Shown: positions 1 through 32,376 of the stretch, one piece after another | Position numbering within the stretch: position 1 is the stretch's first letter | Layout: every line of letters starts with the position of its first letter | Assembly (NCBI RefSeq): GCF_000376225.1 | Contig: NZ_AQXL01000103.1 | Coordinates: 1-32,376, forward strand | DNA length: 32,376 nucleotides | Origin: Effusibacillus pohliae DSM 22757 | GTDB taxonomy: Bacteria; Bacillota; Bacilli; Tumebacillales; Effusibacillaceae | Direction: 5' to 3' | Notes under the pieces: model-generated | What the model saw: the letters and a program-made list of their open reading frames with translations, nothing else | Told to the model about the DNA's origin: nothing | Databases searched by the model: none | Program-made: the position numbers and the translations under genes

Positions 1-173
1 CACACAAGATCCTGGTGATCGCTTACTTTGTACTCAAGACTGGGGAACCTTACAACGAACTCGGCGCTGATTACTTGGAGAAGCGAAAGAGCATCTCGAC
101 CGAAGAATTGATGATTCGCCGCCTTCAGAAGAAAGGCTATGTGGTGACAAAATCAGCTGACGTCACAGCCTAA
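1..173 (+). pseudogene. IS110-family transposase, C-terminal end (cut by window edge)
   Basis: An open frame enters from the left edge (first full codon at position 3) and stops at TAA 171-173, giving 56 residues. They begin HKILVIAYFVLKTGEPYNEL and continue with GADYLEKRK, the usual ending of IS110/IS116/IS902 transposases, whose last part carries the Transposase_20 region and a short basic tail. The start and the DEDD catalytic domain lie outside the window, so it cannot be said whether the element is intact. No inverted repeat is expected, because IS110 elements usually lack them. Typed as a partial gene; it may be a full gene outside the window. Confidence 0.8.
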
Positions 174-288
174 TCAACTTAATTAATCCCCTTAATATGG
201 AAGGAGAATGGGCCTCCCGGGCATCCTATTGCCCAAAAACCGAGGTAGCCGATCCCCTACTGCCTCAACGATACTCTATTTTCTCATC

Positions 289-322
289 AAAAAACCATAA
301 GCCGCCGTTGGACGAACGGCGG
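289..322 (-). terminator. Rho-independent terminator of the iclR-type gene
   Basis: On the minus strand CCGCCGTT pairs with AACGGCGG around a 5-base loop (302-309 with 315-322). A T-run follows at 289-294 after a short CTTATGG spacer. It lies about 50 bases beyond the stop codon of the regulator. Confidence 0.75.
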
Positions 323-370
323 TTTATCGCAGCGATGTTTGTTTGTACCCGAATGTTTGCCGGACGGGGG

Positions 371-1135
371 TTATTCAGACCGGTACCCCAGGCGGGCCGA
401 GATCTTATCGCTGATGTTCCGCACCTGTTGGGCGAGTGTTTCCAGCCGCTCACGCTGCATGCGGATGGTTGGTGCCGAGACGGAGATGGCGGCCACCACT
501 GCACCCGTATGATCAAAGATCGGAGCGGCCACGCAGGTGATCCCCAACTCGTTTTCTTCCAGGTCGAGCGCGTACCCCCGTTGGCGGACTTTTTGCAAAT
601 CGTGCAACAGATCCTCGATTGAGGTCAACGTATGAGGAGTGTGCGGCTGCAGGCCGTATTGCCGGATGATTTCCCGCACCTGCTGCTCCGGCAGATAGGC
701 GAGAATCGCCTTCCCCACGCCGGTACAATGGACAGGCGCGCGATTGCCCACCCGGCTGTGCATGCGGATCGTTTCGCTGCCTTCCACTTTTTCGATATAG
801 ACGACTTCCCCTTTGTTGAGCACCACCAGATGCACGACCTCGTTGGTCAGGTCAACCAGTTCCTGCAGGTACGGCATCGCTTCCCGCCGGATATCCAGGT
901 TGCTCAGCAGCCGGGAAGACATTTCAAGCAGTTTGTATCCCAATTTGTAGCGTTCCGTTTCCGGGTCCTGTTCGATGTAGCCGAGATTTGCCAACGTGCT
1001 CAGCACCCGGTGAATGGTGCTTTTGTACATGTTCAGTTCGTTGGCCAGTTCGGTTACGCCGATCCCATTTTTGGCCAGGCTGACCCGTTCCAGAATCTGA
1101 AACGCCCGTTCCACCGATTTGACGCCTTCTTCCAT
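371..1135 (-). CDS. IclR-family transcriptional regulator, divergent from malate synthase
   Basis: A protein of 254 residues. The N-terminal winged helix-turn-helix (about residues 5-65) contains [19 protein letters not shown], followed by the IclR effector-binding domain (about 75-250) with GKAILAYLP and the C-terminal [20 protein letters not shown] signature. The start ATG at 1133-1135 is chosen because AGGAGGGG lies just upstream; an upstream in-frame ATG would add 11 residues but has no ribosome binding site. The gene is divergent from aceB with 156 bases between them, which makes glyoxylate or acetate control likely, as for E. coli IclR on aceBAK. The ligand cannot be read from the sequence. 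It ends at its own terminator. Confidence 0.9.
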
Positions 1136-1137
1136 CC

Positions 1138-1160
1138 CGAAACCCCTCCTCGCCGAGGAG
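1138..1160 (-). promoter_or_regulatory. Hairpin covering the iclR-type ribosome binding site
   Basis: On the minus strand CTCCTC pairs perfectly with GAGGAG around a GGC loop (1155-1160 with 1146-1151). The 3' arm is the first part of the Shine-Dalgarno sequence (GAGGAGGGG) for the ATG at 1135. The pairing would hide part of the ribosome binding site. Whether it regulates is inference. Confidence 0.4.
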
Positions 1161-1204
1161 CATATCAAATCTGGCCCCCGGACGCAATGAAAGAAAATTT
1201 CCTA

Positions 1205-1233
1205 TTTACGCACGATACGGATCGTGTTATCAT
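1205..1233 (+). promoter_or_regulatory. aceB promoter with a palindrome in the spacer
   Basis: The -35 is TTTACG (1205-1210) and the -10 is TATCAT (1228-1233), with a 17-base spacer. The spacer contains a perfect inverted repeat, CACGAT-ACGG-ATCGTG (1211-1226), exactly where a repressor would block polymerase. A second small palindrome, GAAC-ATC-GTTC, lies at 1247-1257, just after the expected transcription start. The divergent IclR-type protein is the obvious candidate binder, but this is inference. Confidence 0.6.
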
Positions 1234-1291
1234 GATCACAGATAGGGAACATCGTTCTGTAATGCGGAACAAGAAAAAGGAGGCCACATCC

Positions 1292-2893
1292 ATGACCACA
1301 ATTACCTGTCCGCCGGGAGTGGAAGTACGGGGAAAGGTCACGCCCGAATATGCGGAGATCCTGACCCCGGAAGCGCTTGCATTTTTGGCGAAGCTGGAGC
1401 GGAAGTTTGGCAAAACGCGGGAAGAACTGCTGCAAAAACGGGTCGAGCGGCAAAAGGAAATCGACGCCGGCAAATTGCCCGATTTTCTGCCGGAAACGGA
1501 ACATATTCGGAAAGGGGACTGGAAGGTCGGGCCGATTCCGAAGGATCTGCAGGACCGCCGCGTCGAGATCACCGGTCCGTCCGGCGACCGCAAGATGGTG
1601 ATCAATGCGCTCAACTCCGGAGCGAAAATATTTATGGCCGATTTTGAGGATGCCAACTCACCGACCTGGGACAATCAGGTGCAGGGGCAGATCAATCTGC
1701 GCGACGCGATCAACCGGACGATCGAGTATGTCAGCCCGGAAGGAAAAGTATACAAGCTGAAAGATGAAGTGGCCGTTCTGATCGCCCGTCCCCGCGGCTG
1801 GCATCTGGTGGAGAAACATTTGCTGGTCGACGGCAAGCCGATGTCCGGCAGCCTGTTCGACTTCGGACTGTACTTCTTCCACAATGCGAAAAAGCTGATC
1901 GAAAACGGCTCGGGCCCTTATTTCTACCTGCCGAAAATGGAAAGCCATCTGGAAGCGCGGCTCTGGAACGACGTGTTTGTGTTTGCGCAACAGGAACTGG
2001 GCATTCCGCAAGGGACGATCAAGGCGACCGTTTTGGTCGAGACGATTTTGGCGACGTTTGAGCTCGATGAGATTCTCTACGAACTGCGCGAGCATATCGC
2101 CGGGATGAACTGCGGCCGCTGGGACTACATTTTCAGTTACATTAAAAAATTGCGCAACCAGCCGCATGTGATCCTGCCGGACCGTGCACAGGTCACCATG
2201 ACGGTGCCGTTCATGCGCGCCTATACGCTGCTGACGATCAAGACCTGCCACAAGCGCGGCGCATTCGCGATCGGCGGTATGGCGGCACAGATTCCGGTGA
2301 AAAACGACCCGGCCGCGAACGAAGAGGCGTTTGCGAAAGTGCGGGCGGACAAAGAGCGGGAAGCGAACGACGGGCATGACGGAACCTGGGTGGCGCATCC
2401 CGGACTGGTGCCGGTGGCGATGGAAGTGTTCAATCGCATCATGCCGCAGCCGAACCAGGTGGACAAACAACTGGACGACTTCAACGCGACGGCGGCAGAT
2501 CTGCTGGCCGTTCCGGAAGGAACGATCACCGAAGCCGGACTGCGTAACAATATCAGCGTCGGCGTCCAATACACGGAAGCATGGCTGCGCGGGCTGGGTG
2601 CGGTGCCGATTTTCAACCTGATGGAAGACGCGGCAACGGCCGAAATTTCCCGTTCCCAGGTATGGCAGTGGATCCACCATCCGAAGGGCGTCCTGGATGA
2701 CGGCCGCAAGGTGACGGTCGAACTGTTTGAGCAGATCCTTGAGGAAGAGCTGGAGAAGATCAAAAACACGCTGGGAGAGGAGCGCTACAACGCGGGCAAA
2801 TTCGACCTCGCGAAAAAACTGTTCAGCGAGATGACGACCAGCAAAGAATTTGCCGACTTCCTGACGTTGCCAGGGTATGAATTCCTCGAATAG
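1292..2893 (+). CDS. aceB: Malate synthase A
   Basis: A protein of 533 residues, the usual length of the short, non-glyoxysomal A-type enzyme. It condenses acetyl-CoA with glyoxylate to malate in the glyoxylate shunt, in the cytoplasm. Family signatures are [14 protein letters not shown] near residue 115, [13 protein letters not shown] near 165, [20 protein letters not shown] near 250 and [16 protein letters not shown] near 275. The start ATG at 1292 follows AAAAAGGAGG by 8 bases; the open frame upstream runs through regulatory DNA and is not coding. Its partner isocitrate lyase is not adjacent but at 22000-23280. The divergent IclR-type gene and the palindromic promoter suggest repression in the absence of acetate or fatty acids. 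Confidence 0.95.
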
Positions 2894-2900
2894 AATCAAA

Positions 2901-2930
2901 AGCGCCGCTTGACACGATTCGGGCGGCGCT
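2901..2930. terminator. Bidirectional terminator between aceB and the peptide transporter ATPase
   Basis: AGCGCCGC (2901-2908) pairs with GCGGCGCT (2923-2930) and lies between two convergent genes. The minus-strand product ends in TTTT after the stem. On the plus side the T-rich tail is weak. Confidence 0.6.
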
Positions 2931-2942
2931 ATTCATGTTCGG

Positions 2943-3905
2943 TTAATACAGGTGGCAAGCCACCCAGTGTCCATTTGCCGATTGCTTGAGCTGCGGCCGT
3001 TCCGTTTTGCAGATGTCCATACAAGCATGGCACCGTGTGTGGAATGCGCAACCGGACGGAGGGTTGGTCGGACTGGGCACGTCTCCCGACAGGATGATCC
3101 GCTCCCGCGTCTCTCGCGGATTCGGGTGGGGCACGGCGGATAACAGCGCTTGCGTGTAAGGATGTTGCGGATTTTCATAAAGTTCATGTTTTGGCGCCAG
3201 TTCAACCAGCCGACCCAAGTACATGACGCCTACGCGGTCGCTGATATGCCGCACCACCGACAGATCGTGCGAGATGAACAGGTACGTCAATTTGAACTGT
3301 TCCTGCAGGTCTTTCAAAAGATTGAGAATCTGCGATTGGATCGATACATCCAGCGCGGATACCGGCTCGTCGGCGATGATCAGCTTCGGTTTCGTGATCA
3401 AGGCGCGGGCGATGCCGATGCGCTGCCGCTGGCCGCCGGAAAATTCATGCGGATAGCGGTTGTAATGATATTCGGTCAGTCCGACGATTTCCAGCAGTTC
3501 CTGCACGCGCCGCTTGCGTTCGCGTCCGGCGGCCATGCCGTGGATTTTGAGCGGCTCTTCCAGGATGGAACCGATCGTCATGCGCGGGTTCAGCGAGGCG
3601 TACGGGTCCTGGAACACGATCTGCATGTCGCGGCGGATTTTTCGCAGTTCCTTGCCCTTCAGGGCGGACAGATTTTGGCCTTGAAAAATCACGTCCCCGC
3701 CGGTCGGTTCCGTCAGGCGGAGGATCGTGCGGCCGGTGGTCGATTTGCCGCAGCCGGATTCGCCGACGATCCCGAGCGTCTCGCCCTCATGCACAACAAA
3801 AGATACGTCGTCCACCGCTTTTACATATCCCTTTGTTTTCCGTAGAATTCCTGTACGGATCGGGAAGTATTTTTTCAACCCTTTCACTTCCAATAAGGCA
3901 CTCAT
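2943..3905 (-). CDS. dppF: Peptide ABC transporter ATP-binding protein, DppF/OppF type
   Basis: A protein of 320 residues. Walker [10 protein letters not shown] is at 48-56, the ABC signature FSGGQRQR at about 155-162 and Walker B LIIADE at 175-180. The C-terminal oligopeptide_HPY extension starts near HPYTQALL and ends in a cysteine cluster ([15 protein letters not shown] and a final C) of the kind seen in Opp/Dpp ATPases. It forms the ATPase heterodimer with the next gene. Its ATG overlaps the stop codon of that gene by 4 bases (ATGA), so the two are translationally coupled. Family membership is certain. Whether the substrate is a dipeptide, an oligopeptide or another compound such as glutathione or nickel chelate cannot be told. 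Confidence 0.92.
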
Positions 3906-4897
3906 ACGTACGCAACCTCCTTTCCTGCCGAGTTCTCGTGCAACCAGCAGCGGCTGGATTGTCCGCCCGGCAGCTCAAACAGCGGCGGCGCCTCGGCCAG
4001 GCATTTGGCTTCCGCATAAGGGCAGCGAGAGGCGAATCGGCAGCCTTGTTTGATGCTGCCAGGCAGCGGCACGTTACCAGGAATCGACTCCAAGCGGGCC
4101 TGATCCGCGCCGATTTTCGGGATAGATCGCATCAACCCTTGCGTGTAAGGGTGTGACGGATTTTCAAACAAAGTGTATACGTCCGCTTGCTCGACCACTT
4201 GTCCCGCATACATAACGACTACACGGTCGCACATTTCCGCCACGACACCCAGATCGTGCGTGATCAGCATGATCGAGGTGCCTTGTTTCTTCCGGAGTTC
4301 CCGCATCAGATCGAGAATCTGCGCCTGAATCGTCACATCAAGAGCCGTTGTCGGTTCGTCGGCGATCAGCAGTTCCGGATCACAAGACATGGCCATCGCA
4401 ATCATCACCCGCTGGCGCATGCCGCCTGACAGTTGGTGAGGGTATTCGTCAATGATCGTTTCGGCCCGCGGGATATGAACTTTTTTCAGCATTTCGACCG
4501 AATGTTCGCGCGCCTGTTTCCGGGAATATCCGCGATGCAGCATGACCGTTTCCGCCAACTGTTCGCCGATCGTGTAGACCGGGTTGAGCGACGTCATCGG
4601 CTCCTGAAAAATCATCGCGATTTCGTTTCCCCGGATGTGCCGCATTTCGTCTTCCGACAGATGAAGCAAGTTTTGCCCTTTATAAAGAATCTCTCCATCC
4701 GCAATGCGTGCGCCCGTTTTGGGCAGCAGCCGCATCACCGACAGAGAAGTTACGCTTTTGCCGCAACCGGACTCGCCGACGATGCCCAGCGTCTCCCCCT
4801 GCCTGACCGACAGATCCACACCGTCGACGGCGGGAATGACCCGTCCTTCACTGAAAAAATGGGTTTTCAAATGTTTGATTTCCAGCAGATTGGCCAT
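3902..4897 (-). CDS. dppD: Peptide ABC transporter ATP-binding protein, DppD/OppD type
   Basis: A protein of 331 residues. Walker [10 protein letters not shown] is at 41-49, the signature LSGGMRQR at 156-163 and Walker B LLIADE at 176-181. The C-terminal HPY region carries [15 protein letters not shown] and a later cysteine. ATG 4895-4897 follows GGAGG by 8 bases. It is the first gene of a two-gene minus-strand unit with dppF, transcribed away from the binding protein and permeases at 5072-8546. The five transporter genes are thus split into two divergent units around one control region, which differs from the common single-operon order. Confidence 0.92.
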
Positions 4898-4936
4898 TGC
4901 AATTGCCCTCCGAATCTAGCAGGCTAGTTATTTAAA

Positions 4937-4965
4937 AATTTGGCACAAACCGTTTGTTTAGTCAA
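4937..4965 (-). promoter_or_regulatory. Candidate promoter of dppDF with a 13-bp palindrome
   Basis: On the minus strand the -35 is TTGACT (4960-4965) and a weak -10 is CAAATT (4937-4942), with a 17-base spacer. Inside the spacer is the perfect palindrome ACAAAC-C-GTTTGT (4945-4957). The -35 and palindrome are clear; the -10 is poor. Confidence 0.4.
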
Positions 4966-4970
4966 TAGAT

Positions 4971-5009
4971 AAATTTCTGATTGATTTAGCGATTAATTCG
5001 TCGTATAGT
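4971..5009 (+). promoter_or_regulatory. dppA promoter with a possible CodY-like box
   Basis: The -35 is TTGATT (4981-4986) and the -10 is TATAGT (5004-5009), with a 17-base spacer. AAATTTCTGATTGAT at 4971-4985 overlaps the -35 and matches the CodY consensus AATTTTCWGAAAATT at about 10 of 15 positions. That is too few to claim a site, but CodY does control the dpp operon in B. subtilis. Confidence 0.5.
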
Positions 5010-5071
5010 TATACAAAACGAAAGCGAATTAAGAAATCTACTTTCGAATTGTTGAAGGGGGAAAATGCGAG

Positions 5072-6610
5072 ATGAAGCGCAAGATTCGTTGGGCACTTAC
5101 TGCGGTGTTGGCGGGAAGCCTTGCTCTGGCCGGCTGCGGCGGAGGGGACAAACCGGCAGGCGGCAATGCGGAACCGAAGACGGGGGGCACGCTGAACATT
5201 TCGCTGGACGCCGATCCGCCAAAACTCGATCCTGCTTTTTCCACCGCGTTGGTCGACCGGATGGTATTCCAAAGCATCTTTGACAAATTGGTCGATCTTG
5301 ACGCAAACGGCAAGATTGTGCCGATGCTGGCGGAAAAATGGGAAGTTTCGGACGATCAGAAAACGTACACATTCAAGCTGCGGCAGGGTGTGAAGTTTCA
5401 TGACGGCACCGATTTTAACGCGGAAGCAGTGAAGTTTAATTTTGAGCGGAATATGGACAAGGCTTCCACCCGCCGCAACGAACTGAAAGAAGTCGATAAG
5501 GTGACGGTGGTCGATCCGTATACGGTCAAAGTGCAGTTGAAACAACCGTTTGCTCCGTTCCTGTCCGTGTTGACCGACCGTGCAGGGATGATGGTGTCGC
5601 CGGAAGCGGTGAAGAAATACGGCGACGATTTTGCCAATCATCCGGTCGGGACCGGCCCGTTCATCTATAAGGAGCGGGTTAAGGGCTCGACCATCACGTT
5701 GGAGAAGAACCCGAACTACTGGCAAAAGGGTCTGCCGAAACTGGACAAAGTGGTCTACAAGGTGATGACCGACTCGAATGTTGCGCTGACCAACCTGAAG
5801 AGCGGCCAGGTGGATATCACGAACCGGTTCCCGTTCAAAGAGATCGACAGCTACAAGAACGATCCGAAAATCATGGTTGTCAACCAGGCGGACCAAGGAT
5901 ATCAAGGGATGCATCTGAATACGAAAAAACCGCCGTTTGACAAGAAAGAATTGCGGCAGGCTGTGGATCTGCTGATCGATCGCGATGCGATCGTCAAAGT
6001 GGTGTTGAACGGTGCGGGCACACCCGGGCATTCGCCGTTTGCTCCTTCCCATTTTGCTTACGGAGATTCGGACAAATACGAGAAACCGAATCTGGAAAAA
6101 GCGAAAGAGTTGCTGAAGCAAGCAGGCAAACCGGACGGCTTTACGTTCACGCTGAAAATCGGCACGACGCCGCAAAACCAACAATTGGGCCAAATGATCC
6201 AAAACATGCTGAAGCCGGCCGGCATCAACGTAAATCTTGAAAAAGTGGAATTCGGCACCTTGTTGGACCAGGCGAAAAAAGGCAACTTTGAAGCGGTGCA
6301 GCTCGGCTGGAGCGGACGGCCGGATCCCGACCAAAACATTTTTGACTTTGTCGTGACCGGAGGTTCGAACAACTACTCGCAATACAGCAATCCGGAAGTC
6401 GACAAACTGTTGAATGCCGCCCGGGTGGAAGGCGACGAAGCAAAACGGAAAGCGCTGTACGATCAGGCCATGAAGATCCTGAACGATGATGCCGAATATA
6501 TTTACTTCTATCACTCGAATACGGTGTTCGGCGTTTCCAAAGCGGTGAAAGGATTCACCTATATTCCGGACGGAATGATTCGCACCGCCAACTTGAGCCT
6601 CAGCAAATAA
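5072..6610 (+). CDS. dppA: Peptide-binding lipoprotein of the ABC transporter (SBP family 5)
   Basis: A protein of 512 residues. It has a lipoprotein signal peptide: a basic start MKRKIR, a hydrophobic core and a lipobox LAGC with the cysteine near residue 22, followed by a Gly/Asp linker. The mature part is a family 5 extracellular solute-binding protein: GGTLNISLDADPPKLDPAF at the start, then the lobe I pattern WEVSDDQKTYTFKLRQGVKFHDG near residue 90. The start ATG at 5072 follows GAAGGGGGAAAA. It would sit on the outer face of the membrane and deliver peptides to the permeases encoded downstream. A 70-base gap with a stem-loop separates it from dppB, as is common for genes whose binding protein is made in excess. 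Confidence 0.93.
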   Translation: MKRKIRWALTAVLAGSLALAGCGGGDKPAGGNAEPKTGGTLNISLDADPPKLDPAFSTALVDRMVFQSIFDKLVDLDANGKIVPMLAEKWEVSDDQKTYTFKLRQGVKFHDGTDFNAEAVKFNFERNMDKASTRRNELKEVDKVTVVDPYTVKVQLKQPFAPFLSVLTDRAGMMVSPEAVKKYGDDFANHPVGTGPFIYKERVKGSTITLEKNPNYWQKGLPKLDKVVYKVMTDSNVALTNLKSGQVDITNRFPFKEIDSYKNDPKIMVVNQADQGYQGMHLNTKKPPFDKKELRQAVDLLIDRDAIVKVVLNGAGTPGHSPFAPSHFAYGDSDKYEKPNLEKAKELLKQAGKPDGFTFTLKIGTTPQNQQLGQMIQNMLKPAGINVNLEKVEFGTLLDQAKKGNFEAVQLGWSGRPDPDQNIFDFVVTGGSNNYSQYSNPEVDKLLNAARVEGDEAKRKALYDQAMKILNDDAEYIYFYHSNTVFGVSKAVKGFTYIPDGMIRTANLSLSK

Positions 6611-6622
6611 ATGCGCCGGATC

Positions 6623-6657
6623 CCCGCAATGCAGAGAGCGCCGCGAAGCTTTGCGGG
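6623..6657 (+). promoter_or_regulatory. Stem-loop between dppA and dppB
   Basis: CCCGCAA (6623-6629) pairs with TTGCGGG (6651-6657) and no T-run follows. Such stem-loops after binding-protein genes often stabilise the upstream mRNA or lower readthrough. The function here is inferred from position. Confidence 0.4.
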
Positions 6658-6680
6658 ACAGGAGGGAGGGGTTGTGAACG

Positions 6681-7631
6681 ATGGCTTTTTTGGTCAGGAG
6701 GTTGCTGCTGGCGATTCCGGTGATTCTTTTGGTTACGGTCATGGTGTTTTCGTTGCTGCACATGCTGCCTGGCGATCCGGCAACCGTGATTCTCGGGCAA
6801 GAGGCGACGCCCGAGGCGGTGGCCGCGTTGCGGGAAGAACTCGGTCTGAATAAGCCGATCGTGATTCAATACCTGGATTGGCTGGCAGGAGTGCTGCGGG
6901 GAGATCTCGGCCGCTCCCTGGTCGACCATACTCCGGTGTCGGAATTGATTGCGCAGCGGCTGCCTGCTACGCTTGAGTTAACGGTCGGCACATTTATCGT
7001 CGCGATCCTGATTGCGTTTCCTGCAGGCATCATCTCGGCCACCCGGCCCGGCAAGTGGGTGGACTACGGCAGCACGATGTTTGCGTTGGGCGGCATGTCG
7101 ATCCCGCATTTTTGGCTTGGGATGATGTTTATCGTGTTTTTCTCCGTAAAATTGGGTTGGTTGCCGGCGTCCGGCTACGTTCCGTTTGCGGATGATCCGG
7201 CTGCCAACCTGGCAGCGATGATCATGCCGATGGTTGCCACCGGACTCCGCGAATCGGCCATATTAATGCGGATGCTGCGCAGCAGCCTGTTGGAGGTCAT
7301 GCATGCGGACTATATCCGGACCGCATATTCCAAAGGCCTGAAGGAATGGGCGGTGATCATGCGCCACGCGCTGAAGAATGCGCTTGTCCCCGTCGTCACG
7401 ACCAGCGGCTTGCTCGTGGCGGGACTGTTGGGCGGATTGGTGATTACCGAATCGATTTTCTCGATTCCAGGATTCGGAAGATTGATTGTCGAATCCATCT
7501 TTGCGCGGGATTATGTGACCGTGCAGGGGGCGATTCTGGTTTCCGCCCTGCTGGTGGTGGTGGTCAACCTGCTGGTGGATCTGTTGTATGCGATCATCGA
7601 TCCGCGGATCAAAGTCGGAAAGGGGGTGTAG
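6681..7631 (+). CDS. dppB: Peptide ABC transporter permease, DppB type
   Basis: A protein of 316 residues with about six membrane segments. The N-terminal segment is typical of DppB/GsiC permeases, followed by MLPGDPATVILGQEATPEAV and then LRGDLGRSLVDHTPVSELI. The cytoplasmic EAA loop (GLKEWAVIMRHALKNALVPV) near residues 220-240 contacts the ATPases. GGAGGGAGGGG lies 9 bases before the ATG. Only 3 bases separate it from dppC. Confidence 0.93.
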   Translation: MAFLVRRLLLAIPVILLVTVMVFSLLHMLPGDPATVILGQEATPEAVAALREELGLNKPIVIQYLDWLAGVLRGDLGRSLVDHTPVSELIAQRLPATLELTVGTFIVAILIAFPAGIISATRPGKWVDYGSTMFALGGMSIPHFWLGMMFIVFFSVKLGWLPASGYVPFADDPAANLAAMIMPMVATGLRESAILMRMLRSSLLEVMHADYIRTAYSKGLKEWAVIMRHALKNALVPVVTTSGLLVAGLLGGLVITESIFSIPGFGRLIVESIFARDYVTVQGAILVSALLVVVVNLLVDLLYAIIDPRIKVGKGV

Positions 7632-7634
7632 TAA

Positions 7635-8546
7635 ATGAGTCAAACGATCCACCCGGCTTCCAACGCGGGGCTGCCGCAACCTGCGGCGGCCGTAACGGGA
7701 GCCAGCCAATGGCGCACTTTCTTCCGCCGCTTTGCCCGCAACAAATTGGCTGTCATCGGTGGCTTGATTATCGTTCTATTGGTGATGACCGCTCTCTTGG
7801 CGCCGGTAATCGCGACGCACGATCCGATTTTTGACCAGGACTATTCCGCTGTCCTGCAGCCGGCGGGTAACGGGCATATCCTGGGAACGGACGATCTCGG
7901 GCGCGATACGTTTTCACGGCTGGTGTACGGAGCCCGCCTGTCGCTGGAAGCGGCGGTGATTTCCGTTGGCATCGCCGTGCTGATCGGTGTGCCGATCGGA
8001 TTGATCACCGGCTATTTTCGCGGCTTCTGGGATGAGTGGGTGGTGATGCGAATCGTCGATGCGATGCAGGCGTTTCCGTCGCTGATTTTGGCGCTGGCGA
8101 TGGCGGCCGCGCTGGGTGGCGGTTTCTTCAACGCGATGGTCGCGATCGGTATCGGGTTCACGCCCTCCTTTGTACGAATCACTCGGGCGCAGGTGATGAC
8201 GGTTCGCAACCTGGAGTTTGTGCAGGCGGCGAAGGCGATCGGGGCCAGCGATTGGCGGATTATGTTTTTGCATGTGTTACCCAATTCGCTGGCCCCCATC
8301 CTGGTGCAAATGACCCTGGCGATGGCATCGGCGATCATTGCGGAAGCCGGGCTGTCGTATCTGGGGCTGGGCGCAAGACCGGAGCAGCCAAGTTGGGGTT
8401 CGATGCTGCATGTTGCACAAGGCTATCTGAACGTGCAGCCGATGCTGGCGTTTTGGCCGGGGCTGGCGATTTTCCTGGTGGTGCTGGGATTTAACCTGCT
8501 CGGCGACGGAATTCGGGAAGTGTTGGATCCAAAGTTAAAACGCTAA
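7635..8546 (+). CDS. dppC: Peptide ABC transporter permease, DppC type
   Basis: A protein of 303 residues. A cytoplasmic N-terminal tail and first membrane segment ([19 protein letters not shown]) are followed by the DppC motif [21 protein letters not shown] near residue 85. Further membrane segments and the EAA loop [20 protein letters not shown] near residue 200 follow. The end, [18 protein letters not shown], is typical. It pairs with DppB. The next gene, an Lrp-type regulator, starts after 23 bases with its own strong ribosome binding site and no terminator between, so the transcript probably continues. Confidence 0.93.
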
Positions 8547-8569
8547 AACTATGGCGGGGGGAAAGCAGC

Positions 8570-9058
8570 ATGGTATATGAATATACGGAAGCGAATGAAA
8601 TTCCACCGCTTGAGCTCGATGATGTAGATCGGCAGATCCTGCAGGTGTTGCACGAAAACAGCCGCATCTCCTATACGGATTTGGCGAAGCGAATCGGACT
8701 GTCGCGGGTGGCCGTGCAGTCCCGGATCACCGCCCTGATCGAGGCCGGCGTGATCGAACGCTTCACCGTTGTCATCAATCCGGCCAAAATTGGCATGCAA
8801 GTGTCCGCTTTCTTCAATGTGGACATTGAACCGCAATATCTCGATCAGGTTGCGCAAAAATTGGCGAAAGAGCCGGCCGTGACCAGCCTGTACCACATGA
8901 CGGGCCCGAGCACATTGCATATGCACGGCATCTTTACCAGTACGCAGGAGATGGAAAAATTTTTGTTGGAAACGCTGTACACAATGCCCGGTATCGTGCG
9001 CGTCGAAACGCAAATGCTGCTGAAGCGGTACAAGAGCCGCATGGGCATGAAGCTCTAA
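8570..9058 (+). CDS. ywrC: Lrp/AsnC-family regulator, YwrC/ChrS-like
   Basis: A protein of 162 residues. An N-terminal helix-turn-helix begins [20 protein letters not shown] and continues through [16 protein letters not shown] (residues 18-60). The Lrp ligand-binding RAM domain follows (about 75-150). The start ATG follows GGCGGGGGGAAAG. The order Lrp regulator, two short CHR transporters, gamma-glutamyltransferase matches B. subtilis ywrC-ywrB-ywrA-ywrD. There the Lrp-type protein (ChrS) is reported to repress the chr pair; the same role is inferred here. Its place directly behind dppC suggests that it also responds to, or controls, peptide or amino-acid supply. Confidence 0.85.
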
Positions 9059-9066
9059 AGGTGGGA

Positions 9067-9771
9067 ATGCGAGTGGAGTTGCGACCCTACAAAGAGATCA
9101 TATTCGCGATGGTGCGAACGGGGATTCTCGGATACGGCGGCGGGCCGTCGGTGATTCCTTTGATTCGCTACGAGGCGGTTACCCGCTACCGGTGGCTGGC
9201 GGATGAAGAGTTCGGCGAGACATTGGCGCTGGCCAACGCATTGCCGGGTCCGATTGCCCCGAAGATGGCCGCGTATCTCGGCTACCGGTTGAAAGGAACG
9301 CTGGGGGCGACGATAGCGGTGCTGGCCCATATTTTGCCGACCAGCGCGGCGATGGTGGCGCTGCTTGGCGTCCTCTATGCGCTGAAGCATTCGCCGGTGG
9401 TGGCGGGCATGATCGCGGCGGTGCGGCCGGTGATTGCGGTGATGTTGGGGCAGATGGCCTACGAATTTGCCGACAAAGCCTGGAAGGGTTTGGGCAAGGC
9501 GATGGGAGTCGGCTTTGGCCTGATCGCTTTCCTGCTGCTCTCGATCCTCGATGTTCATCCGGGCATTGTGGTCGCGATTTTTCTCGCGTACGGGGCCGTC
9601 CACCTGAAAGTGATCGATCGTTTGCGGGGGCCGCAGGCAGAAAACGAACAGGGCGAAGGTGCCGCACCGGGAGCGGCAGCCGACTCGGGATCACGTCCAG
9701 CCAAGGGATCGCCTGCGGGGGCGGAATCTGCACCGGAGGAAGCGAAGACCGGGAAAGGAGGCGCCGGATGA
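9067..9771 (+). CDS. ywrB: Short-chain CHR (chromate-family) transporter, first subunit, YwrB-like
   Basis: About 234 residues. It is a single CHR domain (about residues 8-185) with the family features GILGYGGGPSVIPLI near the start, RYRWLADEEFGETLALANAL and PGPIAPKMAAYLGYRLKG. Several membrane segments follow. Short-chain CHR proteins work as pairs, here with the next gene, as shown for B. subtilis YwrB/YwrA in chromate efflux. The start is uncertain: GTG 9061, ATG 9067 and GTG 9073 are in frame, and the AAAGGTGGG at 9057-9065 best fits 9073. The last 45 or so residues form an unusual hydrophilic Gly/Ala/Glu-rich tail (from about RLRGPQAENEQGEG) that is not part of the CHR fold. The 3' end overlaps the next gene by 4 bases. 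Confidence 0.82.
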   Translation: MRVELRPYKEIIFAMVRTGILGYGGGPSVIPLIRYEAVTRYRWLADEEFGETLALANALPGPIAPKMAAYLGYRLKGTLGATIAVLAHILPTSAAMVALLGVLYALKHSPVVAGMIAAVRPVIAVMLGQMAYEFADKAWKGLGKAMGVGFGLIAFLLLSILDVHPGIVVAIFLAYGAVHLKVIDRLRGPQAENEQGEGAAPGAAADSGSRPAKGSPAGAESAPEEAKTGKGGAG

Positions 9772-10310
9772 TTTGGTGGGAGCTGTTTTGGGGATTTTTT
9801 GTCGCCAATGTGCTCGGATATGGCGGCGGACCTTCCTCGATTCCCCTGATGCAGGAAGAGATCGTCAACCATTACGGGTGGCTGACGAATGAACAGTTTG
9901 CCGACGTGCTGGCGGTGGGGAACGCGCTGCCAGGCCCGATCGCGACAAAAATCGCCGCGTTTGTCGGCTATCAACAGGCAGGCTGGATCGGCTTCACGAT
10001 CGCCACGCTGGCGACGGTCGCTCCGTCGGCGATCGCACTGGTCTGGCTGTTGCGGATTCTCAACCGGTACCGGCAATCGAACGTGGTGAAGGGAATGACC
10101 CTGCTGGTGCAACCGGTGATCGCGGTGCTGATGGCCGTTTTGACCTGGCAGATGGGGGAAGTCTCGATCCGCTCGATCGGACTTTGGCACTCGCTCGGCA
10201 TCGCCGCCGTGTCGCTGTGGGCGATGACGAAAGGCCGGATTCACCCGGCGTTGGTGATCGTGGCCGCCTTTGTGTACGGCGGCTTGGTGTTGTCACATTG
10301 GACAGTCTGA
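9768..10310 (+). CDS. ywrA: Short-chain CHR (chromate-family) transporter, second subunit, YwrA-like
   Basis: A protein of 180 residues, one CHR domain. It has the same landmarks as its partner: VLGYGGGPSSIPLMQEEIV, YGWLTNEQFADVLAVGNALP and PGPIATKIAAFVGYQQAG, followed by membrane segments to the end. The ATG overlaps the stop of the first subunit (ATGA), so the two are translationally coupled. The two halves clearly arose by duplication. Chromate export is the activity reported for the B. subtilis pair. The natural substrate here may be another oxyanion, such as sulfate, or something linked to glutathione metabolism. Confidence 0.85.
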   Translation: MIWWELFWGFFVANVLGYGGGPSSIPLMQEEIVNHYGWLTNEQFADVLAVGNALPGPIATKIAAFVGYQQAGWIGFTIATLATVAPSAIALVWLLRILNRYRQSNVVKGMTLLVQPVIAVLMAVLTWQMGEVSIRSIGLWHSLGIAAVSLWAMTKGRIHPALVIVAAFVYGGLVLSHWTV

Positions 10311-10325
10311 AAGGAGATTTTCCCG

Positions 10326-11933
10326 ATGAACTACGATTCACTCTCTCATCCGTACCCGTCGCGCCGCATGCCCGTCTACGCGAAAAATGGGATGGTCGCC
10401 ACTTCGCAGCCGCTTGCCGCGCAAGCCGGCCTGCAGATTTTGCGGCAGGGCGGCAACGCGATCGATGCGGCGATTGCCACGGCAGCCGCGCTCACTGTAG
10501 TCGAGCCGACATCGAACGGAATCGGTGGGGATGCGTTCGCGCTCGTATGGACGCAAGGCAAACTGCACGGACTGAATTCGAGCGGGCCGGCGCCGCAAAG
10601 CATTTCGATTGACGCGCTGCAAAAAGCAGGTGTCAGCGAAATCCCGAAATACGGCTGGATTCCGGTCACAGTCCCAGGGGCCCCGGCGGCCTGGGCGGAA
10701 CTGTCCGCAAAATTCGGCAGGCTGCCGCTGACGGAAGTGCTGCGGCCGGCAATTGAATATGCGGAACACGGTTACCCGTTGACGCCGGTGCTGGGGTATT
10801 TCTGGAAACGTGCCTTTGAGGTGTATTCGGAAACTCTGAAAGGAGAAGAGTTCAAAGCCTGGTTTGATACGTTCGCGCCACAAGGCAGAGCACCCCGGAT
10901 CGGCGAGGTCTGGCGTTCTCCCGATCACGCGCGGACGCTGCAATTGATAGCCGAAACGAAGGCGGAGGCGTTTTACCGCGGGGAGTTGGCCGAGCGGATC
11001 GATCATTTTTCCAGACAATCTGGAGGTTATCTGAGAAAAGAAGACCTCGCGGCGTTCCAACCGGAATGGGTGGATCCGATTTGCGTCAACTACCGCGGCT
11101 ATGACGTATGGGAGATTCCACCGAACGGCCACGGTCTGGTGGCGCTGATGGCGTTGAATATTTTGAAGGGTTTCGAATTCTCCGCACGGGATACGGTCGA
11201 CACGTATCACAAACAAATCGAAGCGATCAAATTGGCGTTTGCCGACGGAAAAAAATACATTGCCGATCCGCGCAGCATGTCGGCTCGGGTGGAAGACTTA
11301 CTCTCGGATGCATACGCAGCGGAACGCCGCCGGCTGATTGGAAGGACGGCGCTGCAGCCGGAGCCGGGCCAGCCACCGCGGGGCGGCACTGTCTACTTGT
11401 GCACGGCGGACGGGGAAGGCAACATGGTGTCGTACATTCAAAGCAACTACATGGGCTTTGGATCGGGACTGGTCGTCCCTGGCACGGGAATTGCGCTGCA
11501 CAACCGGGGGCACAACTTCACGTTGGATCCCGCACACGATAACCGTCTGGAACCCGGGAAAAAACCGTATCATACAATCATCCCCGGTTTTCTGACGAAA
11601 GACGGCCAGCCCGTCGGGCCGTTTGGCGTGATGGGAGGCTTTATGCAGCCGCAGGGGCACGTTCAGGTGGTGATGAATACGGTCGATTTCCATCTGAATC
11701 CGCAGGCGGCGCTGGATGCGCCGAGGTGGCAGTGGATGCAGGGCAAAACGGTGGAAATCGAACATTCCGCCCCGGCCCACGTTGCGGAAGCGCTCGCCCG
11801 GATGGGACACGATGTGAAGTGGGCCGTCGGCTCCGGCGGGTTCGGCCGCGGACAGATCATCTGGCGGCAAGCGAACGGGGTCCTCGTCGGCGGTACGGAA
11901 CCCCGTACGGACGGACAAGTGGCTGCCTGGTAG
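10326..11933 (+). CDS. ywrD: Gamma-glutamyltransferase family protein, YwrD-like
   Basis: A protein of 535 residues of the N-terminal nucleophile hydrolase GGT family. The catalytic threonine that becomes the new N-terminus after self-cleavage is Thr355 in RGGTVYLCTADGEGNMVS. The large subunit carries GGNAIDAAIATAAALTVVEP and GIGGDAFALVW, and the small subunit FGVMGGFMQPQGHVQV. There is no signal peptide, so it acts in the cytoplasm, unlike secreted B. subtilis Ggt; YwrD is also reported without one. It could release glutamate from gamma-glutamyl peptides imported by the upstream transporter. AAAGGAGA precedes the ATG. It is the last gene of the unit; terminator at 11990-12030. Confidence 0.9.
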   Translation: MNYDSLSHPYPSRRMPVYAKNGMVATSQPLAAQAGLQILRQGGNAIDAAIATAAALTVVEPTSNGIGGDAFALVWTQGKLHGLNSSGPAPQSISIDALQKAGVSEIPKYGWIPVTVPGAPAAWAELSAKFGRLPLTEVLRPAIEYAEHGYPLTPVLGYFWKRAFEVYSETLKGEEFKAWFDTFAPQGRAPRIGEVWRSPDHARTLQLIAETKAEAFYRGELAERIDHFSRQSGGYLRKEDLAAFQPEWVDPICVNYRGYDVWEIPPNGHGLVALMALNILKGFEFSARDTVDTYHKQIEAIKLAFADGKKYIADPRSMSARVEDLLSDAYAAERRRLIGRTALQPEPGQPPRGGTVYLCTADGEGNMVSYIQSNYMGFGSGLVVPGTGIALHNRGHNFTLDPAHDNRLEPGKKPYHTIIPGFLTKDGQPVGPFGVMGGFMQPQGHVQVVMNTVDFHLNPQAALDAPRWQWMQGKTVEIEHSAPAHVAEALARMGHDVKWAVGSGGFGRGQIIWRQANGVLVGGTEPRTDGQVAAW

Positions 11934-11989
11934 AAAGTTGGCGCCGTTAGGCTGGTGTTGTACCGCCTGGTAACGGTGCTGTGCTGTTT

Positions 11990-12030
11990 GGCTGGTGCTG
12001 TGTCCCTTGTCAGGCGCAGCCGCTTTTTTT
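11990..12030 (+). terminator. Terminator of the dpp-ywr unit
   Basis: GGCTG (11990-11994) pairs with CAGCC (12017-12021), with an inner CTG/CAG pairing, followed by seven Ts (12024-12030). A second stem, GCGCCGTTA (11941-11949) with TAACGGTGC (11971-11979), lies upstream without a T-run. The T-run overlaps the stop of the convergent gene at 12029. Confidence 0.6.
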
Positions 12031-12496
12031 ACACCCAATCGTCTCCGACACCGTCAAATCCGCCAGCGTCGTAACCGTTGCTGCCGTAATCATCAGCATA
12101 CCCGCTGTCATCGAAAGCGCCGCCATCGGCCGCATCAAGATCGTGGGCGCCCACACCCTCGTTCACCCGCTGCATCAGATCGTCAATCTCGTGCTGCTGG
12201 ATGATATTTTGCTCCTGCAGTTCGCGAATCGCCTGTTCGTCATCGAGCGAGCGGAAGTAATCGAACTGTTCGGCGCTGATTCGTCCCTGTTCGAGCAGAT
12301 AGGTGAGCAAAGCACCTGCTGCAAGACCGCCGGCAAACATCCCCATGCCATTGAACACTCCCGCCGGCGGGGTGTAACCAGGGCCGTAGTGCGGACCGGG
12401 CCCGTACGGCGGCTGCGGATACCGATTGCGGGTCAGCGGCCGGATAATCAGTGCGTATACCAAAAGGATGAGCAGAACGACCCAGAACAGAGTCAT
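12029..12496 (-). CDS. Small single-pass membrane protein of unknown function
   Basis: A protein of 155 residues. The N-terminus is one membrane segment (MTLFWVVLLILLVYALIIR), followed by a Pro/Tyr/Gly linker and a Gly/Ala segment (GMGMFAGGLAAGALLTYLLE) that could be a second, weaker membrane-associated helix. A charged helical stretch with LDDEQAIRELQEQNIIQQHE and an acidic Gly/Asp/Tyr-rich end ending DDWV follow. ATG 12494-12496 is preceded by AAAAAGGAGG at good distance, so the gene is well supported. I do not recognise the family. The layout (anchor, glycine segment, acidic disordered tail) is seen in many uncharacterised Bacillales envelope proteins. Confidence 0.7.
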   Translation of the reverse strand: MTLFWVVLLILLVYALIIRPLTRNRYPQPPYGPGPHYGPGYTPPAGVFNGMGMFAGGLAAGALLTYLLEQGRISAEQFDYFRSLDDEQAIRELQEQNIIQQHEIDDLMQRVNEGVGAHDLDAADGGAFDDSGYADDYGSNGYDAGGFDGVGDDWV

Positions 12497-12653
12497 CGGG
12501 CAATCCTCCTTTTTCCGTATCTTCCGTATCTATTATATAGTAAAATTATAAAGGGAGACCCGCCGGAAAAAAACGCCTTTTCGTATAGCCTGTCCCAAAC
12601 AGACGAATTCTTAGATCGTATTTTGAGAATCGGAACGGTAAGGGGGAGTTCGC

Positions 12654-13169
12654 TTGCAAAAATTTGTTCCCAGCGCGAATGTGGAGGAAGCCGCTTATCA
12701 GGCGCTTCAGCAAAGAGGAGTGACGATTGAGGAGATAGCCAAACTGACCTATTTCCTGCAATCGAAGTATATACCGGATCTGACGATGGAAGCGTGCATC
12801 GACAGCGTGCACCATGTCCTGCAAAAGCGGGAAGTGCAGAATGCGGTGCTGACCGGGATTGAACTGGATCTGTTGGCGGAAAAAGGGCTGCTGTCTTCCC
12901 CGCTGCAGGAAACGATTCAGACGGATGAGAGCTTGTACGGGGTGGACGAGGTGCTGGCCCTTTCGATCTTAAACCTGTACGGCAGCATCAGCTTCACCAA
13001 TTACGGATACATTGACAAACTGAAGCATGGAATCCTCGAGCAACTGAACGACAAGTCGACCGGGAGAGTCAACACGTTCCTCGACGATTTGGTGGGAGCG
13101 ATCGCCGCCGCCGCTTCCAGCCGGCTTGCCCATCGCCACCGGGCGGAAGCGGAACAAAAGATGGAATGA
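12654..13169 (+). CDS. Phosphatidylglycerophosphatase A family protein, YutG-like
   Basis: A protein of 171 residues. It has the PgpA/YutG pattern: GVTIEEIAKLTYFLQSKYIP near residue 24, KREVQNAVLTGIELDLLAEKGLL near residue 60, GVDEVLALSILNLYGSISFTNYGYIDK in the middle and TFLDDLVGAIAAAASSRLAH near the end. The enzyme removes the phosphate of phosphatidylglycerophosphate in membrane lipid synthesis; the B. subtilis homologue is also annotated as PgpA-like. The start is TTG 12654, supported by AAGGGGGAG 5 bases upstream; no ATG fits. There is no terminator directly after it; the first downstream is at 13454. Confidence 0.85.
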   Translation: MQKFVPSANVEEAAYQALQQRGVTIEEIAKLTYFLQSKYIPDLTMEACIDSVHHVLQKREVQNAVLTGIELDLLAEKGLLSSPLQETIQTDESLYGVDEVLALSILNLYGSISFTNYGYIDKLKHGILEQLNDKSTGRVNTFLDDLVGAIAAAASSRLAHRHRAEAEQKME

Positions 13170-13261
13170 CAGAGCGTGGTTTGGTCCGTTTCCGGACGGT
13201 CTACCCGGGGGATTTCGTCCGGCATGTCGATTTGCGGGATTTTTGCGACCTGTCTGTTCAT
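13001..13261 (-). CDS. Possible small protein antisense to the end of the PgpA gene
   Basis: An open frame of 86 codons starting at ATG 13259-13261 directly after a near-perfect GGAAGGAGG ribosome binding site with 6-base spacing. The first 35 residues (beginning MNRQVAKIPQIDMPDEIPRV) look protein-like, while the rest is antisense to the PgpA gene and looks like a shadow. Either a short peptide is translated here or the ribosome binding site is left over from a lost gene. No family recognised. Low confidence. Confidence 0.25.
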   Translation of the reverse strand: MNRQVAKIPQIDMPDEIPRVDRPETDQTTLCHSIFCSASARWRWASRLEAAAAIAPTKSSRNVLTLPVDLSFSCSRIPCFSLSMYP

Positions 13262-13344
13262 GTTGAGCCTCCTTCCAATGGACTACAACGTTAGAGTTCC
13301 CAAACTGACCCTGGATATAGCAAAACCGGCCAGGCGGCCCCAAC

Positions 13345-13440
13345 GTGGCGACAAGGGAAGCAGAGCCGCAGCAAAAACTGGACCAAACCTATCAGCAGTT
13401 CAGCAACTACGCCTCCCAGTTTCCCTACCAGGTGCATTAA
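13345..13440 (+). CDS. Possible 31-residue peptide gene, perhaps a frameshifted remnant
   Basis: GTG 13345 opens a frame ending TAA 13438-13440, 14 bases before a strong terminator, which suggests that a transcript ends here. The peptide has a Gln/Tyr-rich end (QQKLDQTYQQFSNYAS then QFPYQVH) with composition like small spore or coat proteins. No good ribosome binding site precedes the GTG. The frame upstream, starting ATG 13279 (MDYNVRVPKLTLDIAKP), could be the first half if one base has been lost or gained near 13320-13340. Unrecognised; the reading is tentative. Confidence 0.25.
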   Translation: MATREAEPQQKLDQTYQQFSNYASQFPYQVH

Positions 13441-13453
13441 AATCAGCCAGACA

Positions 13454-13485
13454 ACGCCCGTTCCACTGGGAGCGGGTGTTTTTTT
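13454..13485 (+). terminator. Rho-independent terminator upstream of the FIST/GGDEF/EAL gene
   Basis: ACGCCCGTTCC (13454-13464) pairs, with G-U pairs, with GGGAGCGGGTGT (13468-13479) around a 3-base loop, followed by seven Ts (13479-13485). It ends transcription from the PgpA side. Confidence 0.8.
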
Positions 13486-13493
13486 ATCAAAAC

Positions 13494-13522
13494 TTGTCGA
13501 ATATTTCAAGGATATGGATAAT
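13494..13522 (+). promoter_or_regulatory. Promoter of the FIST/GGDEF/EAL gene
   Basis: The -35 is TTGTCG (13494-13499) and the -10 is GATAAT (13517-13522), with a 17-base spacer. It lies directly between a terminator and the GTG start at 13557, so the signalling gene begins a new unit. Confidence 0.6.
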
Positions 13523-13556
13523 AGAGGCAGGTGCTACTTACACAAGGGGGTCAACT

Positions 13557-16484
13557 GTGAAAACGTGGAACGTGGTTTATGACCAATCGTTTCGTCTGCC
13601 GGAATACCTTGCCGAACACGGTATTCATCCTCGCCTTTCCCTGCTGGTTCAGATTTTTGCGGGTAATCACCGGCAACAGAGAATCGTTTCGTTACGGGAC
13701 CAACTGCGCCGTTTGCTGCCATCGGCGGTGATTATCGGTGCCACAAGCGACGGCGAGATTGCGGGTGGGAAGGTGACGACGGGGCAGACCGTGATTTCCT
13801 TCACCGAATTTGCAAAAACGACCGTCACGTCGGCGGCAGTTCCGATCGCTGCGGCGGCCGACAGTTTTGCGGCAGGGCGGGAGATCGCACAGCGGCTGGT
13901 TGGGAGGAACACGAAAGCGATCATTTTATTTGCGGATGGGAGCGCCGTCAACGGCGAAGATTTGCTGAGAGGCGTCGAATCGGTCGCGCCGCATGTAGTG
14001 GTGGCAGGCGGGTTGACAGTCGGCTGCATGACGGGAACGCCCGATTTGCTGTTCACCGAGCAGGCGGTCCTCAGCCGCGGAGTGGTCGGGGTTGCGCTGG
14101 CAGGCGACGACCTGTATGTCAAGCCCTATTGCCATTTTGCGTGGTCGCCGATCGGACGGACCATGACTGTCACCAAAGCCAGTGTCAATCGGGTATATGA
14201 GATCGACCACCAGCCGGCTGTTGAAATCTATCGAAAATACCTGGGAACTGCGGTCGCCGATCGGTTGGCGTCACTTGGCAGCATGTTTCCCCTCGTGCTC
14301 CACAAGCACGGACGACTGGTTGCACGGGCCTGTATCGAGTCACACGCGGACGGCTCCCTGTCCTTCGCGGGAAATTTGCAAACGGGCGAACAGGTGCAGT
14401 TCGCCTACGCGGACACGCAGTTGGCGTTCGAGTCTTTGGAACGGGCAACGAACGATTTGCAAGCGGTACCTGCGAAATCGATTTTTATTTACGCTTGCGC
14501 CGCCAGGCGAAGATGGATGCCCGATCTGGTAGAGGCGGAGATCGCCTCGCTTGAGCGGATGGCCGATACCTCCGGATGCTTCCTGTGCGGCGAGTTTTAT
14601 CATGCCTCGCCGACCAACCAGTTGTTGAACCAGACAATCACCGGCCTGATCCTTGCGGAGAGCGACGACGTCCGTCGGACGGCCGCCGCACCGGTTGCCG
14701 CGATACAGGAAGTGAACGGCACGTGGCACCTGTTGCGGGCCGTTTCCCATCTGGTCAATGTCACATCGGAAGAGCTGCAGCGAAGCAATCAGGCGCTCCA
14801 AGAGAGCGAGGAACACTACCGGCGGCTGATCGAATCCTGTCCGATTGGAATCGCCGTTTACCACGATGACAAAATTGTTCTGGCGAACAAAGCGGGCGGC
14901 AGGATTGTGGGGGCGGGGAAGCCGAGCGATGTGATCGGCCGGTCGATTTTCGATTTTATTCATCCGGACGACCGGGAGGCGGTCAGGCAAACGATCGTTC
15001 GCAGAATCCGGCACGGGGTGGATGAGGAAATCCAGGTCAGGCGGCTGGTTCGCCTGGACGGGCAGGTGATTGACGTTGAGACGGTGACGATTCCGTTTCA
15101 ATTGGGCGGGAAACCGGCGGCCCAAATTTTTCTCCAGGATATTACCGAACGCAAACGGTATGAGGAACAAATCAGGCACCAGGCGTACCATGACACGCTG
15201 ACCGGGTTACCGAACCGGGCGCTGTTCAGCAAATACCTGGAGGAAACGCTCGCGAAGGCAAACCGGGACGGCCGATTGGTCGCTCTGATGTTTCTTGATT
15301 TGGATCGTTTTAAAACGATCAACGACACATTGGGGCATACGGTCGGTGACAAACTGTTGTGCGCCGTTGCCGAACGGTTGCAGCATTGCGTCGGCGAGCC
15401 GAATTTTGTCGCCCGCCTGGCCGGGGACGAGTTTACCGTTCTGCTGCCGGGGATCAATCGGGCGGAGGAGGCGGTTGCCGTCGCCCGCAATGTATTGGAT
15501 GCGCTGAATCAACCGTTTCGCATTCAGGAATCGGAACTGTTTGTGACTGCCAGCATCGGGATCAGCGTCTATCCGTCTGATGGAACGACCGGCGAATTGT
15601 TGATCAAACATGCAGATGCAGCCATGTACCGGGCAAAGGAACAGGGAAGCAATCACTACCAGATTTTTACTCCTGGCATGAAGGAACAGGCATTTCGCCG
15701 TCTCCAACTGGAAAACGCGATTCGCAAGGCACTCGAGCGAGGAGAATTTTACCTGCTCTATCAACCGCTGGTGGATGCGGAAAGCGGGCGGATTGTCGCC
15801 ACCGAGGCATTGCTGCGGTGGGAGAATCCACAACTGGGTGTTGTCTCCCCGGCGGAATTCATTCCAATCGCGGAAGACACCGGTTTGATTATGCCGATCG
15901 GGGATTGGGTGCTGCGTACCGCTTGTATGCAGAACCGGTTGTGGCAGGATGCCGGGTATCCGCCGATTCGAATATTGGTCAACCTGTCCGCACGTCAATG
16001 TCTGCAGCTCAATCTTGTGGAAAACATCCAGCAGGTGTTGGCAGAAACCGGGCTCGATGCGAGATGGCTGGAACTGGAGATGACGGAGAGCATCATGCAG
16101 AATTCAACCGATACGATCGTCACTTTGCAACGGTTGCGCCAGCTGGGAATCCGGATTTCAATTGATGATTTCGGCACCGGGTACTCCTCGTTAAGCTATC
16201 TCAAGCGGCTGCCGATCGACGGACTGAAGATCGACCGCACGTTCATGCAGGATATTGCCGACGACCGGAAAAATGCAGCGATTGTACGGGCGATCATCCA
16301 GATGGCCCACTGTCTGAACCTGCGGGTGACGGCGGAAGGGGTGGAAACGCGGGAACAGGCCGACTATCTGCGGCAGGTGCAGTGCGACCAGATGCAGGGA
16401 TTTTTGTTCAGCCGGCCGCTTACGGCGGATGCGATGGAACGGTTATGGATCGCGCGCACGGAAAAGGATTCGGCAGCCCCATAG
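13557..16484 (+). CDS. FIST-PAS-GGDEF-EAL cyclic-di-GMP signalling protein
   Basis: A protein of 975 residues. FIST N and C sensor domains (about 25-375) are recognised from the pattern around RRLLPSAVIIGATSDGEIAG; FIST domains are thought to bind small ligands such as amino acids. Then come a short coiled linker, a PAS domain (about 417-530, ending LQDITERKRYEEQ), a GGDEF domain (about 540-705) and an EAL domain (about 712-965). The cyclase motif is AGDEF (622-626) instead of GGDEF, and the usual RxxD inhibitory site before it is missing. The EAL domain keeps its key residues: EALLRW (750), NLSARQ, ELEMTES, DDFGTGYSS, VTAEGVET and QGFLFSRPL. It probably degrades c-di-GMP; cyclase activity is uncertain. 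No membrane segment. GTG 13557 is chosen because AAGGGGG lies 6 bases before it. Confidence 0.9.
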   Translation: MKTWNVVYDQSFRLPEYLAEHGIHPRLSLLVQIFAGNHRQQRIVSLRDQLRRLLPSAVIIGATSDGEIAGGKVTTGQTVISFTEFAKTTVTSAAVPIAAAADSFAAGREIAQRLVGRNTKAIILFADGSAVNGEDLLRGVESVAPHVVVAGGLTVGCMTGTPDLLFTEQAVLSRGVVGVALAGDDLYVKPYCHFAWSPIGRTMTVTKASVNRVYEIDHQPAVEIYRKYLGTAVADRLASLGSMFPLVLHKHGRLVARACIESHADGSLSFAGNLQTGEQVQFAYADTQLAFESLERATNDLQAVPAKSIFIYACAARRRWMPDLVEAEIASLERMADTSGCFLCGEFYHASPTNQLLNQTITGLILAESDDVRRTAAAPVAAIQEVNGTWHLLRAVSHLVNVTSEELQRSNQALQESEEHYRRLIESCPIGIAVYHDDKIVLANKAGGRIVGAGKPSDVIGRSIFDFIHPDDREAVRQTIVRRIRHGVDEEIQVRRLVRLDGQVIDVETVTIPFQLGGKPAAQIFLQDITERKRYEEQIRHQAYHDTLTGLPNRALFSKYLEETLAKANRDGRLVALMFLDLDRFKTINDTLGHTVGDKLLCAVAERLQHCVGEPNFVARLAGDEFTVLLPGINRAEEAVAVARNVLDALNQPFRIQESELFVTASIGISVYPSDGTTGELLIKHADAAMYRAKEQGSNHYQIFTPGMKEQAFRRLQLENAIRKALERGEFYLLYQPLVDAESGRIVATEALLRWENPQLGVVSPAEFIPIAEDTGLIMPIGDWVLRTACMQNRLWQDAGYPPIRILVNLSARQCLQLNLVENIQQVLAETGLDARWLELEMTESIMQNSTDTIVTLQRLRQLGIRISIDDFGTGYSSLSYLKRLPIDGLKIDRTFMQDIADDRKNAAIVRAIIQMAHCLNLRVTAEGVETREQADYLRQVQCDQMQGFLFSRPLTADAMERLWIARTEKDSAAP

Positions 16485-16530
16485 CGAAATAGTTCCCATG
16501 ACGATTTTTGGGAGGCGGGGAGTGGAGCGA

Positions 16531-17376
16531 ATGGAACGATCGATCGTCAGTCAGGAATGGGTGAAGCAGCAACTGGAAAATCGGCAGGTGCGAATCGTCG
16601 ACTGCCGGTTTGTTCTCGGACAGCCGGCGGCCGGACGGCAGGCCTATCTGACGGAACATATTCCGGGTGCCTTGTATGTCGACCTGGAACAGGATCTGTC
16701 CGGCCGGAAGCAGCGGCACGGCGGCCGCCATCCGCTGCCGGAAGTGGCCCGTTTGGCCGCCAAATTGGGCGGTTTGGGGATTGACCACAGCGTGCAGGTG
16801 GTAGCGTACGATGACCAGGGCGGTGCGATGGCATCCCGGTTCTGGTGGTTGATGCGCTATCTGGGACATACCCGTGCATATGTGATGGACGGCGGATTTT
16901 TGCAGTGGAAAGCGAAAGGCTATCCGGTGACGGAAGAACTGCCGAGCGTGCAACCGGCCACGTTTATCCCCCAAGTGCAGAAACACATGCTGGTGAGTAT
17001 GCAGGAAGTAAAAGACAGGATCGGCAAGCCGGGAACGGTGATCATCGACTCGCGGGAAGCGAAACGGTACAAAGGCGTCGAGGAACCGATCGATCCGGTG
17101 GCCGGCCACATTCCGGGCGCCCTCCATTACTTCTGGAAAGACGGGTTGAATGAACAGGGAACGTGGAAGTCGGGCGAGGAGCAGCGGCGGCGGTTTGCCA
17201 AAATCGATCCGGCCGATGAGGTGATCGTCTACTGCGGATCCGGGGTGACCGCTTGCCCGAACATCCTGGCGTTGAAAGAAGCGGGGTATCAAAACGTGAA
17301 GCTGTACGCGGGCAGTTGGAGCGACTGGATCAGCTACCCGGACAATCCGGTCGAAAGGGACAAGGATGCGCGATAA
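16531..17376 (+). CDS. Sulfurtransferase with two rhodanese domains
   Basis: A protein of 281 residues. The N-terminal rhodanese domain (about 5-130) is the inactive partner, with the CRFVLGQPAAGRQAYLTEHI pattern. The C-terminal domain (about 155-275) carries the active-site cysteine Cys235 in the loop CGSGVTAC. This loop sequence is typical of 3-mercaptopyruvate or thiosulfate sulfurtransferases. It transfers sulfane sulfur from thiosulfate or mercaptopyruvate to a thiol or cyanide in the cytoplasm. The start is ATG 16531; an in-frame GTG at 16522 with GGGAGG 6 bases upstream is an alternative. The 3' end overlaps the next gene by 11 bases. Confidence 0.9.
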   Translation: MERSIVSQEWVKQQLENRQVRIVDCRFVLGQPAAGRQAYLTEHIPGALYVDLEQDLSGRKQRHGGRHPLPEVARLAAKLGGLGIDHSVQVVAYDDQGGAMASRFWWLMRYLGHTRAYVMDGGFLQWKAKGYPVTEELPSVQPATFIPQVQKHMLVSMQEVKDRIGKPGTVIIDSREAKRYKGVEEPIDPVAGHIPGALHYFWKDGLNEQGTWKSGEEQRRRFAKIDPADEVIVYCGSGVTACPNILALKEAGYQNVKLYAGSWSDWISYPDNPVERDKDAR

Positions 17377-17740
17377 GCGCCAGGCTTCCCAGAAGATCAT
17401 CATCGTCGAGGGCAGGAAGGACAAGGAAAGGCTGCTCCGCATCCTGAACGAGCCGGTGGAGATCATCTGCACGTACGGAACATTAAGCGACCAAAAAATC
17501 GAGGAGATCATCTGGCCGCTGCAGGATGAGGAGGTGTACATCCTGGTCGATGCGGACGAGGCCGGCAACAAATTGCGCAGCCAATTGAAGCGGGAGCTTC
17601 CGAACGCGAAGCACCTGTATACCCGGAAGATCTATCGGGAAGTGCAGAACACGCCGCTGGAATATTTGGCGGAAATCCTGTTCAACGCCCATTTTGAAGT
17701 GGATGAGGATTGGCTGACAGGCGAAGATTCGATATTCTGA
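17366..17740 (+). CDS. Toprim-domain protein, YusF-like
   Basis: A protein of 124 residues, a free-standing Toprim fold. It has the conserved glutamate in KIIIVEGRKDKERLL (residues 10-24) and the DxD motif in YILVDADEAGNKLRSQL (about 58-74). Such small Toprim proteins resemble the catalytic core of ribonuclease M5 and primases and are annotated in Bacillus as YusF. It would bind Mg2+ and act on nucleic acid, but no substrate is known. The start ATG lies inside the end of the rhodanese gene, 11 bases of overlap, which suggests coupling. Confidence 0.8.
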   Translation: MRDKRQASQKIIIVEGRKDKERLLRILNEPVEIICTYGTLSDQKIEEIIWPLQDEEVYILVDADEAGNKLRSQLKRELPNAKHLYTRKIYREVQNTPLEYLAEILFNAHFEVDEDWLTGEDSIF

Positions 17741-17756
17741 TGAAGCGGGGACAACG

Positions 17757-19061
17757 ATGAAGACGATCCGTGATCCTGTTCATAACATCATTCAGATTGA
17801 CACCGAATCGGAAAAGCTGCTGCTTGACCTGATCGACACCCGTGAATTCCAGCGTTTGCGGTTCATCAAACAACTCGGCCTGTCTTCGTTTACCTATCCG
17901 GGCGCCGAACACACCCGATTTTCCCATTCGCTTGGTGTAACCCACCTGATGAAACGGTTTATCGATAAAATCGGCGGTTTAAGCGGGGCCACAAACAAAA
18001 AATATGCGGAAGAGCTGAACGATCACCGGCTGCTGGCGCTGGCGGCCGCGCTGCTGCACGATATCGGACACGGCCCATTTTCGCACGCGCTGGAAAGAAC
18101 GACCGGGGTCCGGCATGAAAAATGGACGATCCAGATCATCCTCGGCAACACGGAGATCAACAGCATCCTGGAAAAACACCGCCCCGGCTTTGCCCGCGAG
18201 GTGGCGGACGTGATTCAGAGGATGCACGCTTCGAAGGCGGTCGTCAAACTGCTGTCGAGTCAGCTGGATACGGATCGGATCGATTATTTGCTGCGGGATT
18301 CAAAAATGACAGGGGCCGGTTACGGTTCATTTGATCTTGAGTGGCTGATCCATTCGCTGCGGATCGGAGAAGTGAACGGCGAGGCGGAGGTCGGCCTTGA
18401 CTTGGAAAAAGGATTGAGCATCGCGGAAGATTTCGTGATGGCCCGCTACTATATGTATCAAAATGTCTATTTTCATAAAACGACTCGCAGTGCGGAACTG
18501 CTGATCGACCGGATTTTTGAGCGGGCGGTCGAACTGCAAAGGGACGGGCAGCTGGAACTGCCGGATGATCTGACCGCCATTCTGGAAAAAGGGATTGCCG
18601 CCGATACACTGGACAACTTCATCAACTTGACGGAAAGCACAATCTGGCATCATATCGGCATGTGGCAGCATCACCGTGACCGGATCCTCAGCGACCTGTG
18701 CAAGCGGCTGATGCAGCGGCGGCTGTACAAAACGATTTTGACCGATTATGACATTGTCGAACTGTCGGAGCGGGTGCTGGCGATTTCGAAACAGACCGGC
18801 ATTCCGCACAAATACATTCTGTTCAGGGATGTGGCTTCCAGCAGTTCCTACCGTGATTCGTACATACTGGAATCGCCGAAAACGGAGGAAAACGAGACGG
18901 AGAAGGAAGCGTCGGAACAGATCTTTCTGTTTGACCGGACGGGGAACAGCGTGGAACTGTCGCAGGTGTCGGACCTCATCAACCTGATTCGCAACAAGAA
19001 AATTTCCATCTCCCGTGTCTATGTGCCCGAAGAATATAAGGATGCGCTGTTGGGAGGATGA
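17757..19061 (+). CDS. ywfO: HD-domain phosphohydrolase, YwfO-like
   Basis: A protein of 434 residues. The HD superfamily metal ligands are visible: His52 in HTRFSHSLGVTHL, His101-Asp102 in AALLHDIGHGPFSHALE, and a later Asp in SQLDTDRIDYLLRDSKMTGAGYG. The N-terminus KTIRDPVHNIIQID is typical of the dNTP triphosphohydrolase-like group to which B. subtilis YwfO belongs. It probably hydrolyses nucleotides in the cytoplasm. ATG 17757 follows GCGGGGACAAC. The next gene, YwgA-like, is also its neighbour in B. subtilis, which supports both calls. 16 bases separate it from the Toprim gene. Confidence 0.88.
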   Translation: MKTIRDPVHNIIQIDTESEKLLLDLIDTREFQRLRFIKQLGLSSFTYPGAEHTRFSHSLGVTHLMKRFIDKIGGLSGATNKKYAEELNDHRLLALAAALLHDIGHGPFSHALERTTGVRHEKWTIQIILGNTEINSILEKHRPGFAREVADVIQRMHASKAVVKLLSSQLDTDRIDYLLRDSKMTGAGYGSFDLEWLIHSLRIGEVNGEAEVGLDLEKGLSIAEDFVMARYYMYQNVYFHKTTRSAELLIDRIFERAVELQRDGQLELPDDLTAILEKGIAADTLDNFINLTESTIWHHIGMWQHHRDRILSDLCKRLMQRRLYKTILTDYDIVELSERVLAISKQTGIPHKYILFRDVASSSSYRDSYILESPKTEENETEKEASEQIFLFDRTGNSVELSQVSDLINLIRNKKISISRVYVPEEYKDALLGG

Positions 19062-19065
19062 CATC

Positions 19066-19566
19066 ATGCTTGACGCATCGTACCGGATTTTAAAAATTTT
19101 TGATGCGGTCGGCTCGGTTCACGGCCGCAAAAAGTTCCAGAAGATGGTTCACCTGTTGACCAGTTCCGGAGCCGATTTTCCGTTTACATTCGAATATCAC
19201 CACTTCGGTCCCTATTCGGCGGAACTGCAGGAGGAGATCGCGTTTCTCGTGCAGCAGGGGTTGCTGGCAGAATCGAAGGAAAACGAGGCGTATGTCTACC
19301 GGATCACCGAAAAAGGCAGAGCTTTCAAGGAGAACCTGGAGAACAGCGGCGTCTGCCGGTTCCACCTGGCTGAAGCGGTCGTCGCCAGCCTGTCGGAAAA
19401 AAATCCACAATTTCTGGAGATGGTCAGCACCTACGCGTTTCTGCTGGAATCGGGATATGACGTGCACAGCGCCGCCGAAAAAGCGGCCGATCTGAAACCG
19501 CATTTGCGGGCGCATCTGGAGGAAGCGGTTGGATTTTACCATACGGTAGTGACACAGCAACGGTAG
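19066..19566 (+). CDS. ywgA: YwgA-family protein
   Basis: A protein of 166 residues. It begins MLDASYRILKIFDAVGSVHG and continues with RKKFQKMVHLLTSSGADFPFTF, EYHHFGPYSAELQEEI and a winged-helix-like middle with YVYRITEKGRAFKE. This is the pattern of the uncharacterised YwgA family, often encoded next to YwfO-type HD proteins. The start ATG at 19066 is preferred over upstream in-frame codons because GGGAGG lies 8 bases before it; the stop of the HD gene is only 4 bases upstream. The shape suggests a DNA- or RNA-binding regulator of the neighbouring hydrolase, but this is inference. Confidence 0.85.
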   Translation: MLDASYRILKIFDAVGSVHGRKKFQKMVHLLTSSGADFPFTFEYHHFGPYSAELQEEIAFLVQQGLLAESKENEAYVYRITEKGRAFKENLENSGVCRFHLAEAVVASLSEKNPQFLEMVSTYAFLLESGYDVHSAAEKAADLKPHLRAHLEEAVGFYHTVVTQQR

Positions 19567-19693
19567 CCAAGCGGGTGCTGCGGTTTATGGGATTCGTGAA
19601 GGAGACCTTCCATTAATTTAGGTATTTCAAATGAGGCGGCGGTCGATTATTCTAAAGTATAGTATGAAGCATTTCGATGAGGGGGGAGTTCCT

Positions 19694-20215
19694 ATGGCAA
19701 ACCCGAAAGCATCCGTGATCAAGCGTGTCGGACGGGCTATCAAACTGCAGTATTTGAAACTCCTCCGGTCTCCCGGTGGCGCGCGAAAGGTCGCAACCGG
19801 GTTCGCGATTGGATTTGGTATCGAATTTATGGTGATTTGCACCGCGATGCTGGTGTATATTGTGTTTTATCCGCTGGTTCGGGCGGCCCGCGGCTCGATG
19901 CCGGCCGCGCTGATCGGACATGTGATCGCGAAGATGACGCTGCTCCCGATCCCGATGTTGGGAGTTGGCTTATGGATCGGCAAACATCTCTTACCGTTTC
20001 GCATCCACATGCCGCATTGGATGCCTTATTGGCTGGCTTATTTTCTTAACCATCAGTTAAAGACAATTGTCGGTATGACGCTGATTTCCGTTGTAATGGG
20101 CGCTCTCACATATCCTGTCGCGTATTATCTGTATGAACTGAATCGAAAACGCCGTGCCGCCAAACTGGCCAACCGCAAATACATGCGGGTGCAGAACAAC
20201 GGTTCGCAGCCGTAA
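19694..20215 (+). CDS. DUF2062 membrane protein
   Basis: A protein of 173 residues. The DUF2062 pattern begins LKLLRSPGGARKVATGFAIG, with a first membrane segment around FGIEFMVICTAMLVYIVFY, then AALIGHVIAKMTLLPIPMLG and a third hydrophobic region around VGMTLISVVMGALTYPVAYY. The C-terminus is basic. The role of DUF2062 proteins is unknown. The start ATG 19694 is supported by GGGGGGAG; an upstream ATG at 19631 has no ribosome binding site. The gene lies alone, about 130 bases after ywgA. Confidence 0.8.
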   Translation: MANPKASVIKRVGRAIKLQYLKLLRSPGGARKVATGFAIGFGIEFMVICTAMLVYIVFYPLVRAARGSMPAALIGHVIAKMTLLPIPMLGVGLWIGKHLLPFRIHMPHWMPYWLAYFLNHQLKTIVGMTLISVVMGALTYPVAYYLYELNRKRRAAKLANRKYMRVQNNGSQP

Positions 20216-20390
20216 GGCCCGTTTTGCAAGGCTCATCGGGCGGCTGTTTATTTTTCTGTTTTCGCAGTGATGTGCGAAGTTCCTGTTCCGAGATTTTCCC
20301 CGATTGAAGGCGAGAGCTGTCACGCTCCTGATCGTACTGCTGCCAGTCTAGTCAGGATGTTGCGAGAAGATTTCTGGCTGATAGAAAAAC

Positions 20391-20430
20391 GGCACCTTTC
20401 ATGTCCGTTAGGGAGAACTTGAAAGATGCC
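20391..20430. terminator. Bidirectional terminator between the DUF2062 and DUF5667-like genes
   Basis: GGCACCTTTCATGT (20391-20404) pairs with ACTTGAAAGATGCC (20417-20430), with two mismatches. Five Ts follow on the plus strand (20431-20435) and a T-run follows on the minus strand (20385-20389). A further perfect stem, AACGGCCG (20448-20455) with CGGCCGTT (20488-20495), lies directly after the minus-strand stop. The remaining intergenic DNA at 20216-20390 shows only a weak GCCCG/CGGGC stem. Confidence 0.7.
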
Positions 20431-20494
20431 TTTTTGCCTTCGGACTGAACGGCCGGTTATGTAGCTGGCCAAGTGCTTGCTGGCAAGCGGCCGT

Positions 20495-21415
20495 TTATCT
20501 GCCGTTTTCCTGCTCGCCGTGTTCTTTTTTGTCTTTCTCAGCCTTCGGCTCCTGCTGCTTGGTTGCTCCGAGATGCAGACCGTTGTTTTGTTTCACAGCC
20601 ACACCTGCTTCATCCAACGCAGGCACTTGCACATTCACAGAACCTGCCGATGAAACGGCCATGTGAGCAGTCGCGTTTGCACTGCTGTTGCCGGATGCGC
20701 TGAAATTCGCGTTGCTGTTCACATTCATTTGCCCGTCGGCTTTCTGTTTGGTCTCAGGCTGGATCGGCCGCGGTGCGGGAGCAGTCTCCGAAGCCCGGGT
20801 TTCCGCATTCGACTTCAATTTGGCTTCCTGCTTGACGATCGCGTTCTCGATTCCTTTCTTGCCCTGTTCCGGAACTTTCTCCAGCAGCCCTTTCAGCACG
20901 GTCAGCGAATGCTTTTCCACTTCCAGTTCGGCCGATTCTTTTTGCTCAATCTCCGTTTTTGCCTTGGTATCTTGTTTTTGTTCCGCCTCGCTTTTCGCCT
21001 GACGCAAAAGTTGCCGCGCTTTCTCCAGGATTTCGTTGATCGTCTGGATGTACTTCTCGTTGTACTCCGTTTTGCCGCTTTGGTTCAACGCCTGCAATTC
21101 GGCGATTTTGGTGTTGGCCTGTGCGAGCAGGCGGTCTGCCTTGGCCTGGTTCTTGAACGTAAACACAAGCTGGATTTGGGCGAAAAATTCTCTCAACTTA
21201 TACAGGAAGGAATCAGGGTCGACCGTTGAGACGGTTGGCGTGGCACTTGCTGCAGCCGATGCACTGCCGGAAGCGGCGGTGGTCGATGTGGCGGTCGCTG
21301 TGGAAGCATTCGTGGCGGCTGTGCCGGAAATGGCTGTGCTTTCGTCCGCGAGTGCCGGAGTGGTACCGGCAATCAAAGTCAGAGCGAGTGTGGCAGATGC
21401 CAGCTTCTTCTTCAT
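20495..21415 (-). CDS. Secreted DUF5667-like protein with disordered tail
   Basis: A protein of 306 residues. The signal peptide is MKKKLASATLALTLIAGTTP with probable cleavage after ALA. An Ala/Ser/Thr-rich linker (about 25-62) follows, then DPDSFLYKLREFFAQIQLVF and TFKNQAKADRLLAQANTKIA, the start of a helical domain of the DUF5667 type (about 65-200) rich in Lys/Glu. The last 100 residues are Asn/Ala/Ser-rich and end in a highly charged Lys/Glu/Gln stretch. It would act outside the membrane, perhaps attached to the wall or spore surface. AAAGGATGAT precedes the ATG at 21413-21415. Function unknown; a related group is linked to anti-sigma or envelope genes. Confidence 0.7.
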   Translation of the reverse strand: MKKKLASATLALTLIAGTTPALADESTAISGTAATNASTATATSTTAASGSASAAASATPTVSTVDPDSFLYKLREFFAQIQLVFTFKNQAKADRLLAQANTKIAELQALNQSGKTEYNEKYIQTINEILEKARQLLRQAKSEAEQKQDTKAKTEIEQKESAELEVEKHSLTVLKGLLEKVPEQGKKGIENAIVKQEAKLKSNAETRASETAPAPRPIQPETKQKADGQMNVNSNANFSASGNSSANATAHMAVSSAGSVNVQVPALDEAGVAVKQNNGLHLGATKQQEPKAEKDKKEHGEQENGR

Positions 21416-21567
21416 CGAATCAGATCATCCTTTCTGCTTGGTGTCTGTCATACACATTCGTGAGGGGAAAAATTTTTTTGTCCGATGGACACAAAACAAT
21501 TTTTGCAAGCGAATTCTGTAATAGAGAATCAAGCGTCGGGGTGGAAATGCCAGAGGAGGAGTCAGCC

Positions 21568-21720
21568 ATGCAAAATCAGCATGTTTTGTTCCAGACTTTG
21601 CACATGGTGAAAAATGACACGGAATATCACTTTGGAACACTCGACAAACTGTTGAAAAAATTGGAGAGACGCTTGGAGCGTCTGGAAAAAGAAGTGAAAC
21701 AACTGCCGAATCTCGAGTGA
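21568..21720 (+). CDS. 50-residue coiled-coil peptide
   Basis: A 50-residue frame with ATG 21568 directly after AGAGGAGGAG and a strong terminator 46 bases past the stop, so it is well supported as a gene despite its size. The C-terminal half (LDKLLKKLERRLERLEKEVK) has leucines every 3-4 residues in a charged background and should form a coiled coil. It may oligomerise or act as a partner for another coiled-coil protein. No family recognised. An in-frame ATG at 21547 would add 7 residues but has a poor ribosome binding site. Confidence 0.65.
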   Translation: MQNQHVLFQTLHMVKNDTEYHFGTLDKLLKKLERRLERLEKEVKQLPNLE

Positions 21721-21766
21721 AAAAGGGCTTTCTCCCGTTCATGCTTGGCCACTGGTTTAAACGGGG

Positions 21767-21793
21767 AGTCGGACACCGGTCCGGCTATTTTTT
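21767..21793 (+). terminator. Terminator of the coiled-coil peptide gene
   Basis: AGTCGGAC (21767-21774) pairs with GTCCGGCT (21779-21786) around ACCG, followed by ATTTTTT (21787-21793). Confidence 0.8.
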
Positions 21794-21871
21794 ATTTCCG
21801 ACGCGCGACGGGAGTTTGAAAGGTTTTTGATAAATAAAATAGATAAAAGTTTTCTGGGAGTAAGGGAGTTT

Positions 21872-22003
21872 TTGTCACCTTACAAAAAGATTGCATTGGA
21901 TACGAACCTTTTCATCTACGCTTTCGAACAGCATCCCCAGTATGGGGAGACGGTCAAAAAAATGGAGCTGCCCCTGAAGTACTGGGACAGCCCCGTTTTT
22001 TAG
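21872..22003 (+). pseudogene. Truncated PIN-domain (VapC-like toxin) remnant
   Basis: From TTG 21872, preceded by TAAGGGAG, 43 codons run to TAG 22001-22003. The first 31 residues, with KKIALDTNLFIYAFEQHP, are the N-terminus of a PIN-domain ribonuclease: the first catalytic Asp and the DTNxFIYxxE pattern are there. A PIN domain needs about 130 residues with further acidic residues, and these are missing. The rest of the frame reads through the aceA terminator. A deletion has probably removed the end of the gene. No antitoxin-like gene was seen upstream. Confidence 0.65.
21964..21994. terminator. Strong bidirectional terminator after aceA
   Basis: GGAGCTGCCCC (21964-21974) pairs over all 11 positions (two G-U) with GGGACAGCCCC (21984-21994) around a 9-base loop. 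Seven Ts follow on the minus strand (21956-21962) and six on the plus strand (21996-22001). It ends aceA and also cuts the PIN remnant. Confidence 0.85.
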
Positions 22004-23280
22004 ACGGTTTGGAATTGCTCTTCTTCTGTGGAACCGGTGAGAGCGGTCGTCGACGAGTTGCCGCCGGCAATGACCTGGGACACTTCATCAAAGTAGCCGG
22101 TCCCGACTTCACGCTGGTGACGGGTTGCAGTGTACCCGAACCGTTCGCTGGCGAACTCCGCTTGCTGCAGTTCCGCATAGGCCGCCATGCCACGTTCTTT
22201 GTAGCCGCGAGCCAGTTCGAACATGCTGTGGTTGAGGGTGTGGAATCCGGCCAGTGTGACAAACTGGAACTTGTAACCCATGTCCCCCAATTCGTCCTGG
22301 AATCTTCTGATCGTTTCGTCGTCCAGTTTCTTTTTCCAGTTGAAGGAGGGAGAGCAGTTGTAGGCCAGCAGTTTGCCAGGGAACTGTGCATGGATCGCTT
22401 CCGCAAACCGGCGTGCTTCCTCCAGGTTCGGTTCGGACGTTTCACACCAGATCAGATCGGCGTAGGGGGCATATGCCAAACCGCGAGCGATCGCCTGATC
22501 GAGCCCCGCCCGTACTCGGAAAAATCCTTCCGCCGTCCGTTCGCCAGTAATAAATTCGCGGTCGCGCGGATCGATGTCGCTGGTCAGCAGTGTAGCCGCG
22601 TTCGCGTCCGTGCGGGCGATGATGATCGTCGGCACGCCCATCACGTCAGCCGCCAGCCTTGCCGCCACCAGGTTGCGGATGGCCGCCTGCGTCGGGATCA
22701 GCACTTTGCCGCCCATGTGGCCGCATTTTTTCTCGGATGCGAGCTGGTCTTCAAAGTGAACGCCGGCAGCGCCCGCTTCGATCATCCCTTTCATCAGCTC
22801 GAACACGTTGAGCGGTCCGCCAAACCCCGCTTCCGCATCGGCCACGATTGGGGCGAACCAGTAAATATCCCCTTTTCCTTCCGCGTGTTGGATTTGGTCA
22901 GCCCGCTGCAGCGCCTGATTGATCCGTTTCACGACATGCGGCACGCTGTTGGCCGGATAGAGGCTTTGATCCGGATACATCTGGCCCGCCAGGTTGGCGT
23001 CTGCCGCCACTTGCCAACCGCTCAGGTAAATCGCTTTCAGACCGGCTTTCACTTGCTGGACGGCCTGATTTCCGGTCAGCGCCCCGAGCGCTTTCACATG
23101 ATGCTCGGTGTGCAGCAGATGCCACAAACGCTCCGCGCCAAGCCGGGCGAGGGTGTGTTCAATCTGGACGGAACCTCGCAGCCGCACCACATCTTCTGCC
23201 GAATAGGGACGGACGACTCCTTTCCAGCGATCCGACTTCCAACTTTCTTCCAGTTCCCGAATAGCCTGTTCCCTTGTCAT
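22000..23280 (-). CDS. aceA: Isocitrate lyase
   Basis: A protein of 426 residues, the usual prokaryotic length. It splits isocitrate into succinate and glyoxylate, the first step of the glyoxylate shunt. The catalytic signature KKCGHMGGK has its cysteine at residue 186. Other landmarks are [20 protein letters not shown] near residue 87, [19 protein letters not shown] near 144, [15 protein letters not shown] and [18 protein letters not shown], all as in AceA. ATG 23278-23280 is preceded by AGGAGGAG. Upstream, an AT-rich stretch (23310-23349) with TATATAAC could hold the promoter, but no good -35 was found. The gene is monocistronic and lies 19 kb from aceB. Confidence 0.95.
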
Positions 23281-23429
23281 GTTTCTCTCCTCCTCAACGT
23301 TTCGGACTTATTGTTATATAACAGAATTATGTTTATGTCTGTAATGTAACACAGTCGTGATCGCTTGGCAACCATCTTTTTAAGATTCAAACAAGGGAAA
23401 AAACAGGATGGGCATTCTCTGCTTCCAAA

Positions 23430-23458
23430 CAAAAAACGCCCGGCATCAAGCCAGACGC
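23430..23458 (-). terminator. Terminator of gerQ
   Basis: On the minus strand GCGTCTGGC (23450-23458) pairs, with G-U pairs, with GCCGGGCGT (23436-23444) around a 5-base loop, followed by six Ts (23430-23435). Confidence 0.7.
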
Positions 23459-23487
23459 AAGGAGGAGGCGGAGATCACACGAAAGGT

Positions 23488-24024
23488 TCAATCGCGCGCC
23501 ATCTGTGCGGGAGCCGCCACGCCGGGAACTCCGGTTGTCAACTGCTGTTGAACGAAAGGCGGCAGACGTGGCGGAATGTAGGCAAGCGGTTCGTCGAACT
23601 CCACCCAATCGAGATTGATCATCTGCAACAAATAGCGTTTACCGGTTTGCGGATCGCTGATGATGATGTGATCGCGGCCTGCCGTTTCGATTCTGCCTCG
23701 GAACACTTTGGCGTTCCACTGTGTGTTGTTTTCAAACGTCATGTAGAACGTGCCGATTTTGCCCCGGTTGAAACGCAGAATGTTTTCGATGTACGATTCC
23801 TCCAACCCGGGGATCGGCTGTTCGTCCGCTCCTGGATACATCGGCAGCGGGGTAGGGGTGACCCCGGTCGGGGCGGCAGTCGGCAACTGTTTGCCGGACG
23901 GAATCGGCGGCCCGTATTCAGGGGCAGCCGTCGGCGGGACTGCGGGCTGCTGCATGATGCCGTACTGGTAATAGGGATAGTACGGATAAGTCACTTGTCG
24001 GTAATCAGGCGTCCAGTAATACAA
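23488..24024 (-). CDS. gerQ: Spore coat protein GerQ
   Basis: A protein of 178 residues. The N-terminal 70 residues are Tyr/Pro/Gln-rich. The GerQ core follows (about 75-155) with ESYIENILRFNRGKIGTFYM, TFENNTQWNAKVFRGRIETA, GRDHIIISDPQTGKRYLLQM and DWVEFDEP. In B. subtilis GerQ sits in the inner coat, is cross-linked by the transglutaminase Tgl, and is needed to localise the cortex-lytic enzyme CwlJ. The Tyr/Gln-rich head offers plenty of cross-linking sites. The start is a TTG at 24024, 10 bases after AAGGAG. It marks the organism as a spore-former. Confidence 0.88.
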   Translation of the reverse strand: MYYWTPDYRQVTYPYYPYYQYGIMQQPAVPPTAAPEYGPPIPSGKQLPTAAPTGVTPTPLPMYPGADEQPIPGLEESYIENILRFNRGKIGTFYMTFENNTQWNAKVFRGRIETAGRDHIIISDPQTGKRYLLQMINLDWVEFDEPLAYIPPRLPPFVQQQLTTGVPGVAAPAQMARD

Positions 24025-24460
24025 AGCGGCTCAACTCCTTATTGACTGATTTTTCGGCTTGCGAGCGCTCCCGACTGCCGAAGACGGTGGCAGTTCCGGC
24101 GGCCTGCCCGGCCCACAAGCCTCGCGATTTTTTGTTGGAGCATCTGTCGATCGCCCATATGCGAACTACATTACCAATGTATTGCTAAATCGAAAAATGG
24201 GAACTTGCCCAACACAAAAAATGGGCGTGAACATCGCCCATTTTCCCGCCATTTCGGATCAAAACTGCGGACCGTGCTACAGTTTTCGACGGAGCCGGGG
24301 ATCACGTTATGGGCGGCCGCAAAATCAGAAGATGGCGAATCCGCATCCATGCGCCAGCAGCGGTTTTTTTCGGGCCATTGGGCGGATGCAAGAGTCGCAA
24401 GCGGGGCCGGCCGTGTACAATGTATTGATATCCCAAGACGAGATGATAGGAGGTTGAATC
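24025..24460. other. Gene-free stretch with one strong terminator
   Basis: This is 436 bases between divergent genes without a convincing coding frame. It holds a perfect hairpin, AAAATGGGCG (24217-24226) with CGCCCATTTT (24235-24244), a bidirectional terminator-like structure with no obvious gene before it. A TGGCG/CGCCA stem near 24333-24354 is followed by seven Ts (24364-24370) and could be a leader terminator. TACAAT at 24416-24421 may be the -10 for the gene at 24461, but no good -35 was seen. Confidence 0.5.
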
Positions 24461-24853
24461 GTGGCTAAGAAGTTGCGCAAAAACGGGAAACCTCAACCAC
24501 GAGCGAAGGCCGCTGAAACGCCCAAAGCACAACCCCCGGTCAACGCGATGGACGTGCTGAAAGAGCGGATGCAGCAGGCGAATAAAAGTAGTCTCATGGA
24601 CGCTCTCAACCAGGTGAAAAATACAAAACCGGAAGAGTGGAAAGACGCTGATCGGGTCAAAGAACTGGCGAAAAAGTTGGCCGGTTCGCTCAATCTGAAA
24701 GTCAGTGAAGAACGGCTGGATCAGTTTATGAAAGCGTACAAAGACGCCACCAAGGGCGGCCAACCGCAAGACCCCAAACAGATCCTGCAAAAATACGGAC
24801 AAGGCAAAATCGATCCGCAATCGATGAACGACATTAACAAATTTTTGAAATAA
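24461..24853 (+). CDS. Small basic helical protein, perhaps SpoVIF-like
   Basis: A protein of 130 residues starting at GTG 24461, 7 bases after AGGAGG. The N-terminus is Lys/Pro-rich. The rest is predicted helical with DADRVKELAKKLAGSLNLKV, SEERLDQFMKAYKDATKGG and a last part PQSMNDINKFLK. The spacing of these helices and the ending recall stage VI sporulation protein F (YjcC) of Bacillus, but the match is by eye and weak. It ends at a bidirectional terminator (24855-24886). It lies between two genes with coat-like composition, so a sporulation role is plausible. Unproven. Confidence 0.65.
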   Translation: MAKKLRKNGKPQPRAKAAETPKAQPPVNAMDVLKERMQQANKSSLMDALNQVKNTKPEEWKDADRVKELAKKLAGSLNLKVSEERLDQFMKAYKDATKGGQPQDPKQILQKYGQGKIDPQSMNDINKFLK

Positions 24854-24854
24854 G

Positions 24855-24886
24855 AAAAAAGGCTGCGACACGCTCGCAGTCTTTTT
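24855..24886. terminator. Bidirectional terminator
   Basis: GGCTGCGA (24861-24868) pairs with TCGCAGTC (24874-24881) around CACGC, with A-runs before and T-runs after on both strands. A second hairpin, CAGGAAA (24921-24927) with TTTCCTG (24937-24943), follows the stop of the convergent gene. Confidence 0.75.
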
Positions 24887-24943
24887 GTATCTGCTCCGAG
24901 CTGCGGCGGACGCCATTGTGCAGGAAAACGCGAAGCTTTCCTG

Positions 24944-25621
24944 TTAGGCGTTCGGCCGCGGAGGCTGGGCCCCTGGCGGGTACCCGTAACCGGGTAGTTG
25001 CGGGGGATATTGGGGAGGCCCATAGCCTTGCATATACCCGGGCCACGCTGGAACATGCGGCGGTTGCGCCGGCCCCGGTGCGTATTGCGGGTACTGGGAT
25101 TGCGGCTGCGCCGGGTATCCGGGAGGTTGATTTTGCGGCGCCGGCAGTGTCGGCTGGACGTGCGGTTCGGCTGTTTGCTTGGGTGGCGATTCCTGCGGCG
25201 CGGAATTACCGGACGAACCGCCTTTAAAAAATTGGTCGGCCAGCGGCGTGTTCATAAACGCCATCAGCAGGCCGGCCAGGTCGCCGGTCGACAAGTCCTT
25301 GCCTTTGCTTTGCATGATTTTCTTCAGGATGCCGGTCTCGTTCAAGGTGTTGGTCGCCTTGTACATCGTTTCCAACCACAGGTCCGCTTGCTGCAAGTAT
25401 TTAATGCATTGCTTGCAAAGCGCGCTCAAATTGTTCAGGTTGGAAATCGAAAAGAGGTTCGAAGGCAATCCGGACGAGCCGGGGGATTGGCTTTTGGCTG
25501 CCGGATTGGATTTGCGCGCGGCCGATTTTTTCCGGGACGAAGCGCCGAGGCTGCGCTTGCCGACGGCCGGCACCGGCTGCAATGCGCCGTTTGATTTCGC
25601 ATTGGTTTTTCGCGGGTCCAC
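24944..25621 (-). CDS. Spore-coat-like protein with Pro/Gln/Tyr-rich tail, unknown family
   Basis: A protein of 225 residues starting at GTG 25621, 5 bases after AGGAGGTG. The first 50 residues are Lys/Ser/Ala-rich and basic. A helical middle (about 55-135) contains LNNLSALCKQCIKYLQQADL and TNTLNETGILKKIMQSKGKD with a Cys-x2-Cys. The last 85 residues are Pro/Gln/Tyr/Gly repeats (QYPQYAPGPAQPPHVP and similar) of low complexity. Tails of this sort are common in Bacillales coat and exosporium proteins and suggest self-assembly. No known family recognised. The location beside gerQ is consistent but proves nothing. Confidence 0.65.
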   Translation of the reverse strand: MDPRKTNAKSNGALQPVPAVGKRSLGASSRKKSAARKSNPAAKSQSPGSSGLPSNLFSISNLNNLSALCKQCIKYLQQADLWLETMYKATNTLNETGILKKIMQSKGKDLSTGDLAGLLMAFMNTPLADQFFKGGSSGNSAPQESPPKQTAEPHVQPTLPAPQNQPPGYPAQPQSQYPQYAPGPAQPPHVPAWPGYMQGYGPPQYPPQLPGYGYPPGAQPPRPNA

Positions 25622-25761
25622 GTTGGCACCTCCTGTCGCAAAGCGTTCCTGCGGTAGACGGTGGCCCTCTCTTCATCGTATGGAACCGGGCGTGCGGGAG
25701 TGTGTAAAATGTGGCAGATTGGGCACATTAGAGAAGAGCATTTTCAGGTGGGGTGATGATC

Positions 25762-25974
25762 GTGTCTCTCTACAGCAAGCACGGAGGCGTTCATTTTGTA
25801 AAAAAAGCCAGCGCGCAGGAGATCAACCGGTTTGTGGCAGACCTGCCCGCCGCAAAAAAAGACAGCCTGTTTGAAGTGCTCGGAGAGTTGGACAAGGCGG
25901 GGCTGATCTCGATCGTCAACGACGGCCAATTTGCCGATGGGGAAGGCAGGCTGGAAGGTAGCGACAAATGCTGA
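25762..25974 (+). CDS. Small protein of unknown function (70 residues)
   Basis: A frame of 70 residues starting MSLYSKHGGVHFVKKASAQE and continuing with INRFVADLPAAKKDSLFEVL. GTG 25762 is chosen because AGGTGGGG ends 8 bases before it; GTG 25753 and ATG 25756 are in frame but too close to that site. It looks like one or two helices with a mixed-charge C-terminus. A weak stem (GGCGGCA 25998-26004 with TGCCGTC 26017-26023) after the stop could terminate it. No family recognised. Confidence 0.5.
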   Translation: MSLYSKHGGVHFVKKASAQEINRFVADLPAAKKDSLFEVLGELDKAGLISIVNDGQFADGEGRLEGSDKC

Positions 25975-26045
25975 ACGGGAAGAGAGCATGCAATGGAGGC
26001 GGCACCCGGATGGAGATGCCGTCTTTGCTGTGCTGTTTTCATCAG

Positions 26046-26081
26046 GTCATCATACCACTCGCAGGCCGTTTCCGGTATAAT
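26046..26081 (+). promoter_or_regulatory. lut promoter with a small inverted repeat
   Basis: A perfect -10, TATAAT, is at 26076-26081. The -35 region is poor and overlaps the inverted repeat GGT-CATCAT-ACC (26046-26057). In B. subtilis lutABC is repressed by the GntR-type LutR and by SinR, and FadR-group operators are short GGT/ACC repeats, but the spacing here is longer than usual. No lutR gene is in the window. Confidence 0.4.
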
Positions 26082-26136
26082 AAACATATTCAATTCGCTT
26101 TCGACGGAACGGAAACGTGGAGAGGAGGAGATTCGG

Positions 26137-27030
26137 ATGAAGGTGTCGTTGTTCATCACCTGCCTGGCGGATTCGTTTTATCCGCATGTCGGGGAGAGTG
26201 TGGTCCGGCTGTTGGATTGGTTGGGGGTGGCGGTCGATTTTCCAATGGGACAAACCTGTTGCGGCCAGCCGGCGTTTAACTCGGGTTACCGGGATGAAGC
26301 GAAGAATGTGGCAAAAACGATGATAGAAGCGTTTGCACAAAGCGAATATGTGGTAGGGCCGTCCGGATCGTGCGTCGGCATGATTCACCACTACTATCCG
26401 CTGTTGTTTGAGGGAGATGAGAAGTGGGAGGCAAAGGCTCGCAAGTTTGTCAACAAGACGTACGAATTGACGCAATTTATTGTCAACGTGCTGGGAAAAG
26501 TGGATTTGTGTGCCCGGGTCGAGGCAACGGCCACCTATCACCCGTCCTGTCATGCGATGCGCATCATGGGGGTGAAGCATGAGCCGTTGCAGTTGCTCCA
26601 AAATGTGCGCGGACTGGAACTGGTCGATCTGCCGTTTGCGGAAGACTGCTGCGGTTTCGGTGGCACGTTCGCGGTCAAGATGCACGAAGTGTCCGGCGCG
26701 ATGGTGGCGGAAAAAGCGCAGCATGTACAGGAAACGGAAGCGGAGATTTTGGTCGGTACTGACATGGGGTGCCTGATGAACATCGGCGGCCGTTTGCGGT
26801 ACGAGGGGTCTCCCGTCCGGGTGATGCACATCGCGGAGCTGTTGTGGGAAGGCGTGCAGGAAGTACCCAGAGGGCATATAGGGCGACTTGGCAATTTATT
26901 GCCAAAGCGCCACTTATACTCTTTGAGTACAAGTCGCGTCACGACAGCAAAGCTGTCGGATCGCGCTATGCACCCAGAGGGCACAAGTCGCGTCACGACA
27001 GCAAAGCTGTCGGATCGCGCTATGAGGTGA
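26137..27030 (+). CDS. lutA: L-lactate utilisation protein LutA with a repeat-derived tail
   Basis: A protein of 297 residues; the family is usually near 240. It begins MKVSLFITCLADSFYPHVGE and has the two CCG domains: CCGQPAFNSGY near residue 45, and CHAMRIMG then DCCGFGGTFAVKM near 170. LutA is the subunit of the LutABC complex that oxidises L-lactate to pyruvate with Fe-S clusters. The family part ends near MHIAELLWEG (about 240). The following 57 residues come from palindromic elements: a diverged inverted copy, then two copies of TSRVTTAKLSDRAM (residues 265-278 and 283-296). The stop follows two codons after the last copy. ATG 26137 is set by GGAGGAG. This tail should not be needed for catalysis, though it may still be tolerated or used. 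Confidence 0.92.
   Translation: MKVSLFITCLADSFYPHVGESVVRLLDWLGVAVDFPMGQTCCGQPAFNSGYRDEAKNVAKTMIEAFAQSEYVVGPSGSCVGMIHHYYPLLFEGDEKWEAKARKFVNKTYELTQFIVNVLGKVDLCARVEATATYHPSCHAMRIMGVKHEPLQLLQNVRGLELVDLPFAEDCCGFGGTFAVKMHEVSGAMVAEKAQHVQETEAEILVGTDMGCLMNIGGRLRYEGSPVRVMHIAELLWEGVQEVPRGHIGRLGNLLPKRHLYSLSTSRVTTAKLSDRAMHPEGTSRVTTAKLSDRAMR
26865..26876 (+). repeat. 12-bp direct repeat, left copy
   Basis: ACCCAGAGGGCA here is identical to 26972-26983. The two copies enclose the inverted pair of palindromic units and look like a target-site duplication or a recombination product. Confidence 0.75.
26878..26921 (-). repeat. Palindromic coding element, diverged inverted copy (A)
   Basis: Read on the minus strand it starts GAGTATAAGTGGCG and ends TCGCCCTAT. 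It matches the ends of the forward copies, GAGTACAAGTCGCG and TCGCGCTAT, with one base fewer in the middle. Its own hairpin, TTGGCAAT (26888-26895) with ATTGCCAA (26898-26905), is unrelated in sequence to that of the other copies but has the same position. It is read through in the lutA frame. Confidence 0.6.
26929..26970 (+). repeat. Palindromic coding element, copy B (in lutA)
   Basis: A 42-bp unit, ACAAGTCGCGTCACG then hairpin CGACAGC-AAA-GCTGTCG (26942-26958), ending GATCGCGCTATG. It is exactly 14 codons in the lutA frame and encodes TSRVTTAKLSDRAM. It is identical to copy C. With copy A it forms a near-symmetrical inverted pair around TTT 26922-26924. Confidence 0.9.
26972..26983 (+). 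repeat. 12-bp direct repeat, right copy
   Basis: Identical to 26865-26876. The last base is the first base of element copy C. Confidence 0.75.
26983..27024 (+). repeat. Palindromic coding element, copy C (end of lutA)
   Basis: Identical over 42 bp to copy B, 54 bp (18 codons) downstream and in the same frame. The hairpin (26996-27012) ends 22 bases before the lutB ATG. The last ATG of the unit is followed by AGG TGA, which gives lutA its stop and lutB part of its ribosome binding site (GAGGTGAG). Confidence 0.9.
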
Positions 27031-27034
27031 GAGT

Positions 27035-28555
27035 ATGAGCAGCAAACCGGCGGCACCGTTTAAGGAACGGATTCGGCGCGCGATTGCGGACGAAGCGCTG
27101 ATCAAAGCGGTGAAATTTACGACCGACCGGCTGGAAAGCGGCAAACTTGCTTCCAGCGCGGCGCTGGGCAACTGGGAACAGTGGCGGGAACAAGGCAGAC
27201 GAATTCGCTCCCATGTGGTGCAACATCTCGATTATTACCTGGGCCAATTGATTGAAAATGTCAAAAAGCGCGGCGGACATGTCCATATCGCCGACACCGC
27301 GCAGGAAGCAGTCGATATTTTCCTGCAGATTGCACGGGAGAAAAATGCGAAGAGCGTTCTCAAATCAAAATCGATGGTGTCGGAAGAGGTGCACCTCAAC
27401 AAAGCACTGGAGGAATTCAGTGTCAAGGTGATCGAGAGCGACCTCGGCGAATATATCATTCAGCTGTTCGGCGAAGCGCCGTCCCATATCATCATTCCGG
27501 CCATTCACAAGAAACGGGGCCAGATTGCGGAGAAATTTTCCGAGATCAGCGGAAAACCCATTTCGGAAGACACGCCGACGCTGGTGAAATTCGCCCGCGA
27601 ACAGCTGCGCAAGGAATTTTTGACGGCCGATATCGGTGTCTCGGGCTGCAACTTTGCGATTGCCGAATCGGGTTCAATCGTCATGTTTACGAACGAAGGG
27701 AACGGCCGGATGATCACGACCCTGCCGCCGGTGCATGTGGCGTTTATGGGCATGGAAAGGCTGCTGCCGTCATTCGAGGATCTCGAGACGTTCGTGAACC
27801 TGTTGCCGCGCAGTGCGACCGGACAAAAAATCACGACGTACGTGTCGGTGATGAACGGTCCGCGGCAGGCGGGCGATCTGGACGGAGCGCAGGAATTTCA
27901 CCTGATCATTGTGGATAACGGGCGCAGCGGGATTTTGGGTGATGACGAGTTCCAAGAGGTTCTCAACTGCATCCGCTGCGGCGCGTGCCTGAACGTCTGT
28001 CCGGTCTACCGCCAGATCGGCGGACACGCCTATGGCGATGTGTATCCGGGGCCAATCGGTGCTGTGCTGACGCCGCTGCTGCGCAACGATATGGAGACAT
28101 GGGGCGATCTGCCCTACGCATCAAGCCTTTGCGCTGCATGCACGGACGCTTGTCCGGTGAAAATACCGCTGCATGACATGCTGGTTCACCTGCGCGCCCG
28201 CAAGGTCAGAATGGGCTTGACGCCCCGATGGGAACGGCTGGCGTTCAAAGCGTGGAGCGGTACCTTTGCGAAACCTGGGCGCTACCGGCTGTCGATGAGA
28301 GCGGCACGGATGATGGTGCCGTTGATCGCGAAAGACGGATTTATCGAAAAAGGGCCGCTTCACCTGCTGGGCTGGACGCATGCGCGCCATTTTCCGTCAC
28401 CCGCGAAGCAGACGTTCCGTGAACAGTGGAGCCGGATTGCGGCGGAACTGACGGCGGGGAAGCGGAACGCCGGTGAGGCGTTTGATAGTGCGGGTGGAGA
28501 GAGGGCGTCAGAAGGCGGTGCAATGGACGACGGGAAAGGAGGACGGACGGAATGA
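27035..28555 (+). CDS. lutB: L-lactate utilisation Fe-S protein LutB
   Basis: A protein of 506 residues. The N-terminal LUD domain (about 60-300) has VSEEVHLNKALEEFSVKVIE and SGCNFAIAESGSIVMFTNEG. Two ferredoxin-type clusters follow: CIRCGACLNVCPV (Cys 312, 315, 318, 322) and CAACTDACPV (Cys 366, 369, 373). It passes electrons in lactate oxidation to pyruvate. ATG 27035 lies 4 bases after the lutA stop, with GAGGTGAG as ribosome binding site; this site directly abuts palindromic copy C. The last 45 residues are a charged Gly/Glu/Ala tail. The 3' end overlaps lutC by 4 bases. Confidence 0.93.
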   Translation: MSSKPAAPFKERIRRAIADEALIKAVKFTTDRLESGKLASSAALGNWEQWREQGRRIRSHVVQHLDYYLGQLIENVKKRGGHVHIADTAQEAVDIFLQIAREKNAKSVLKSKSMVSEEVHLNKALEEFSVKVIESDLGEYIIQLFGEAPSHIIIPAIHKKRGQIAEKFSEISGKPISEDTPTLVKFAREQLRKEFLTADIGVSGCNFAIAESGSIVMFTNEGNGRMITTLPPVHVAFMGMERLLPSFEDLETFVNLLPRSATGQKITTYVSVMNGPRQAGDLDGAQEFHLIIVDNGRSGILGDDEFQEVLNCIRCGACLNVCPVYRQIGGHAYGDVYPGPIGAVLTPLLRNDMETWGDLPYASSLCAACTDACPVKIPLHDMLVHLRARKVRMGLTPRWERLAFKAWSGTFAKPGRYRLSMRAARMMVPLIAKDGFIEKGPLHLLGWTHARHFPSPAKQTFREQWSRIAAELTAGKRNAGEAFDSAGGERASEGGAMDDGKGGRTE

Positions 28556-29265
28556 ATAAGGAACAAGCGTTTCTGGAGCGGATCGCCAAACGGTTGGGGC
28601 GGACGGAACCACTCAGGCAAAAGCCGGAACGGGATGTGGTGGGAGCACCTGGCTTCTGGCGCGAATTCCGGCTTTCGACGGGGGAGAAGATCGGGCGGTT
28701 TTGCGAAAGCTGGCGAGCGCTGACCGGCGTGGCGGAAGTGGTGGACTCGGATGAGCAGGCGATCGAGGTACTGAAACGCTGGGTGCAGGAAGAAAATCTG
28801 CAGCGGCTGGTTCGCTGGGACCACCCGGAATTGGAGAAGCTGGGAATCGATGAAGCGTTGGCCCGGGATGGCGTACAGGTGGAAGTGTGGAGCACAAGTC
28901 GCGTCACGGCAGCAAAGCTGCCGGATCGCGCTATGATCCAGATGGTGAACGAAGCGGATGCGGGGATTACCTGGGTGGATTACGCGGTGGCCGATACGGG
29001 AACGGTGTGTCTGTTCTCATCGCCGGGCAAGGCTCGCTCAGTCAGCCTGCTGCCGCCGATTCACATCTCGATTTTTCGGGCTGAACAGCTGGTCACCCGG
29101 ATCGGCGAGGTCCTCGCCAAGCTCGACGATATGAACCGGCAAAGCGCGTTGCCGGCCGGCGTCAATTTTATCACCGGCCCGTCCCGCAGCGCCGACATCG
29201 AAAACGATCTGTCGATCGGTGTCCACGGCCCGAAAAAAGTGTACGCGCTGATCATTCGCAGCTAA
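28552..29265 (+). CDS. lutC: L-lactate utilisation protein LutC with an in-frame repeat insert
   Basis: A protein of 237 residues with the LUD/LutC domain: ADAGITWVDYAVADTGTVCL, SPGKARSVSLLPPIHISIF and NFITGPSRSADIENDLSIGVHGPKKV as in LutC. Residues 115-128 (TSRVTAAKLPDRAM) come from palindromic copy D. It is inserted between a strand ending VQVEVWS and the helix starting IQMVNEADAG, most likely in a surface loop. The sequence on both sides continues the family pattern, so the gene remains functional in frame. ATG 28552 overlaps the lutB stop (ATGA). It is the last gene of the operon, before the terminator at 29276-29336. Confidence 0.92.
   Translation: MNKEQAFLERIAKRLGRTEPLRQKPERDVVGAPGFWREFRLSTGEKIGRFCESWRALTGVAEVVDSDEQAIEVLKRWVQEENLQRLVRWDHPELEKLGIDEALARDGVQVEVWSTSRVTAAKLPDRAMIQMVNEADAGITWVDYAVADTGTVCLFSSPGKARSVSLLPPIHISIFRAEQLVTRIGEVLAKLDDMNRQSALPAGVNFITGPSRSADIENDLSIGVHGPKKVYALIIRS
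28894..28935 (+). repeat. Palindromic coding element, copy D (inside lutC)
   Basis: Same 42-bp unit and the same 14-codon frame as copies B and C, 40 of 42 bases identical. The two changes are the two sides of one hairpin base pair: CGGCAGC-AAA-GCTGCCG (28907-28923) instead of CGACAGC-AAA-GCTGTCG, so A-T became G-C and pairing is kept. Confidence 0.9.
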
Positions 29266-29275
29266 TTCAATCGTG

Positions 29276-29336
29276 AAAAAGCAGCCGGTTAACGGTGAAA
29301 AAACAGCCGTCCGCTTGCGGCAACCGACCGCTTTTT
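29276..29336. terminator. Bidirectional terminator after lutC
   Basis: AAAAAGCAGCCGGTT (29276-29290) pairs at 13 of 15 positions with AACCGACCGCTTTTT (29322-29336). The long loop could fold further. It separates the convergent lutC and hydrolase genes. Confidence 0.6.
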
Positions 29337-29346
29337 CTGCGGGGGA

Positions 29347-31077
29347 TCAGTTGCCGCGAGGGATGATCGGCAAAAGAATCGCCGACGGATACTCCTTGCA
29401 ATGGTAAATGGTCTGTTCCGCCACGATCATCTCGGAGGCTTTCCCTAACGGGGCGCCGGTGTTCGGGTTGCGGTCGTATTTCGGAAAAGCGCTGGAGGCG
29501 ATCTCGATCCGAATCTGGTGCCCCTTTTTGAAAACATGCGACGTGTTCCAGCAGTCGATCTCATATTTGTAGATCCGGCCCGGTTCGATCAGCGAAGGGT
29601 GTTCCATGCCTTCGCGAAACCGGGCCCTGACCATGCCGTCCGTCAAGCGCTGCGCAAATCCGTTCGGCCACACGTCGAGCAGTTTGACCATAAAATCGGT
29701 GTCTTTCGCACTCGACGCAGCATACAGTTCCATCCTGATCGGCCCTGTCACTTCGACATCTTCCGCCAGCGGTGGGGTGCTGTACACCAGCACATCGTCC
29801 CGCCGTTCGATCGCCGAATAGTCGTCCGGTCCGCCGATTTGAGCCGATGTCATGTCGGAAATAAACGGCACCGGCCGGCTCGGGTCGTACAAATAACGAT
29901 CGGATGCGGCTTCTGCCGCTTCCTGATCGGTGCGGCGGGGAGACGCGGGCTTCGCGAGGTCCGGTTGCGTATCCGCATCGGCCAAAGCGGTGTTTGGCTG
30001 CTCTACCGACAGCCAACCGTCGCCGAATCGGCTGTTGGCGTGTCCGAGGCTGTGGATATAGTATTTTGTCCACACGGTCCGGGCGAGCGGCCATTCGTGT
30101 TCGCCCCGCCATTTGTTGTCCCCCATGACGAAAATGCGAACCGGCGGTTCGTCCATGATACCATTTTGCTTCTCTTTCAGCCAATAGTCGAACCAGCGCA
30201 GTTGGTAGCCGCGCAGGTCGATCAGCGAGTCGGGACCGAAATCGAGCTCCCCCAGTTTAGTCGAGCGGTTGATTTGATGCGGCCAGGGGCCCATCAGCAG
30301 CTTTTGGCTGTTTCTCGTCTTTTCCGTCGCCGCGTGGTGGGTCATGCCGATGAAGTTGAGCGGCGTGCCGACCTGTTCGTCGTCATACCAGCCGGAGATA
30401 TGGAGGACCGGCAGGTCGATTTTGTGAAAAGAGGATTGGTAGCAGATCTGTTTCCACCAGTCGTCGAGATACGGGTGTTCAAACTCTGTCCGCCAATGCT
30501 CGATGCGGCGGCCGGTCGCCTCGTCCATCGTCACGAGCGGCAGGTGTTGGTAGACCGACTCCCAATCGACCACGTCCACATTTTGCATGATGCGGCCGCT
30601 TGTCATGTACAGCCAGCACAGGTGAAACGGGATCGGGATGCCGGTCGGCCATTCCACGAACGGATCGGACGGGGATACTATGCAGATCATCGCCCGCAGG
30701 TGAGGGGGCTGGGTCAGCGCTGTCAGCCATTGGATGCGGGCCAGGTAGGAACCGCCCATCGTGCCCACATCACCGGTGCACCAGGGTTGTGCAGCCACCC
30801 ATTCAATGCTGTCGTGCCCATCCTGCGCCTCGTTGCGGTATGGCACAAATTCGCCGTCCGAATCGCCCCGCCCGCGGACGTCCATGACGATATAGGCATA
30901 TCCATGTTCAGCAAAATAGCACCCGTTCGCATGGATCTCCTTGCTGGTCTTGCCGTACGGAGTGCGAACGACGATCGCTGGGTGGCGGCCGTCCTGTTTC
31001 GGCCGGTAAATATCGGCCGATAAGGCGATGCCGTCCCGCATCGGAATGCGCACATCGCGAAAAATCTGGATCTCCAT
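29347..31077 (-). CDS. CocE/NonD-family hydrolase (X-Pro dipeptidyl-peptidase S15 type)
   Basis: A protein of 576 residues. An alpha/beta-hydrolase domain carries the catalytic triad Ser110 (GTMGGSYLA), Asp232 or Asp233 (SGWYDDEQ) and His267 (MGPWPHQ). The start RIPMRDGIALSADIYRPKQD and DVRGRGDSDGEF are typical. The C-terminal beta-sandwich domain of S15/CocE enzymes covers about 330-570 (VYSTPPLAEDVEVTGPIRME). It hydrolyses acyl esters, amides or Xaa-Pro peptides; the substrate cannot be told. There is no signal peptide. ATG 31077 overlaps the TAA of the upstream small gene (TAATG), with AGGAGG 9 bases upstream. A linker around residue 370 is Ala/Asp/Pro-rich. Confidence 0.88.
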   Translation of the reverse strand: MEIQIFRDVRIPMRDGIALSADIYRPKQDGRHPAIVVRTPYGKTSKEIHANGCYFAEHGYAYIVMDVRGRGDSDGEFVPYRNEAQDGHDSIEWVAAQPWCTGDVGTMGGSYLARIQWLTALTQPPHLRAMICIVSPSDPFVEWPTGIPIPFHLCWLYMTSGRIMQNVDVVDWESVYQHLPLVTMDEATGRRIEHWRTEFEHPYLDDWWKQICYQSSFHKIDLPVLHISGWYDDEQVGTPLNFIGMTHHAATEKTRNSQKLLMGPWPHQINRSTKLGELDFGPDSLIDLRGYQLRWFDYWLKEKQNGIMDEPPVRIFVMGDNKWRGEHEWPLARTVWTKYYIHSLGHANSRFGDGWLSVEQPNTALADADTQPDLAKPASPRRTDQEAAEAASDRYLYDPSRPVPFISDMTSAQIGGPDDYSAIERRDDVLVYSTPPLAEDVEVTGPIRMELYAASSAKDTDFMVKLLDVWPNGFAQRLTDGMVRARFREGMEHPSLIEPGRIYKYEIDCWNTSHVFKKGHQIRIEIASSAFPKYDRNPNTGAPLGKASEMIVAEQTIYHCKEYPSAILLPIIPRGN

Positions 31078-31352
31078 TACCCGTCTGCCTCCTTCATGAT
31101 AGATGCTGGCCGCATGCTGTAGAACTCATCTCCATCGGACACGCTTCCTCCGTCGCCGCCCCAGCCGGCAAATGATGAACCGTGATGATGACAATCGGAC
31201 AGGCTGCTGTCTCCGATGTAACCGGTTCCGCCATCGGTCGGCGGGATCAATCCGGCGGATCGTTTCCTGCTGTCCGCAGCCGGCCGATCGCCCACCAAAA
31301 CGGTTAGACCTGCAAACAACAAGAAAACAAGAATCAAAAGCGCCATGATCAT
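31077..31352 (-). CDS. Small membrane-anchored His/Gly-rich protein, coupled to the hydrolase
   Basis: A protein of 91 residues. The N-terminus is a single membrane segment (MIMALLILVFLLFAGLTVLV), followed by a soluble part with the motif DCHHHGSSFAGWGGDGGS: one Cys, three His and many Gly. This could bind a metal. ATG 31350-31352 is supported by GGAAGGAG 6 bases upstream. Its stop TAA shares bases with the ATG of the hydrolase (TAATG), a typical coupling junction. I do not recognise a named family. Confidence 0.65.
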   Translation of the reverse strand: MIMALLILVFLLFAGLTVLVGDRPAADSRKRSAGLIPPTDGGTGYIGDSSLSDCHHHGSSFAGWGGDGGSVSDGDEFYSMRPASIMKEADG

Positions 31353-31413
31353 TGCGATCTCCTTCCCTTACCCGACTACCTTTAGTATACAGGAGCGTTC
31401 CAACTTTTGGTAT

Positions 31414-32110
31414 CTACTTGAAAATGGGCAGGCACCTTTTCTCCAAAAACGATAACGCATGGTTAAGCAGATCCCGATCAAATCCGAAGATACCGGAGAC
31501 CATCGCCAGCCATTTTTCCCGATCTCCGTATCGGTGTTCTTCACTGCCGGTCGAATGCTTGACGATCAATGTATCATTACGCAGCGTATAACAACGGCCG
31601 CCTTGGAACAGGGTGGCGTGAATCCCGCGCATAAACAGATTGTCGTCCGTATCCTGAAACGAAAGTTCCACTTCTAGTTGAAAATCGGCCGCCGACAAAG
31701 GGGTCCATTCGATCTGCTTGGTCACAAACGAAACGCCGCTGCGCTTCCGGTTGATTTCAAACTGTCGTTCTGCCAGCTTCTTGAAGAAAATTTCCTCGTC
31801 AAAAGCGGACAGATAGGGCTCCGCTGCCAAATCAACCGGGTGAAAAAGCGGGGCTGCATATCCGACATCCACATAGTAGGCGGTTCCCTCGAATGTCACC
31901 ATAATCGCTGCGTGATTGGGGCGAACGCGTATCAAAGCTGCATCAAAGCCAAGGGATTGCAGCAACTCGCCAAAGTTGAAATTGAGGATGTAACAGTTTC
32001 CGCCCCAGCCCCGTTCCGCCAGGTTTTCCACAAACGTTTCAACCGGCGGAATCAGCCAGCCGTTTTTCTGGCGGTGTTCGTAATAATAAAATTTGAATAT
32101 CAAGTTAGCT
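31414..32110 (-). pseudogene. Arylamine N-acetyltransferase family gene, 5' end lost to an IS
   Basis: The readable part shows the NAT triad: Cys in GWGGNCYILN, His in RPNHAAIMV and Asp in YYVDVGYAAPLF, with KFYYYEHRQKNGWLIPPVET before it. NATs transfer acetyl groups from acetyl-CoA to arylamines. The family N-terminus (about 40 residues before this point) is missing; the frame upstream runs into the end of the IS1595-like transposase, giving residues (from ATG 32163) that are not NAT-like. The exact junction, near 32095-32120, is not defined, so the 5' limit is approximate. The enzyme may be expressed from the in-frame ATG inside the IS end but would lack part of its first domain. The Cys-His spacing is shorter than in classical NATs, so a diverged branch is possible. 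Confidence 0.6.
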
Positions 32111-32119
32111 CCGCTAAGG

Positions 32120-32374
32120 TCATGATGTGAGCTTCTGGTAGGTGATGGTGTCGGTTGAAACACAGGCTGTCAGCAGTCGATTGAACAACTGGCCTTCAAA
32201 CCGTCTGCGGTTGGTGCGGAAGCAAAATTCATCCAAATACGATTGCAGGTGCTTGGAAGCCAAGCCATGGTAAGTACCGCCGATAAACGCTTTGGCATTG
32301 GAAATCATCGTGTGCAGCCATTTCAGATGATCGGGGTTTTCCTTGGCGTTAAACTCGAGCGGCTGGTGATCGTA
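32120..32374 (-). pseudogene. IS1595/ISXO2-like transposase, C-terminal part (cut by window edge)
   Basis: The minus frame ends at TGA 32120-32122 and is open to the window edge. It reads YDHQPLEFNAKENPDHLKWL then HTMISNAKAFIGGTYHGL, SKHLQSYLDEFCFRTNRRR and QLFNRLLTACVSTDTITYQ. These are the last blocks of the DDE_Tnp_IS1595 (ISXO2-like) family, including the ...GTYHGL...KHLQ.YLDEF.FR.NRR pattern with the third acidic residue. The start and first catalytic residues lie beyond the window. The end of the IS lies just 3' of the stop codon; no inverted repeat could be fixed. Its insertion truncated the NAT gene. Confidence 0.85.
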
Positions 32375-32376
32375 AC

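Follow-up and report, generated by a model that had tools for sequence, protein, structure and literature searches.

The window, a 32,376-nt stretch of contig NZ_AQXL01000103.1 of Effusibacillus pohliae DSM 22757, carries the lactate (lut) genes lutA, lutB and lutC, with hairpin units at the lutA-lutB junction and inside lutC:

26137..27030, + strand: lutA, 297 aa, running on through the array; Pfam CCG domain
26864..27024, + strand: lutA-lutB array, 161 nt with three hairpins, flush with the lutB Shine-Dalgarno sequence; order mini-stem, diverged hairpin, mini-stem, hairpin, linker, hairpin
26864..26876, + strand: left mini-stem module TACCCAGAGGGCA, from sequence; ACCC..GGGC conserved in family alignment A5
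26877..26917, - strand: diverged family palindrome; R1 match of 38.5 bits, E=1e-8; DNA fold z=-4.5
26918..26928, + strand: mini-stem ACTCTTTGAGT, from sequence
26929..26970, + strand: hairpin unit 1; R1 match of 69.3 bits; DNA fold z=-4.0
26971..26982, + strand: linker CACCCAGAGGGC, from sequence; conserved in A5
26983..27024, + strand: hairpin unit 2; R1 match of 69.3 bits
27035..28555, + strand: lutB; Pfam LUD_dom and LutB_C
28552..29265, + strand: lutC, 237 aa; Pfam LUD_dom
28894..28935, + strand: hairpin unit 3, within lutC, coding for TSRVTAAKLPDRAM; R1 match of 71.9 bits

A sequence-only reading of this DNA had placed three 42-bp units at 26929-26970, 26983-27024 and 28894-28935, and we find them there; over 46 nt they share 93-96% identity with the reference copy. 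Their 17-nt core gave 5 matches (at most 3 mismatches, both palindrome strands counted) against 0.17 expected, and two of the three units have DNA folding z scores of -4.0 and -4.8. That reading saw a pair and a single unit; the three units stand, but the lutA-lutB block also holds a third, diverged hairpin on the minus strand. The repeat period is 54 nt, composed of the 42-nt unit and the 12-nt linker, and the repeating module of ~54 nt consists of a mini-stem, ACCCAAAGGGC, and a hairpin with a CTATG end. At unit 3 in lutC the left-hand linker is missing or degenerate (GAGC, 28890-28893). The peptide TSRVTAAKLPDR of the unit is predicted in both LutC and PcrA.

Both lut sites lack the insert in the congeners, as the sequence-only reading had expected of close relatives. 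The lutA-lutB junction is empty in congener G002 (GGGAAG^GGGTGAAAGCATG, compared with GGAAG^[array]^AGGTGAGAGTATG here), and the lutA-lutB gap spans only 0-11 nt in three congeners. Congener LutA aligns with residues 1-241/242 only, and the array is read through as residues ~243-297. In origin the LutA units are intergenic: the array entered the ribosome-binding site of lutB and is read through by LutA, and the proposed extension of LutA by a tail is read-through of this junction array. The LutC unit is absent from all ten relatives compared, congeners G001-G003 included. It was said to insert 14 residues without breaking the frame, and the frame is indeed intact, but the net gain relative to these three congeners is 7 residues, and the insertion at this site is not clean. 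That the residues are native to LutA and LutC, or similar by chance, is almost certainly wrong: the ten relatives without the unit in LutC rule it out, the short congener gaps at the junction speak against it, and this DNA turns up again in genes of unrelated function and at intergenic sites.

The lut repeat is a member of a tiny hairpin DNA family that is spreading in some relatives of Bacillus. The E. pohliae genome (G000) contains 38 unit matches at E<=1e-3, in agreement with the earlier expectation of copies elsewhere, in-frame ones in DnaE, PcrA and Cca among them, and 22 of the 398 Bacilli genomes sampled carry the family. Outside the genus, 12 of 16 relatives have no R1 match at E<=1; of the remaining four, G020 has 14 matches and three have only weak ones, with E>0.03 (0.034 at best, in G013; weaker in G008, G009 and G012). 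The family is dispersed, and its presence is lineage-specific. Units in the family alignment set measure 49-55 nt, the one in dnaE 51 nt, and head-to-tail arrays have 54-nt spacing; copies also lie ahead of 16S and in the 16S-23S interval. In placing the clusters, we used 87 of the 90 R1 matches, leaving out the three weakest. Of 33 clusters in G000, 28 lie outside called genes, and on inspection the two in-gene calls among 27 clusters in G001 both look like over-extended gene calls, a placement at odds with the proposed protein-coding repeat family. Carriage of the family by phages, plasmids or viruses was rejected: the exact unit pattern had no occurrence in viral contigs (one of eight scans), and in blastn searches a Kroppenstedtia array matched no plasmid or phage and a G001 array no phage.

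Elements of the family lie mostly between genes, and sometimes in essential genes without breaking them. In-frame units are found in LutC, DnaE, PcrA and Cca and are absent from relatives (5/5 lack the insert in DnaE and 4/4 in Cca), the PcrA unit sitting in a linker that is variable among them. These comparisons indicate that in-frame insertion resembling that of RPEs occurs in the E. pohliae genome. The unit is open in five of the six reading frames; frame +1 is used at four of five in-gene sites (LutA, LutC, PcrA, DnaE) and frame +3 in Cca. We rejected selection of the unit's frame for coding, given the five open frames, the different frame in Cca and too few sites to claim it, and a protein-coding repeat family under frame selection is not borne out, since none of the in-gene calls in G001 is convincing and the Cca frame differs. 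A peptide search for further in-gene copies returned, among the matches followed, only intergenic or already known ones. What remains of the sequence-only reading as a whole is an interspersed family with RPE-like in-frame inserts, whose residues are not ancestral and which has further copies in the genome, but one for which a mainly coding nature, frame selection and a RAYT link found no support.

Nine sites were examined, and all are empty in the congeners compared; no R1 match occurs in 32 orthologous loci. Four junctions are clean, at lutA-lutB, dnaE, queA and a YlbJ-like gene, where the triplets before the insertion are AAG, TTG, GTG and ATG, all ending in G. The ends of these insertions have 1 to 4 bases in common, with no fixed-length target duplication; in dnaE, TTTG stands at both ends, which would also fit a short duplication of the target. 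Across left flanks, some of which are chance pattern hits, G occupies position -1 in 42/57 and A or T position -2 in 47/57. The right end of the unit falls within 18 nt of a start codon in 13 of 29 entries against 5.5 expected, the entries being hand-picked from the cluster list for a Shine-Dalgarno test (L108 and L113 left out, the L117 distance set by eye, the L089 value of -2 set to 0). Without four doubtful entries the count is 9/25 against 4.9 (P about 0.027), under a null that ignores selection.

The stems of the unit change in a compensatory way. Among 36 of 72 distinct cores, picked for similar length, 94.7% of stem cells are paired and double changes occur at all ten hairpin pairs, with 50 double-change cells against 13.4 in shuffled sets, a pattern that shows conservation of the hairpin; covariation by further pair types does not exceed the shuffles (15 vs 13.9). 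A 41-sequence alignment gives ACAAGT and CTATG as the hairpin feet. The unit starts with (C/T)ACCC and ends with CTATG, and has no terminal inverted repeats at its ends; the family consensus lacks both the GTAG and the CGTC tag.

Each unit is probably a copy of a small mobile palindrome, a non-autonomous one that recreates its target and whose arrays grow head-to-tail. Each module would be a DNA hairpin with a T(A/T)(T/A)G-like tetranucleotide end, inserting on the 3' side of a similar triplet whose last base is G; because the module end would recreate the target, arrays could grow head-to-tail. Most landings would be intergenic, apparently often within a Shine-Dalgarno sequence (AAG^GAGG-like) or immediately ahead of one. 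Copies falling inside genes could survive as 17-18 added residues, since the commonest unit, with a length of 54 nt (51 in dnaE), meets stops in a single one of the six frames. Transposition may be of a single-strand type, with the enzyme supplied in trans, and the added peptide is probably tolerated rather than functional.

The hairpin with a tetranucleotide foot and the 3' insertion without fixed duplication would also suit a RAYT- or IS200/IS605-driven, REP-like element mobilised by a Y1 HUH transposase. Y1_Tnp is commoner in bearers of the family (17/22) than in non-bearers (199/376; p=0.028), and the E. pohliae genome has one intact tnpA/tnpB pair. However, this association is weak, Y1_Tnp is missing from five of the 22 bearers, including the one-contig genome G212, and among 12 of the 17 listed Y1 places none has an adjoining unit, the only unit within ~1.5 kb lying ~1.4 kb away (L105). 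No RAYT/Y1 link was found, including the RAYT suggested near copies, and with neither a GTAG nor a CGTC tag in the consensus we think a Y1 mobiliser unlikely. An IS91/Helitron-like Y2 transposase was likewise rejected, Y2_Tnp (PF04986) occurring in 2/22 bearers. Between Y1 and Y2, no transposase was common to all 22 bearer genomes, and no IS with the unit's ends was found. Less likely still is a transcribed regulatory or mRNA-processing RNA, whose hairpins just upstream of ribosome-binding sites and in rRNA leaders would be kept to shape expression. The tendency of right ends towards start codons and the rRNA-associated copies would fit such a role, as would the orientation of intergenic clusters, which point towards the downstream gene in 31 of the 44 cases with a called neighbour (G000 15:6, G001 16:7). 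Yet at none of the nine sites do the congeners compared carry the element, Rfam covariance models returned only one irrelevant match (E=0.77) in window positions 26700-29100, G-U pairs are not in excess over A-C (7 vs 9 in 432 cells), unlike the prediction for constraint on an RNA strand, and the in-gene copies are left unexplained.

The mobile palindrome that we favour works like RPEs and REPs, yet is distinct from both. Conserved proteins that carry palindromic inserts in frame are known chiefly from Rickettsia and a small number of other bacteria. IS200/IS605-derived elements have a subterminal hairpin and insert on the 3' side of a short target, which they do not duplicate. The family resembles the latter in its hairpin and in such insertion, but five of the 22 bearers have no detectable Y1 transposase and no IS with the family's ends was found. 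MITEs such as bcr1, RUP and Correia, described in part in PMC2229807, are small, non-autonomous, dispersed and near gene starts, all of which holds for the family, although it lacks terminal inverted repeats and a fixed-length target duplication. RPEs, according to PMC2229807 and PMC10969869, are palindromes of 105-146 bp, intergenic and also fused in frame within unrelated conserved protein genes. The likeness lies in the peptide added in frame to unrelated conserved proteins, here LutC, DnaE, PcrA and Cca; the family differs in its 49-55 nt length, its occurrence in Bacilli, its head-to-tail arrays and its mostly intergenic placement, a distinction drawn by description.

The inserts in DnaE, PcrA, Cca and LutC, with empty sites in congeners, make movement and tolerance testable in a free-living organism. 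A transposable hairpin that lands at ribosome-binding sites via single-stranded DNA, adds peptides to replication and repair proteins through its 3n length and is independent of tagged REPs is a tentative proposal, and a doubtful one; if true, it would represent an RPE-like route of protein evolution in Firmicutes, arisen independently of tagged REPs. In Di Nocera 2013 (PMC3733652), REPs are short hairpins in dimers or clusters, intergenic and sometimes in genes, with UvrD/Rep helicases and R. conorii DnaE among the listed hosts, comparable to PcrA and DnaE here. The family is likewise a short, imperfect, dispersed palindrome, mainly intergenic and clustered, but has no unpaired GTAG or CGTC tag at the hairpin foot and no RAYT gene flanked by units (12 Y1 loci). 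In that paper uni-REPs are found close to the upstream gene's 3' end, whereas the family's right end tends towards the downstream start codon. The main text of PMC3733652 does not contain the words Firmicutes or Brevibacillus, and our literature searches, including those by sequence strings of the unit, found no paper describing the family. In Thermoactinomycetaceae and Brevibacillus, many copies lie within larger repeats, along with which they may have spread.

The palindromic units of lutA and lutC belong to a real, dispersed, lineage-specific family of Bacilli, and our literature searches found no paper describing it. The three 42-bp units that the sequence-only reading claimed lie exactly at 26929-26970, 26983-27024 and 28894-28935, and the palindromic core matches five times in the window, against 0.17 matches expected by chance. 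Units 1 and 2 form the right part of a 161-nt array that fills the lutA-lutB junction; lutC holds a single 42-nt unit whose linker is not clear.

Array in the lutA-lutB junction (26864-27024), in 5' to 3' order
mini-stem TACCCAGAGGGCA
diverged palindrome, minus strand, same family (38.5 bits)
mini-stem ACTCTTTGAGT
unit 1
linker CACCCAGAGGGC
unit 2

The expectation of copies elsewhere in the genome was borne out. Among the best 150 candidates scored per genome, a covariance model built from ten copies (R1) gave 41 matches at E<=1 (38 at E<=1e-3) in the 3.36 Mb (135 contigs, the window being C103) of the window's genome, G000, and 46, 7 and 2 in the congeners G001, G002 and G003. Scored in the same way, 11 of 16 relatives outside the genus had no match at E<=1, four had weak ones (best E 0.034 in G013; 0.05 to 0.26 in G008, G009 and G012), and the remaining one, G020, is a true bearer with 14. 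An exact-pattern search returned 26 stretches, from Kroppenstedtia (8), Paludifilum (6), Melghirimyces (5), Brevibacillus (4), Marinithermofilum (1), and Hydrogenophaga and Legionella, these two probably by chance. A wider model from 41 copies (R2), with copy numbers as lower bounds since the best 14 candidates per genome were scored, reached E<=1e-4 in 22 of 398 Bacilli genomes, from 11 of 145 genera and five families.

The consensus of the 41-copy alignment reads ACCCA(A/T)AGGGCACAAGTCNCGC, a variable hairpin, then GGTCNCGCTATG. Paired changes keep the hairpin in copies of the window's genus and in G020-like copies. In the 36 of 72 distinct cores taken into the covariation analysis, 94.7% of hairpin cells pair, against at most 47.6% for slid partners, and double changes occur at 10/10 pairs (50 cells, against 13.4 in shuffles); further pair types, by one covariation measure, did no better than shuffles in these cores. 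Because G-U (7/432) and A-C (9/432) cells are equally rare in the inner stem, a DNA-level palindrome is favoured over an RNA constraint. In copies from Thermoactinomycetaceae and Brevibacillus, a weaker palindrome lies at the centre, between two flanking motifs that form a direct repeat.

Arrays run head to tail with a period of about 54 nt; one of five units occurs in G001 and one of six in Kroppenstedtia. By eye, arrays of 1 to 4 units in a one-contig Kroppenstedtia genome (G212, loci L159-L163) lie within a larger repeat, roughly 300-450 bp long and bounded by AGGGTGTGTCTG-like inverted ends; unit number therefore differs between copies of that repeat. In Brevibacillus-like genomes (L164-L167), the unit forms part of a conserved composite, about 150 bp long, with another stem to the left of the unit, and in G001 (L109, 3892 and 11057) the same TTTGAGCGAAGCGAGTTTAG sequence follows two units, perhaps as part of a larger composite element. 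We also noticed a second palindromic repeat of type CCCCGCCAAGTGCTTGCACTTGGCGGGG in G000 (L080, contig C134, 3955-4038; L081, C100, before 4019; L094, C128, 4453-4532), in two cases inserted into the hairpin loop of a family unit.

At nine G000 sites (lutA-lutB, lutC, dnaE, pcrA, cca, queA, pheA, lipA and a YlbJ-like gene), the element is absent in congeners, with pheA compared in G001 and G002 only and a tenth gene (L072) left out of the set. An R1 scan of the 32 orthologous loci gave no match at E<=1, and alignments agree. Four junctions are clean.

Clean junctions (^, insertion point)
lutA-lutB: GGAAG^ in G000, GGGAAG^GGGTGA in G002
dnaE: ATTTTG^ in G000, ATTTTG^ in G001 and G003
queA: GTGTG^ in G000, GTGTG^ in G003
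YlbJ-like gene: CATG^ in G000, AATG^ in G003

The insert ends in TATG at these junctions (TTTG in dnaE), and no target duplication of fixed length was seen at the four, dnaE's two TTTG being readable as one. Among 57 distinct left flanks, a few of them chance pattern hits, 42 have a final G and 47 an A or T before it. Because the unit's end resembles its target, a next insertion can follow, hence the arrays. In the rRNA leaders of G000, L092 and L078 resemble an empty and a filled site, respectively (ACAAG^TAACGC).

Three features, namely insertion on the 3' side of a short motif, the lack of a fixed duplication and the hairpin foot, resemble single-strand transposition, as in IS200/IS605 and REP/RAYT. 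The suggested RAYT neighbour was not found among the loci examined: Y1_Tnp occurs in 17/22 bearers and 199/376 non-bearers (p=0.028) and was not found in five of the 22, and none of 12 Y1 loci examined has an adjacent unit. Y2_Tnp occurs in 2/22, and the search through both domains in the 22 bearers found no mobiliser.

The idea of a mainly protein-coding repeat is not supported by placement: with a custom gene caller, 28/33 clusters in G000 and 25/27 in G001 lie outside called genes, and by inspection a ribosome-binding site and a start codon closely follow both G001 exceptions. What stands is a dispersed palindromic family whose in-frame copies within genes are tolerated, with the coding role secondary, and the sequence-only reading is thus partly supported. 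In-frame copies occur in LutC, DnaE, PcrA and Cca. The supposed 14-residue gain in LutC was not borne out: the unit is absent in 10/10 relatives, and since three congeners are only 7 residues shorter at the place, a net gain of 7, native sequence was lost along with the insertion. DnaE (NF005298) has 17 extra residues, missing in five relatives, at an exact junction (weak R1 match, E=0.041); in PcrA (TIGR01073), a complete 54-nt unit lies in a linker variable among six relatives; and Cca (NF009814) has about 25 extra residues, absent in four relatives. Selection of frame for coding is not supported, because five of the unit's six frames are open; Cca reads frame +3, against +1 in LutA, LutC, PcrA and DnaE.

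This behaviour matches that of RPEs (PMC2229807, PMC10969869) and of intragenic REPs, for which UvrD/Rep helicases and a Rickettsia DnaE are among the host genes given (PMC3733652), but the family differs from RPEs in size and from REPs in the tag.

Of intergenic clusters with a called neighbour, 31/44 face the downstream gene. The right end, often directly 5' of GAGG, lies <=18 nt from the start codon in 13/29 cases, against 5.5 expected (9/25 against 4.9 without four doubtful cases, P about 0.027), a suggestive preference. Upstream of queA (L076, 4208, G000), a unit lies within the loop of an apparent terminator hairpin, GGGCGTGTG..CGGCACGCC. Copies also occur near rRNA genes: upstream of 16S in the rRNA operon leaders L077, L078, L079, L082, L083 and L092 of G000 and L111 of G001 and, in G001, between 16S and 23S as well. 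In these leaders, AAGTCGTTCTTTG preceding GAAAACTG resembles the right half of the unit.
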